A stretch of 64,000 bases of DNA from Geitlerinema sp. BBD 1991-9 (GTDB taxonomy: Bacteria; Cyanobacteriota; Cyanobacteriia; Cyanobacteriales; Geitlerinemataceae), in NCBI GenBank assembly GCA_001657325.1, contig LWRO01000012.1, positions 38,112-102,111 of the forward strand. Reading direction: 5' to 3'. Made by a program: the position numbers and the translations under genes. Shown here in pieces: positions 1 through 64,000 of this stretch. The notes under the pieces are model-generated. The model was not told the DNA's origin. It worked only from the letters and a program-made list of their open reading frames with translations, and did not search any database. Position 1 is the first letter of the stretch, and the number at the start of each line of letters is the position of its first letter.

Positions 1-711
1 GATTGTCGGGGACGTACATGGCGAACTCGGCACGTTGCTCGTAGGATGCCACCGTCAGGCACGCACTTCAAGTGCATCAATGGCCCGTGCGCGAAGCGTT
101 TGGCAAAAGGTCTTTCGCTAACATTAGACGAACCAACACTCACCCGAATTGAATTCGGGAAACTTTTGGGAAAGCGGTAGAAACGCCAACTGTTGCACCT
201 CGAACGCCTCAGACTCAACGAACGGTTTCTTGCCAGAGATTCAGTCTCTTCTACAGGGGCGGCTTTCTGACTCGAGCCGATGTCGGTATGCTTCGCGGTA
301 AACGTGAAGTTTGAGGAGCGCGAGGTATCCTATCTCGATACCCGTGCGATTATTCCAAACGATCGGAAACAGATCGCGTGAGTTACGAGACATAATAGCG
401 TTTTCCAACGCTTAGGCGGTTTTTAGAATTGTTGCCGCCTCGTTAAATTTTAACATTGAGCGTGGGAAGTCCCCGCTTCAATTGCGCGATCGAGTGCGCG
501 ATCGAGTCTTTAATTGAAGCGTATTTGGGTTGAGTCACCCAAAACTCGTGAAGCAGGGATCGCTGGGGGGCAGTCGATCGAGGTCTTTCTCGAATCCCCT
601 GACTTTGCCAAAACTCCCCAGACGATACAGAAACGATCGAGGGGCGAAACTTGAGTTTCACCCCGGTTTGAATCAGACGACGTTCGGATGACGTGCTACG
701 TGTGGCGGATT
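1..711. other. No supported gene; possible degraded transposase tail
   Basis: I see no intact gene in this stretch. In frame 3 at about 145-312 the translation contains GKAVETPTVAPRTPQTQ, which resembles the tails of IS200/IS605-type TnpB proteins, but stop codons interrupt the frame on both sides and no transposon ends are evident. A 72-codon minus-strand frame at 443-661 has no recognisable features and lies just downstream of the groEL stop; I do not call it. Confidence 0.25.
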
Positions 712-3580
<2,869 letters not shown>

Positions 3581-3717
3581 CGGGGGCGCTGGCGTAACAC
3601 AATCGCGAGATTGGGATTTGAAAGTTTGAATTTGAAAGTTTGAAGTTATTGTACGGGGGATTGTACGGGGGGAAACGATCTCCCCCACAATACAATAGAC
3701 CTCCTGCACGGATCGAA

Positions 3718-3797
3718 TACCCCCCTTTAATCCCCCCGGGTCAAGGGGGAAAATTGGCTCTCTCCCTTTTCTAAGGGGAGGGTTGGGGTGGGGTTAA
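3718..3797. repeat. Intergenic palindromic C/G-run repeat
   Basis: Two adjacent inverted repeats, CCCCCCTTTAATCC with GGGTCAAGGGGG, and CTCCCTTTTCTAAGGGGAG followed by GGTTGGGGTGGGG, lie in the gap upstream of the GT2 gene. The second resembles the repeats at 56694-56750 and 58976-59030. It looks like a dispersed cyanobacterial repeat without coding capacity. Confidence 0.55.
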
Positions 3798-3874
3798 AAA
3801 TATTCAGGCAGGCGGTCTATTGTCATCGGTCTGAGTTCAGAGTTGAGATCGGTGTTGAGATCGGTTCGATCGAA

Positions 3875-5137
3875 TTACGACGATTTAGACTTGCTAGTTT
3901 CGACGGTTTTGAGGGCCGTTTGACTGCGGCTGAACCATCGAAAATACCAGGAGACGAAAAATTCTTTGACGGGAAGGAGAATTCCAGTCAGGGGATTGAT
4001 GGTTACGATAATGTTGCGTGTGTCGCTTTTCGCGAGTCGCACGATTTTTCGGGCAACGCGATCGGCGGACATAATGCCGATGGGGTTGAGGTTACTCTTA
4101 AACGGCCCGAGAATCAGTTTGCGAACGATACACGGTGCGTCTAAGCGGCGCATCGTTACTAAATCGCCCAAGGTTCGTTTGCTCAGTTCGTAGAGAGGAC
4201 TGAAAGCAGGTGAGACTTCAGCTTCGGAGGTATTGACCCAGACTTCCTTACAAACCATGTCGCGGTTGGTTTTCACGGTCTGGAGAAATTGCTCCATCAG
4301 TCGCCAACTCGAGAACGCATTGACTTCAAAGGACTGTTCGATGGCTTCGGGGGTTCGCGCTCCGTGGACGTTGATGCCGTGGTTGAGAACGAGGATGTCA
4401 ACGTTCTCGAACAGTTCGGCCAGATCGCTTTCGCGCCCGACTTGCCATTTTATGGTTTTTGTGGTATGTGATTCGCTGTTGAGATCGAGGACGATTTCTC
4501 GATCGCTGGATGTTAGAGCGATAACTTTCGCTCCCGCGAGGTGCAAGTGTTTCAACAAACCCGTTCCCAGGCTTCCAGAAGCACCTGTGACCGCGACGGT
4601 TTTACCTTTGAGAGAGAGTGCTGTTCCCATAGCTCGATCGACAAAGGTTAACGCACCACAAAAGTAAGCGTTTTGGTCGTCAAAATGGTGTCGCCAGTGA
4701 TAGGGACGATTGACGAACCAGTGAGAGGGGGGAGATGGAAACGGCCCCGGCATATGGGTTAAATCGGTTTCTTGCGCCCATTTCCAGCCCATTCCCCGAG
4801 AAATTGCTCCCAATAGAAAGCTCAGGGAATATAGGCTACCGGCGAAAGCGGCCCAATGAACGTGAGGGGAAACGGAAAAGACCAACCCCCAAAACAAAGC
4901 GCTGGCGGTTAGCATGATCAGCGATTCAGGTAAGTCGTTGCGCCATTGCGCCTGACAGTAGATGGCCTCGCTGACTGGGGTTAAATCGGGACGGAAAACA
5001 CGGTGGTGCCAGTTGTGCAGTCGTCCGAGTGGTTGCCACACGTGGGCGAGGGCGTGGTTGAGATCGCGCACGATCTCGACCCAGACGATCGAACTAGTAC
5101 CCCATACCGCAACCAGAATCCAATCGATCGAACTCAT
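3875..5137 (-). CDS. Bifunctional sterol desaturase-like / short-chain dehydrogenase
   Basis: This 420-residue protein joins two enzyme domains. Residues 1-175 are a membrane fatty-acid-hydroxylase/sterol-desaturase-like region with hydrophobic helices and histidine clusters HALAH, HNWHH and HWRHH, the type that binds a di-iron centre. Residues 178-400 are an NAD(P)-binding Rossmann domain of the SDR family with TGASGSLG, the NHGIN motif and a YELSK catalytic tyrosine-lysine pair. The fusion is known in cyanobacteria under this name; its substrate is not established. The start is the ATG at 5137. The neighbours are unrelated. Confidence 0.85.
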   Translation of the reverse strand: MSSIDWILVAVWGTSSIVWVEIVRDLNHALAHVWQPLGRLHNWHHRVFRPDLTPVSEAIYCQAQWRNDLPESLIMLTASALFWGLVFSVSPHVHWAAFAGSLYSLSFLLGAISRGMGWKWAQETDLTHMPGPFPSPPSHWFVNRPYHWRHHFDDQNAYFCGALTFVDRAMGTALSLKGKTVAVTGASGSLGTGLLKHLHLAGAKVIALTSSDREIVLDLNSESHTTKTIKWQVGRESDLAELFENVDILVLNHGINVHGARTPEAIEQSFEVNAFSSWRLMEQFLQTVKTNRDMVCKEVWVNTSEAEVSPAFSPLYELSKRTLGDLVTMRRLDAPCIVRKLILGPFKSNLNPIGIMSADRVARKIVRLAKSDTRNIIVTINPLTGILLPVKEFFVSWYFRWFSRSQTALKTVETSKSKSS

Positions 5138-5198
5138 CGCAATTTACTCGCATCTGAAACAATTGTTCGCGATCCATTATTTCGCATTTCGCCTTTTA

Positions 5199-5278
5199 CA
5201 GTTATCAATCACCAGTTATCAGTCACCAGTCACCAGTCACCAGTCACCAGTTATCAGTCACCAGTCACCAGTTATCAG
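5199..5278. repeat. Heptameric short tandem repeat (STRR)
   Basis: CAGTTATCAGTCACCAGTCACCAG-type heptamers (CAGTCAC and CAGTTAT) are repeated about ten times in the gap between the desaturase/SDR start and the 3' end of the pentapeptide-repeat gene. It is noncoding and of the same class as the repeats at 2484, 24397 and 59066. Confidence 0.9.
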
Positions 5279-5333
5279 AGCAAAGAGGTTTCAGTTAACT
5301 GGGTCTTCTCGGTTTGCCTGGTTTCTGTCCGAC

Positions 5334-7355
5334 TTACTTCATATTCTCGAGGGAAGACCAAATGGTGCGTTCTAATCGGGAGCTTTCATCGTCACCGGAA
5401 GGGAAATCGCTCGCTCGATCGTCTGCTTGAATACCATTGGCTTCGTCGAGCAATTCGCGCACAGCATCTCGATCGTCTTGCGTGAGCAGTCGATGGGTGA
5501 CAGGGAAAAATTGATATCCAACTCGTTCGTGACGCAGGATCGCTTCGACAGTTTTGACAGCTTCGTAACCGATGAAAACACCTGATTGATCGACGATCGA
5601 TTGTAGTGGATTGTCAGGATCGAGCAGTCGCTGAGCGTTTTCCTGGGATAAATCGAAAATGCCAAAGACCGCAACGCGATCGCTCAACCCGAGATTTTCA
5701 ACCGCTCGGAGTGCGAGTTGAGTGGCTGAATTCGAGCCTCCCCAAAGAATATCGATTTCGGGGTGCGATCGAAGCATTTCCTCGACTTGGCCGACTTCGG
5801 ACGGAAGAATTGCCCCGGAGGAGGCGACTTCTTCCCAAGCAACTCCCGAATCTTTCATCGCAGCGAGAAAGCCTTCGAGGTTGGGATAGTATCGATCGTA
5901 AGCAGCGGCATCGACGAGTCCGATTTTGAGAGGTCGATCGGGTCGGTGTTTTTCAGCCCACTTGACGAGATATTCGCCCGAATCGTAACCCATCTCGAAA
6001 CTGTCGGTATTGAAACAGGCAAACGTATATTGTTCGGCAATCTCTTCGTCGAAGCAAAAATCGACCGTCACGACGACGATACCGGCGTCGTAGGCTTCGC
6101 GAATGGCGTTGAGGGAGCCAACCGGATCTTCTGGGACGAGAACGATGGCATCGATATCTCGCTCGATGAGGTTGCGAATCGTTTGGGCTTCGTTTTCAAC
6201 ACCGGTGTCTGAGAAAACACTCCAAATTTCGAGTCGTCGGTTCGCCGCCCGCCGCATTCCGAGTTCGTAAGCCTGAAAAATACTGGTATCGCTTTGGGGT
6301 TTAATTAAACTGACATTCAATCGAGGCAGTCGATCGACTGCAATCTGATGTTCCCAGTGGGGCTGGAGGATCGCTTGTTGCCAGTTAACGGCTCGCTCGA
6401 TCTGATAGACGGATTCCAAGATCGCGCCGAACAGGTTCGTCCCTTGAAGGTTCGCACCGACGAATCTCGCACCGCGTTCGAGGCTTGCAAATTTGAAGAA
6501 GCTATTCTGTAAGTCCGCTTTGTAAAGGATTGCTCGATCGAGATCTGCTCGGTTAAAGTTTGCGGATTTAGCATCGACACGAGAAAGGTTTGCCCCTTGT
6601 AAATCCGACCACAATGCTTTCGCTTCAACGAGATTGGCTTCGGATAAATCTACATTTTGGAGGTGAGCGCCAGACAATACAGCCCCTTGCAAGTTCGCTC
6701 CTTGTAGGTTTGCTCCTTGCAAGTTCGCTCCCCATAAATTAGCCCCTTGCAAGTTTGCTTCTTGCAAATTTGCCCCTTTCAGATTTGTTTTGACTAAAGT
6801 TGCTCCTTGTAGATTGCTGTTTTGTAAGTTGACTTGTTGGAGATTTGCCTTTGATAAATTGGCTCCTGCCAAATTGGAGTGAGATAAATCCATACCCTGG
6901 ATTTTTTGGGGATCGAAGGGTTTGAGTAGTTGCACGAGTCGACTTTCAAAGGTATAGCAACGATCGAGCGAGATCTCTGTTAAATGGGCGTTTGGAGCTT
7001 CCAGTCCGGGATTGCTCGCACAGAATTCGTTGAGAGATTGAAGGGCGTCGATACGCCCTTGACTGTAGGCTTGTCCGACTCGAGCGTAAATCGTGTTTCG
7101 TGCGTTGGAAATGGTTTGTTGTCGTCGTTGGGGAATGGTGACGATATATGAAACGAGCGCAAAAAGCAATGCTGCTTCGCTCAAGGTCGCAGTGAGTTTG
7201 AGGAGAGAGATACCTTGCAGCCAATTTACGAAGTCAGCGACTTTCGCATTCAAGATGGAAAGAGACTTAATGAGGGTCGTTTCAGTCGTTTGAGGCTTTA
7301 TTTCCGGCTCCTCTTCAGTGATTTGACTTTCGTCAAACAATTTTCGATCGGACAT
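5334..7355 (-). CDS. Pentapeptide-repeat protein fused to a type 1 periplasmic-binding domain
   Basis: This 673-residue protein has three parts. A cytoplasmic N-terminus is followed by a hydrophobic helix near residues 58-73 (ALLFALVSYIVTI). Then come about thirty A(N/D)LXX pentapeptide repeats at roughly 150-310, which form a right-handed beta helix. Residues 345-640 look like a sugar-binding PBP type 1 domain of the Peripl_BP_4 kind, with AIVLVPEDPVGS, VVTVDFCFDEE and GYDSGEYLVKW. Such domains bind a small ligand and usually feed ABC transporters or sensors. No transporter genes are adjacent, so a membrane-anchored sensor or scaffold is possible. The combination is unusual. The next gene upstream also encodes a solute-binding protein, of another class. 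Confidence 0.75.
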   Translation of the reverse strand: MSDRKLFDESQITEEEPEIKPQTTETTLIKSLSILNAKVADFVNWLQGISLLKLTATLSEAALLFALVSYIVTIPQRRQQTISNARNTIYARVGQAYSQGRIDALQSLNEFCASNPGLEAPNAHLTEISLDRCYTFESRLVQLLKPFDPQKIQGMDLSHSNLAGANLSKANLQQVNLQNSNLQGATLVKTNLKGANLQEANLQGANLWGANLQGANLQGANLQGAVLSGAHLQNVDLSEANLVEAKALWSDLQGANLSRVDAKSANFNRADLDRAILYKADLQNSFFKFASLERGARFVGANLQGTNLFGAILESVYQIERAVNWQQAILQPHWEHQIAVDRLPRLNVSLIKPQSDTSIFQAYELGMRRAANRRLEIWSVFSDTGVENEAQTIRNLIERDIDAIVLVPEDPVGSLNAIREAYDAGIVVVTVDFCFDEEIAEQYTFACFNTDSFEMGYDSGEYLVKWAEKHRPDRPLKIGLVDAAAYDRYYPNLEGFLAAMKDSGVAWEEVASSGAILPSEVGQVEEMLRSHPEIDILWGGSNSATQLALRAVENLGLSDRVAVFGIFDLSQENAQRLLDPDNPLQSIVDQSGVFIGYEAVKTVEAILRHERVGYQFFPVTHRLLTQDDRDAVRELLDEANGIQADDRASDFPSGDDESSRLERTIWSSLENMK

Positions 7356-7409
7356 GGTCGAATAGTTTAGAAAGGATCGATCGGTTTGGGGGAAATAGAA
7401 TTCAATTCG

Positions 7410-8708
7410 TTAGGGTAACAGGGTTTTTAAGGTTTCTGCGTTGAGTTCGCGAAAGCCTTCAGGCGTCAAGTAGCTGACCACGACGAGATCGGAACCTTGG
7501 TTGTCGTCGGTCAGATTGATTTCAATACCACCGAGGTCGAAGCGAGAGGTGGCGACTTGTTTCATAAAGTTTTCTCGGGTTAGTTCGCCGGGAACGTCGT
7601 TTAGAATTTTGAGAGTCATGCGACCGACGATGTAGCCTTCGAGGGCAACGTACCCGAATTCTTCGCCCAAAGCTTCTTCCGCCTCTCGAACGATGGGAAG
7701 ATCGGAATTGAGCAGTGGAACCACTTGCGTCATGACGATTCGATCGGTGACGCCGTATTCTTCGAGGTTGAGGCGGTATTCGTCTGCTCCAGTAAAGGAT
7801 AAGGCAGAGATAAGCCAAGTTTCACCTTCGTTGCGAGCGTGTTGGACGAAGCGAGCGATGTTGCTATACGCGCCCCCCGTCATGACAAATTTACAGCGTT
7901 TTCTCGTGCTCTTTTCCCAGGCTTTTAGAGAGTCGTAGCCGGGTTGAAAGTCTGGGGTGTTGCGCTGGTAAACGCCGACGGGGCCGAGATTGTTTCTCTG
8001 GGGGGGATTTCCAGCTGTGTTGATAATTCGATCGTAGGTATCGAGTAATTCGGGGGAAGCTCCGACTTGCTCTAGAATCGTTTTCAATCCGGCTAACCCT
8101 GCCATGCCGTAGCTGTCGTTTTGGACGTAAGCACAAATGTCGTCGGGAGTTAGTCCGGCTTCAAGGGCAAGCCGGACTGTCGCCTCGATTTCTTGGGCAT
8201 AACTCGCACGGTAGTTGACGATCGGTTGAGCGGGAGAGGCATTTTCGCGCAGCAAACCCGCTCCAGTGAAGAAACCGACAGCGGGAACGCCCTTTTCAGC
8301 CAATCGGGGCAAAGTCACTTTTGCCGTGGGTGTGCCGACGTTGCCAATAGTGATAAAGATACCCTCTTCGAGTGCCATTTGCATGGCAAGTTGAGCAGTC
8401 GGGGGTTCGTAGAAGTCGTTTTGAAAGGATACTCGAACGCGCCGACCTCGAACTTTCTCGCCGTCGAGGGCAGCTTCGAGTCCAGCTTTCATGTAATTGC
8501 CCAGGGCTTCTTCTTGACCTTCAAGGGGCAACACAGAGCCTAAATAGATCGCTCGCCTTGTGATTCCTTCGTTTGTGGCCCGATCTGAGCTTTTTTGGCA
8601 GGCACCGAGCCACAGCGAGATGAGAATGAGGCTCGATCGAAGGGAGAAAGATAGTATCGATCGAGCAACGCGAATCGTTTGGGAAAGATTGACGAAGCGA
8701 GATAACAT
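7410..8708 (-). CDS. ABC transporter substrate-binding lipoprotein (Leu/Ile/Val-type)
   Basis: This is a 432-residue periplasmic ligand-binding protein of the Peripl_BP_6 (branched-chain amino acid/amide) type. The N-terminus has a hydrophobic signal ending in a lipobox, LGAC, near residue 37, so the mature protein should be a lipoprotein. The motifs GSVLPLEGQEEALGNYMKAGLEAAL near residue 57 and VGFFTGAGLLRENAS near 145 fit the fold. No permease or ATPase genes lie next to it. The ligand cannot be predicted. It is followed 54 bp downstream by the pentapeptide/PBP gene on the same strand, which may share its transcript. Confidence 0.85.
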   Translation of the reverse strand: MLSRFVNLSQTIRVARSILSFSLRSSLILISLWLGACQKSSDRATNEGITRRAIYLGSVLPLEGQEEALGNYMKAGLEAALDGEKVRGRRVRVSFQNDFYEPPTAQLAMQMALEEGIFITIGNVGTPTAKVTLPRLAEKGVPAVGFFTGAGLLRENASPAQPIVNYRASYAQEIEATVRLALEAGLTPDDICAYVQNDSYGMAGLAGLKTILEQVGASPELLDTYDRIINTAGNPPQRNNLGPVGVYQRNTPDFQPGYDSLKAWEKSTRKRCKFVMTGGAYSNIARFVQHARNEGETWLISALSFTGADEYRLNLEEYGVTDRIVMTQVVPLLNSDLPIVREAEEALGEEFGYVALEGYIVGRMTLKILNDVPGELTRENFMKQVATSRFDLGGIEINLTDDNQGSDLVVVSYLTPEGFRELNAETLKTLLP

Positions 8709-8725
8709 GCCTCGATGCCGTTCGC

Positions 8726-9313
8726 TTAACTACTCTGAGCGTTTGGAGACAATTGCAGGGTAGCACTGGTGGTTTTCTGGTTTTGCTCGTCTCCCGCCCA
8801 AGCGCGATAATCAGCGATGAGATGTTTGGTTAGACGCTGTTTGATGGTGTGTAGCACGCTGTTGAGTAGGGTGTTGCCCGTTCCGTCGATAATGGGTTGT
8901 GGGGTCAACCACAGTGCTGGCGGGATTTCGACTTTCACTTCTAGGTCGGCACGTCCGTAAAGGATGGTTTTGCCGTTTGCGGTACGCGGTTCGAGTTTGC
9001 CAGCGAGATTGAGGGAAAAGCGCTGGTTGATGTATTCGATTCCGCGAATTTCGCAGCGATTCGATCGAAGGCGAATGGTTCCGTTCGGTTCCGCCCACAC
9101 TCGCATATCGACGATCGGCTGGACGCTCAGCATCAGAAAGTTGAGAGGGCGCATTTTTAAGCGAAAGCAATCCTGGCTTAATTGCTCGGTGCGCGTTGGA
9201 TCGACTAGAGCCTTGACAAGCCGTTGCGGTTGGCGCAGGTAGTGCTGAATGGGAACGGGTTGTTCGGGAACGGGGATTGCGACGGGCAGCGATGCAAAAA
9301 AGCGCCTATACAT
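8726..9313 (-). CDS. DUF1997 family protein
   Basis: This 195-residue protein matches the cyanobacterial and plastid DUF1997 family as I remember it; the function is unknown. The sequence begins MYRRFFASLPVAIPV and contains FRLKMRPLNFLMLSVQPIVDMRVW, a typical lipid-binding (START/SRPBCC-like) beta pattern, and LYGRADLEVKVEIPPALWLTP. I chose the ATG at 9313 because GAGGAAG lies just upstream; a GTG at 9331 is also in frame. It ends 17 bp before the start of the lipoprotein gene on the same strand, so the two may be cotranscribed. Confidence 0.8.
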   Translation of the reverse strand: MYRRFFASLPVAIPVPEQPVPIQHYLRQPQRLVKALVDPTRTEQLSQDCFRLKMRPLNFLMLSVQPIVDMRVWAEPNGTIRLRSNRCEIRGIEYINQRFSLNLAGKLEPRTANGKTILYGRADLEVKVEIPPALWLTPQPIIDGTGNTLLNSVLHTIKQRLTKHLIADYRAWAGDEQNQKTTSATLQLSPNAQSS

Positions 9314-9641
9314 GAACTTCCTCAAAATCACAACGATTTGAAATGTTTCTTAATAAAATTATAGGATTGTTTAAAAAAAATCGCCGATTCCCAGAAGATC
9401 CGTGTCAGAGCTAAAAACGTCTAACGCTTGACTTCCAAAGCATTTGGGCGATATCTCAGTGTTTTCCGATCCTACTCTACGATCGAGATAAATTTATACA
9501 AACTTAATATTTTGTTGGACGAAATTCTCGCGATCGTTCGCTTGCGATCGGTCAGGACAACAGGATAAAAGGGAAAACGTCAAGGCATGAGTACGGTTGC
9601 AACGTGAAGATTGCTGGGAAAACTCGAGATCGATCGAGATT
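9314..9641. other. Gap without gene
   Basis: AT-rich sequence upstream of the DUF1997 gene and downstream of the GNAT gene. I see no coding frame, strong hairpin or named repeat. Confidence 0.6.
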
Positions 9642-10361
9642 TTAGCTCGATTGGAGTTCCCGAGCATACGCGATGCGATAGCCGAGAGCGTGACGTTCGA
9701 TGGCGTACCCCACCCAACCGCGATCGAGTCGTGCGCGTTGGGTCGCGAGATCGCAATGTTCGACTCGTTCGACTTCACCGACGGCTAACGGCTGCATCTG
9801 AGACTCGGTTTTGAGGATAAATCGATCGAATTTTCCATGAACTTGGATTAAGTCGTAAATTCTAAAGTTCAGGCGCAGGAAAATACTCAAACTGGGATAG
9901 TTGAATGGAGAAACCGTAGCCCAAACCCGATCTTTTCCCAGTTGTGCGAGATGTTGGAGATTGATTTGGGTTAAGCGAGAACCGAATTGCTGTCCGCGAT
10001 AGGGAGGTAAAACAACCACTCCGGTGAGTCTTGCATCTCGATCGATCTCTTGTGGCGGAATCGGGAGACACTCGAGAAGATACAAGGTGGCGCTGGAAGG
10101 ATATCCCGTTAAACGAATTCCGGCGAGTTCGTTTTGGCAAAACAACCCTAAGCTAATGTTTTGGGAAAGAATTTGTTCGATTTGAGATGAAGGGCGACGA
10201 TCGAGAAATCGAACGCCATACGTTTCGCTGGCAAATTGTCGAATTTTTAAAACCGGGATTAAATCTCGGGATGAGAGGCGACGAATTTCATAGGGCAATT
10301 CTTCTACGTCTCGATCGTTACGCCTTTTCAGGATGCCTGATTCGACGACAACATCGTTCAT
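9642..10361 (-). CDS. GNAT family N-acetyltransferase
   Basis: This 239-residue protein has the acetyl-CoA-binding motif A of the GNAT fold: LTGVVVLPPYRGQQFGSRL near residue 112, with the RGQQFG pyrophosphate-binding loop, followed by LGKDRVWATVSPFN and FLRLNFRIY motif B. GNAT enzymes transfer an acetyl group from acetyl-CoA to an amine; the acceptor is not predictable here. The N-terminal 30 residues precede the domain. It is a single gene with gaps on both sides. Confidence 0.85.
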   Translation of the reverse strand: MNDVVVESGILKRRNDRDVEELPYEIRRLSSRDLIPVLKIRQFASETYGVRFLDRRPSSQIEQILSQNISLGLFCQNELAGIRLTGYPSSATLYLLECLPIPPQEIDRDARLTGVVVLPPYRGQQFGSRLTQINLQHLAQLGKDRVWATVSPFNYPSLSIFLRLNFRIYDLIQVHGKFDRFILKTESQMQPLAVGEVERVEHCDLATQRARLDRGWVGYAIERHALGYRIAYARELQSS

Positions 10362-10906
10362 TTTTCTAAATATCCTTCGATCTCTGGGGTGGAAACCTCA
10401 AAACAGAACTGTTACATCGCGATTGCAAACGATGACAGTTGATTTCCTATCTTAGCTTTGTTAGATCTCGTTCGATTAATGATAAACAAAACAAATCAAT
10501 TCGTTTTGTTGGTCTCGTTTAAAAAATATGATATGATAAAGGATTTGGCGAAATTTAAAAATTAAGATCGCTAAAAGTTAACCTCAGAGTTTCAATGTTG
10601 TCGATTGAAGAGGTTTAGATCCTGCGTATCTGTTCTCGATCGAGAAAACGCTTAGAAATTCGTATCGTTAAAGTTTGACGCAGGAAAGAAAGTTTTTGTG
10701 AACCATCGATCGATCTGTACGAACTCAGCTTTCGGGGCAAGCGATTCCGGACAACACGCGAACGAGACCTTCAAAGATAGAACCGAGCCATCGGGGCGAT
10801 TTTCACACTCCCACACGTGTCTCGTTCCCACCAACGATCGGCGCAAAGACAAGCTCGATAAGCTCGATCGACTAGAGCGTCGGTACAGAAGTAATGGTAG
10901 TAATGG

Positions 10907-10973
10907 TAGGGTGTGTTACGCGGATGAAAAATGGCTTTGAAATCCAGTTAATGAGATTTTCGCGAACGCACCC
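10907..10973. repeat. Dispersed palindromic repeat, family A, copy 1
   Basis: The element begins GGTGTGTTACGCGG and ends TTTTCGCGAACGCACC, with about 70 bp in total and complementary ends. Related copies lie at 35270, 44605, 56621 and 58889. The surrounding gap, 10362-11061, otherwise shows no convincing gene. Confidence 0.75.
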
Positions 10974-11013
10974 AGCACTTTTGTGCCGCTGCTCTAGAGA
11001 ATCATTGAGATGG

Positions 11014-11048
11014 TGAGACGAGAGGTTGCGATCCTCGCGTCTCACCGA
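11014..11048 (-). terminator. Hairpin downstream of the SLH gene
   Basis: GGTGAGACG pairs with CGTCTCACC, with inner pairing of GAGG and CCTC. The hairpin lies 14 bp past the SLH gene stop. No clear T run follows on the minus strand, so termination is inferred from position. Confidence 0.5.
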
Positions 11049-11061
11049 CATAACCCAACAC

Positions 11062-12480
11062 CTAACGAACGCCGTAATAATCCAGTGCGTAGCGAATTGC
11101 CGCCAAACGCCGCGCTTGATCGTAACGCAGCCACGCCCAGTTATTGGAGAAGCCCGACGCTTCTAAGCGCCCCGTTGCCGGGTTGATATAACTGTAAGCT
11201 CGCGCCTCCAAGATCGCTTCCATGCCTGTAAAACCACGAGCCTTGAGCTGTTGCAGGTTCGCGAGATAGTGTTGAGCTGCCAGCGGTGCTTGGTTGGCCA
11301 AATCGATTCCGGCGACTAATTCCACCACCGACAGATTCATCCTGTTGGCTTGGGCGTAATCCTGTAGGGCTGCCGTAAAGAGCATCAGACGCTGAATTTG
11401 CAGAAAATCTGCTTCTTCCGGCGTGCGCGCACCGTGCTGGAAACTGAACGTTCCCATGTTGTGCTTTCCGTTCCCCGGATCGGTGTGTCCCCAGTAGGCT
11501 GATGTTTTGCCACCATCTGCGGTACGAGTTCCTTCTGCCATTCCCAGAGCGATAACCCCTGGAGAATCAGGACTCGCGAACAGTTGTGCCATCAATTCAG
11601 ATGTGGCGACGGGAGAATCGATCGGCTGCGCGTTCGGATCGCGCTCGATTTGCGCGTCCCCGATCGATCCCTTGACATCGATCGCGATCGGGGCAAGTCC
11701 ACCCCCTTTAACCATCGATTTGTACAACAGCACCGCCGCATCTGCCCGCGTCACCGCAAAATTCGGATACAGAGTGGGATTTTCAGTATCGGGGACGACG
11801 ATCTCGTGGACGATGGACGTTAAAACGCGCTCTCGGGCCACTTCCGGTACTCGATCGAGATCGCGCAAATTCAACGTTGCTTTTTCTTTCTGTTCCGGAG
11901 TCAGCGACAGTTCTAAATTCTCGACCAACGCCACGACCGCTTCCAGGCGAGATACGACGGGTTGCCGTTTCACCGCTTCGCTTTCTGCTTTTCCGAGCAG
12001 CGTTTTACCAAACTGCTCCAAGCGAACCGACGATTTTTCGTCCTTGGCCGCTTCGATGTCTTCCGTGGGGCGCGGATTGTTTTGCGCCCGAAGCACCAGG
12101 CTGTTTTCTAACCAACCCCGAAACTCTGATTCTGTTAGGGGAGCATCGGGATTGAACTGACTATCTTCGGGGGCAGAGAAAATACCTTGTCTTGCCAGCG
12201 CTTCGATATAAGGTCGTTCCCAGCGGTCGTTCAAGTCCGCGAACTCAACGCTTTCTTGAAGTTCGGGAATCTCGATATTGTTACCCAGAACGGGGACTGG
12301 GCCGTCGCTCGACTCGGGGGCGCAGACGAAAATGCTATCCGCACGTCCGGTGTGCGCCGGGGTCAACTCGACAACCTGGCAATTGTCGGGCAGTTGAATC
12401 GCAACTTCAGGCATTTGTGCAGGTGTCACCTGGGGCGACGTTGCGGCAAAAGCCAGTAGTGCAAAGGGGGAAAGACTCAT
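11062..12480 (-). CDS. S-layer homology (SLH) domain-containing protein
   Basis: This 472-residue protein is probably exported: it starts with a short hydrophobic signal, MSLSPFALLAFAATSPQVTPA. Residues about 80-130 are an SLH module (FADLNDRWERPYIEALA, NPDAPLTESEFRGWL). A second partial module near 215-275 includes NFAVTRADAAVLLYKSMV. SLH modules bind secondary cell-wall polymer or peptidoglycan. The C-terminal 170 residues, with YWGHTDPGNGKHNMGTFSFQ and FSNNWAWLRYDQARRL, belong to no family I can name. A structural or peptidoglycan-associated role at the cell envelope is inferred. Confidence 0.7.
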   Translation of the reverse strand: MSLSPFALLAFAATSPQVTPAQMPEVAIQLPDNCQVVELTPAHTGRADSIFVCAPESSDGPVPVLGNNIEIPELQESVEFADLNDRWERPYIEALARQGIFSAPEDSQFNPDAPLTESEFRGWLENSLVLRAQNNPRPTEDIEAAKDEKSSVRLEQFGKTLLGKAESEAVKRQPVVSRLEAVVALVENLELSLTPEQKEKATLNLRDLDRVPEVARERVLTSIVHEIVVPDTENPTLYPNFAVTRADAAVLLYKSMVKGGGLAPIAIDVKGSIGDAQIERDPNAQPIDSPVATSELMAQLFASPDSPGVIALGMAEGTRTADGGKTSAYWGHTDPGNGKHNMGTFSFQHGARTPEEADFLQIQRLMLFTAALQDYAQANRMNLSVVELVAGIDLANQAPLAAQHYLANLQQLKARGFTGMEAILEARAYSYINPATGRLEASGFSNNWAWLRYDQARRLAAIRYALDYYGVR

Positions 12481-12714
12481 ACCTCAGCGATCCTTACGTT
12501 GGATATCGGTTTATTTTATCACTCTTCAGTAATATAGATCGGGTGTCGGGATGAGGAACACACCGATCGAAACTCGAAGAGTCAGTCGCGTTTCTCGATC
12601 GACGATTAAACTAGAAGTACCTGACCGATGGCAACCTGATGACAGTTCCCGAATTCACGGTCTAGAGTACACCAACCGCACGATCTTGTTTTGGGAGGCG
12701 ACACCTAAGTCAAC

Positions 12715-13215
12715 ATGAAACGCAAATCCACATCCGCTTTTAACTATACTTTGCTGGCGCTAATCGGTGGCGTATTCGTCCTCGGGGTTGGGGTCGGAAT
12801 TGCGTTTAGTTCCACCACTAACGTCAACGCGCAGAACGTCGCCTCGCGTGAATTTCTCGATCGTAGCGCCCCTAACCCAGAATTTTGCGTGAAGTACGGT
12901 GCGAGCGCGATGGTCGTCGAAAGCCGCGCCTACATTACCCTCAACCCCTTCAACGTCTACATGGCGCAACCGAGTATGGAGCCGGGATGCGTCGTCCGTA
13001 GCAACAACTGGTCAGTCCTCGAGCGTATGAAAGCCGTGACGCCCCAAGAGGTGCGCGATTGTAAAAACCGACTCAACACCTTTGGCTTTACTGGCGATCT
13101 CGACAACACCCCTGAGGTGCAATGTATTTATCAAAACAACAGTGACGATAACCGCTTCCTCGTCGAACCGGGTGGTGACGGTGTCAACCCCGCTCCGGAA
13201 TCCGAGCGATTTTAG
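12715..13215 (+). CDS. DUF3172 domain-containing protein
   Basis: This 166-residue protein has one N-terminal membrane helix (residues about 10-31, YTLLALIGGVFVLGVGVGIA) and a lumenal or periplasmic domain with cysteines at FCVKYG, EPGCVVRSNNW, VRDCKNRL and VQCIYQN. It matches the DUF3172 family of cyanobacteria and plastids, of unknown function. A GGGAGG sequence precedes the start by about 20 bp. The downstream neighbour is tRNA-Ser. Confidence 0.85.
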   Translation: MKRKSTSAFNYTLLALIGGVFVLGVGVGIAFSSTTNVNAQNVASREFLDRSAPNPEFCVKYGASAMVVESRAYITLNPFNVYMAQPSMEPGCVVRSNNWSVLERMKAVTPQEVRDCKNRLNTFGFTGDLDNTPEVQCIYQNNSDDNRFLVEPGGDGVNPAPESERF

Positions 13216-13368
13216 TGATTTTCAAGACTTTAGGCGGCTTGTTTCGGGAATTACTGCCCTTCACATCTTGAAGTCAAGGAAATGTGGAAATGACCCAGGT
13301 CTTGAATTTTCTGGGGAGGGCTTGTGTTGAGGCGGATAACCTATGCTATAGTATATATCTCGAAGCCT

Positions 13369-13460
13369 GGAGAGGTGGCTGAGTGGTTGAAAGCGGCAGA
13401 TTGCTAATCTGTTGTACGGATCGTAAGGCCGTACCGAGGGTTCGAATCCCTCTCTCTCCG
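13369..13460 (+). tRNA. tRNA-Ser(GCT)
   Basis: The 92-nt gene folds as a class II tRNA: acceptor GGAGAGG pairs with TCTCTCC (one G-T pair) before discriminator G; the anticodon arm CAGATTGCTAATCTG gives anticodon GCT; a long variable arm (GTACGGATCGTAAGGCCGTAC) and TTCGAATCC complete it. CCA is not encoded. A TATAGTATATAT stretch just upstream may be its promoter. Confidence 0.97.
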
Positions 13461-13628
13461 TTTTAAGACGTCTTTAATCCACCAAGGGGCGAACTTTAGC
13501 GTTTGTCCCTTGGTTTCGTGTTGCAAGATCGGAATCGAGGTGGCTTCATCGGTTTCCAACCTGAGCCATTGAGGCATCCGATCCTCAACCTCAACATACG
13601 TCACCTTTCAGTGAAATCACCTTTCAGT

Positions 13629-13658
13629 GAAAAGGGGTACGCGGACGCACCCCTTTTC
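13629..13658 (-). terminator. Terminator hairpin of psaC
   Basis: GAAAAGGGGT and ACCCCTTTTC form a perfect 10-bp stem around a 10-nt loop, 34 bp beyond the psaC stop. On the minus strand the stem ends in CCCCTTTTC, which suits a Rho-independent terminator. Just left of it CACCTTTCAGTGAAA is present twice in tandem. Confidence 0.7.
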
Positions 13659-13691
13659 AAGCCATCTGAAGTTCAGTTGAATTCCAGATTG

Positions 13692-13961
<270 letters not shown>

Positions 13962-14131
13962 TCAACGATTGGTTTTGATATCGACGAGAGCAGATCTGAA
14001 ACAGCGGGCAAAATTGCCCAGCACTGACACAGATTAAGGGCTAGTTTATCCTGTCGTCCTTCCGACTCTGACAAAATGCTGCAAAACTTTAACAAAGTTG
14101 ACATTTCCCAAGTCGAACGTCGCACTGTCGT

Positions 14132-15025
14132 TCACAAACCCAGCTTCTGGAGAACGGGGTGGGTGGAGACGACGTGTCGATCGAGTCCGAGTCGTTTGGG
14201 GTCGATATCGAGGGCTAGGGCAATAAGTTGGGGAAGATGCAACACGGGAAGCCCTAAGGTTTTCCCAACGACACGCTCGACTTCGGGTTGACGGGAATCG
14301 AGGTTCAGATGGCACAGGGGACAGGGCGTCACCATGCAGTCTGCACCGGCTTCGATTGCAGATTGGATATGCATTCCAGCCATTTGAAAGGCTTGGTCGG
14401 TCGCGTAACTGGACAGGGGCCAGCCACAGCACTGAGTTCGCCCGGGATACTCGACCGGCGTTGCGCCGACGGTGTGAAATAGGTTTTCCAGAGATTGAGG
14501 ATTGTAGGGATCGTCGTAAGCTAAATGGGTTTGCGCTCGCAGGAGATAGCAACCGTAAAAGGCCGCGCATTTCAATCCGCTGAGTTTTCGGGTGATACGA
14601 GCCTGGAGTTGCTCTAAGCCGAAATCGGAGACGATCGCCCACAGCAAGTGTTTGACTTCCGTTGTCCCTCGATAGGGTGAACAATGTTCTTTGGCCAACA
14701 GTTCGTTGACTCGATCGATATATTCGGGATTTTCGGTGTGGGCGGCTTTCAATCGATCGTCAACGCGCCCGATGACCCCTTGACAGGTGCTGCAATGGGT
14801 CAGTAAGGGTAACTTCAGATCTTCAGCCAGGGCGATGTTGCGGGCGTTGACCGTGTCTTCGAGGAGTTGTGATTCCTCTTTAAAGGTTCCGGAACCGCAA
14901 CAGGCCGCGCGTTTGAGTTCGATGAGTTCGATATCGAGGGCAGTAGCAACGGCAGCAGTCGAGTCGTACAGTTCGCGACAAGCACCTTGTGCGACACAGC
15001 CGGGAAAGTAAGCGTATTGGAGCAT
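14132..15025 (-). CDS. HdrB-like CCG-domain iron-sulfur protein
   Basis: This 297-residue protein has the two cysteine-rich CCG domains of heterodisulfide reductase subunit B. Motifs are YFPGCVAQG, AACCGSG, HCSTCQG in the first half and FYGCYLLR, QCCGWPL, TPCPLCHLNL in the second, together matching the CX(n)CCGX(n)CXXC pattern that holds an unusual [4Fe-4S] cluster. In cyanobacteria such proteins are also annotated as an SdhC-like subunit (class E). A redox role with a succinate dehydrogenase or related partner is inferred from that; no partner gene is nearby. psaC is the next gene downstream on the same strand. Confidence 0.85.
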   Translation of the reverse strand: MLQYAYFPGCVAQGACRELYDSTAAVATALDIELIELKRAACCGSGTFKEESQLLEDTVNARNIALAEDLKLPLLTHCSTCQGVIGRVDDRLKAAHTENPEYIDRVNELLAKEHCSPYRGTTEVKHLLWAIVSDFGLEQLQARITRKLSGLKCAAFYGCYLLRAQTHLAYDDPYNPQSLENLFHTVGATPVEYPGRTQCCGWPLSSYATDQAFQMAGMHIQSAIEAGADCMVTPCPLCHLNLDSRQPEVERVVGKTLGLPVLHLPQLIALALDIDPKRLGLDRHVVSTHPVLQKLGL

Positions 15026-15173
15026 AAATCAATTTACGATTTACGGTTTAGGATTTACGATTCAAAATAGCTTATGATTGCCGATCTGCCGCCTCAGTTC
15101 GTTACCTTGTCAGCTAAACTTGACTGAGTTCGTACAACAAGTTGGCACGAGCATCGACTTTTGAGCCGGCGCT

Positions 15174-15779
15174 TTATCCTTCTTTCTGTCGTTCCCACCA
15201 GTGATTGAGGGGATAGTAGATGGCGGGCGCCCAAAGACTACTCAGAATCGCTGAAGCGAGCGCGACTTGCTGGTAGTATTCCCAAATTTCTTCAATGGTG
15301 AAGAACGACTCACTTTCAGGTAAGCGCAAACTGTAAAAACTAAACTGAATGGCCGCGATCGTTTCAGCCAGAACAGACATTCCAAACACGATCAAAGAAA
15401 CCGAAACAAAGTCTTCTTGAATGTAGCGCTGTTTCTGTAACCGTGCCGTCAGGATGCCAACGATCGCCAAACTCAAGGCTCGCGTGGGAACGTGAGCGCT
15501 CATTCCGTCTTGCAGCAAACCCAGTACGATGCCCGCAACTGCACCCTCCCACATCGATCGTTTCACACTCCACGCCACGACCCAAATCAACAGCCAATTG
15601 GGGGCAATACCGAGCATTTCCATCCCAGGAAATCGCGTGGGCAACAGGAGCAGACACACAACGACGGAGGCAATCGTAACTGCCCAGTTTAACAGTTTGC
15701 GGGAGAGGGCGTGCCAACCCACCATCGATCGAGTATTTGCCATTGAAGATCGCCAGAACGATATCGATCGTCCTGTCAT
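15174..15779 (-). CDS. mreD: Rod shape-determining protein MreD
   Basis: MreD is an inner-membrane part of the elongasome. The 201-residue protein shows five or so hydrophobic segments (for example WAVTIASVVVCLLLL and LGIAPNWLLIWVVAW) and ends YYPLNHWWERQKEG. It starts 3 bp after the mreC stop, in the order mreB-mreC-mreD, so it is translated from the same operon. Its sequence is the least conserved of the three, and the identification leans on context. Confidence 0.93.
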   Translation of the reverse strand: MTGRSISFWRSSMANTRSMVGWHALSRKLLNWAVTIASVVVCLLLLPTRFPGMEMLGIAPNWLLIWVVAWSVKRSMWEGAVAGIVLGLLQDGMSAHVPTRALSLAIVGILTARLQKQRYIQEDFVSVSLIVFGMSVLAETIAAIQFSFYSLRLPESESFFTIEEIWEYYQQVALASAILSSLWAPAIYYPLNHWWERQKEG

Positions 15780-15782
15780 TTA

Positions 15783-16592
15783 TTATTCCATTAAGTTCGT
15801 TTCGGCATCGGAATCGCCTTGGATGGGTTCCGCAGATTCGTCGGGAAGAGGTTTTGAAGGATTGGGGTAGATCGCAACCCACTCCAGAGAGCCGAGGGGA
15901 ACTGAAAGTTCGATTTCCGCTTGAGGGGCGGGGCTGGCGTTGAGATTAACAGAGACCACCGTTCCCAGGGGGACTTTTGACGGGAAACGGGGGCTGTAGG
16001 TGGAGGTTGCAATGGCATCGCCTTCGCGCACGTCTGGGAGTTTCTCGAAGAACTCCATCACGGCGTGATTCGAGCCTTTGCCCCGAAGAACGCCCATGGC
16101 ACGGCTTCGGCTGACTGTGACACCAACACGACTGCTCGCATCGCTAACCAGCAGGATACGACTGGTATTTTCCGTAACGCTGATGACGCGCCCGACCAGA
16201 CCGCCTGAGGCCATGACGACGTAACTTTCTCGGATACCATCTTGACGACCGCGACCGAGGATAGCGTGTTGCCACCATCGATCGGAGCTACGACCGACAA
16301 CGGGGGCAAAGATTGGTTCTCCTGTGCTTTGCGTTTTGTAGCTGAGTAAGTCTTTCAGGCGTTGATTTTCCCGCTCGACTTCTACCAGACGATGCTGCAA
16401 CTCGGTCACGTGAGCGTTGACGAGTTCGTTTTGTCGGCTCGGATCTCCTTGGAAGGGGCGAGACAGTCGCTGGTAAAGTTCGAAGAGGATAGCTCCGTCA
16501 GTTTGTTTGAAGGCAAAGGCAGCGCCCACTGACAAAGCGACTAAAAAGGTTAGCGTTCCGTACCGTTCCCACCAGCGACGCAAAACGTACAA
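15783..16592 (-). CDS. mreC: Rod shape-determining protein MreC
   Basis: MreC is a bitopic periplasmic scaffold linking MreB filaments to wall synthesis. The 269 residues include an N-terminal membrane helix (TLTFLVALSVGAAFA), a coiled-coil near residues 60-90 (HVTELQHRLVEVERENQRL) and the beta-domain with SSDRWWQHAILGRGRQDGI and GLVGRVISVTENTSRILL. It lies 12 bp after mreB and 3 bp before mreD. Confidence 0.96.
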   Translation of the reverse strand: MYVLRRWWERYGTLTFLVALSVGAAFAFKQTDGAILFELYQRLSRPFQGDPSRQNELVNAHVTELQHRLVEVERENQRLKDLLSYKTQSTGEPIFAPVVGRSSDRWWQHAILGRGRQDGIRESYVVMASGGLVGRVISVTENTSRILLVSDASSRVGVTVSRSRAMGVLRGKGSNHAVMEFFEKLPDVREGDAIATSTYSPRFPSKVPLGTVVSVNLNASPAPQAEIELSVPLGSLEWVAIYPNPSKPLPDESAEPIQGDSDAETNLME

Positions 16593-16604
16593 GGTTATTT
16601 TCTC

Positions 16605-17654
<1,050 letters not shown>

Positions 17655-17865
17655 CTACGTCCTCCCAGCTCGAATACGCTTGTTTACGAGGAAATCACAA
17701 AAGTTTACGATTACCGAGGTGGATTCTATATCGTTTTGTTCGTTCCGTCTAGTCCATTGGAACATTATATTGACTTCGCGGAAGTCGCGTTCCGATGAAA
17801 ATGCAACAATTCGATCGAATGAGGGATAATACAAGTTGAAGTTTCGTTCAACTCACTGGAGGTCT

Positions 17866-18231
17866 ATGAGTCTCAACGTGGTGACGCTGGTCGGACGAGC
17901 GGGGGCCGATCCGGATTCTCGCTACTTCGAGTCCGGTAATGTCGTTTGTAATTTTCCCCTTGCTGTCGATCGAGGATCTCGCAGGGACGATAAACCAGAT
18001 TGGTTTAACTTGGAAATTTGGGGGAAAACGGCGGAGATCGCGATGAACTACGTGCGTAAAGGGAGTCTTGTCGGTATTAAGGGATCGCTCAAGTTTGAAT
18101 ATTGGCAAGATCGCAATACAGGAGCTGAGAGATCGAAACCTGTGATTCGCGTCGATCGTTTGCATCTTCTCGGCTCGAAGCAAGATCGCGATACGAGTAT
18201 GGCAAACACGTTTGAAGACGACGAGTTTTAA
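17866..18231 (+). CDS. ssb: Single-stranded DNA-binding protein
   Basis: This OB-fold protein coats single-stranded DNA in replication and repair. The start MSLNVVTLVGRAG is chosen because CTGGAGGTCT lies directly upstream; a frame 10 codons longer exists. The 121 residues contain the family motif LVGRAGADPDSRYFESGN and DWFNLEIWGKTAEIA, and end in an acidic tail, FEDDEF, like the partner-binding tail of SSBs. It is followed 6 bp later by the GUN4-domain gene, so the two probably form an operon. It is divergent from mreB. Confidence 0.95.
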   Translation: MSLNVVTLVGRAGADPDSRYFESGNVVCNFPLAVDRGSRRDDKPDWFNLEIWGKTAEIAMNYVRKGSLVGIKGSLKFEYWQDRNTGAERSKPVIRVDRLHLLGSKQDRDTSMANTFEDDEF

Positions 18232-18237
18232 CGGCCA

Positions 18238-19029
18238 ATGTCTGTTTGTCCCATCTGCGAAACGCCTTACTCGGAGGCGATCGATCGATGTGTGGTCTGT
18301 GGGTGGGACTTAACGTCGGAATCGATCGAGGCGCTCTCTCGTCAACCGACTCATCGGGATTGGGTGAGGGAAATTTGGCAACAGCGACAGTCTCTCATTT
18401 CTTCCCAGTCTCTCCTCGAAGACCGACTGACTGACCTTGAAAGGAAACTGGATTGGATCTCATACAATCTAGGACGGGTGGATTTGGAGCGAATCGATCG
18501 AACCCTCTCAGAAATTGCACTTTGGTTGGGAACGGGTGACAGCGAAATTTCGTTAGATTCGGAAGCTGGCATCGATTACCGTCCGTTAAAAGTGTTTTTG
18601 GAAACACAACGCTGGCGAGAGGCAGATCTCAAAACGTGGGAAATTGTGCTGTTAGTCGCACAACGGGAGTTTCAAGGGTGGTTGCGCCTTGAGGATATTG
18701 AAGCGTTTCCCACAACAGATATTGACACGATAAATAATTTGTGGTACGCAAACAGCGACGGGCGCTTTGGGTTGAGCGTACAAGGGGAAATTTGGCGAGA
18801 AAGCGGCGAAAATTACAGTGATTTTTGCGATCGAGTGGGCTGGCGCGTCGCTGGTAATTGGAAGTATTACGACGATCTAACCTTCGATCTCAAGGCTCCA
18901 CTGGGACATCTTCCCCTCTTAGCATGGCGGAAACGTGCTTGCTATGGAATGGGAGGTTGTACGGCCTCTGAAGGTTTGGCAGCTTTTACAGTGAAAAGTG
19001 AAGAGTACTCGGAGGGACAGGGGAGATAA
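18238..19029 (+). CDS. Zinc-ribbon/GUN4 domain-containing protein
   Basis: The 263-residue protein begins with a zinc ribbon (CPICETPYSEAIDRCVVCGW), continues with a coiled-coil-like segment (residues about 45-95) and ends in a GUN4 domain at roughly 115-240 (PLKVFLETQRWREADLKTWE, LRLEDIEAFPTTDIDTINNLW). GUN4 domains bind porphyrins; the true Gun4 activates Mg-chelatase. This protein has an extra N-terminal part, so it is a GUN4-like paralogue rather than Gun4 itself, and its substrate is unknown. It follows ssb by 6 bp. Confidence 0.85.
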   Translation: MSVCPICETPYSEAIDRCVVCGWDLTSESIEALSRQPTHRDWVREIWQQRQSLISSQSLLEDRLTDLERKLDWISYNLGRVDLERIDRTLSEIALWLGTGDSEISLDSEAGIDYRPLKVFLETQRWREADLKTWEIVLLVAQREFQGWLRLEDIEAFPTTDIDTINNLWYANSDGRFGLSVQGEIWRESGENYSDFCDRVGWRVAGNWKYYDDLTFDLKAPLGHLPLLAWRKRACYGMGGCTASEGLAAFTVKSEEYSEGQGR

Positions 19030-19085
19030 AGGAGATACGAACAATCGCAAATCGTCAATGGGTTCAATTGTAAATCGGTTCGTCA

Positions 19086-20249
19086 ATGGCAAATCCTTAT
19101 CGTTGGATTGAAAAATCGTTAAAGACAATTCACAAAGCGAATTGGTATCGATCGACTCAGACGATTTCCGGGCGATCGGGTGCAGAAATCCAGATGGGAG
19201 ATCGAACCTTTGTTAACTTTGCTAGTAACGATTATCTCGGTTTGGCAGGAGACGATCGACTGATTGAAGCCGCCGTTGCCGCGACGCGAGAATACGGAAC
19301 GGGAAGTACTGGATCGCGTTTGTTGAGCGGACATCGCCCCTTACACCGTGAGTTGGAACGATCGATCGCTGACTTCAAGCAAACGGAAGATGCCATCGTT
19401 TTCAGTTCGGGATATTTAGCGAATTTAGGCTCGATCGTCGTTTTGGTCGATCGACGCGATCTGATTCTCGCCGATGCGTACAACCATTCCAGTCTTAAAA
19501 ACGGTGCAATTCTCTCGGGTGCGAAGATTGTCGAATACGCTCATAACGACTTACAGGATTTAACCGCCAAGCTCGAACAATTGAGATCCCACTCTCGTCG
19601 CTGTCTGATCCTCACCGATAGCGTGTTTAGCATGGACGGCGATCTCTGCGAGCTTCCCCAGTTGCTCGACCTTGCCGATCGATTTGAATGTATGCTCCTG
19701 ATCGACGAAGCTCACGGAACGGGTGTATTCGGCGATCGCGGATCGGGTTGTGTCGAATATTTCAGTTGTCGAGATCGACCCCTTATCCAAATGGGAACTC
19801 TCAGTAAAGCTTTGGGAAGTCTCGGGGGTTACGTTGCTGGATCGGCCAGCTTGGTGGATTTCCTACGAAATCGCGCCCCCAGTTGGATTTACACCACAGG
19901 ACTCTCCCCGGCAGATACGGCGGCGGCGTTGCAAGCGATTGAAATCGTTCGATCGGAACCCGAACGACGGGCAAAGCTTTGGGAAAACGTCGAGTCCCTC
20001 AAATGCCGTCTCGCAGCAACTCTTCCACCCCATTTTGAGTTACTTCCCTCTAACTCGCCGATTCTCTGCATACAGGTCAAAGATGCGGCGATGGTTTTAG
20101 CTGCGGGGACGAGGTTACGAGAAATGGGCTTGTTTGTCTCTGCTGTCCGTCCTCCCACAGTACCGACAAGTCGGTTGCGAATCACGCTGATGGCGACTCA
20201 CCAACCTCAACACCTCGATCGATTGGTTGAAGGACTGTCTTGTCTCTAA
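19086..20249 (+). CDS. bioF: 8-amino-7-oxononanoate synthase
   Basis: BioF is a PLP enzyme that joins pimeloyl-ACP or -CoA with alanine, the first ring-building step of biotin synthesis. The 387-residue product shows [40 protein letters not shown] and the PLP lysine in [16 protein letters not shown] near residue 238. The length is normal. No other bio genes are in the window. Confidence 0.93.
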
Positions 20250-21193
20250 ACCTCTTTCCCACACTTTTTCTAACTCTCTGTGAGGTTTAGAGTTGTGGTC
20301 GATCGAAGAAATCGGCATTCTGTCAGCTTCAGTTCAGACGAACGGGGCGAGACATCAATTTATCTTTGTGACCTAACTCACATAAAATTGTGTTCGAGAT
20401 CGCAGGTTGCAACGTCCTTTATCGATAAGATTATTGTACGGAATGCCACGTTCTGTTACAGGACTTTTGAAAGGTTAGCTTTTTTTATAAAATCTTAATA
20501 ATATGCGACAATGTTACGCAAACGAGATCGGGAAATATCTCTATTGCTCCCAGATTTGTCCGTTTGCTGTTAAGTTTAAATTAAATACCTCAGCCCATCT
20601 CAAAACGACTGTGTAAGATAAAAACACGAACTTTCAGGAGGAATTGCATCTTCGGTAAAATGCGATCCTTCTCAAAATTCAAACTCAAAAGGAGTACATT
20701 TTAGCTTTGCAAAAACATAAAAATTAGAGTCTGAAACCCTTGCTCTCTAGCATGGATTTACATTTTTGAGAGGCACATCTCAAAAGCGTCATAAGTCTGG
20801 TGCTTCTTCTCGATTAAAACTTCAAGGTCAATCTGACCGACATTTGGAGATCGATAACAGCTCGACCTAGAGAACTAAGGGGACATTTAACAACCGCCAC
20901 TTGTGACATTGAATATTGTAATATTTGGCAACTTTGTCGTTTAGAAATGACTTAACCCTCGAACAATGCTTCAGCTTTAACGATCGGCAATTTCATCAAT
21001 GTCAGGTATTATTTTTATATGGTCATGTATTTTCAAGTGCAATTCTACCCTGAGGCGAAATTTAAATTTCAGAGATGCTAGGCTGTTGTGGAGCTTTGTT
21101 AGTGAGCTTCGCACAACTCATAGCACCCAAGACGCAGACTGTTTATTGAGTTAGAGGACATTTCCTCTCAAGCGTAAAGTAACGGAAAACGTT
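20250..21193. other. 944-bp gap without gene
   Basis: I find no supported coding frame. The sequence is AT-rich with several T/A runs and probably contains the promoter and a long 5' leader of the PatA-like gene. A short hairpin (GCATCTTCGGTAAAATGC, about 20647-20664) and GAGGCACATCTCAAAAGC-type imperfect repeats are seen. An unannotated small RNA is possible but not demonstrable. Confidence 0.5.
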
Positions 21194-22417
21194 ATGAGCC
21201 ATTCGACTCCTATTCCCGACACTCATTGCTCCTCAGCTAACCGCAACCGCCGTGCGAGTCACAAAAGTAAGATGTCGAGTGCTATCGAAATCATTTCAGT
21301 CAGTAGTCAACAGCACTTTTCAGGAAAGCTGGAAATTACAGCATCGGATCGAAGTTGGAGTTTGTACTATCGCCTCGGTCGTCTCGTGTGGGTTTCAGGG
21401 GGAGTCCATCCATTACGACGTTGGCGGCGGGCAATTTCCCTAGTGTGTCCTCAGTTGGATTTGAGCCGTTTGAGCCTGCGCAAAACAGATCTCGAGCCGA
21501 TGTGGGAATATAACGTGTTGCGTGTTTTGCTCGAGCGCAAGCAGATCGATCGAGAAAGCATTCAAGCAGTTATTTCTCACTGTGCCGTTGAAGTTTTGTT
21601 CGATATCTTACAGGCCTCACAAATAGAGGTGCTTCAAAGTGTTGAGGATACCAGCCAAACATTGACTGAATCGTTGACCCTCTTAAAAGTCTCAGAGGTT
21701 CTCGCCCAAGCTCAAAGCCAATGGAACGATTGGTTGGAGGCGGGCTTATCTGAGAAGTCACCTGATGCGGCACCGACAATTTGCAATGCTCGAGCGTTGA
21801 AAAGTCGAACGTCCGAGAAAGCCTATCGCAGGATTTCTGTATTAGCAAACGGTCGCAATACCCTCCGCGATCTGGCCGTGACGCTCAAACAGGATGTACT
21901 GCGCTTGGCACAATCATTACTTTCTTATCTGAAACGGAAAGATATCGAACTGGTGAACGTCCCCGATTTGGGGCCGGTTAAACCGGGGAAATCCTCGAAC
22001 CTCGACGACAGCGATAACTCCTCTGTACAATCGGACACGCTGCTGATCGCCTGTATCGACGATAGCCTTCAAAACTGTAAGATTCTCGAGACGATCGTCA
22101 AAGCTGAAGGATATCGTTTTTGTTACGTGACCGATCCGTTGCAAGCCCTTCCGATGCTGATCGAACGCAAGCCGGATGTCATCTTTTTAGATTTAATGAT
22201 GCCTGTGGTTAACGGTTACGAAATCTGCGCTCAAATTCGTCGAGTCTCAGCGTTACAGAACGTTCCGGTGATCGTTCTGACGAGCCAAGATGGATTAGTC
22301 GATCGAATGCGGGCGAAAATCGTCAAAGCATCGGGCTTTTTATCGAAACCCATCGATCCGGAAAAGGTCTTGCAGAAGATTGTGAGTTTACGACCGGCAA
22401 CCTCGAACGATTGCTAA
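21194..22417 (+). CDS. PatA-like response regulator (DUF4388 + REC)
   Basis: This 407-residue protein has an N-terminal PatN/DUF4388-type domain (residues about 30-140, HFSGKLEITASDRSWSLYYR, GRLVWVSGGVHPLRRWRR), a helical middle part, and a C-terminal receiver domain (residues about 280-400). The receiver shows the acidic pocket IACIDDS, the phospho-acceptor Asp in FLDLMMPVVNG, the TSQDG threonine/serine and the lysine in FLSKPIDPEKVL. This is the layout of cyanobacterial PatA/PixG/PilG-type regulators that act in motility or heterocyst patterning. A later start at M27 is possible. No partner kinase is adjacent. Confidence 0.88.
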   Translation: MSHSTPIPDTHCSSANRNRRASHKSKMSSAIEIISVSSQQHFSGKLEITASDRSWSLYYRLGRLVWVSGGVHPLRRWRRAISLVCPQLDLSRLSLRKTDLEPMWEYNVLRVLLERKQIDRESIQAVISHCAVEVLFDILQASQIEVLQSVEDTSQTLTESLTLLKVSEVLAQAQSQWNDWLEAGLSEKSPDAAPTICNARALKSRTSEKAYRRISVLANGRNTLRDLAVTLKQDVLRLAQSLLSYLKRKDIELVNVPDLGPVKPGKSSNLDDSDNSSVQSDTLLIACIDDSLQNCKILETIVKAEGYRFCYVTDPLQALPMLIERKPDVIFLDLMMPVVNGYEICAQIRRVSALQNVPVIVLTSQDGLVDRMRAKIVKASGFLSKPIDPEKVLQKIVSLRPATSNDC

Positions 22418-22426
22418 AAAGAATTG

Positions 22427-23236
22427 CTAAATTCGATTGGCTGCAGCGAGTGCAGTCAACAAGCACAATAACAACGCTTCTGTCCATTCGACGACTGCAC
22501 CATAGGTGTCTCCGGTATGTCCGCCGAGTCTGGCGTTCAACCAAGCACCGGTTAAGACGGCGATCGAACTACCGCCGAGTGCCATTCCAATCCCAAAAAG
22601 CCATCGATCGGGCGTTAGCAGAATTTGTATGATACTCAATCCCAGTAAGAGGAGTCCACCGGGAATCAAGTCCACGGCCGATCGAATAGACGCTTTGTGA
22701 ATTGCACCTTTCCCCGACGGTCGAAGGTAGGGATAGCGCACGATCGCCACGACTTGCCCCCAACGTCCCCACCCACAAGCGGCCATTAAGGCCAAAGTTC
22801 GATCGACGGATAAATCGGCCAGGGCAACAGTTTTAAGTAGAACGATGGCAATTGCAGCCATCGCCCCAAACGCCCCCACCACGCTATCTCGCATCACCGC
22901 TAATCGACGTTGGGGGTCAGGCACTGCAAGGCCGTCGGCCGTATCGATGGCACCATCAAGATGGAGACCGCCTGTCACGGCAATCGCGATCGCCACGACG
23001 GCCGCACTTCTCGTGAGAACTGGCATTCCCAGTTCCGCCAAAGTCCAATCGATCGAGCCGAGCATCCCACCGATTAACAAACCGACGAGGGGGGCAAAAC
23101 GTGCCATTCCGTTAAAGTCGAGGGTCCAAGTCGGCGGAATCGGCAAACACGTATAAAAGGCAACGGCGGCAGCGAACACTCGTCCTTGACCGAGCCAAAA
23201 TCGAACGTGAAATTTAGAAAATCGACGATCTCCCAT
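22427..23236 (-). CDS. cobS: Adenosylcobinamide-GDP ribazoletransferase
   Basis: CobS joins adenosylcobinamide-GDP with alpha-ribazole (phosphate) in the last step of cobalamin assembly, in the membrane. The 269-residue protein contains the hallmark [17 protein letters not shown] followed by [15 protein letters not shown], plus FYTCLPIPP near the N-terminus, and five or six hydrophobic helices. Its stop lies 9 bp from the convergent PatA-like gene. Confidence 0.94.
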
Positions 23237-23428
23237 ACAAATTTTAAATTTCAGTTATTTGACGGATTTCGCAACCTGGATATCTATGCCAAGATTGTAT
23301 CGAGACATCGATCGTTCAATTGCGAATTTCGCCTTTCCTCGATATCCCCCCTATCTCTGCAGCTCGCTCCAAAGCCATCTATCTGAAGCCAGCAAAGGGA
23401 CACCGTACACCCCATTTACGTCAGTTCC

Positions 23429-23896
23429 ATGATTGACCGTTCATCCGATACCCGAATGCCTGCCCCCTGCATTATCGAGACCGGTATCATCGTCAACAAG
23501 CGCGATATGCTGCGTTTACTCGGCGATCTCAATCAGGTGCGCTACATCTACGTTGAAGACGGCCAACCCTGCAATCGGGGAGATGCCTACGTTGTGGATG
23601 TGTTTGCCGATCCGCATCAATCGACGATGCTCGCCAACCACGCACTCTATCTGAACGTTTACAGTTTCGATTATTTAGAACTGAAGCAAAATAGTCGATC
23701 TCGCACCTATTTTGATTTGGTTCAAGAAAATCGGCAGTTGCGCTTGATTCCCACCGATCCTCTACTCAGTAATCGGGTCAGTTCTGACTTGAGTGACGAC
23801 ACGATCGAATCAGTTTTAGCTCAAGTGATTTCGGCCAAATTAGACGCTCAAATCGACGACGAAATCGATTTTGACGATGAGGAAACGACCGGATGA
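23429..23896 (+). CDS. Conserved hypothetical protein
   Basis: The 155-residue product has a compact predicted domain at residues 10-115 (IIETGIIVNKRDMLRLLGDL, GDAYVVDVFADPHQSTMLANHALYLN) and an acidic tail ending DDEIDFDDEETTG. I do not recognise the family. Codon use and the low number of alternative frames support a real gene. It converges on dtd, with 21 bp between the stops. Confidence 0.65.
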   Translation: MIDRSSDTRMPAPCIIETGIIVNKRDMLRLLGDLNQVRYIYVEDGQPCNRGDAYVVDVFADPHQSTMLANHALYLNVYSFDYLELKQNSRSRTYFDLVQENRQLRLIPTDPLLSNRVSSDLSDDTIESVLAQVISAKLDAQIDDEIDFDDEETTG

Positions 23897-23917
23897 CGCG
23901 ATCGCCTTAGAATCTCC

Positions 23918-24394
23918 TCACCGGTTTATCGACTCACCGCCCGTCCTCTCGCGTTCCAAGATGAGAGTAACTGGCCCGTCGTTCTCGATCGAAATCTCCA
24001 TCATTGCGCCGAATTCGCCAGTTTGAACGTGCAAGCCACTTTGTTCGAGTTTTTCGACAAATCGATCGAATAGCATTTTAGCTGGGTTGGGAGCGGCCGA
24101 TCGATCGAAGGACGGACGGCGACCCTTGCGACAATCACCGTACAAGGTAAACTGGCTCACCACGAGAAGCTCGCCGCCGATTTCCTCGATCGATTTTTCC
24201 CAGCGACCGTTTCCGTTCTCCTCAGCCGGGAACAGGCGCAAACTCAAGCATTTTCGCGCCATCCAGTCGAGTTCGGCTTCGGTATCTGTATCCGCAATTC
24301 CCACCAGGAGATTTAGCCCCCGATCTATCTTTCCCACTAAACGACCAGAAACGATCGCTCGGGAAGATTTTACTCTTTGTAAAACAACACGCAT
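23918..24394 (-). CDS. dtd: D-aminoacyl-tRNA deacylase
   Basis: Dtd hydrolyses D-amino acids from mischarged tRNAs. The 158-residue protein has the two active-site motifs of the family, [12 protein letters not shown] near residue 75 (the S-Q-F-T signature) and [10 protein letters not shown] near residue 140 (the GP cis-proline motif). The start is [11 protein letters not shown]. The length is typical. Confidence 0.96.
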
Positions 24395-24396
24395 TT

Positions 24397-24459
24397 TACA
24401 GTGAACAGTGAGCAGTGAACAGTGAGCAGTGAAGGGGCGAACCGCCAGGTTCGCCCCTT
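24397..24459. repeat. STRR plus palindromic GGGGCGAAC element
   Basis: CAGTGAACAGTGAGCAGTGA heptamers (24397-24433) adjoin a hairpin, AAGGGGCGAAC with GTTCGCCCCTT (24432-24459), followed by TTTTTA. The hairpin lies between the cobW stop and the dtd start. It may end transcription, but it also belongs to the dispersed family seen at 27863, 49111 and 52094. Confidence 0.7.
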
Positions 24460-24509
24460 TTTAGGGTCGGCCCAAATTGCATTCTCGTCTCAATTCAGCC
24501 AAAACTGAG

Positions 24510-25610
24510 CTAGAAGCCGAACCCTTTTCTACTGTTTGGGGAAGGTTTGGTCAGGCAATGTTGAAGTTGGGAGAGTAGGGCTTCTCGATCGAGATCTTGA
24601 CCGATTAACACCATTTGGGTTTTGCGTTCCCCTTTCCACTCGTCGTCTTCGATTGTAAAACGCTTGCCACTTAGGTGGAAAATATGTCGATCGGGGCTTT
24701 CATCGAACCAAAGAATTCCCTTAGCTCGAAATACGGTCGCGGGAAGTTGGTTGTCGAGGAAATACTGGAATTTACGGATGGAAAAGGGGCGATCGCTCTG
24801 AAAAGATACAGAGACGAAGCCGTCATTTTCTAGGTGATCGGAATGATGGTGATGGTGGTCGTGGCTGTGGTCGTGGTCGTGGTCGTGGTCGTCGCACGCC
24901 TCTCCATCGTGATGATGGTGGTGGTGATGATGTTCCGGTTTCGACGCTGCCGTCTCGAAATACTGGTCTGACTCGAACAGTCCGACACTCAAAACCAATG
25001 GAAGTTGAACTTGCGATCGAGTCGTTCTTAAAATACGAGCGTCTTTTTTAATATCGTGGATTCGTACTTCTAAAGCATCCACGTCCGCTTCGTCGACCAA
25101 ATCCACTTTATTCAGCAAGATCGTATCGCCGTAAGCAATCTGACTGTAAGCGGCTTCACTGTTGAACAGGTCGAGGCTGAAGTTTTCGCAATCGACGACG
25201 GTGACGATCGAATCGAGGCGTGTCAAATCCCGCAGTTCCGTTCCCAAAAACGTTAACGCCACGGGCAGCGGGTCGGCCAGTCCTGTGGTTTCGACGACCA
25301 GGTAATCGACGTTATCGGGACGTTCGAGAACCTTGTAAACGGCTTCGAGCAAGTCGTTGTTAATCGTGCAGCAGATACAGCCGTTGCTCAGTTCCACCAT
25401 GTTATCCTCGGTGGAGACGATGAGTTCGTTGTCAATACCGATTTCGCCGAACTCGTTGACGAGAACTGCTGTTTTAATCCCTTCTTGATTGCTGAGAATG
25501 TGGTTGAGTAAGGTGGTTTTGCCGCTTCCGAGGAATCCCGTGATGATAGTAACTGGAAGTCCCAATTTCGGGGCATCCATTGTTTGGTCTTGTTTGTCTG
25601 CGGTTTGCAT
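24510..25610 (-). CDS. CobW/COG0523 family GTPase with His-rich loop
   Basis: This 366-residue G3E GTPase is a probable metallochaperone for zinc or cobalt. It shows Walker A (GFLGSGKTTLLNHIL near residue 23), the metal-binding CxCC motif in SNGCICCTINNDLL, the base-recognition NKVD in LLNKVDLVDEAD, and a CobW_C domain in the last 100 residues. A histidine- and aspartate-rich stretch sits at about residues 226-260, such as is seen in zinc-handling members. The metal cannot be fixed without context; no Zur site or cobalamin operon is adjacent. Confidence 0.92.
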   Translation of the reverse strand: MQTADKQDQTMDAPKLGLPVTIITGFLGSGKTTLLNHILSNQEGIKTAVLVNEFGEIGIDNELIVSTEDNMVELSNGCICCTINNDLLEAVYKVLERPDNVDYLVVETTGLADPLPVALTFLGTELRDLTRLDSIVTVVDCENFSLDLFNSEAAYSQIAYGDTILLNKVDLVDEADVDALEVRIHDIKKDARILRTTRSQVQLPLVLSVGLFESDQYFETAASKPEHHHHHHHHDGEACDDHDHDHDHSHDHHHHHSDHLENDGFVSVSFQSDRPFSIRKFQYFLDNQLPATVFRAKGILWFDESPDRHIFHLSGKRFTIEDDEWKGERKTQMVLIGQDLDREALLSQLQHCLTKPSPNSRKGFGF

Positions 25611-25740
25611 AGCGTCGTCGTCAATTCCGTAAGCTGGGTGGGCTTGGAAGTCCCTCGTCTGTTTTTCCGAGAATGAATCCCATTTACGAGCAACTGCCTT
25701 GTAGTTAGTTTAGCTCGATCGTCTGATTCAAACGAACTGG

Positions 25741-27615
25741 CTACACCGTTACCGTTTCCGGGAGTTGGGTTTTCTCCAACAACCCTTGTAACTCTTCACC
25801 CTCGATCGATTCCCGCTCCAAGATCGATCGAGCAATACTTTCGAGCAAATCGCGGTTTTGCGTCAAAATTGCCAACGCTTGTTGATGGGCGTTTTCGACA
25901 ATTTCTTTCACTTCCGCATCGATCGCTCGAGCGGTTTCGTCGCTGACGTTGCGGCGGGGATTGCCCGTCATTCCGTCGCCGAGAAAGGTATTTTGCTGAC
26001 TTTTCTCGTAAGCCAACGGCCCGAGAACCTGACTCATTCCGTAAGTCGTGACCATGCGTTCGGCTAAATCCGTTGCCCGTTGCAAATCGTTCGCCGCCCC
26101 CGTGGTGATACTCCCGAAGACGATTTCCTCAGCAGCTCGTCCGCCAAGGAGCGTAGCGATTCGATCGCGCAGTTCCGACTCAGATAACAGAAACCGATCT
26201 TCCGTGGGCATTTGCAACGTGTAACCCAAGGCTGCCATCCCGCGCGGCACGATCGAGATTTTCGCCACCTTGCCCCCACCCGGCATGACTGCCCCCACGA
26301 GGGCGTGACCGACTTCGTGATAGGCGACAATTTTCTTTTCCTTGTCGTTGAGAACGCGGCTTTTCTTCTCCAAACCGGCCACGATGCGCTCGATGGCTTC
26401 GTTGAAATCCGATTGCGTCACGCGATCGCGTTGGTTGCGAGCGGCCAGCAGAGCCGCTTCGTTGACGAGGTTGGCCAAATCCGCCCCTGCAAATCCCGAC
26501 GTGCGAACGGCAATCTCTTTGAGGTCGATTTCGTCAGCCAAGCGTACCTTCCCCGCATAGATTTCCAGAATTTTCAAGCGTCCCGGTAAATCCGGTCGAT
26601 CGACAAGTGTTAGTCGATCGAAGCGTCCCGGACGCAACAACGCCGGATCGAGGGTTTCTGGGCGGTTCGTTGCTGCCAACACGATAACAGTATTTTCACC
26701 TGCCGCGAACCCGTCCATTTCCGTCAACAGCTGATTGAGGGTTTGCTCCCGCTCGTCGTTTCCCGAGAACATTCCTCCCGACGCGCGAGATTTGCCAATC
26801 GCGTCGAGTTCGTCGATAAAGATGATGCAGGGGGATTTTTGCTTGGCCTGCTCGAACAAATCGCGCACCCGAGCCGCACCAGCACCGACGAACAACTCCA
26901 CGAACTCGGAACCCGAAATACTGAAGAACGGAACTCCAGCTTCCCCAGCCACCGCTTTGGCCATTAACGTTTTACCCGTTCCCGGCGGACCCACGAGTAA
27001 AACCCCTTTGGGAATACGGGCCCCGATGCGAGTGAATCGATCGGGATATTTCAGAAACTCCACCACTTCTTGAAGTTCGGTTTTGGCTTCTTCGACCCCT
27101 GCTACATCTTCAAACGTCACCTTCGTAGCTTCGTCTTCAACGTAAACCTTCGCTTTGCTCTTACTAATAGAAAGCGCTCCTTGGGGGTTGTTTGCACCGC
27201 GTCCGATGAAAAACTGCCAAATCGCCACAAAAATTAACGGCGGAACGACCCAGCTTAAAATGTTGCCAAACCAGCCGTTATTTTGCGGGGGTTGAGCGGC
27301 AAATTCAACGCCTTTGGCTTCGAGTCGGTTGGGAAGTTCGAGGTCGAAAATCGGCGTGGTTGACAGAATTTGTCCCGGTTGGCTTTCGTCGTCTCCTTTG
27401 AGTTGATAGCGAATTTCGTTTTGCCCGATCGAAACTCGCGTCACGTTACCATCTTCAACTTGGTCGATGAAGAAACTGTAGGGAACGCGAGGAATTGGCG
27501 GTGCGAACAGTTGTGGAAAAACGAGGTTTAACAGGAGAAAACCCCCGACAATCCAGAGTAAAATGGTTCCGATACGTCTCGACCGAGAAGCTTTGGGGTT
27601 GTCTTTTATACTCAT
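25741..27615 (-). CDS. ftsH: ATP-dependent zinc metalloprotease FtsH
   Basis: FtsH is a membrane-anchored AAA+ protease; cyanobacterial forms turn over photosystem II D1 and other membrane proteins. The 624-residue protein (start [12 protein letters not shown]; the frame extends to a TTG 54 bp upstream) has two membrane helices ([19 protein letters not shown] and [18 protein letters not shown]), Walker A GPPGTGKT, Walker [12 protein letters not shown], the second region of homology and the zinc site HEVGH. All catalytic residues are present. Confidence 0.97.
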
Positions 27616-27984
27616 ATTGCTGAGATTTGAAATGTGAGATTTTAATTTCAACGGCAGCTTATATCGCAAATTTTAAGATTGGAATCGCAATTTAACTTGC
27701 GGTATATTCCGTTTCGTTACACGATCTCATCTTAGATTTAAGTTCGATCGATTGGTGAGGGGTCAACCGGGTGAGAAATCCGAACTTATACGAAATCCAG
27801 TTCTCAAATCACCGAATAATACCATTTCTCGATAATCCGGCTAGAGATCTTCGGCTGAACTTGGGCGAACGGTGTTCGCCCCTACAGACATCTATGGCAT
27901 GAATTTTTAAAAATGGTATAAAATTACCCCCGTAGAGTCCTTGTATGCAAGGACTCTACGGGGGGCAACGGAAAAGGGAAAACT
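27616..27984. repeat. Gap with two palindromes
   Basis: The gap between ftsH and ccs1 holds a GGGCGAACGGTGTTCGCCC palindrome (27863-27881) of the dispersed GGGGCGAAC family and, at 27927-27964, a perfect 17-bp inverted repeat CCCCCGTAGAGTCCTTG with a 4-nt loop. The latter ends 20 bp from the ccs1 stop and is probably its terminator. Confidence 0.7.
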
Positions 27985-29334
27985 TTAAGACACGGTAGCT
28001 TCTGCTTTCGATTCAGATTCGAGTTTTTCGACAATATCGAGCAACTCGCGCTCGAAGGCCACTTGAGCGCGATTCGTGCGTCCGCCGATGTAGAGTTTCC
28101 CGTTTTCCTGCAACACCCAAACTTGAGAGTGCGATGCATAACTCATGAGCGCACTTAGCATTAACAGTCCAAATCCCAAGTAAACCAGCGGGATACCGGG
28201 ATCGGATTTGATTTGCAATCCCGTCGCACCGATGACATCGAGTAGTTTCAACGTTACGCCGTTAATTTCTGCTTCGCCACCCACGCGCACGGACGAAACG
28301 AGTTGTCCGCTGGTGTCGTAGAGTAATGCCGTTCCCTGTAAATCTTTAGCTAACAGCGATATCCCTTCACTCAAATCGGGTTTCGTGGGAATCCAAGTTC
28401 CCCAGATACGCCCGTTTCCACCTGTATTCAATAACGCCATGGGAAGTTGGAAGACGGGGCTGTTGTTGAGTCGAATGTTAATGCCTGCGATGCTCCAATC
28501 GGTTTGATAGAACACGACACCGTTGTAACGAAGGGGTTCGTTCACAAAAATCGTTTTTCGATCGATCTCGTTTCCCTCTCGATCCAGTACCGATAAATCG
28601 GAATAAAACTGATCGATCGAGCCGCTGGCGGTATAGTCGATCCAAAAGCGATTGACCTTTAACGACCAATTGCGAAATCGATCGAGAGAAGCCCAACGAC
28701 CCACATCGACAAAGTTATCGACGGTTACCGTCGCGGTATTGGGAATCATTTCTTGAGCGACAACGCCTGTCATCGATCCCCAAATCGCACCGCCGAGAAT
28801 CAGTAACATACTGGCGTGAACGATAATGGGGCCGATGCGTCCGACGAGTCCTTTACGGGCGTAGAGCGAATTATTTTCTTTAAAAATTCGATAGTTCTGT
28901 TTTTGGAGGATTTCTTCTAAATTCGACAGGTTCTCTCGATCGAGTTCCGTACTCAATGCAAGTTTCTGAAACTGTCGCGGTTTCGTATAAAACTTCCACT
29001 GGCGTGCGGCTTTTAAAGCCGGAAATTGGCGCGTAAACGTGCAAGCCGTCAGGCTGGTTCCGAACAGAATGAGAAGTGCGAGAAACCACCAAGTTTTATA
29101 GACGCGATCGAGTCCCAAACTCAGCAAGACTTTCCAACTGAGGAAACCGAACAACGCCGGATCTTCCGGATAGTTCGCACGATAAAACTCGATCGCTTCA
29201 CCCTGCTCGATAACCGTTCCGAGCATACTGGCAACGGCGATAACCAACAGCAACACGATCGCCAGTCGCAAATCTGCCAAAATCGGTAACAGTTCGCGAC
29301 GAAACCAAGAGGCGATCGAAAATTCAGAAGACAT
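27985..29334 (-). CDS. ccs1: Cytochrome c biogenesis protein Ccs1 (ResB family)
   Basis: Ccs1 is part of system II cytochrome c maturation, which transfers heme to apocytochromes on the lumenal side of the thylakoid membrane. The 449-residue protein shows membrane helices near residues 18-38 ([23 protein letters not shown]), 70-90 ([19 protein letters not shown]), 165-190 and 370-390, and a large lumenal domain. The histidine in [10 protein letters not shown] lies near the third helix. It is followed upstream on the same strand by ccdA, its functional partner. Confidence 0.95.
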
Positions 29335-29424
29335 AAGAACAATTTACGATTGACGATGGATAGGAATTGGAAAATTTTCGATTTTTGCTCATCACCTTAT
29401 CACCTCATCCCCCCATCACCTCAG

Positions 29425-30177
29425 CTAAGCCGTGGGGAGAAAGCGAAAGAGTAAGGTAAACACGCCGAAACCGACGAGTAAAATACCGCTCGTCGGGGTA
29501 ATCCAACTCGACCAACGGCGGAAAGACAAGAATTTCTCAACCGTTGCGGTGAAGGTTCCAGCGAGGATGAGGGGGGCGACGTAACCGCTCGTGTAAGACA
29601 GCAGGAGAGCGCCACCTAAAACCAGGTTGCCCGTGGTGGATACCCACGCCAGCAACGTAGCGAGGACGGGGGTACTACAGGGCGAGGCAACGAGTCCGAA
29701 CGTCAGTCCCAACAAGTAAGAACGGACACCTCTCGGAAGATCGTCAGAAATCCAACCCATCCCGTCAAAAGAGGGAAGCTGTAACGGCAGGGCTTCGAGG
29801 AGGTTCAGCCCCATGAGAATGGCAACGACACTCACGACGATCGGAAGTCCGACCCCGATTTGGCCGTAAATTTTTCCTAAAAACGCTGCTCCGAGTCCCA
29901 AAACGGCGAGGGTGGTGGCGAGTCCCAAGGAAAACCAAAGCGATTGGAATGCCGCACGGCGTGGCGTTCGGGCTTCGTAGCCGCCGATATAACCCAGCGT
30001 GATGGGAAGCATTGACAGCATACAGGGCGTTAGGCTGGTGAGCAGTCCGGCTCCAAAAACAGTCAACAGACTGATTGCGCTGAGGTGAGTCAGTTGGCGA
30101 CTTACCAGAAGATCGGCAAACTGTTGGAGGTGATAGAGAGTCGTTTGGAGGGATTCGATCGAGCCAGTTGCGTCCAT
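29425..30177 (-). CDS. ccdA: Thiol-disulfide transporter CcdA
   Basis: CcdA carries reducing equivalents across the membrane to keep apocytochrome c thiols reduced. The 250-residue protein (ATG at 30177; a TTG lies 48 bp further upstream) has six hydrophobic helices and the two redox cysteines in SLTPCMLSM and VASPCSTPVL. It lies 90 bp from ccs1 on the same strand, so the pair likely forms an operon for cytochrome c assembly. Confidence 0.95.
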   Translation of the reverse strand: MDATGSIESLQTTLYHLQQFADLLVSRQLTHLSAISLLTVFGAGLLTSLTPCMLSMLPITLGYIGGYEARTPRRAAFQSLWFSLGLATTLAVLGLGAAFLGKIYGQIGVGLPIVVSVVAILMGLNLLEALPLQLPSFDGMGWISDDLPRGVRSYLLGLTFGLVASPCSTPVLATLLAWVSTTGNLVLGGALLLSYTSGYVAPLILAGTFTATVEKFLSFRRWSSWITPTSGILLVGFGVFTLLFRFLPTA

Positions 30178-30284
30178 GAACGATTTCAACGATAAAGCGA
30201 ACGAGACAGCTTTCGCCTTAAACAATTGTAACGGTGTTGACCGAACTGGCTCGAGTCGAGCCGCAAAGATCCGACCTTGCGCTG

Positions 30285-31100
30285 TTAGCGTCGCGTCACT
30301 TGACCGATGAGTTCCATCACGTCGTGACGAGTGAGTTTTTCATTTCCAAGTGCCATGGTTTTCAGCGTTCCGTTCGCCAACACCAGGGGAATTTTACAAA
30401 AGTCCAGTGCCGGCCCGGACGGGAGGGCGCGCGTATAACGATCGGCTAGTTCCAGGTTGCGTCGCGCGTAGGCTTGCATATCTGAAGTCGTCCAACCGTC
30501 GGGGAAAAAGTCCACACCCCGCGATCGATCTTCGCGAGCGTTGCGGAGGATATTGACCGTTTGCAACCCACGTCCGAAGCCGATGGCCTCCATCCGATTG
30601 GTTTGCGTGTTGTCGTGCCAGGCCCACAGATCGGATAGCAACAACCCCACAGCACCCGCCACACTAAAGGTATAGCTGTCGAGGTCGGTGACAGTGCGAA
30701 TCGTCCAATTGCGTTCCGCCCACATCGCCATTCGATCGGCCATCGCAGCGGTTGCGTCCCAAATGCGAGGAGCGATCGAGTCGGGTGCGAGCTTCGCCCA
30801 CTCGTCAACGCGCAAGGTGACTTCGGGGAGTTTCGAGCGTACATCGCCCCAATCAGCTCCGAAGCGATCCGAAGTCGGATCGCCAGTTCCCGTTTGTAAA
30901 CTTAGAGAGATCGATCGAAGTAGTTGGGCTTTCGTGCTGTTCTCGAGTTCGGAATGGTCTTCGATCTCGTCGATAGCTCGCATACACAGATACGCCGAGG
31001 CCACGGCTTCTTTAAGGGCTGATGGCAAGAGACTAATCGGAATGTAAAACGTCCGACTCGTCTCTTTGAGTACCTCCAGCGCGTCTTTTTGCCAATTCAT
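30285..31100 (-). CDS. Squalene/phytoene synthase family protein
   Basis: This 271-residue all-alpha enzyme belongs to the head-to-head prenyl synthase family. Both aspartate-rich motifs are present: RAIDEIEDH near residue 42 and LRNAREDRSRGVDFFPDG near residue 190. At 271 residues it is shorter than typical CrtB or SQS proteins, so the product (squalene, phytoene or another) cannot be assigned. It stands alone on the strand, 107 bp from ccdA. Confidence 0.85.
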   Translation of the reverse strand: MNWQKDALEVLKETSRTFYIPISLLPSALKEAVASAYLCMRAIDEIEDHSELENSTKAQLLRSISLSLQTGTGDPTSDRFGADWGDVRSKLPEVTLRVDEWAKLAPDSIAPRIWDATAAMADRMAMWAERNWTIRTVTDLDSYTFSVAGAVGLLLSDLWAWHDNTQTNRMEAIGFGRGLQTVNILRNAREDRSRGVDFFPDGWTTSDMQAYARRNLELADRYTRALPSGPALDFCKIPLVLANGTLKTMALGNEKLTRHDVMELIGQVTRR

Positions 31101-31274
31101 CCGTTCGACTCCTCACATCAACTCGTCATCTAGCATATACTCCTATTCGCACCAGGACTTCGCAAAATAGGACACCGTTTACATCCGGGTTAAAACGGAA
31201 CAAGCCCAAACCAAACCGTTCCCAAATTGCGTTAACGCGATGGGATCGTTCGCCGATACGGGCTTGAACCCCAT

Positions 31275-31493
31275 TTAGCGCAGTGAATGACCGGTGTGCT
31301 TTTCGATGTAGTCCATCACCTTTTGATAAGCGTCGGGTTCGCTTTGTTCGGTTAACACCAAAGTCTGGTCGCTATCGGTCAGATATAACGTTAGACGACT
31401 GTTCCAAGACAGAGAAAACGCACTAATGCGATCGAGATCGACGACGTAAACCAGGTTGTCTCGCTCGTAATTGATTTTGATCCAGTACGCCAC
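31275..31493 (-). CDS. Small conserved hypothetical protein
   Basis: The 72-residue protein (MAYWIKINYERDNLVYVV...) starts at a GTG preceded by GGAGGTCGTTTT, a strong ribosome-binding site. The alternating hydrophobic pattern suggests a small beta-alpha domain. It lies 28 bp downstream of pyrG and probably shares its transcript. No function is known to me. Confidence 0.7.
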   Translation of the reverse strand: MAYWIKINYERDNLVYVVDLDRISAFSLSWNSRLTLYLTDSDQTLVLTEQSEPDAYQKVMDYIEKHTGHSLR

Positions 31494-31521
31494 AAAACGA
31501 CCTCCGGTCTCCAGACTGGAT

Positions 31522-33231
<1,710 letters not shown>

Positions 33232-33382
33232 TCATTTTGCCATAGTATCGAGACCGGGGAGAGGAGGGGCCTGAAAAATCCCGAGTTGCGATCGATGGAA
33301 AATTGAGAGCGCGATTGGTAAATAATGTCAAAATATTGACAGTCGAGGGGAGACACTCTGTTTTGTACAGAAGGGGGTTGTC

Positions 33383-34231
33383 GTGGCAACGGATCGCAAA
33401 ACACTTTGGGAACAGTTTCTCTCGCCGATCGTGCGATCGATCGTCGATGAAGAAGCGATGTTACGGTTGTCTCGACGGATCGACTGGGAAACAGAAGTCC
33501 AACGGCGGCGGAATGAATCGATCGTTTATCCGGATTACTATCGCACGTCCAATTTTCACGGGATTGAAGGCGGATATCTCACGGCGGGGGCGGCGGTTTC
33601 TTACGATCCGATTACGCAATACGTGTTACCGCCGAACGAGATGTGGGTGAGAGCGGGGTTAATCGAAGCGGTTCGATCGAAACCTCGGCGCATTCTCGAT
33701 CTCGGTTGTGGAACGGGTTCGACGACACGGCTGTTGAAACAGGCGTTTTCCGAGGCAACGGTTATCGGTTTGGACTTGTCACCCTATATGCTCGTGATGG
33801 CAAACTATCAAGCCGTTTTGGCGGGATCGGACATCGTTTGGAAACACGGAAACGCTGAGGAGACTGGATTTGATGACGAGTCTTTCGATTTAATTTCTCT
33901 ATCGCTGTTACTTCACGAAACGCCACCCGACGTGTCGCAACGGATTTTAAACGAGTGTTTTCGTTTGTTGAAATCCGGTGGCGAGGCGATCGTTCTCGAT
34001 GGGAATCAGGCTGCGTTGCGTCAAACGCCTTGGCTGACTAACGTGTTTGAGGAACCGTACATTCAAGCGTATGCAGAAGGCAGCGTGGGACAATGGATGC
34101 AGAAGGTGGGGTTTGAGGCTGTGGAAACTCGCGAACACTGGTGGCTCCATCAGGTGACGCGCGGGGTCAAACCGTTGGTCGTTCGCGATTTTGAAACCTC
34201 GATATCCGGTGAAGGGCTGGCGTTCGCTTAG
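33383..34231 (+). CDS. Class I SAM-dependent methyltransferase
   Basis: This 282-residue protein carries the AdoMet-binding motif I ILDLGCGTGSTTRLLKQ near residue 97, motif II DLSPYMLVMANYQ and motif post-I GNAEETGFDDESFDLIS. The first 70 residues form an extra N-terminal lid. The fold is clear but the methyl acceptor is not. It is divergent from pyrG. Confidence 0.9.
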   Translation: MATDRKTLWEQFLSPIVRSIVDEEAMLRLSRRIDWETEVQRRRNESIVYPDYYRTSNFHGIEGGYLTAGAAVSYDPITQYVLPPNEMWVRAGLIEAVRSKPRRILDLGCGTGSTTRLLKQAFSEATVIGLDLSPYMLVMANYQAVLAGSDIVWKHGNAEETGFDDESFDLISLSLLLHETPPDVSQRILNECFRLLKSGGEAIVLDGNQAALRQTPWLTNVFEEPYIQAYAEGSVGQWMQKVGFEAVETREHWWLHQVTRGVKPLVVRDFETSISGEGLAFA

Positions 34232-34369
34232 GACACGGGCGAGAGAATCTCGATCGAGCGTTTGAGATCGACGGATTGTTTAAGACACTTGAACGATCGC
34301 ACGGTTTTGATATTTGTTAAAAAAACAACAGAACTTTCGGGTTTGAATTACAAATTTTAAGTCAAGAGA

Positions 34370-35107
34370 ATGGCACTCAAGGCAGTTGTTTTTGATTTTA
34401 ATGGCATTATTATTAACGACGAGTCTATTCACGAAAAACTAATTTTAGAGCTATTGCTCGAAGAAAACCTACGCCCCGATCGATCGGAGTTCCAGCGTGT
34501 TTGTTTGGGACGCAGCGATCGAGTCTGTTTACAGGAAATTCTTGAAAACCGAGGACGATACGTTACGGAAGAATATTTGTCAAGCCTGATGCAACGCAAG
34601 GCTCAGGCTTATCAACGAGAATTAGAACGTTTAGAAAAACTACCGATTTACAACGGTTTAAACGAATTTATTTTGAAGTTGCGGGTGGAAAATCTCAAGC
34701 TGGCGTTAGTCAGTGGTGCGTTGCGAACGGAAATCGAAATGGTTCTCGATCGAATCCAACTTAAGGCCCAGTTTCCTGTTATTGTCGCGGGAGACGACAT
34801 TGTCACCAGTAAACCCGAACCCGACGGTTATTTACTCGCAGTCGATCGACTGAACGAAGTTTATCCGAGTTTGAATCTCAAACCGTCTGAGTGTTTGGCC
34901 ATTGAGGATACACCGGCGGGAATTGAGGCAGCGCGACGGGCGGAAATGCAAGTATTAGGGGTGGCGAATACGTACCCAGCCCATATGTTGCAGCGTCAGG
35001 TGGATTGGGTGGTGGACTATCTAGCGGAGTTGGAACTCGATCGCGTTCGCCATGCGTTTGAGACGCAAAAGCGAATTCCTCTCGATCGATCTGAAAAACT
35101 GTCGTGA
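34370..35107 (+). CDS. HAD-superfamily hydrolase
   Basis: This 245-residue protein resembles beta-phosphoglucomutase-like HAD phosphatases. Motif I is VFDFNGIIINDES, where the second aspartate of the usual DxD is an asparagine; motif II SG lies in ALVSGALRTE, motif III the lysine in SKPEPDGY and motif IV IEDTPAGIEAA. The nucleophile is intact. The D-to-N change at the general-acid position may alter or slow activity; I recall cyanobacterial homologues with it. The substrate is unknown. It is followed 40 bp later by tRNA-Ala. Confidence 0.85.
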   Translation: MALKAVVFDFNGIIINDESIHEKLILELLLEENLRPDRSEFQRVCLGRSDRVCLQEILENRGRYVTEEYLSSLMQRKAQAYQRELERLEKLPIYNGLNEFILKLRVENLKLALVSGALRTEIEMVLDRIQLKAQFPVIVAGDDIVTSKPEPDGYLLAVDRLNEVYPSLNLKPSECLAIEDTPAGIEAARRAEMQVLGVANTYPAHMLQRQVDWVVDYLAELELDRVRHAFETQKRIPLDRSEKLS

Positions 35108-35147
35108 CACGTACTTAGCTTTGTGTTATAATGGTAAACCGCAACGC

Positions 35148-35220
35148 GGGGAATTAGCTCAGTTGGTAGAGCGCTGCGATCGCACCGCAGAGGTCAGGGG
35201 TTCGAATCCCCTATTCTCCA
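35148..35220 (+). tRNA. tRNA-Ala(CGC)
   Basis: The 73-nt gene folds canonically: GGGGAAT pairs with ATTCTCC, followed by discriminator A; D arm GCTCAGTTGGTAGAGC; anticodon arm CTGCG-ATCGCAC-CGCAG gives CGC; T arm AGGGGTTCGAATCCCCT. A TATAAT box is at 35127-35132. No CCA is encoded. Its 3' end overlaps a decayed CRISPR repeat. Confidence 0.97.
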
Positions 35221-35250
35221 TTCATTTCACTTCTAGAGAAAGAAACGCCC
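35217..35250 (-). repeat. Decayed CRISPR repeat at the tRNA-Ala 3' end
   Basis: From CCATTCATT onward, 32 bp ending at about 35248 match the array-1 repeat at roughly 26 of 32 positions without gaps. The first bases are the last bases of tRNA-Ala. It lies 155 bp left of the first intact repeat, as expected for the old, trailer end of an array. Confidence 0.65.
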
Positions 35251-35269
35251 GATTGCCGTCAGGAGTCGC

Positions 35270-35337
35270 GTAGGGTGTGTTCGCGGGCCACCGAATTTCC
35301 GGGAAGTCCAGTTCGTGAAATTCCCGCGAACGCACTC
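35270..35337. repeat. Dispersed palindromic repeat, family A, copy 2
   Basis: TAGGGTGTGTTCGCGG to CCCGCGAACGCACTC, with complementary ends. It separates the decayed repeat from array 1. Confidence 0.75.
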
Positions 35338-35404
35338 ATCCCATCACAACATCAAGTCTCTTGACTTCTGTACTGGCGCTCTAGGATGCAATTAACGACT
35401 TCGT

Positions 35405-38400
35405 CGTTTCCATTCATTCCACTTCTCTAAAAAGAAGCGTCGTCCGAAGATGGTGAGGTTTTTATCTCGCTTTAGTACCCGTTTCCATTCATTCCACTTC
35501 TCTAAAAAGAAGCGTCTAAATATGAATCCAGAACTTGAATTTTTGTTGCAGCTAGTTTCCATTCATTCCACTTCTCTAAAAAGAAGCGTCATTACGCTAT
35601 CTTGGTTAATCGTGGCGGACGGTTTCGAGTTTCCATTCATTCCACTTCTCTAAAAAGAAGCGTCGAAAATCCCCTGAGTTGGTTGGCGCTCGATTTGACC
35701 AAAAACTGAAGTTTCCATTCATTCCACTTCTCTAAAAAGAAGCGTCTTATGCACTTGTCGATCTATCGTTCGGTGATCCTGCACCGGTTTCCATTCATTC
35801 CACTTCTCTAAAAAGAAGCGTCGGGTATATAGCCCCCGCGGTCGTACACCTCAACACAAGTTTCCATTCATTCCACTTCTCTAAAAAGAAGCGTCTTGGT
35901 GATAACCTATACCCCGGAGTAACAACAATACTAAAGTTTCCATTCATTCCACTTCTCTAAAAAGAAGCGTCCCTCGAAAGAGGGCGTTATTTCTGTAGCC
36001 GAAATCAAAAAGTTTCCATTCATTCCACTTCTCTAAAAAGAAGCGTCAAAGTTCGGTATCGGCTATTCGCCTCGAGGCAAGCTCCTGTTTCCATTCATTC
36101 CACTTCTCTAAAAAGAAGCGTCATGCCGTCGGGATGAACCTGTCAGCCGAGACGCTGAGGACTGTTTCCATTCATTCCACTTCTCTAAAAAGAAGCGTCT
36201 TTATCGACTCCAAAACGATCCCCCTGGCAACAGATAGTTTCCATTCATTCCACTTCTCTAAAAAGAAGCGTCAGAAAGATCGTGAATTTAAAGATGGAGC
36301 CAAAATAAAGTTTCCATTCATTCCACTTCTCTAAAAAGAAGCGTCATGGACGCAGGGGCTACGGTTCCCAGATACGCCGTCGAGTTTCCATTCATTCCAC
36401 TTCTCTAAAAAGAAGCGTCGACGCCGTAGACTTCTACACTCCCAATCTGGATGCAATATTTGGTTTCCATTCATTCCACTTCTCTAAAAAGAAGCGTCAG
36501 GATTTATGCAATTGGAGTCGCACTCTCAACTAGGGATGTTTCCATTCATTCCACTTCTCTAAAAAGAAGCGTCGAGAGAAGTAGCGATGAATTGTATTGA
36601 TATTGTGCGGGAGTTTCCATTCATTCCACTTCTCTAAAAAGAAGCGTCTCAACGTATATTTATTAGTACCGATATCAAAATTAGTATGGTTTCCATTCAT
36701 TCCACTTCTCTAAAAAGAAGCGTTCCTACTTGCCACCCAGTAGAATTGTCGGTATAAATTAAAGTTTCCATTCATTCCACTTCTCTAAAAAGAAGCGTCG
36801 ATCTCTAAGAGTTTACACCCGTTGCGGAGTTGTTGGGTTTCCATTCATTCCACTTCTCTAAAAAGAAGCGTCACGACGTCAATCGAGCGCTACGACTCGT
36901 TCGTACGTGTTTCCATTCATTCCACTTCTCTAAAAAGAAGCGTCGCTTTGGGGATGTTGCCCAAGGACATAACGATTTTTTGTTTCCATTCATTCCACTT
37001 CTCTAAAAAGAAGCGTCTTTATTGTACGAGCGGGAGGGTACCTCCCAGACTTGGAGGTTTCCATTCATTCCACTTCTCTAAAAAGAAGCGTCTTTAGCGG
37101 CTCCAGACCAATTGATTTCATTATTGTTATGTTTCCATTCATTCCACTTCTCTAAAAAGAAGCGTCTGGCTATCAGACATCAACCCCAATCTGGCGCTGA
37201 CGTATGTTTCCATTCATTCCACTTCTCTAAAAAGAAGCGTCGTGGACGGGATTATTTAGTATACGATCCATGGGATTACGTTTCCATTCATTCCACTTCT
37301 CTAAAAAGAAGCGTCAGGGCTTATGGTTTAAGTATTCAGGGTCGCTTTGATTGGGTTTCCATTCATTCCACTTCTCTAAAAAGAAGCGTCAAATTACGCA
37401 AAAGGCTGCCTGGCAAATTGTGTATCGACTGGGTTTCCATTCATTCCACTTCTCTAAAAAGAAGCGTCTGCTTGGTGAGCGGTTTTTGTCCACTGATTTA
37501 ATGTTTCCATTCATTCCACTTCTCTAAAAAGAAGCGTCTTTACCGCAACGGACACGCCGACGAACGTGCGGGATGTTTCCATTCATTCCACTTCTCTAAA
37601 AAGAAGCGTCGTAACAGCGCAATCAGTTTCTATGGCTGCGTTAAAGCTGTAGTTTCCATTCATTCCACTTCTCTAAAAAGAAGCGTCGAGGAATATTTTC
37701 CGGAAGTGTCGGCGCGTCACTCCCGTTTCCATTCATTCCACTTCTCTAAAAAGAAGCGTCTCTTCTACCGATAGAGTTACGTCTTATTTTGTAGATTGAG
37801 TGTTTCCATTCATTCCACTTCTCTAAAAAGAAGCATCCCCGCTACGGCTGTCGGACTCCAAATCGTATTTAATAGTTTCCATTCATTCCACTTCTCTAAA
37901 AAGAAGCGTCTATTAGTATTAGTAAATAGAGAGCCTCTGATCGAACAAACGTTTCCATTCATTCCACTTCTCTAAAAAGAAGCGTCCTTTGGGATATAAC
38001 CCCAACGAGTCGTTTCCCGCAGACAGTTTCCATTCATTCCACTTCTCTAAAAAGAAGCGTCTTGACCGTCGTGCAACAGTTGGGTGGAAGCTTGGGGGTT
38101 TCCATTCATTCCACTTCTCTAAAAAGAAGCGTCTTTTCGTTAAGGGCAACGATTTCTTCATCGAATCCCTGTTTCCATTCATTCCACTTCTCTAAAAAGA
38201 AGCGTCAAGCAAGGCAAGTATTACGTCGAGGACTCCATCAAGCAGTTTCCATTCATTCCACTTCTCTAAAAAGAAGCGTCTTGTCGATCTTCAGATGGAA
38301 TATTTCGAGCTTGGCAGTTTCCATTCATTCCACTTCTCTAAAAAGAAGCGTCTTTAATTTTTATGGACACTTTGACTTCGGGACGTTGTTTCCATTCATT

Positions 38401-40726
38401 CCACTTCTCTAAAAAGAAGCGTCACTGTCGGACGTGGGAAGGATATCCCCGCGCTCACAAGTTTCCATTCATTCCACTTCTCTAAAAAGAAGCGTCGGTA
38501 ACACGACCTATCGCTACCGTATTAAAGAAGATTTGTTTCCATTCATTCCACTTCTCTAAAAAGAAGCGTCAACCCTACAACGCCTTCAACAAGCCAGAGG
38601 ACAACGCGTTTCCATTCATTCCACTTCTCTAAAAAGAAGCGTCAAAACGGCGAATCGCTTGCTCCCTACCTCCGTCAGATGTTTCCATTCATTCCACTTC
38701 TCTAAAAAGAAGCGTCGCGAATTACCTGCGTGGGTCGTCAGCACCTCGCTCATTTTGTTTCCATTCATTCCACTTCTCTAAAAAGAAGCGTCATCCCGTA
38801 CCTCGTAAGGGGCCGCTCGACCTCGATGTTTCCATTCATTCCACTTCTCTAAAAAGAAGCGTCACCGTTCGACCTCGAGATAGAGCGGAACGAATACGAT
38901 TCGTTTCCATTCATTCCACTTCTCTAAAAAGAAGCGTCAATTTAAGCTTGGTCTTTTCGCGGTTTTTACCTCCTTTGTTTCCATTCATTCCACTTCTCTA
39001 AAAAGAAGCGTCTGTCTGTTTATCTCCACCGGGTTGTCCAACCCCATAGAGGTTTCCATTCATTCCACTTCTCTAAAAAGAAGCGTCTGACTTCGGCGTT
39101 GATTATAAGCCGTTAACGTGGCGAAGTTTCCATTCATTCCACTTCTCTAAAAAGAAGCGTCGTCTGCAAACCGTTCCCGTCATCGAAACATCCTTTTACT
39201 TGTTTCCATTCATTCCACTTCTCTAAAAAGAAGCGTCCTGACCAAAGCGCTGCCGTTGGAGCTATCCGAAGGAGGTTTCCATTCATTCCACTTCTCTAAA
39301 AAGAAGCGTCATGCGATCGGGGACTTGGGATTTCTCAATCCCAAGTGTGGTTTCCATTCATTCCACTTCTCTAAAAAGAAGCGTCATCCCGGCATGGTCG
39401 CACCCCAACGTTGCCGATAAATAGTTTCCATTCATTCCACTTCTCTAAAAAGAAGCGTCTCGAACACGCTTACGCCGTGGCCGAAGCGTTCCGCGCCGTT
39501 TCCATTCATTCCACTTCTCTAAAAAGAAGCGTCTTGGCGTTCTTCCAATCCCTTCTAATCTATCCACGTATTGTTTCCATTCATTCCACTTCTCTAAAAA
39601 GAAGCGTCGATTTCGGCGTTTACCAGATATTGCACGTCACGAACGTTTCCATTCATTCCACTTCTCTAAAAAGAAGCGTCATCCAGAGAGAGAAAACGGT
39701 AGCGACGATTCGCTTTTTGTTTCCATTCATTCCACTTCTCTAAAAAGAAGCGTCTTGCTCGTACTGCTTCCTAGAGAATAACGACACTCCGACAGGTTTC
39801 CATTCATTCCACTTCTCTAAAAAGAAGCGTATTTTAGGGGAAAGATAGCCGATCTTTTCCGCCACCCTGTTTCCATTCATTCCACTTCTCTAAAAAGAAG
39901 CGTTCGATATGAACACCAACGGCTTTTTTCAGCCAGGGACGTTTCCATTCATTCCACTTCTCTAAAAAGAAGCGTTTCAGCGTGATTCACAAAAGTCGCT
40001 TCAATAAAAGCCTCGAAATGTTTCCATTCATTCCACTTCTCTAAAAAGAAGCGTTCTCAGCCGTCTCGGTTGCCTCAGGTTCCTCAGGTTCCGTCTTGTT
40101 TCCATTCATTCCACTTCTCTAAAAAGAAGCGTTCTTACGCCGTGGGCGTTGCTCTCGATCGCTACGAAAAAGTTTCCATTCATTCCACTTCTCTAAAAAG
40201 AAGCGTGCTTTGAACGCCTTTAACCGCTTATCGGGCTTCGTTGTTAGTTTCCATTCATTCCACTTCTCTAAAAAGAAGCGTGTGAAATACCTGTAATTGG
40301 TTTAGAGGGATTGAAAGGAACGTTTCCATTCATTCCACTTCTCTAAAAAGAAGCGTGTACTGGAGGTATCGGACGGTACAGCTCGCATTGAACAAGTTTC
40401 CATTCATTCCACTTCTCTAAAAAGAAGCGTCAAATTTTTATTTGTAGTCATGGGATTAAATCTAGTTTTTGTTTCCATTCATTCCACTTCTCTAAAAAGA
40501 AGCGTCTGAACTGGAGTTTAAAAGATTAATCAACTCCTCATTTTTTGTTTCCATTCATTCCACTTCTCTAAAAAGAAGCGTGATGGGGCGAAATGCGAAC
40601 CTGTTACTATCAGTTAGTTTCCATTCATTCCACTTCTCTAAAAAGAAGCGTGTGTCATAATGCCAGATGGGTTACAAATTATCAATGTTAGTTTCCATTC
40701 ATTCCACTTCTCTAAAAAGAAGCGTC
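35405..40726 (-). CRISPR. CRISPR array 1: 72 repeats, 71 spacers
   Basis: The 36-bp repeat reads GTTTCCATTCATTCC...AAGAAGCGTC on the plus strand; I counted 72 copies from 35405 to 40691 with spacers of 34-46 bp, mostly 37-40. The reverse complement begins GACGCTTC and ends GGAATGAATGGAAAC, which is the form expected for a type III crRNA handle, so transcription should run leftward with the leader at the right. Decay at the left flank agrees. The last base of the plus-strand repeat is C almost throughout, but in the right-hand 13 repeats it changes in blocks (A, T, T, T, T, G, G, G, C, C, G, G, C). One internal repeat (37802) has GCATC. The array belongs with cas1-cas2 and the cmr genes to its right. 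Confidence 0.98.
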
Positions 40727-40991
40727 CCTCTTATTGAAACACCCACAGAGTAAGCTGTCCAGACCTCTAAATCGGCAGGGTCTAGGATTGTTAGTACAAA
40801 ATACAGCATTCACCTCCAACAAAACGGCTAAAACTCCCATCCAGTAAAGGATCGGCGGGGTTGACGAGCGTATAGGACTTTCCCCAATCTTCAGACCCCG
40901 CCGATCGAAATTTTCGTCATTCGCACAAAAAACACTTTCGATCGCATTTTTTGCCCCTAAGCTAAACCACAGCAAATTCCAAAACAAGACT
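40727..40991 (-). promoter_or_regulatory. Probable leader of array 1
   Basis: This 265-bp noncoding stretch lies between the newest repeat and the csx18-like gene. It includes an 11-bp inverted repeat, GATCGGCGGGG at 40850-40860 and CCCCGCCGATC at 40896-40906. The long minus-strand frame through it has no recognisable protein. The leader assignment rests on repeat orientation. Confidence 0.6.
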
Positions 40992-41344
40992 ATGTATCTC
41001 AACGCTCGCATTGCCTTTATCCGCAACCTGTCCGTCGCACTACTCAACGGAGCCGTCACACTCGTTATCCTGCTCATCGCACCGATGGGACTTGCGGGAG
41101 TCATCACCAATACCATTCTCGTCATGCTCGGTAGTACTGGAGACGTTAAACCTTCTAATACGTCTCTCTGTAAGTCATCACCAATACCATTCTCGTCATG
41201 CTCGGTAGCTTTGGGAATGCCACGCTTGCCGATACCATTGTGCGTTTCCTTCAAAACAGCCCAACTCGTCAGCAAACCGCCACGCTAGACACGCCAAACG
41301 ACAATCGCCCACTACCTCGCCAGTCCGAACACGATCGATTCTAA
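40992..41344 (+). pseudogene. csx18: Csx18-like small membrane protein gene, broken by a CRISPR-like insertion
   Basis: The N-terminus MYLNARIAFIRNLSVALLNG with two hydrophobic helices (TLVILLIAPMGLAGVI, TNTILVMLG) resembles the small membrane proteins called Csx18 beside cyanobacterial type III loci. After codon 48 the frame is broken. The 36 bp at 41099-41134 recur exactly at 41173-41208 with 38 bp between them (41135-41172). Deleting 74 bp leaves 279 bp, a clean 92-residue frame that continues SFGNATLADTIVRFLQNS and stops at 41344. As it stands the frame ends at 41288 with a foreign tail of 98 residues total. The arithmetic is that of spacer acquisition: duplication of one repeat length around one spacer length. 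The family name is from memory; the lesion is directly visible. Confidence 0.8.
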
Positions 41345-41363
41345 GTCTTTCACTTCACATCTC

Positions 41364-42356
41364 ATGCAAACACTCTACGTTTCCAAACAAGGCTGCTACA
41401 TCTGCCTCAAACAAGAACAACTCCTGGTCAAACACCAGCAACAAATTCTCGCCCACGTTCGCTTACCCCTTCTCGAACAAGTCCTCATCTTCGGCAAATC
41501 CCAAATGACCACCCAAGCCATTCGAGCCTGTCTCGCACGGGATATCCCCATCGCGTATCTGTCTCGACTCGGCTACTGCTACGGAAGAATTCTCCCGATC
41601 GAACGTGGCTACCGACAACTTGCCCGATACCAACAAGAACTCAGCGCCGTCGATCGACTCATTGTCGCTCAGAATATCGTCCACAGCAAACTCAAAAACA
41701 GTCGCACCTTTCTCTTGCGACAACGCCGCCGCCATAGCTGCGACAAAATCGACCTTGCCATTGAAAGCCTGGCCCGCCTGATTCATCAAGTTAAGCAAAC
41801 CTACACCATTGAATCACTCCTCGGCTTAGAAGGGAGCGGAGCTGCTCAATACTTTCCAGCCTTTGGAGAATGTCTGACTCACACCGACTTTACCTTCCTA
41901 ACCCGAACTCGCCGTCCTCCCACCAACCCTGTCAACGCCCTACTCAGCTTCGGCTACCAAATTCTCTGGAACCATCTGCTAAGCCTCCTCGAACTCCAAG
42001 GACTCGACCCCTACCACGCCTGTCTTCACCAAGGAAGCGAACGTCATGCCGCCTTAGCCTCGGACTTGATTGAAGAATTTCGCGCTCCCTTAATCGATTC
42101 CCTGGTCATCTGGCTGATTAACTCCCGTACCCTCGCCACGAACCGCAACTTCAAGTATCGCGACGATGGCTGTTTCCTAAACGATAGCGGACGCACGATT
42201 TATCTGAAGCACTTTACGCAACGCATGGAGGAAAGCATTCAGACTGCAGACGGCTCAAATCAACCCCGCTGGCATCTCCTCACACAGCAAGTCAAGCGTT
42301 TCAAACAGTTCGTTTACCAACCCAGTCATCCCTATCACCCCTATGAAATTCATTAG
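41364..42356 (+). CDS. cas1: CRISPR integrase Cas1 (without RT)
   Basis: Cas1 is the metal-dependent integrase that inserts spacers. The 330-residue protein has the full metal triad: Glu156 in LLGLEGSGAAQYF, His222 in ACLHQGSERH and Glu237/238 in DLIEEFR. No reverse transcriptase domain is attached, unlike the second module at 56880. Its stop codon abuts the cas2 start, so the two are translated together. It is the likely integrase of array 1 and the suspect for the off-target event in the neighbouring gene. Confidence 0.97.
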   Translation: MQTLYVSKQGCYICLKQEQLLVKHQQQILAHVRLPLLEQVLIFGKSQMTTQAIRACLARDIPIAYLSRLGYCYGRILPIERGYRQLARYQQELSAVDRLIVAQNIVHSKLKNSRTFLLRQRRRHSCDKIDLAIESLARLIHQVKQTYTIESLLGLEGSGAAQYFPAFGECLTHTDFTFLTRTRRPPTNPVNALLSFGYQILWNHLLSLLELQGLDPYHACLHQGSERHAALASDLIEEFRAPLIDSLVIWLINSRTLATNRNFKYRDDGCFLNDSGRTIYLKHFTQRMEESIQTADGSNQPRWHLLTQQVKRFKQFVYQPSHPYHPYEIH

Positions 42357-42638
42357 ATGTCCATGCTATACGTCATCACCTACGACATCCCCTGCGACAA
42401 ACGCCGCAAAAAAGTCGCCGATTTACTCGAGGGTTACGGCCAGCGCGTTCAATATTCAGTCTTTGAGTGCTACCTCAACAAGCGCCAGTACTGCCAACTT
42501 CAACAACGACTGCGCCAGAAAGTTCAACTCGATCGCGATAGCGTTCGTTTTTATCCCCTGACCGCGCATACCCTCAGTCAAACTGAAGCCTGGGGCGAGC
42601 CACCTTCCTTTCAACCTCCCAGTTCCACAATTGTATAA
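42357..42638 (+). CDS. cas2: CRISPR adaptation protein Cas2
   Basis: The 93-residue ferredoxin-fold protein starts MSMLYVITYDIPCDKRRKKVADLL, with the typical YDI aspartate, and contains VQYSVFECYL and RFYPLT. Cas2 dimers bridge two Cas1 dimers in the integration complex. Its ATG directly follows the cas1 stop. Confidence 0.96.
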   Translation: MSMLYVITYDIPCDKRRKKVADLLEGYGQRVQYSVFECYLNKRQYCQLQQRLRQKVQLDRDSVRFYPLTAHTLSQTEAWGEPPSFQPPSSTIV

Positions 42639-42948
42639 AGACCGTATGTATAAACACGTAGTTTTTTGCAAATCACAGCTTTTTGGTGAAGATTTATGAA
42701 GATTTTCTGTGTTTCCCGTAAAAGTTTCACGATTTTGCTGAGAGATAGATAGATATTCGATCTCAATATCTCAAACAACTACTCATCACTGCTGAGACTG
42801 CCTCGAACAATCTCTAATTCAATTTAAGCTTTCTTTTATGTTTGGACACGTATAGCGTGCAATTTTCTTCCGTAGATCGACTGCTCAAAATTCATGCCTG
42901 AATACACTGCAACAACTTTTGCACCCGTAGATCGACTGCTCAAAATTC
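42639..42948 (+). promoter_or_regulatory. Upstream region of the cmr operon with duplicated start region
   Basis: This 310-bp AT-rich gap probably holds the promoter of the effector operon. A 55-bp unit, CGTAGATCGACTGCTC...TTTGCACC, is repeated in tandem at 42871-42925 and 42926-42980. Each copy contains the cas10 start region. The first ATG (42894) opens a 20-codon frame beginning MPEYTATTFAPV that stops inside the second copy; the second ATG (42949) is the real start. Confidence 0.75.
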
Positions 42949-44604
42949 ATGCCTGAATACACTGCAACAACTTTTGCACCCGTCCAGGGATTCATTGAAA
43001 AATCCCGAAAACTTCGAGACCTTTACGGTGCGTCTTTGATTTTGTCTTACTTGAGCCGAAAAATTACCAATGCGGCTGAAGTGCAAGGTGTCAATGGCAA
43101 TATTTCGGTGATTTCTCCCGGTGAACCGAAGACGACAAAAGGACTGCCCAACCGCATTTTGCTCAAAGGCACTTTGTCGGAGGAAACTGTTCGTCAAGCG
43201 CTGTTAGATGGTTGGTGTCACTTACTGACGAAGTGTCAGGGTTGGGTCGAAGACAAACTTCCCGAACGTCCCGATTATCGCTATTACTGGCAACGAGAAT
43301 GGGAACTTTGGCGAAACCACACTTGGGAAATTTTCTGTGGATGGGGAAACAGTATCCCTGACGCGATGTTCGACCTCGAACGGCGGAAACTGGCACGAGA
43401 TTGGAGTGCGGTTAACTGGATCGGTGAAAGTTCGAGTTTGTCGGGAACTGATGCGATCGCCTGGAACGAACTCGGTTTGAATACTCGCAATCCCAAATTT
43501 TTACACTACCGGGACGAAAAAGAGAAGATCGATCGATTCTACCAGCAACTTTCAGCGGTTCTAGAAGGAAAACGACTCGACGAAACACCAGAAGGTAAAT
43601 TTCTCGATCCATCAGAGCGGGTCAGTATTCCCGAACTGGTGAAACGGTTGGTGACACATCCTCAAATTGCTAAAGAAATTGGAGATGACCTCCCCAGACT
43701 CGATCGAAACTTCTCCGATGTGCTTCGGCTTCCCAACTCAGAAACGAACAACCCCGGACGCTGGACGGGTTGGTTTATGGGAGACGGCGACAAAGTTGGC
43801 GACCACCTCAAGAAGTTGGGAGATGGTGAAAATGCCGATCTCGCCTTACAAGAATTCAGCAAGGCGATGCGGAACTGGGGTAAGAAGTTTGAAGACAACT
43901 TTCCTAACGGACTCGGTCGCATTATCTACGCAGGAGGTGACGATTTTCTCGGTGTGGTGTACGATGGCACCCCGAACTTAACCGTAGAAGAATTAAACGA
44001 AAGCACGCAAAAATTGAAAGTCGATTCGTGGACGTGGCTGCAAAAACTTCTGGCGAAATGGAAGGAACACAAACAAGAAATTGGACTCAGCGTCGGGTTT
44101 GTTTGGGCGGGTCACAGCGTCCCCCAACGGGATATTTTGCAACATTGTCGCGAAGCAGAAAAGCGATCGAAAGCCTTGGGACGAAACCGCCTTACCCTGC
44201 GCGTGGTGTTTAACAGCGGACGGTACGTGCAATGGACTTGTCCTTGGAAGTATCTCTCGATTCTCAATTGCTATCGCGATCGCGACGGCGGGAAAAACTG
44301 GGGACATCTTTATAATGACTTGGCGCAACTGAAAGCACGGCACGCGATCGAAACTGTTCCCATTTCAGAAGAGTTTCAAGAAGAGTCTCCACGCAAGGCC
44401 GATGCGTCGATCTCGAAGGCTTTGGTCAACATTTATTTTAATCCCGAAGATTGCGAGACATTTTCAGATGTCGAACCGGGAAAACTTGGTGATTACTTAT
44501 TTGAAGAAAAACGTCGCCGTTGCCTCACCCACAGTGACACGCACCAAGCCTTTATCAACTGGTTTGACGAACTGGTTTCGATTGGCTGGTATCTCTGCCG
44601 CTAG
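42949..44604 (+). CDS. cas10: Type III-B Cas10 (Cmr2), no HD domain
   Basis: Cas10 is the large subunit of the type III effector and makes cyclic oligoadenylates when target RNA is bound. The 551-residue protein has a first palm domain with GDGDKVGDHLKKLG near residue 278 and the cyclase GGDD motif at 329-332 (IIYAGGDDFLG). The N-terminus begins directly with the palm-like FAPVQGFIEKSRKLRDLYG and has no HD nuclease motif, so DNA cleavage by Cas10 is not expected. The intact GGDD fits the CARF-HEPN gene at 49299. It starts the cmr operon. Confidence 0.94.
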   Translation: MPEYTATTFAPVQGFIEKSRKLRDLYGASLILSYLSRKITNAAEVQGVNGNISVISPGEPKTTKGLPNRILLKGTLSEETVRQALLDGWCHLLTKCQGWVEDKLPERPDYRYYWQREWELWRNHTWEIFCGWGNSIPDAMFDLERRKLARDWSAVNWIGESSSLSGTDAIAWNELGLNTRNPKFLHYRDEKEKIDRFYQQLSAVLEGKRLDETPEGKFLDPSERVSIPELVKRLVTHPQIAKEIGDDLPRLDRNFSDVLRLPNSETNNPGRWTGWFMGDGDKVGDHLKKLGDGENADLALQEFSKAMRNWGKKFEDNFPNGLGRIIYAGGDDFLGVVYDGTPNLTVEELNESTQKLKVDSWTWLQKLLAKWKEHKQEIGLSVGFVWAGHSVPQRDILQHCREAEKRSKALGRNRLTLRVVFNSGRYVQWTCPWKYLSILNCYRDRDGGKNWGHLYNDLAQLKARHAIETVPISEEFQEESPRKADASISKALVNIYFNPEDCETFSDVEPGKLGDYLFEEKRRRCLTHSDTHQAFINWFDELVSIGWYLCR

Positions 44605-44673
44605 GCGCGTTACGCGGAAATCTCATTGAATGAATTTCCAACCCATTTTTTGACCGCGTAACACACGCTACCC
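44605..44673. repeat. Dispersed palindromic repeat, family A, copy 3
   Basis: GCGCGTTACGCGGAAATC to CCGCGTAACACACGCTACC with complementary ends. It begins right after the cas10 stop and fills most of the gap before cmr3, so it is transcribed within the operon. Confidence 0.8.
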
Positions 44674-44702
44674 TTACCGCGATCGATCTCTAAACTGCCA
44701 TC

Positions 44703-45731
44703 ATGTTTCGATATCTCATCACCATCCGACCCCTCGGCTTCCTCTACGGAAGTGCTGGTGGTTTCCTATCACCCGAAAACCTCGTCGGACGATCTCAATC
44801 TAAATTTCCCCCCGACGCTTACACTCTCTCGGGGCTGATTTTCAGCGCCAACAAATCTCAAGAATTTGCCAGTCAGGAAGACTTGCGCCACAACCTCTTC
44901 GTTGCAGGAGCATTTTGGGCAAAACTCTGTGAATTTCAAGCTTCTCAAGAGTTTTACGTGCCGATTCCTTCGACCAAGATGATTGGTAAAGAAGGCGTCA
45001 ACACCTGGGAACTTCACGAAGATGGCTGGCAACAATCGAACCCCGATTCTGAAATGACACCGGCATTTAAGTGGCAAAAAATCTCGGCCTGGAATCAGGA
45101 TGCCCACACTCTTTTACAACAGCAAGCTGTGGCTAAAGAACCTTGGCGATACGTCTCGATGCTTCATCCTCGACTCAAATCGAACGAGCGATGCGTTCTC
45201 GATAAAGATGGTTTGTTTTTGGAAAATGCCGTCCAACTCGACGACAACGCCTGTCTCGTTTACCTGTCTACGTTTCCCCTAGAAGCCGGATGGTATCGCT
45301 TCGGCGGCGAAAACCATCTCGTCGAAATTGAATCCCACGAACTTAAAGAGACTCATCCCATCATTGCACTACTGCAACAACAGATCGATCGTAGTTTTGC
45401 TTTGTTGACTCCGGCGGTTTGGGGGTCAAATCGCATTTCTTACCGCTATCCCCAACACCCCGACTTTCCCAAACCCCGCTGGTTACTCATGGCTAAAGCC
45501 ATCCCCTTTCGGTTTCGCGCAGGCGGACGCAACAAGGAGGACGGAAGCCGGGAAACGGGACGTTTGGGACGGGGGCGCTACGCCGTCAAACCCGGCAGCG
45601 TTTACGTCTTCGACGAACCGCTTAACCGGACTTGGTGGGATAGCCCCGAACCCTGGTATCCCAAGGAAGGATACAGCCTCAAGCACGTTGGCTGTGGGTT
45701 CTGTCTCCCTATCGACGTTGCCGGATTGTAA
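44703..45731 (+). CDS. cmr3: Type III-B Cmr3 (Cas5 group)
   Basis: Cmr3 binds the 5' handle of the crRNA in the Cmr complex. The 342-residue protein starts MFRYLITIRPLGFLYGSAGG and contains the RAMP features expected, with GRLGRGRYAVKPGSVYVFD as the glycine-rich loop near residue 283. It follows cas10 by about 100 bp and precedes cmr4 by 53 bp. The family is divergent, but position and N-terminal pattern agree. Confidence 0.88.
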   Translation: MFRYLITIRPLGFLYGSAGGFLSPENLVGRSQSKFPPDAYTLSGLIFSANKSQEFASQEDLRHNLFVAGAFWAKLCEFQASQEFYVPIPSTKMIGKEGVNTWELHEDGWQQSNPDSEMTPAFKWQKISAWNQDAHTLLQQQAVAKEPWRYVSMLHPRLKSNERCVLDKDGLFLENAVQLDDNACLVYLSTFPLEAGWYRFGGENHLVEIESHELKETHPIIALLQQQIDRSFALLTPAVWGSNRISYRYPQHPDFPKPRWLLMAKAIPFRFRAGGRNKEDGSRETGRLGRGRYAVKPGSVYVFDEPLNRTWWDSPEPWYPKEGYSLKHVGCGFCLPIDVAGL

Positions 45732-45784
45732 TCCTTTCAACCGTTATTGCAGTACCACTTCAAACACGATTTCACGCAACACTC

Positions 45785-46591
45785 ATGTATCAAAAAGCTT
45801 ACGGAATCCTCGAAACTCTCTCTCCCCTGCACGTTGGCGCGACTGCTGGCGAGGAAAGCGGCAACCTCAACCTGATTTTCCGCGACCAGTTCACCCAAAC
45901 GGGGATTATCCCTGGAAGTTCCCTGCGCGGGCGGTTTCGGGCGGAAATGCGCTTTCGGGACGGACAAGACGAAAATGAATGGTACGGAAACGAGGCCAAG
46001 TCCGGCGTACCGGACAGTACGACAGAATCTCGGGTTAAGTTCGAGTATGCCTCGATCGTCTGGCTTCCAGTATTTTGTCCCGGTCAACCCGTGGTTTGGG
46101 TGAGTTGTCCACGCCTGTTGCAACGTTACCAACGCATTGCAGAGATTTCCGAGGAACTGCCCGAAGTTTACACAGCTTCTCACGCCCTCCACGCACCACA
46201 GATTGACGGTCAGTACAAGCTGTTTTTCAACTTCGGCTTTCTCAAAATCGGTGATAAAACGAACTTGAAAGCCTGGTTCCCTGATGGCAAGGAACGTCCG
46301 GCGGTTATCGTAGCAGACGATGAAATCGGCATGATTCACGATATGGCGCTCTACCGTCAGAGTCGCGTCAAACTCAGCAACGACGAGAAGAAAGTCGATG
46401 GTGGGGCGTTTTTCAATACGGAAGCATTGCCGGAAAACACGATTTTGGTCTTTCCGGTGGCGGTGCGAAAGCAAGAAGATTTACGAAACTGGTCGCCGTT
46501 TGGTGAAAATACGACCGATAAAGACGAAATGTATTTCGGTGGGCTGGAGTCGATCGGTTTTGGTCACTGTTTGGTGATGCTTCATCGCTAA
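45785..46591 (+). CDS. cmr4: Type III-B Cmr4 (Cas7 backbone)
   Basis: Cmr4 forms the backbone that lies along the crRNA and cleaves target RNA every six nucleotides. The 268-residue RAMP protein shows LSPLHVGATAGEESGN near residue 12 and the glycine-rich IIPGSSLRGRFR near residue 46. In well-studied Cmr4 proteins the catalytic aspartate sits in an xIDLPIQRE context before this loop; here the corresponding stretch reads NLNLIFRDQF, with asparagine at the apparent position. Whether cleavage is retained needs an alignment. Confidence 0.88.
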   Translation: MYQKAYGILETLSPLHVGATAGEESGNLNLIFRDQFTQTGIIPGSSLRGRFRAEMRFRDGQDENEWYGNEAKSGVPDSTTESRVKFEYASIVWLPVFCPGQPVVWVSCPRLLQRYQRIAEISEELPEVYTASHALHAPQIDGQYKLFFNFGFLKIGDKTNLKAWFPDGKERPAVIVADDEIGMIHDMALYRQSRVKLSNDEKKVDGGAFFNTEALPENTILVFPVAVRKQEDLRNWSPFGENTTDKDEMYFGGLESIGFGHCLVMLHR

Positions 46592-46641
46592 TTGCGTCGC
46601 CTTCAATGCTGTTTTGAACTGAAGTTACGTTTCTCGAAATT

Positions 46642-47130
46642 ATGTCTAAACGGAAAGACAAAAACAAGAAGAAGAACAATACTTCGCCATCTCCAACACC
46701 GCCTCGGAGTCAAGCAAAGTCTGTGCCTCAATCGTCTTCTCCCTTGAAAACATCAGGTTCTTCTATGACAAATTCATCGGCAACGGGTTGGGAATCTTAT
46801 TCTCTCGATCGATACGCTCACAATTTGGTGTTTCAACGGAAAGACCTGGATAACGAAGTCCGCAACCAAGTTCACAAAATGCGGAGTACCGTCGCTTTTG
46901 GACTAGAGCGGTTTTGGGGCGAACAGCATCGCCTGGACGGGGAAAAAGCGGCCTACTGGAAAGCCATGTGGCACACTCTGGCGACGATTCTCCAAGATAC
47001 GGGCATTGCGTTACCGAACGATGCCACAAATCTTTGGGAGTTTGACATTAAACACCGCAAAATTGCGATCGCCATCCTGACGCAGCTTTGCGATTGTGCG
47101 ATTTGGTGGACACAACGCTACAAATCCTAA
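46642..47130 (+). CDS. cmr5: Cmr5-like small subunit (Cas11)
   Basis: The 162-residue product starts with a 50-residue low-complexity segment rich in K, S, P and N, then a compact helical domain (SLDRYAHNLVFQRKDLDNEV, RSTVAFGLERFWGEQHRL). Size, helical content and position between cmr4 and the next RAMP gene fit Cmr5, the small subunit lining the complex. Direct sequence similarity is weak to my eye, so the call rests mostly on context. A second start at M42 would remove most of the tail. Confidence 0.7.
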   Translation: MSKRKDKNKKKNNTSPSPTPPRSQAKSVPQSSSPLKTSGSSMTNSSATGWESYSLDRYAHNLVFQRKDLDNEVRNQVHKMRSTVAFGLERFWGEQHRLDGEKAAYWKAMWHTLATILQDTGIALPNDATNLWEFDIKHRKIAIAILTQLCDCAIWWTQRYKS

Positions 47131-47151
47131 CGGGTGTATCTCGATTTGGCA

Positions 47152-47247
47152 GCCCTCTCCCTAAATCCAACTCCCAACTTTGAGAGAGGGACTTTGACCG
47201 ATTTCCCCTTCTCCCAATCTTGGGAGAAGGGGTTGGGGGATGAGGGC
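47152..47247. repeat. Dispersed double-hairpin repeat (family C)
   Basis: CCCTCTCCCTAAATCC at the left and CCCCTTCTCCCAATCTTGGG AGAAGGGG TTGGGGGATGAGGGC at the right form two hairpins. The same element, inverted, is at 63901-63996. It lies inside the cmr operon between the small subunit and the double-RAMP gene. Confidence 0.85.
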
Positions 47248-47374
47248 GAGAATCATTGAATCAATTGCTAAAGTGGGATGCTCTCCCATCCTAACTCCCG
47301 TGTTTCTTCCCAGAGGCGGACGACTTCTGCCCGTCTCTACCCTATTGTCTAGAACTTTACCTTTCAAATTCATC

Positions 47375-49009
47375 ATGGATGTCGACCGAGTTCCCCTAGC
47401 GTTTCGCGCCCAAATTGAAGGGCGCTGCCAAGTTCAACGCATTAACCGCAACCTTGACGATGCTGCCGATAACGAAGCCTATATCTGGGCGCGAGAGTGG
47501 TTGCGCGGCGCGTCGCAACGTCCCCCCGAGTTTCCCGAAGGTGTCAAAACGCAGGAGTATCGAATTACCTGGCGTTTCGTGACCAACAGCGGCCAGGACG
47601 AAGGCATTATCCGCCCCGTCATTAGCGGTACGGGTTCCCCGTTTTATCCGGGGTCGAGTATGAAAGGCGCGTTTCGTCGCGCCTGCAAGCAAGTTTTTCG
47701 AGATCGCGTGTTGAAGTATTGCGGCGGCGATGATGATGACAGTCAGGGACAAACCAAACCGGGGATTCTGCGCTTTCACGGGGCGTATCCCGTCAACGAC
47801 TGGAAGGACGAAAGCGACCTTGTAGACCTCGTTCACCCTCAGCAAGAGTGGCAGGTGGAGGAACAAGCTTCTCACAGTGCCTTTTTTATGATGTCGCTGT
47901 TTCAGCCGAGGTTACGGTTCGGCATTTCTAGCAGCAAAACGCTTTCTGAAGAGGAGTGGGCGGAAATTTGGCAGGTTTGGGAAACGGCGTTGGGTTACGG
48001 GATTGGTTCTCGCGTTAGTGCGGGATACGGTCACGTTACGGACTCGAAAGCCCCCACATTACTCACCATGAACCTCAAGGGAGAGGGACTGTTTTCACAG
48101 CGGGTCAACGGTGACTTGGAGTTTCGCCCCAATATGTTCAAGGGGGCGTTACGGGGTCACACGCTGCGCTTGTTGGGTGGCGTTACGACTGCGGAAATCG
48201 CTGAAGATATCACGAAACGCATTTGGGGCGGTTTTGCGGGACACAATGGCTCTGTGGTGGGCGAGTTGGGGATTGCGTTTAAGTGCGATCGCAATCAACT
48301 TGACGACCAAACTCAATGGTTTAAACTCGAGCAGGGGCAGTTAGGCATTTTACTCCTCAACGTTCGCGATGAAGAACGCCGCCAGCGGTTGAGAAAGTTC
48401 GTCATTCGCTTGATGAAGTTTTCTATGATGCTCGGCGGTTTTGGTAAATCCTGGCGGCGATCGAGTCATCGCAAATTCTTTTCAAATAAAGATTACGAGC
48501 GAGACATTGGCTGTCACTGGGAGTTTTTAGGAAAAGACCGAAGTTTGTACCAACCTTTCCACACTCTCGAAGACATTTGCAAGTATTTTCAAGCCTTACA
48601 TTCTCTCATGCAAAAGTGGGTGACGCAAGAGGAGGGACAACGGCTCGATACGGCGGGGGCAAATTGGCGCGAATCGTGGCATCGGGATCGCGTTCAGGTT
48701 TGGGCGCGATTTGACGACGATATGGAGCCAATTAGCACCGCTTTGGATTGGTTTCACCAAGAGGAAGATGCTGCATCCCATCGCAGCATTAAAAACAGTC
48801 ATTTGACGGGAAAACTCAACCAGATCGGTCGGATGTGGCATCGGATGTATCCCCGGTATGTCAAACAAAATGGGAAGTTAAGACAGCGAGGGTTTATTGA
48901 ATTTTTGACGATTTTTCCAGACGGGAATGCAACCGGAGATGACTTAAAAATACAGCAAGAGTTTTGGCAGTTTCTTGAAGAAATCAGCGAGTTCGATCGC
49001 GTTTGGTAA
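47375..49009 (+). CDS. Double-RAMP Cmr protein (Cmr6/Cmr1-like)
   Basis: This 544-residue protein (start MDVDRVPLAFRA; the frame opens 45 codons earlier inside a repeat) shows two RAMP-like halves. The first has GTGSPFYPGSSMKGAFRRACK near residue 85, typical of Cmr6 or Cmr1. The second, near residue 245, has RPNMFKGALRGHTLRLLGG, and further glycine-rich segments follow, such as MLGGFGKSWRRSSH. Cmr6 is normally about half this size, and no separate cmr1 is seen. It could be a Cmr6-Cmr1 fusion or a Cmr1-like protein doing both jobs. It is the last backbone gene of the operon. Confidence 0.75.
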   Translation: MDVDRVPLAFRAQIEGRCQVQRINRNLDDAADNEAYIWAREWLRGASQRPPEFPEGVKTQEYRITWRFVTNSGQDEGIIRPVISGTGSPFYPGSSMKGAFRRACKQVFRDRVLKYCGGDDDDSQGQTKPGILRFHGAYPVNDWKDESDLVDLVHPQQEWQVEEQASHSAFFMMSLFQPRLRFGISSSKTLSEEEWAEIWQVWETALGYGIGSRVSAGYGHVTDSKAPTLLTMNLKGEGLFSQRVNGDLEFRPNMFKGALRGHTLRLLGGVTTAEIAEDITKRIWGGFAGHNGSVVGELGIAFKCDRNQLDDQTQWFKLEQGQLGILLLNVRDEERRQRLRKFVIRLMKFSMMLGGFGKSWRRSSHRKFFSNKDYERDIGCHWEFLGKDRSLYQPFHTLEDICKYFQALHSLMQKWVTQEEGQRLDTAGANWRESWHRDRVQVWARFDDDMEPISTALDWFHQEEDAASHRSIKNSHLTGKLNQIGRMWHRMYPRYVKQNGKLRQRGFIEFLTIFPDGNATGDDLKIQQEFWQFLEEISEFDRVW

Positions 49010-49110
49010 GATTTTATAAAATTTTGTGCGACAAACGGTCAGAAACCGGGTATCTGTTGGGTCTGTTGGAATTGCGGTAGTATTGGATTGCCGATGATAC
49101 CAATATCATT

Positions 49111-49138
49111 GTAGGGGCGAACGGCCGTTCGCCCCTAC
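49111..49138. repeat. Perfect 28-bp palindrome
   Basis: GTAGGGGCGAACGG is followed directly by its reverse complement. It belongs to the GGGGCGAAC family also seen at 24432, 27863 and, diverged, 52094. It lies between the double-RAMP and CARF-HEPN genes. Confidence 0.85.
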
Positions 49139-49298
49139 GCCAACAGTTTCGGAATTTCATAAACTCGGTGCGATCTCACTAATTCCAATAGACCCTATCC
49201 GTTAGATATTGGGTATCCAAAACAGAGATTCTTCAAAATACCTGGTTTCTCAAATCTCCTTCAACAAACAATTTTTGAAATGGAATAAAATTAAAGCC

Positions 49299-51140
49299 AT
49301 GATTTCACAAAAGCCGAGCATCTTAATCGCCAACATTGGGACTTCCGACTTGACCGTTCGGATACCATCAAGTTTATATTATTTGCCTATCATTATGCGG
49401 AATGAACCGAATTTAAAAAATACGGTGAATGACCTGAACGAAGATCGTCTCAATATCTGGAATCAATCTCACCAACTGGTGCAGGAAAATCTATGTTCCA
49501 AACTGAAGGTTAATCTGAAGGAAAAATCTCAGTTTCAATTCGTAGAACTCACGCAAAAGCTTTGGTTAGCATATCAAGATAATCCGGAAGTTTGGAATTC
49601 TCGCATCCGACCGGGTCGTTTTTTAGGCATCGTCAATACAGCCGTTCGCAATTTTAATATCCAAAAAATTTACTGTTTTGTGACTCAGCAGCAGCCCTCC
49701 CATGAATATGATACGATTTATCTTTTTAAAATTCTGAAAAAATGGCTAGAATCCAATTTTGAAAACTGCCCAAAGATTGAGAGAAAAATTATTCCCCAAG
49801 AGATATCTGCAAACGACCAAGATGCTTTGTTCGATTTCTACTACAGTTTCTTGAATACGGATTGCGATCGCGACGTTACAACTCTAATTAGCGTCAAAGG
49901 AGGAACGCCACAAATGCAAACTGCGTTGCGAGTTCAAGCGATTTCTTCTCAGATTGAAACTCAAATTTATCTCGAACCCAAACTTGACGCTCAACTGATT
50001 TTAGATGGCGAACCGTCTCCCTGTCGCCGCGTGTCGTATTGGCGGTATCAACGCACGATGAAATATCAGACGGTGAAGCAACTGCTACAACGATGGGATT
50101 TTGATGGTGCGCGAATGGTTTTGTCGGATTGGAAAGAAACTTTATCTACGCTTGAAAATTCGGAAACTGAGAACCTTGAAGAATTGAAATCGAGTCAAGA
50201 ATTAGTCGAGTTAAATGTTCGCGCGTTAGGGACTGCGGTGGCGTTGATGAATTTGGATACGCGCGGTTCGAGACAGGAACATGACAATCGTTTCAAGATG
50301 GTGTCTGAGTTGGCGAACCAATATAGTTATCCGCAAAATTCGCTGTATCGTTTGCTCAATCTTCACACGCAATGCTGTATTTTTTGGGAAGTTGATGGAA
50401 TCGCCGAGTTTTTAATCCGTATGGGGTTGTTTTATGAGGAGATAATTCACGATCTTATCCGAAAACTCGATCCCAAAAACGGAAATTTTTATTTCGATCG
50501 CGTTAACTATCCTGATGATTGGTATCTCAAAACTGACAAAGTTGTTCGGAATTCTCAACTCGCGAACAGGTTTTATCGGCTTGAACAGGAAATGGAGCGA
50601 TCGAGTTTAGTGGGTAAAATTCAAAGACAACGCTGTTTGGTCAACGATTCTTGGGAAAAACCATTAAACCAACTTTTTAAGTTACCGGGTCGCCCCACCA
50701 AACGTAATTTCTTACAGGCTTTGATGAAATCTCAAGGGGACGCAAGCCAAAAAGATGCCGTTTGCAAAATGGTTTCAGCGATGAAAGCACTCGATTACTG
50801 GTCGGTCAAACGCAATCAAATTATTCATGGCGCAAAGGGAATTTCCAAGGTTCGTTTGCAAGAAGCGTTGAAAGAAGATCGGGAGGCAATTAAAAACAAA
50901 GAGTCGATTAATAAGGATATCGACAAGACAATCGATGTTGCTTGCGAACCGGAAGAAATTCGCGATCGAATGACTCAAATTGTTACGATTGCGTTTAATA
51001 TTACCCGTTCGGAGTTGCCGAAACCTCGCTTAGTTCGGTTACACGAAGGAACGACAATCGCTACTGCTGCTGAGCCGTTTTATCTGTATTCTGATATTCG
51101 GAAATGGGTTATCGATCGAATCGATCGAGATGTACGATAA
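49299..51140 (+). CDS. CARF-HEPN ribonuclease (Csm6/Csx1-like)
   Basis: This 613-residue protein is a probable ancillary ribonuclease switched on by cyclic oligoadenylate from Cas10. The N-terminal CARF-like Rossmann region begins ILIANIGTSDLTV and has the conserved loop LISVKGGTPQMQTAL near residue 200. The C-terminal half is helical and carries the HEPN active site RNQIIH, Arg505 to His510 (R-X4-H). The start is the ATG at 49299; the frame opens 30 codons earlier. It follows the double-RAMP gene by 290 bp on the same strand. Subfamily assignment is uncertain. Confidence 0.85.
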   Translation: MISQKPSILIANIGTSDLTVRIPSSLYYLPIIMRNEPNLKNTVNDLNEDRLNIWNQSHQLVQENLCSKLKVNLKEKSQFQFVELTQKLWLAYQDNPEVWNSRIRPGRFLGIVNTAVRNFNIQKIYCFVTQQQPSHEYDTIYLFKILKKWLESNFENCPKIERKIIPQEISANDQDALFDFYYSFLNTDCDRDVTTLISVKGGTPQMQTALRVQAISSQIETQIYLEPKLDAQLILDGEPSPCRRVSYWRYQRTMKYQTVKQLLQRWDFDGARMVLSDWKETLSTLENSETENLEELKSSQELVELNVRALGTAVALMNLDTRGSRQEHDNRFKMVSELANQYSYPQNSLYRLLNLHTQCCIFWEVDGIAEFLIRMGLFYEEIIHDLIRKLDPKNGNFYFDRVNYPDDWYLKTDKVVRNSQLANRFYRLEQEMERSSLVGKIQRQRCLVNDSWEKPLNQLFKLPGRPTKRNFLQALMKSQGDASQKDAVCKMVSAMKALDYWSVKRNQIIHGAKGISKVRLQEALKEDREAIKNKESINKDIDKTIDVACEPEEIRDRMTQIVTIAFNITRSELPKPRLVRLHEGTTIATAAEPFYLYSDIRKWVIDRIDRDVR

Positions 51141-51626
51141 TACAGGGTTTAAGTTGCCTGAAAAGAGGTGTATCTCACTTTTGTAAAAATATGAGTTTGA
51201 GGTAGTTTGAAGTAGGTTGGGTGGAGCGATAGCGAAACCCAACAACATCTCAATTCAGTGCAGAGACTCCAATCTGATAAATTTACATTTTTGAGATGCA
51301 CCCCCTGAAAAGTGCCAGATCCCCGGAATTTTGGAGATGACGGGGATTTTGGAAGTTGAAATCAGGAGTGAGCAAGGCGACGATAAACCTCTTCTCGTTT
51401 TTGTTCGGACTTTACATAGACTTGCCATACAGCGTCATTTACATGACTATTTGATTTTGAGTTCGAGTTAATGTGGTGTTTTGCAATTTTTTGAAGCAAT
51501 TCTTCTTTTACTGTCATCATCTTTAGCCTGTATCTTGAAATGTTGGGTTGAGTTTACGAAACCCAACCTACCCAACTACGCTAACATTAAAAACCCAGCT
51601 TCAACGCGAAACCGGGTTTGTAGGTT
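51141..51626. repeat. Gap with palindromic repeats and a terminator
   Basis: The gap contains GTAGGTTGGGTGGAGCGAT with ...AAACCCAAC (about 51209-51243), a GATCCCCGGAATTTTGGAG element (51320-51345), a second TTGGGTTGAGTTTACGAAACCC AA element (51543-51570), and the hairpin AAACCCAG...CCGGGTTT at 51591-51620. The hairpin precedes a T run on the minus strand and should end the small gene at 51627. Confidence 0.65.
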
Positions 51627-51848
51627 TTACTCTTCCGTTCTTTCTTCCTCTTCCTCGTCTCGATCGTCGGATCGATCGAACGGGTTGCGGAGGGAACGCT
51701 CGTTGGCGATTTCCATAACCGCCCAAGCGACGTGAGTGACAGCAACGCTGACGTGGGGATGAAGGCTACTGACGGCAGTAATGCCACAAGCAGCAATCGT
51801 TACGAGTTTGAGGGTGACGAAGGGTTGGAAGGGATTGTGTTTGGCCAT
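51627..51848 (-). CDS. Small hypothetical protein with acidic tail
   Basis: The 73-residue product begins MAKHNPFQPFVTLKLVTIAACG, has one hydrophobic stretch and ends in an Asp/Glu-rich tail, DRDEEEEERTEE. An AGGAGT ribosome-binding site lies nine bases before the ATG, and a terminator-like hairpin follows the stop, so I take it as a real gene. It lies between the CARF-HEPN and WYL genes but has no features that tie it to CRISPR function. Confidence 0.6.
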   Translation of the reverse strand: MAKHNPFQPFVTLKLVTIAACGITAVSSLHPHVSVAVTHVAWAVMEIANERSLRNPFDRSDDRDEEEEERTEE

Positions 51849-52260
51849 GATGGGTTACTCCTAATTGCGAGCGACCAAACATTGCATCTCGCGGAGTAAG
51901 TAACCCTTTATGATTTACAGTATGACAGACTTCAACGGTCTTCGTCAACTGTTTAAGTCGATTTTTTTGAGAGAAATCAAGTTAAGAAAAGATACAATTT
52001 CAAAAGTTCTACGATCGATCCAACCTTACACTTTTCGGGTCTTCTGATATTACGGTATAATTTGCAGTTTTTAATACATGATTGGATCGGGGCGCATTGC
52101 CATGACGCCCCTACAGTCAGGGTTTTGACTATGATAAAATCCACTTATAACCTTGAACTCAGAAGACCCCACTTTTCTTTCTCGATAAATGACAGCTCTT
52201 CATGTTGACATATCTAAACCGTTCCGACTTAGACTGCAATGCGAATGACGAAATCGAGCG
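51849..52260. other. Gap without gene
   Basis: I see an AT-rich promoter-like region, a weak GGGGCGCATTGCCATGACGCCCC palindrome at about 52089-52111, and an imperfect inverted pair CACTTTTCGGGTCTTCTGA (52029) / CAGAAGACCCCACTTTTC (52160). No coding frame is supported. Confidence 0.5.
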
Positions 52261-54294
52261 CTACCCAGGGTTTTCCAATTGCTCTCCAGTTTCGTAGAGT
52301 TCCACGATCGATCGACCCAAAGACAAAACTCTCTCGCGTAACTCCGGCGGTTCGATGACTTTTACCTGTCCGCCAAATCCCACAATCCAACGGAGGAAAT
52401 CAATATCTTCAATCGACCAAATCGGAAGCTTCACTTGAAACCGATGGGGAAAAATTCGATCGCCCGTTCGCTTTGCAGAAAACAGCTTATTTAAGTCTTT
52501 TGTCGTAGAATCGCGACTGTGGAAAGGTGGCGACATCTTCATTTGCTTGAGAGGAAACCGTTGCGTTCCTTCACTGATAAACGCAAAAATGTTTTCGTTA
52601 CACCATAACTCCACTGTCACCGTCACCGCCTCTCGTTTGGCGCGATCGCGGCCGAGATACTGGCGTTGCGCTACAGCACTGCGTCCGAGGAACAATCCCG
52701 CACTCGCTTCAAGTAATCGTCCGAGATTCTTAATAGACTTTTGGTGTCGCTTTTCGTCGCGGAACACCTGAGTATGTTCGTCTTTGAGATACCATCGATC
52801 GAGACGCTCGAAACTGAGTCGGCCGTCTTCAGTAGATTCTAACCCCAGATACCACGCGATGTTATGGAAAACTAACTGCAAGGGATACGCTCGTAACTCT
52901 TCAGCATCGCCCGGAAATTTACCCTTCCCGGTTAAGCGTTTTAAGGATAACAGTTCGCGATCTCGAATGGCTCGTTCGACTCGCTCTTGTCGTCGTGCAA
53001 GAGAAACGTGAGACAGTCCTTCAATCTCAATAATTGAAGGATTCCCAAATCGTAAAATCGGAGCGTTTTGACTCAGGCTTGGCGGTTTCAACGTTTCTAC
53101 TCGCGTGAGGACTCGGTAAAATGTTTCGCGATCGCTCGGATGACTAAACCGATCGCCTTGCTCTCGTAAATGTTCGTACAGCCAAGATAAATCTTCTAAA
53201 GAGAAAATCGAAGTTCCCAGATAATAGCCACGTCGGTAATTGTGCGGTCTTTGTAGAAGGCCGTAAGGATAAAGTGCGAGTTCGAGGTCTTTTCGTAGCG
53301 CTCCCCGATCGGTGACATAACGACGAGCGTTGATGAGATCGACTAAACTCTCTTGAACGTTTTTTTCTGGGTTGTACTCGAACGGTCGTTGAACGATCGA
53401 TCGAATGGTTTCTAACAAACGGAGAAACGTATCGCGATCGCTGTAACGATGGCAGTTAGCATCAATCGGTCGATCGATTGCTTCAAGATCGATGGGTTGT
53501 TCGGATGCAGAGTCGAAAAAGTTGTTGTCTTGAAGCCAACTGAGATCGGACGAGATCGATTCAACTTTTCCATACACCGAACCTTGTTTTTGCGCGATCG
53601 ACGCAGCAATTTCAGAAACTGTTGGTTCGATCTCGTGTTGTTGCACTGCGCCATTGAGTAGATGGGCTAATAAATACATCAATCGCTCGAAGTCTATCAG
53701 TCGGGCGTAGGGATGCCAGACAACCCGACTGTTGCGATTGCGGCGGCGACCGACACGGGCAGTTGTACCATCGAGGAGTTTGAACACTTGGGATAAGTCA
53801 AACCAACCGTCAGCGTCGAGGGGAACAGTGTTGACTTCTAAAAACCCTTCGGCGGGAACGGGTGGAAACAAGTGCAGGTACTCTGCCATTTCATCGATAA
53901 TATGCGTTGGGATGACGCGACGGCGTTGATGGTTGCGTTGTTTGCAGGTGACGATGGAAATGTCGAAATGCCATGCAATCCACTGGGGCGATCGATCGAA
54001 CTCGAGTTGCTGCACGTTTTCTAAAAAGGCCAGTCGCCACGCTCGCTGTGCGTTGGTGGCATCGTAGATGACAGGCCGATCGCTGGCGATCGACTGTTCA
54101 ATTTGACGCATCACCTCCGCTTCGATGTCCGGCCAGTGTCCCTGAATGGTTTCGTCGCCGTAGAGTCGATCGCGAATGGCATCGGTGGAGACGATGTTAT
54201 AGATCGGATCGCGTTTGACCCACTCTTTGGCAAAGGTGCTTTTCCCGCTTCCGGGTACGCCAACCAACAGATGACAGGGGAGTTTTGCCGTCAT
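52261..54294 (-). CDS. P-loop kinase-WYL fusion protein
   Basis: The 677-residue protein starts with a polynucleotide-kinase-like P-loop domain (residues 1-170: Walker A GVPGSGKST, DAIRDRLYGDE, VIYDATNAQRAWR). The middle is a long helical region with a winged-helix-like part. A WYL domain lies at about residues 460-650 (YPLQLVFHNIAWYLGLES). WYL domains bind ligands, probably nucleotides or nucleic acid, and WYL regulators commonly accompany CRISPR loci in cyanobacteria. The fused kinase is unusual and could act on RNA ends. It is convergent with the cmr operon and ends it. Confidence 0.8.
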   Translation of the reverse strand: MTAKLPCHLLVGVPGSGKSTFAKEWVKRDPIYNIVSTDAIRDRLYGDETIQGHWPDIEAEVMRQIEQSIASDRPVIYDATNAQRAWRLAFLENVQQLEFDRSPQWIAWHFDISIVTCKQRNHQRRRVIPTHIIDEMAEYLHLFPPVPAEGFLEVNTVPLDADGWFDLSQVFKLLDGTTARVGRRRNRNSRVVWHPYARLIDFERLMYLLAHLLNGAVQQHEIEPTVSEIAASIAQKQGSVYGKVESISSDLSWLQDNNFFDSASEQPIDLEAIDRPIDANCHRYSDRDTFLRLLETIRSIVQRPFEYNPEKNVQESLVDLINARRYVTDRGALRKDLELALYPYGLLQRPHNYRRGYYLGTSIFSLEDLSWLYEHLREQGDRFSHPSDRETFYRVLTRVETLKPPSLSQNAPILRFGNPSIIEIEGLSHVSLARRQERVERAIRDRELLSLKRLTGKGKFPGDAEELRAYPLQLVFHNIAWYLGLESTEDGRLSFERLDRWYLKDEHTQVFRDEKRHQKSIKNLGRLLEASAGLFLGRSAVAQRQYLGRDRAKREAVTVTVELWCNENIFAFISEGTQRFPLKQMKMSPPFHSRDSTTKDLNKLFSAKRTGDRIFPHRFQVKLPIWSIEDIDFLRWIVGFGGQVKVIEPPELRERVLSLGRSIVELYETGEQLENPG

Positions 54295-54544
54295 AGGACT
54301 TTAGGACAGTCTGAGATTTGGAATCTGAAATTTGGGGTTCGATCGATGTTTTCGGGGTCGATCGTCACAATTGTAGTGCCAATTTTGAAAGATTTTTCGT
54401 TTTTATGCGATTGACGAATAATTTTTAAAGCTCTTGAAATTCTTGTGTGAACAATATTTTAGAGATTTTGCATTTGTTTTATTGATTTGACTCAAATGGC
54501 ATTTTGAATAAAGGCGAACTCACCACAACGCCAAAGAGGCCGCC

Positions 54545-54811
54545 ATGTTCGGATTCTGGAAACGCCAAATCGATCGCGATGACGCACCCCACAAACCTTA
54601 CGACGCGATCTTGGGAGAGTTGGGAGAGGCGATCGTTGCAACTCGCATTGCTTATCGTCGTCCGGGGCGCATTCGATATCGCGGAAGTTGGTGGCCAGCC
54701 GAATGTCATCACCGCGATGTCATCCTCGAACCCGGAATGCGGGTTCAGGTTGTCCGACGACATCTCATCACGCTGATTGTCGAACCGGATTGGGAGGAGT
54801 TGAGTCGGTAA
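54545..54811 (+). CDS. Small NfeD-like OB-fold protein
   Basis: The 88-residue product resembles the C-terminal OB domain of NfeD proteins: GELGEAIVATRIAYRRPGRI, RYRGSWWPAECHHRDVILEPG, VRVQVVRRHLITLIVEP-like pattern. It lacks the protease and membrane parts of full NfeD. An AGAGG precedes the ATG. The role is unknown; free-standing copies occur in cyanobacteria. It is divergent from the kinase-WYL gene. Confidence 0.75.
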   Translation: MFGFWKRQIDRDDAPHKPYDAILGELGEAIVATRIAYRRPGRIRYRGSWWPAECHHRDVILEPGMRVQVVRRHLITLIVEPDWEELSR

Positions 54812-54830
54812 GCAGCGAACGTCCTTTCAC

Positions 54831-54863
54831 AGATCCCCGGCATCTCCGAGATGCCGGAGATCT
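54831..54863. repeat. Palindrome AGATCCCCGGCATCT, copy 1
   Basis: AGATCCCCGGCATCT, three bases, AGATGCCGGAGATCT: a 15-bp near-perfect stem, the same family as 56774-56806 and, diverged, 56568 and 51320. It lies between two convergent genes. Confidence 0.8.
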
Positions 54864-54881
54864 CGCCCCATCATTGCAACA

Positions 54882-55730
54882 TCACGCAGTCAACCAGCGG
54901 CGGAGACTTTCCACAAATTCACCGATTTGGCCGTGGAGGAACGGTTGACGTTCCCAGGCGGTGCAGAAGGCCAGCCAAGTGATGGAAGTGGAACAGCAGT
55001 GGTGCAACCAACGCACGACGAAAGCATCGACGAAACAGGGACGCAGAACGGCGACACCGTCACAGACGAGGGGTGCATCGCAGTCGGCGGGGACGTGCAG
55101 GGAACCGAGGCTGAGGTCGAAACGAGCTTGTGTTAGGGCAATTTCGAGGTGGTGGTGCAGCAGCGATTCGCCAACGCGCAACAGTTGGGAAACGGTCATC
55201 GGCGGACGGGAACCGTTCAGGTGCAAAATGTACGCTGAGAGGGTTTCTCGCAAGGCACGATCGAAATACGCGGTTCCCGTGGCGTAGTAGCCTCGAATCA
55301 TATCCAGCGAATCCGCGTCGGAAAGCGTTTCGTGCAGCAACAGGAGAACGCGACCGGTGGCTTGCAGGGTGGGGGTTCCTTGGAGGCGAGTTAGAAGATC
55401 GATCGAATCTTCTAAATGACGCTTCAGCAGCCATTCCGCGAGGTCGAGACGATCGACTGTCGAGGGAGATAAATGGCGATCGATCGTTTCAGACTTCGGA
55501 TACCAACGGCCGCAAATTGTCCCCGTTCGATCGAGTTGCAACAGCGGAATTTGATGGCGTTGGATTTCCCGTTGGCTGGTTCGGTTCAGACGAACCCCTT
55601 CAAAACAAACAATCTGTTTGACTTGGGAAATGGGATAACGGGACGTGGTTCGATGGCAATATTGAATCGCGAAACCAGATCGATCGACCGTCAGATGGGT
55701 TTTCGATCGCGTTAAATATAATGTCGTCAT
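54882..55730 (-). CDS. Cas1 homologue lacking catalytic residues
   Basis: The 282-residue protein has the Cas1 layout (MTTLYLTRSKTHLTVDRSGF, YPISQVKQIVCFEGV, MIRGYYATGTAYFDRAL, LSLGSLHVPADCDAPLVCDG). Aligned by eye with the two other Cas1 proteins of this island, the first metal ligand Glu is Tyr149 (GYYA against GYEG), His212 is kept, and the two glutamates of DLMEEFR are Ala227-Val228 (CDGVAVLR). It should therefore be inactive as an integrase. The frame is intact over the full domain. No cas2 is adjacent on its strand. A structural role or recent loss of function are both possible. Confidence 0.82.
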   Translation of the reverse strand: MTTLYLTRSKTHLTVDRSGFAIQYCHRTTSRYPISQVKQIVCFEGVRLNRTSQREIQRHQIPLLQLDRTGTICGRWYPKSETIDRHLSPSTVDRLDLAEWLLKRHLEDSIDLLTRLQGTPTLQATGRVLLLLHETLSDADSLDMIRGYYATGTAYFDRALRETLSAYILHLNGSRPPMTVSQLLRVGESLLHHHLEIALTQARFDLSLGSLHVPADCDAPLVCDGVAVLRPCFVDAFVVRWLHHCCSTSITWLAFCTAWERQPFLHGQIGEFVESLRRWLTA

Positions 55731-55948
55731 GGATGCTCGAAATTCACGATGTCATCCATTGTCAAACCGACGATTTTACTTCTGATTTGAGTTCGCGATA
55801 TGACTTTTTAAATATTATTAAAATTACGGAGTTGTGTCGGTTGGGTTGAGGCGACGAAAAAAATTTAAATCCGCCGTAACGCACCAACTTTAAAGTAAAA
55901 TTTAGCTTTTTCGTTGGGTTTTCCTCGATCGATCCAACCTACGAACTA
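55731..55948. other. Short gap with diverged palindromic repeat
   Basis: TTGGGTTGAGGCGACG and TTTTTCGTTGGGTTTTCC with GATCGATCCAACCTACG belong to the AGGTTGGGT...ACCCAAC type of repeat also seen near 51210. No gene is seen. Confidence 0.5.
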
Positions 55949-56239
55949 CTAAATTGATAAAGATTCTAAGTCGCGATAGCCATTGATAATCCGCACGACA
56001 TCTATTCCGTCCGATCGCGGGAAATAGAAAACGATATAGTTATCGACGACAAAGCCGCGTAAATCGGCTCGAATAGTCCCATAGCTTTTTCCCATATTCG
56101 GGAACTGAGCAAACTTCCGGCATTTTTCTCGAACTTTCTCAAAAAATCGAATGGCGAAATCCGTATTCGTTTCTGAGATCGATTCGCAAATTGCGTCTAA
56201 GTCTGCGATCGCTGCGTCTGAGAACGAGTAAGTTGCCAT
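55949..56239 (-). CDS. RelE/ParE-family toxin
   Basis: The 96-residue protein fits the ParE fold: FSDAAIADLDAICESIS at the N-terminus, a helix pair with FFEKVREKCRKFAQFPNMGK, and the C-terminal beta strands LRGFVVDNYIVFYFPRSDGIDVVRIINGYRDL. ParE toxins act on gyrase, RelE ones on the ribosome; I cannot say which. It lies 2 bp downstream of its antitoxin. Confidence 0.88.
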   Translation of the reverse strand: MATYSFSDAAIADLDAICESISETNTDFAIRFFEKVREKCRKFAQFPNMGKSYGTIRADLRGFVVDNYIVFYFPRSDGIDVVRIINGYRDLESLSI

Positions 56240-56241
56240 CG

Positions 56242-56490
56242 TTATTCGTTAGATTCTTGGTGCAGCCGATCGAATAAGCGATCGAATACTTGTTCGCCGT
56301 CCGTGACGTGACCTTTTGAAATTTGTTCTGCACCGATTTCGATTTGCTGGCGAAGTTCGGCTAAGCGTTGTTCTCGCTTGTCTAAGAGTTTTAATCCAGC
56401 TAAAATAACTTCGTCGGCGGATTGGTAACGTCCACTTTTTAGCTGTTCGACGATTCGCTTTTCGGTTTCTGGGGTGAGAGATAAACTCAT
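56242..56490 (-). CDS. ParD-like antitoxin
   Basis: The 82-residue protein, from the ATG at 56490 (MSLSLTPETEKRIVEQLKSG), resembles CC2985/ParD antitoxins with an N-terminal ribbon-helix-helix (RYQSADEVILAGLKLLDKRE) and an acidic, toxin-binding C-terminus. It precedes the toxin by 2 bp in the usual antitoxin-toxin order. Such modules often help keep defence islands. Confidence 0.87.
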   Translation of the reverse strand: MSLSLTPETEKRIVEQLKSGRYQSADEVILAGLKLLDKREQRLAELRQQIEIGAEQISKGHVTDGEQVFDRLFDRLHQESNE

Positions 56491-56566
56491 TAGGCGCACT
56501 TCAGGTTTTACAGGTTGGTTCAATTATATCAAGTTCGTTTGAATTTGGCTTTAGTGGAATTTTGCC

Positions 56567-56806
56567 ATATTCCCGGCATCTTCCAGATGCTGGGGATCTA
56601 ACTCTAATTCTAAACATTGTTGGTGCGTTACGCGGGAATTTCATTGACTTGATTTTCGCTAAATTTTCTTGCCCGCTAACACAGCCTACGCGACTTCGGC
56701 ACCTCCCCGTGGGTTCGGGGAGGATGGGTGGGGTTCCGATCGCCAAAGTGAGATACACCCCTCGGTTTCCGCTAGATCCCCGGCATCTCCAAGATGCCGG
56801 GGATCT
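56567..56806. repeat. Repeat cluster upstream of RT-cas1
   Basis: Four elements lie side by side: a diverged CCGGCATCTTCCAGATGCTGG palindrome (56572-56594), family A copy 4 (56621-56690, GGTGCGTTACGCGGG to GCCCGCTAACACAGCC), family B (56694-56750, CTTCGGCACCTCCCC, then GGGTGGGGTTCCGATCGCC), and a perfect 15-bp palindrome AGATCCCCGGCATCT at 56774-56806. Families A and B recur, with B inverted, just after the RT-cas1 gene. Confidence 0.8.
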
Positions 56807-56879
56807 CTCACTCCCAACCACTCAAACCAGAACTCAAATCGCCCTTTGCCACACTCAAAACGTCGAATTCAGAGTGTGG

Positions 56880-58871
56880 ATGGACATCAATCAATACCAA
56901 CTCCGCGCCGCTTGGCAACAAGTGAAACGAGGAAGCCGCATGGCAGGAGTCGATGGCATAACCGTCGATTGGTTCGCCAGTATCTATCGCGACAAACTCC
57001 AACAACTCCACCAACAACTTCGCAACGACTCCTACTTCCCCCTTCCCGCCAAAGGCTTTTTCCTTCGCAAAAACAACGGCGGTAAACGACTCGTGGGCAT
57101 TTCCACCGTCCGCGACAGAATCGTTCAACGGTGGCTTCTCGGAGAACTCTACCTTCCCCTCGAAGACTGCTTTCTCGATTGCAGTTACGCCTATCGTCCC
57201 GGTCGCGGAATTCAACAGAGTGCGTGGCACTACTTTGAACTCTATCAAACTCAACCCACCTGGACTGTCAAAGCCGATATCGCCCAGTTTTTCGACCATC
57301 TCTGTCATGGAATTCTGCGGACGGCTCTTGACAACCTAGACGGCGACTGCGCTGAAGCCGTGATGCAGCAAGTGGAAGCGGGAATTTCGATCGAGGGAAT
57401 TCTCACTCGTCCGACGCAAGGTGTGGTTCAAGGAAACATCCTTTCGGGAGCCTTAGCCAATCTGTATTTGACGGAGTTCGATCGCCGCTGTATCGAATCT
57501 GGCTATCGTCTCGTGCGCTACGGCGACGACCTGGTTCTCGCCTGCGACAGCCTCCCCGAAGCCGATCGCGTGTTGAGCGACATCGAAACCTGGCTCAAAC
57601 AGCTTTATCTGGCGTTACAACCCGAAAAAACGCACATTTTCGCCCCAGACGAGCCGTTTACTTTTCTCAGCTACCGCTTCGAGGACGGAACCCTGACAGA
57701 ACCGCCGCCGCCGCAACTCAAACACGGATTGGCGCGTCCCTACGGCGCAACCCCAAAACGCCGTCCGGCTCGTCCCCCCTCTCGCCCACCTCGCGCCTGT
57801 TCCCTGAAACCGCCTGTTCCGCAGCGTTCCACCGCACCCCCCGCCCACTATTTCGCCGAACCGATGACAACGCTTTACGTGACCGACCAAGGGGCTTATC
57901 TCAAAGTCAAACACTATCAATTTCAGGTGTTTTTCCAAAACCAACTCCAGATGCAGGTTCCCGTGAACCGCGTCACCCACATCGTTCTGTTTGGATGTTG
58001 CAACCTGTCTCACGGCGCGGTGCGGTTGGCGCTCACGCGGGGGATTTCCGTCACCTATTTGTCCAACCAGGGACGCTATTTCGGACGGCTCAACCGTCAG
58101 GGAACTGCCAAAGTGGAGTATTTGGCGCGTCAGGTGGAACGCGCGGCCGATGGGGATTTCGTTCGCACCCAAGCCGAGGCGATCGTTCGCGCCAAACTGC
58201 ATAACAGTCGCGTGTTGCTGTTGCGGCTCAACCGACGGCGACGCACTTTAGAGGCAATGAAGGCCATCGAACAATTAGAGAAACTGCTGGACAATCTCCC
58301 CCTTGCCGATTCGATCGAAGCTTTGTTGGGCTACGAGGGTAAGGGGGCATCGGTGTATTTTCGCGGGTTCGGTTCTCTGTTGAAAGAACAGTTCCAGTTT
58401 GAAAAACGCAACAAGCGCCCGCCGAAAGACCCGGCGAACAGTTTGATGAGTTTGGGTTACACGCTCCTGAGTTACAACGTTTACGCCTTTGTCGAAGCGA
58501 TTGGGTTGCATCCCCATTTTGGCAATCTCCACGTGACGTTAGACCATCGCCCCGGTTTGGTGTGCGATTTGATGGAGGAATTTCGCTCTCCCCTGGTGGA
58601 CTCGTTCGTGGCGTTTTTGGTGAATTCGTCGGTTCTCCAGTTAGACGATTTTACGCCACCGGACGATCGTGGCGGTGTGTACTTGCACCCGGACGCACGG
58701 CGCAAGTTCGTCAAGCACTGGGAAGACAAGTTGCAAACAGAAATGACGCATTTGACGACGGGGTATCGCGTCACCTATCGACGCTGCATCGAACTTCAGG
58801 TTCGGGAGTATTTGGCGTGTTTGTTGGGGGACGTGGAGGCGTATCGCCCCATGTTACGCCCCCTCACCTAG
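56880..58871 (+). CDS. Reverse transcriptase-Cas1 fusion
   Basis: The 663-residue protein joins a group II intron-like reverse transcriptase (residues 1-275) to Cas1 (residues 329-663). The RT part has KADIAQFFDH with Asp133, TQGVVQGNILSGALANLYL, and the catalytic YGDD at 214-217. A proline/arginine-rich linker (about 275-328) precedes MTTLYVTDQGAYLKV. The Cas1 metal triad is intact: Glu486 (LLGYEGKGA), His551 (GNLHVTLD) and Glu566/567 (DLMEEFR). RT-Cas1 proteins of type III systems are known to acquire spacers from RNA. No Cas6 domain is fused. I start at the ATG at 56880 because the longer frame runs through repeats. cas2 follows after a repeat cluster. Confidence 0.96.
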   Translation: MDINQYQLRAAWQQVKRGSRMAGVDGITVDWFASIYRDKLQQLHQQLRNDSYFPLPAKGFFLRKNNGGKRLVGISTVRDRIVQRWLLGELYLPLEDCFLDCSYAYRPGRGIQQSAWHYFELYQTQPTWTVKADIAQFFDHLCHGILRTALDNLDGDCAEAVMQQVEAGISIEGILTRPTQGVVQGNILSGALANLYLTEFDRRCIESGYRLVRYGDDLVLACDSLPEADRVLSDIETWLKQLYLALQPEKTHIFAPDEPFTFLSYRFEDGTLTEPPPPQLKHGLARPYGATPKRRPARPPSRPPRACSLKPPVPQRSTAPPAHYFAEPMTTLYVTDQGAYLKVKHYQFQVFFQNQLQMQVPVNRVTHIVLFGCCNLSHGAVRLALTRGISVTYLSNQGRYFGRLNRQGTAKVEYLARQVERAADGDFVRTQAEAIVRAKLHNSRVLLLRLNRRRRTLEAMKAIEQLEKLLDNLPLADSIEALLGYEGKGASVYFRGFGSLLKEQFQFEKRNKRPPKDPANSLMSLGYTLLSYNVYAFVEAIGLHPHFGNLHVTLDHRPGLVCDLMEEFRSPLVDSFVAFLVNSSVLQLDDFTPPDDRGGVYLHPDARRKFVKHWEDKLQTEMTHLTTGYRVTYRRCIELQVREYLACLLGDVEAYRPMLRPLT

Positions 58872-59097
58872 AACTGCTCGCTGTAAAAGGTGTGTTACGC
58901 GGAAATCTCACGAACGGGATTTCAAACCCATTTTTCGTCCGCGTAACACACCCTACCATCACTCGCTTTTGCAATCGGAACCCCACCCCTCCTCCCCTGG
59001 CTAAGGGGAGGTGCCGAAGGCGGAGGAGTCGTTCTACGAAAGTGAGATGCCCCCCTCACCTAGAACTGCTCACTGCTCACTGTTCACTGCTCACTGT
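58859..59097. repeat. Repeat cluster inserted between RT-cas1 and cas2
   Basis: Family A copy 5 (58889-58956), family B (58976-59030, inverted relative to 56694) and an STRR (59066-59097) fill the gap. The 21 bp CCCCCTCACCTAG AACTGCTC spanning the RT-cas1 stop (58859-58879) recur at 59051-59071 just before cas2. The repeats in between thus look like an insertion that duplicated the gene end. Confidence 0.8.
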
Positions 59098-59099
59098 AA

Positions 59100-59384
59100 A
59101 TGGAACGGCTTTATTTGATTTGTTACGACGTGACGGCGGATTCTCGGCGAAATCGAGTCGCGAAGCTGCTGTTGCAGTACGGGTTACGGGTTCAGAAGTC
59201 GGTGTTTGAGTGCGTGTTGACTCAGAAACAACGGAAGCGATTGTTGGAACGCCTGAACCGCACGATTTTACTGCACGAAGACCAAGTTCGGCTGTATCCG
59301 CTGTCTGGACGCTCTCGGGAGAAGGCGATCGTGTTGGGAATTCAGCCGGAGTGGTCGATCGACGATGACGTTTTTATTGTTTGA
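59100..59384 (+). CDS. cas2: CRISPR adaptation protein Cas2 (RT-Cas1 module)
   Basis: The 94-residue protein starts MERLYLICYDVTADSRRNRV, with the YDV aspartate, and shows LRVQKSVFECVLT and VRLYPLSG. It is the partner of the RT-Cas1 fusion. The two Cas2 proteins of the island differ clearly in sequence, so they are separate adaptation modules rather than a recent duplication. Confidence 0.96.
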   Translation: MERLYLICYDVTADSRRNRVAKLLLQYGLRVQKSVFECVLTQKQRKRLLERLNRTILLHEDQVRLYPLSGRSREKAIVLGIQPEWSIDDDVFIV

Positions 59385-59399
59385 TGGGGAGGCGGATTC

Positions 59400-59717
59400 G
59401 TGAAACAACCGAGATCGATCGGTGCGAGGGAGCGCCTGTTGATTCGCGCTTACTGTCACTGCTGCTGGCGCATGAGTCCCCAGACATTTTATATGAAGTG
59501 GGCGGTGACGCAGGAGCAGATGAGCGAAATTTGCGATCGATCGCTTTCGACGGTTCGGCGTTGGTTCAAACAAGGAAAATATTATCGCTCTCCGACGGAA
59601 AACGATTTGCGACGTTTGGCGTTGATGGATTTTTTGTTGGAGGAATTTGAGACGTTACCGCCGCCGTTGCGCGATCGAATTTGCCCGGAACTGTCGGATT
59701 TGTCGAGGTCAGAGTGA
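59400..59717 (+). CDS. Small helix-turn-helix protein beside RT-Cas1/Cas2
   Basis: The 105-residue product starts at a GTG behind a GGGGAGG ribosome-binding site, 15 bp after cas2. A helix-turn-helix is apparent near residues 36-62 (VTQEQMSEICDRSLSTVRRW), followed by a helical tail (LALMDFLLEEFETLPPPL). It may regulate the adaptation operon or array 2, whose leader begins directly downstream. I do not know a named family. Confidence 0.75.
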   Translation: MKQPRSIGARERLLIRAYCHCCWRMSPQTFYMKWAVTQEQMSEICDRSLSTVRRWFKQGKYYRSPTENDLRRLALMDFLLEEFETLPPPLRDRICPELSDLSRSE

Positions 59718-60118
59718 CCTGTTTTGTATTGAAGTCTCTTTTTATGCTGGTTTCAAGACTTGCAACTTTGTGAGTCGTCGCTTCTTCGGAAGTGGAATGA
59801 ATGGAAACTAACCATCAATGAGGTCTATCTGATACCGATTTGTTGTCCCCGGTTTGTTTGACAACTGGGGACATTTTTTTGTGTTTGATAACTTGGGCTA
59901 ATATTTTTTTTGAAACAGATAAGCATCCGCAGGGGTCAGGCGATGGCTGAAACCCTGATTCTGTCGTTGAGTGCCACAAATTCCTTGCGCCAACTGGGTT
60001 TGAGGTCGATCGATCGGCTCGTTATTGCATCTAATTCTCAATTGTGGGAGCTAAATCTTGACCCCCTCGGATCGATGGGGTTAGAATGTATGCCTAGAGC
60101 GGGTTTCAAATACCTGCC
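59718..60118 (+). promoter_or_regulatory. Leader region of array 2 with a solitary repeat
   Basis: The 401 bp upstream of the first repeat contain no convincing gene; a 70-codon frame at 59910-60122 runs into the first repeat and is probably chance. At 59773-59808 there is one lone repeat, whose last 20 nt (GAAGTGGAATGAATGGAAAC) match the array-1 repeat (T at the fifth position, where array 2 has C). A T-rich AATATTTTTTTTGAAAC stretch lies at about 59899. Confidence 0.7.
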
Positions 60119-61844
60119 CTGACAGCTTCTTTTGAAGCGGAATGAATGGAAACGCTGTTCGATGGATGCGGAGGTGGGGTCGGCGATTCCTGACAGCTTC
60201 TTTTGAAGCGGAATGAATGGAAACCAACTTCCACACCCACTCCAGACGTAGTCGACGTCGACGACTGACAGCTTCTTTTGAAGCGGAATGAATGGAAACT
60301 ACAATAATACCTAAGAGTAGGCTGCTGAGAAGGCTAATTCTGACAGCTTCTTTTGAAGCGGAATGAATGGAAACGGGGTGGTTTCCCGGACGGGGGTTGC
60401 AGAGACAACTGACAGCTTCTTTTGAAGCGGAATGAATGGAAACCTCTTCCTCCTCGCCTTCGGCCCGGCTCGAAATCTCCGTCCTGACAGCTTCTTTTGA
60501 AGCGGAATGAATGGAAACCGTTGTTCTCGCTCAGCTTGTTGTTTCCAACAAAGAACACTGACAGCTTCTTTTGAAGCGGAATGAATGGAAACAAGACGAC
60601 CCCGATTATTAAAATTCCTCCAGCGTATGAAGCTGACAGCTTCTTTTGAAGCGGAATGAATGGAAACAATCTAGACTAGTTTTTTTAAAAAAACTAGCCC
60701 AATCAAAACACTGACAGCTTCTTTTGAAGCGGAATGAATGGAAACATTGCTCGTGCAGGAGTGGTGGAAGAATTGACCAAACCCTGACAGCTTCTTTTGA
60801 AGCGGAATGAATGGAAACTCCATCATTGGAAACTTCATCAACGCCTTTCGGCTGACAGCTTCTTTTGAAGCGGAATGAATGGAAACCACCACGCCCAAGT
60901 ACACCTTGGGTGTAATCCAAGACTGACAGCTTCTTTTGAAGCGGAATGAATGGAAACATTCTACCACATCTTCTTTGGAACGAAGGATATTAAAATCTGA
61001 CAGCTTCTTTTGAAGCGGAATGAATGGAAACATTTCCATCGTCGCTGTCATCTTTGAAAGCGTTGCCATATCTGACAGCTTCTTTTGAAGCGGAATGAAT
61101 GGAAACATTTCGAACTATCGCTACGACGAGAGCCTACCTCTTTCTGACAGCTTCTTTTGAAGCGGAATGAATGGAAACTACTCGCCTAAGTTTGTAGCCT
61201 CCCCTGTCTCATCATCGACTGACAGCTTCTTTTGAAGCGGAATGAATGGAAACATATAGATCTAGGGGGTTTGCGTTTCCCTCAAACCTTAAGACTGACA
61301 GCTTCTTTTGAAGCGGAATGAATGGAAACAGTTCTTTGCAAGAACTCGCCACAATATTGGCAGTAGGTCTGACAGCTTCTTTTGAAGCGGAATGAATGGA
61401 AACTCGTACCGGTAAGCCCGGCCGTACCGGCGAGCCTTTGCCCTGACAGCTTCTTTTGAAGCGGAATGAATGGAAACCGTGTAGTCTTTAGCGAGAACCT
61501 CAGCGGACTCTTTAGCGCTGACAGCTTCTTTTGAAGCGGAATGAATGGAAACCCCTCAATTAAGTGAGGGAGTCGGGACTAACTAATACTGACAGCTTCT
61601 TTTGAAGCGGAATGAATGGAAACCAGATTGTATACTCCCCGTCCTTCTTCATGGACTGGGACTGACAGCTTCTTTTGAAGCGGAATGAATGGAAACAATA
61701 TTGAATACTTCTTCTAGGGAATTGAAATTCCCGAACGCTGACAGCTTCTTTTGAAGCGGAATGAATGGAAACCTTCCACCGCTACTGCCAAGGGGCTAGT
61801 GATAGCGAACTGACAGCTTCTTTTGAAGCGGAATGAATGGAAAC
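60119..61844 (+). CRISPR. CRISPR array 2: 24 repeats, 23 spacers
   Basis: The 35-bp repeat starts CTGACAGCTTC and ends GGAATGAATGGAAAC; 24 copies run from 60119 to 61810, with spacers of 33-43 bp. I saw no variants. The plus-strand sense ends in GGAAAC, as expected for type III crRNA handles, with the leader at the left beside the RT-Cas1 operon. The repeat has an internal hairpin, GCTTCTTTTGAAGC. It shares its last 15 nt with array 1 but differs before that. Seven of the 23 spacers contain perfect or near-perfect stems of 6-11 bp. Confidence 0.98.
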
Positions 61845-61870
61845 GCGCCATTTGGTAAACCAAATGGCGC
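61845..61870 (+). terminator. Perfect hairpin ending array 2
   Basis: GCGCCATTTGG, TAAA, CCAAATGGCGC: a perfect 11-bp stem with a 4-nt loop directly after the last repeat. It is probably the terminator of the pre-crRNA, though no long T run follows. It occupies the place of a 24th spacer. Confidence 0.75.
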
Positions 61871-62091
61871 GTTTCCAAAATTAATTTTCAAAAAATAAAA
61901 TTTTTCTTGTAATTTTGGTATAATTAAATCATCTCAATCAAGTCAAATTAATCTACAAAATTATCATAAAAATTAAGATTATTCATGGAAGAGAAGTATA
62001 AAAAATATTTTAAAATTTTGTTAAAATCAAAAAAATAATATTTCTGATTTCATTGATTTAAAAAGCAAGAAATGTTAAAAGGTGACAGAAA
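61871..62091 (+). promoter_or_regulatory. Very AT-rich region upstream of the antitoxin-like gene
   Basis: About 220 bp with over 80 percent A+T, unlike the rest of the window, including TTGGTATAATTAAATC at about 61914 (a good -10 box). It likely holds the promoter of the gene at 62092. Confidence 0.5.
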
Positions 62092-62550
62092 ATGGGAACT
62101 TTAACAATCCGTTTACCCGATGACAAACACTTGAGACTGAAAGAATTGGCAAAGGCACGGGGAACGAGCGTAAACAAGCTAATCGAAGAACTTTCGACGG
62201 TTGCCCTAGCAGAATTCGACGTTCAGACGCGCTTTCAAACCTGGGCAGCCACGGGAAACGTTAAACGGGGTTTAGAACTGCTAGACAAGCTCGATCGATC
62301 CCATCACACCCAAGACAGAAACGAAACCGAACTAACGTTCGGGCTTGCTGAAAAAGGATTAAAGTTTAAAGTGAGGGGAGGGAACAGGGAACAGGGAACA
62401 GGGAACAGGGAACAGGGAACAGGGAACAGGGAACGGGGAACAGGGGATCGGAGGGTGGGGAATGCGAGCATCTCGATCGCGATTTTCTCCCGAATTTTTG
62501 CCCCATCCGGGCCGAAAACTGGGGACTTTTTTTCGGGTCAATTCCCTTAA
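62092..62550 (+). CDS. RHH/HicB-type antitoxin-like protein with repeat-derived tail
   Basis: Residues 1-70 (MGTLTIRLPDDKHLRLKEL, GTSVNKLIEELSTVALAEFD) form a ribbon-helix-helix domain of the kind in solitary antitoxin-like proteins of cyanobacteria. From about residue 95 the frame reads through a GGGAACA-type tandem repeat, giving GNREQGTGNREQGTG-like residues, and stops 75 bp later. The ancestral stop was probably lost when the repeat arose. No toxin gene is adjacent. A GGTGA precedes the ATG. Confidence 0.7.
   Translation: MGTLTIRLPDDKHLRLKELAKARGTSVNKLIEELSTVALAEFDVQTRFQTWAATGNVKRGLELLDKLDRSHHTQDRNETELTFGLAEKGLKFKVRGGNREQGTGNREQGTGNRERGTGDRRVGNASISIAIFSRIFAPSGPKTGDFFSGQFP
62381..62446. 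repeat. Heptameric tandem repeat inside the antitoxin-like gene
   Basis: GGGAACA units repeated about eight times, read in frame by the gene at 62092. Confidence 0.9.
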
Positions 62551-62637
62551 AATCCTTTTGTCATAAGGGTTTTAGCTTTATTCGGCAGACCTTAGTTCGT
62601 CAAAACCGTTTCACCCCCCATTAATTCCACCCCTGTC

Positions 62638-64000
62638 CTACAACCCCCGCTCTCGAAGAATACGAGTTTTTACCAAATCTGGCGTATCCGAAAAATCCAA
62701 CAACACATCCAACAACGGCGACGAAACCCCGCGTTCCTTGACAATTGCCACCACCAACGCCAACTGATTCGCCGTCGGAAGCGGCTTATCCGCATTCAAA
62801 CAATCCTCAAACACCAACAACTCCAAAAAATTGGCATCGTATTTTCCCAACTGCACCAACAACCCCGTAATCACCGTTCGATCGATCTTCCGCTTCACAT
62901 CCACTCCCTGAAACAAACGCCGCAATCGCACCTGCAACGGCAACACCCACTGCACCCGTTCCACCATCGCCAAACGATTGAGGGCAAAAAACGCCGAACG
63001 TGCCACCTGATTCGCCAACGCCGGTTTTTCCAACACCCGATCGATCGTCTCCCAAATCGCCTCAGCCACCGCCAAATCCACCATTTCCCGCTGCTGCTGC
63101 GCCACATAAACCGCCGACTCCAACACCGCAAACACCATCTGACAAACCTCCGGCTTCTCCTCATCGCGCACTCGGCGAAACAGCGACAACACCTCCTCCT
63201 GGGTGCCGAAACCCGCCTTTAGCCCCTCAACCGCCGCCGCCAATAAATTCTGCCGCACCCCTACCAACGGCGACGCCAATCCCGCCGACACCGACAACAG
63301 CGCAATTCCCCGCCGTTCCGCCACCGCCAGTACTGCCCAGGATGCCGCCAACGCCACCTCCCGCGAGGAGTCCTCACAAGCTGCCAACAAGCGGTTTAAC
63401 GCCGCTTCGTCTCCGTCTTCCGCCGCCGATCGATCGCACTTGACGCGCAACAACCGCGCTTCTTTCAACGTCACCTGCGCCAACCAGGGCATCACCGCCT
63501 CCGGCACGATTTCCATTTTTTTCAACACTCGCGCCAGCAGTTTCTCCGACAGTGCGGGTAACACCCCCATCAACAGTTCCCCCCAGCGATCGAACAAACT
63601 CGTCGTGTCTCCAATCAATCGATCGCACGCCGGAATCAACTCAAAAGGTCGATCGATCAGTCGCGGCGCAATCCACACCAACAGCAACAACTTCGCCCCC
63701 GCCCCGCAACCCGTCAGTTGCGCCAAAATCCCGCCCACACCGGACAACCGACTGGCCGCGATATCCGTCACCTTCCACTGACGCATCGCCGACGCAACCG
63801 CTTCCCCACCGCCAGACTCGATCGCATATTCCAACGCCAAAATCGCCCGTCGCGGATTTCCCCCACCCGCCAACACCACCTCTAACAATTGCGGGAGTCT
63901 GCCCTCATCCCCCAACCCCTTCTCCCAATCTTGGGAGAAGGGGAGCCGTTGTGAAGTCTCTCTCCCAAGGTGGGGAGAGGGATTTAGGGAGAGGTCTGCA
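62638..64000 (-). CDS. HEAT-like repeat protein, 5' part beyond the window
   Basis: From about 63900 leftward the product is an all-helical protein of about 420 residues with HEAT/ARM-like alpha-helical repeats (REVALAASWAVLAVAERRG, EVCQMVFAVLESAVYVAQQ, VARSAFFALNRLAMVERV). No catalytic motif is seen. The reading frame stays open to the right edge through a dispersed repeat (63901-63996), which adds residues such as LSLNPSPHLG and QDWEKGLGDEG in frame, so the gene continues outside the window or was cut by the repeat. The only start-like codon is a TTG within the repeat. The function is unknown. Confidence 0.6.
   Translation of the reverse strand, partial: ADLSLNPSPHLGRETSQRLPFSQDWEKGLGDEGRLPQLLEVVLAGGGNPRRAILALEYAIESGGGEAVASAMRQWKVTDIAASRLSGVGGILAQLTGCGAGAKLLLLVWIAPRLIDRPFELIPACDRLIGDTTSLFDRWGELLMGVLPALSEKLLARVLKKMEIVPEAVMPWLAQVTLKEARLLRVKCDRSAAEDGDEAALNRLLAACEDSSREVALAASWAVLAVAERRGIALLSVSAGLASPLVGVRQNLLAAAVEGLKAGFGTQEEVLSLFRRVRDEEKPEVCQMVFAVLESAVYVAQQQREMVDLAVAEAIWETIDRVLEKPALANQVARSAFFALNRLAMVERVQWVLPLQVRLRRLFQGVDVKRKIDRTVITGLLVQLGKYDANFLELLVFEDCLNADKPLPTANQLALVVAIVKERGVSSPLLDVLLDFSDTPDLVKTRILRERGL
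63901..63996. repeat. Dispersed double-hairpin repeat (family C), copy 2
   Basis: GCCCTCATCCCCCAACCCC, then TTCTCCCAATCTTGGGAGAA, and CTCTCCC...GGGATTTAGGGAGAGG: the inverse of 47152-47247. It is read in frame by the HEAT-like gene. Confidence 0.85.

Follow-up and report, generated by a model that had tools for sequence, protein, structure and literature searches.

The window, by which we mean the whole 64,000-bp stretch that was analyzed (contig C97, positions 38112 to 102111, of a draft genome of 5.98 Mb in 113 contigs, with cyanobacteria as its relatives), holds a type III-B CRISPR locus that runs rightwards from position 40992 in the order csx18, cas1, cas2, and then cmr-type genes, with a CRISPR array to its left (Table 1). 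Both cas1 and cas2 are intact, as full-length frames with family matches. A second adaptation module, built around a reverse transcriptase-Cas1 fusion, lies farther to the right; between an AAA/WCX-domain gene and the fusion gene, we also observed a weaker Cas1-like gene (54882-55730, minus strand; 84.5 bits to PF01867). Altogether, the genome carries six Cas1-like genes, three of them within the window. The interval from cas2 to the cmr2-like gene contains a 55-bp tandem duplication (42870-42983; 2.1 copies) that includes the start codon of the latter gene.

Table 1. Positions of the features discussed, in window coordinates
Feature	Coordinates	Strand	Remarks
CRISPR array, 72 repeats	35406..40726	-	leader presumably on right side
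csx18, split by the unit	40992..41344	+	present frame stops at 41288; joined-flank frame stops at 41342-41344 (TAA)
First copy of 36-bp duplicated target	41099..41134	+	exact match to 41173-41208; flanks differ
38-bp insert, spacer-sized	41135..41172	+	unique in genome; length within native spacer range (34-46)
Second copy of 36-bp duplicated target	41173..41208	+	identical to 41099-41134
cas1, presumed integrase	41364..42356	+	TIGR00287, 222 bits
cas2	42357..42638	+	TIGR01573, 71.9 bits
cmr2/cas10-like gene, same type III-B locus	42949..44604	+	
Second adaptation module: reverse transcriptase-Cas1 fusion	56562..58871	+	PF00078 and PF01867
cas2 of the RT-Cas1 module	59100-59384		PF09827
Array with 35-bp repeats, RT-Cas1 module	60118-61845		
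Unsplit copy of the C12 dispersed repeat	63926..63978	+	both junctions at the unsplit distance of 29 bp

We placed the leader of the large array on its right side because of the repeat end GGAAAC, the degeneracy of the leftmost repeat, and the position of the cas genes. Read in a 36-bp register, the 71 native spacers measure 34 to 46 bp, and 54% of them are no longer than 38 bp. An earlier reading of this DNA, made from the sequence only, had credited the array with 36-bp repeats; this holds for the 59 older, leader-distal repeats, 58 of which have C as their 36th base, but not for the 13 leader-proximal ones, in which that base varies (A, T, T, T, T, G, G, G, C, C, G, G, and C). Since the 36th base is free in the 13 newest repeats, recent duplications were effectively 35 bp long; the duplication length in this array appears to have dropped from 36 to 35 bp, and native duplication length thus wobbles by one base.

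A 36-bp duplication around a spacer-sized insert splits csx18

Within csx18, 373 bp from the array and outside any CRISPR array, we found a unit composed of a 36-bp copy, a 38-bp insert, and a second 36-bp copy, amounting to a net gain of 74 bp. The two copies are identical and maximal (the preceding bases are G and A, the following bases T and C), and the insert occurs only once in the genome in a search tolerating up to three mismatches, so that the exact 36-bp duplication around 38 unrelated bp claimed by the sequence-only reading stands. A 131-bp query across the unit found no second place in the genome, only pieces of 19 to 24 bp. Chance does not explain a pair of identical 36-mers at a distance of 74 bp. 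The duplication equals the length of the 59 older native repeats and is one base longer than the 13 newest, and the insert falls within the native spacer range.

In its present form, csx18 is a 98-aa frame that is shifted after residue 48 of 92, whereas joining the flanks, that is, removing one copy together with the insert, gives the 92-aa frame that the same reading had proposed. More specifically, the Csx18 model NF040558 scored 89.6 bits on the joined frame (curated cut-off, 50 bits), which also aligns with Csx18 homologues; on the present frame it scored 70.9 bits and covered residues 2 to 48 only, in keeping with a gene that retains just its first 48 residues in frame. When 5.8 billion proteins were searched, the joined frame matched, at 100% identity over 92 aa, a protein from another contig of 108,299 bp (P0001), and the window's own 98-aa form was recovered as P0004. 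P0001 is thus, at the protein level, the predicted intact homologue without the 74 bp, and, with P0001 intact and P0004 split, the csx18 site differs between two assemblies. In an alignment of 11 proteins of the kind that had been proposed as a check, P0004 leaves the Csx18 family where the insert starts, and the broken csx18 is therefore the derived form. Judging from the shifted frame, the unit has likely inactivated csx18. In two relatives of the same family (loci L210 and L211, genomes G006 and G010), two tandem csx18-like matches lie upstream of cas1; the window has one.

That the assembly created the unit is a reading to which we give next to no weight. It could draw on the draft state of the genome, with its 113 contigs, and on the presence of the intact allele in another assembly. 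Units of the same design nevertheless occur in independent assemblies (see below), and a misjoin of known parts cannot supply the insert, because its 38 bp are found nowhere else in the genome.

Partial viral match and folding of the insert

We tried five insert patterns in viral contigs or as a coding pattern, and searched the genome itself as well. The first 22 bp of the insert match a 51.6-kb IMG/VR contig (GC, 35-40%) exactly, and the following 16 bp differ; the gene in which the match sits encodes a repeat-rich protein (...TTGDVKPS...). As a control, a reversed 16-mer gave 8 matches and a reversed 20-mer none, from which a 22-bp match is expected about 0.002 times per pattern. Two patterns over the right half of the insert gave 0 matches in viral contigs, and a coding-level pattern for TGDVKPSNT gave 0 viral matches; among 159 proteins examined, GDVxPS appeared only in the window's own frame. 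Compared with phage and plasmid records in a distant mode, the insert found no match over 80% of its length (best E values about 2 and 5). In the donor search proposed by the sequence-only reading, one viral contig thus matched 22 of the 38 bp exactly, and neither phages, plasmids, nor viral contigs matched the whole insert; we regard a viral source as a suggestive lead only. The array itself showed only 14- to 15-bp matches to that viral contig (E of 0.87 or more) and hit seven phage records, all at E of about 2 or worse; with no good phage matches for the array, a missing match is normal for spacers of this host. Separately, spacer 67 of the array (40357-40395) starts with GTACTGGAG, the nine bases spanning the left junction of the csx18 insert, which may be chance.

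The insert is also an imperfect inverted repeat, with a folding z of about -3.2 to -3.48; the value of -3.48 compares with a 5% quantile of -3.67 among 94 native spacers. We rejected this hairpin as the mark of a different mechanism, as native spacers equal its z. Three other inserts folded alongside (from the units described below) gave z of -0.6 to -1.6. The duplicated csx18 target folds with z of about +1, no better than its shuffles, and the unit therefore probably yields no working guide RNA; it is expected to be a dead-end scar.

Two further units in the same genome

Close direct repeats were scanned in 81 stretches of the genome (1,608,102 bp, 27% of the total), with the surroundings of cas genes deliberately included. 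We retained perfect pairs of at least 24 bp with a gap of 20 to 60 bp that were isolated and had a complexity of at least 0.5. Six pairs passed this filter: 36/38 (copy/insert, in bp; the csx18 unit), 37/36, and 35/39, together with the nonfitting 34/23, which is located at a contig start, 29/55, and 38/45.

The 37/36 unit (9466-9575 of locus L061; contig C58 of this genome, G000) lies between cas2 and cas1 at a locus that looks like type I-D by its neighbors and whose array repeats are 37 bp long. On contig C12, the 35/39 unit interrupts a member of a dispersed repeat family, of which five unsplit members have the expected spacing, one of them in the window (Table 1). No array or cas gene was found in the 20 kb scanned around it. 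Native repeats of 35, 36, and 37 bp are seen in this genome, with 36-bp-repeat arrays also on contig C90, and the three units, at 35, 36, and 37 bp, equal these lengths.

Units beside cas1 in other genomes

For other genomes, we scanned 84 stretches, namely, 24 cas1 loci from a genome collection and 60 stretches around cas1 matches. For the latter, we sampled 120 genomes of the order and found cas1 in 89 at an E of 1e-40; among the matches listed, 40 were taken by score order (four at contig starts being left out) and 20 were hand-picked for variety. Three more units emerged: (i) a 37/37 unit between cas1 and cas2 of L171, where local repeats are 37 bp; (ii) a 37/33 unit between a cas4-like gene and cas1 of L201, where local repeats are also 37 bp; and (iii) a 36/38 unit between cas1 and cas2 of L031 (Microcystis viridis FACHB-1342), where local repeats are 36 bp. 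In the congener G128, the orthologous gap contains the L171 site without a split, and also two more partial copies of the element. At L031, the sequence interrupted by the unit is a dispersed repeat; its unsplit form, found elsewhere in that genome, has 97% identity over 106 of 116 joined bases. Unsplit sites were thus recovered for four of six units, that of csx18 at the protein level.

L201 differs in having three 37-bp copies beside cas1 (6892-7196), unlike the native repeat, the leftmost being older, with two mismatches. Its first "spacer" appears to hold a small element that is palindromic and has a 5-bp duplication. Without that element, it would be 29 bp long, and the whole would be a three-repeat mini-array; 29 bp is shorter than every one of the 41 native L201 spacers. 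Possibly, this three-copy unit is a starting array.

Duplications equal the local repeat length at sites mostly unlike the repeat

Across loci with an array, eight perfect isolated noncanonical pairs were counted, five of them the units above and three misses. Duplication and local repeat were equal in length in five of the eight pairs, namely, the five units, each of which has a local array. The misses were L214 (39 versus 35 bp), L023 (59 versus 36 bp), and L176 (58 versus 37 bp); L023 (59/34) and L176 (58/23) had a complexity below 0.5 and were counted as misses all the same. Multi-pair clusters, low-complexity pairs, canonical two-repeat arrays (L020, L026, and L191), and pairs below 100% identity were dropped before counting, the imperfect pairs including an 85-bp-period repeat family in L027, L028, L039, and L040; we also left out a 28/49 pair right at the L139 start. 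The filter had merged the L031 unit into an array-like cluster, and this unit was counted from an earlier repeat scan of that locus. Insert length lay within the native spacer range in six of six units, the C12 insert being compared with the window's 35-bp array. Duplications of varied length, which would have told against the sequence-only reading, were looked for, and the further units at loci with an array instead match their local repeats (37, 37, 37, and 36 bp).

These data bear on an ordinary duplication, in which slippage or template switching copied 36 bp along with 38 bp of filler. The plain 55-bp tandem duplication only 1.7 kb away, imperfect repeats elsewhere in cas loci, and the inverted-repeat character of the insert would all fit such an event. 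It predicts no link between duplication length and array, however, and the equality in five of eight pairs, the three same-genome units at native repeat lengths, and the equally strong hairpins among native spacers make it quite improbable. Insertion of a tiny mobile element that duplicated 36 bp of its target is, in our view, more improbable still. The insert does have inverted-repeat ends, as this reading would have it, but it is single copy in the genome, and the inserts of the csx18, C58, C12, and L031 units, when compared, share no common ends. To our knowledge, no mobile family duplicates 35 to 37 bp in step with the length of the local CRISPR repeat.

For the five units at cas loci, the distances to cas1 are 156, 11, 47, 26 (L201), and 68 bp; the L201 value is counted from its older third copy, and its perfect pair starts 224 bp from cas1. 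Each locus has 5.9 to 10.8 kb of nonarray sequence, 3 to 5% of which is within 160 bp of cas1, a share that becomes 5 to 22% when reading frames of at least 100 aa are taken out. Because the 160-bp limit was set post hoc and the loci were chosen around cas1, we read this adjacency as a pattern and not as proof.

The same observations weigh on a related reading, in which the reaction was the same but the integrase acted in trans, coming either from the RT-Cas1/Cas2 module (56562-59384) or from another contig. The six Cas1-like genes and the additional 36-bp-repeat arrays on C90 fit this reading, and the C12 unit, with neither arrays nor cas genes in the 20 kb scanned around it, makes action at a distance seem possible. 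Set against this, the duplication equals the repeat length of the neighboring system in five of five cases, the units abut the local cas1, and the array of the RT-Cas1 module has 35-bp repeats. We therefore judge action in trans unlikely, and favor the integrase of the adjacent locus.

Resemblance of a target to the native leader-repeat junction is a feature of integration in E. coli. The sequence-only reading had proposed comparing the duplicated site with that junction, and for the window (GGG|A) the outcome was divided, with p of 0.044 in the 35-bp register and 0.705 in the 36-bp register. Elsewhere, p was 0.001 at L201, 0.44 at C58, 0.23 at L171, and 0.86 at L031; leader-junction mimicry is therefore unsupported as a general rule, three of the four other units tested showing none. 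Likewise, similarity to the native repeat is no higher in the duplicated sites than in the sequence around them; L201 is the exception, with 17 of 37 columns matching the repeat, a value reached by 1% of nearby windows. According to PMC6895254, repeat motifs place the second cut in the type I and II systems studied. Exact repeat length at mostly unrelated sites would instead place the ruler in the protein complex, and suggests that a ruler within the integrase sets the duplication length.

DISCUSSION

Very probably, the csx18 unit is the scar of a single spacer joined outside the array by Cas1-Cas2, with the adjacent type III-B pair as the probable agent. Off-target integration by Cas1-Cas2, as originally claimed for this site, gains support from the anatomy of the unit, the intact P0001, and the repeat-length units at other loci. 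In this reaction, Cas1-Cas2 loaded with a 38-bp prespacer would attack both strands of csx18 at positions 36 bp apart, mirroring its attacks on either side of the first repeat in the array, and gap filling would then copy the 36 bp on each side, giving copy-spacer-copy. The anatomy of the unit, the unsplit allele at the protein level, and the length rule across loci can be read from the sequences; the acting enzyme, the direction, the source of the prespacer, and the loss of Csx18 function are inferred. Four observations speak against this reading: there is no confirmed protospacer, as phage and plasmid searches gave nothing below an E of about 2 and the viral match extends over just 22 bp of the insert; the 13 newest repeats imply duplications of 35 bp; the csx18 site resembles the native leader-repeat junction marginally and in the 35-bp register only, with three of the four other units tested showing no such resemblance; and three of the eight perfect pairs mismatch the local repeat.

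More tentatively, and as a possibility that we would not call probable, cyanobacterial integrases may repeatedly write spacers beside their own cas1, with the repeat length held in the complex, and a site so hit may start a new array, as at L201. If this is true, hits beside cas1 may damp adaptation or break accessory genes, as in csx18. From these scars, it seems that adaptation is able to disrupt genes of the host, an accessory cas gene in the present case. As natural type III-B and I-D events, they keep both borders of the event, with the unsplit site available in four of six cases and three lengths present in one genome, and they make it testable whether the integrase or repeat motifs set the duplication length and how new arrays begin.

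Off-target ("noncanonical") spacer integration giving neo-CRISPR units was reportedly described by Nivala, Shipman, and Church in 2018, with natural cases said to occur in Yersinia pestis and Sulfolobus islandicus. That work is cited in PMC9456107 and PMC11788318, and, according to PMC11788318 and PMC6895254, such integration is best known from Cas1-Cas2-overexpressing cells and from test tubes. Our literature search, the coverage of which leaves out most subscription papers, returned no cyanobacterial case by title. In PMC6895254, type II-A Cas1-Cas2 integrated in vitro at non-CRISPR sites, as we propose for csx18; those events were judged likely half-site, with G favored, and a repeat motif placed the second cut, whereas the units described here are complete duplications fixed in genomes, at targets mostly unlike the repeat. 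The units of 2018 are of the same kind: each reportedly lies outside the array and has a repeat-length duplication of its target on both sides of a single insert of spacer size. Those described here differ in that they belong to cyanobacterial type III-B and I-D systems, abut cas1, and include one that breaks a cas accessory gene, and in that a single genome holds units of three lengths equal to its three repeat lengths. What is new here is their recurrence beside cas1, together with duplications of exactly one repeat length at targets that mostly do not resemble the repeat.
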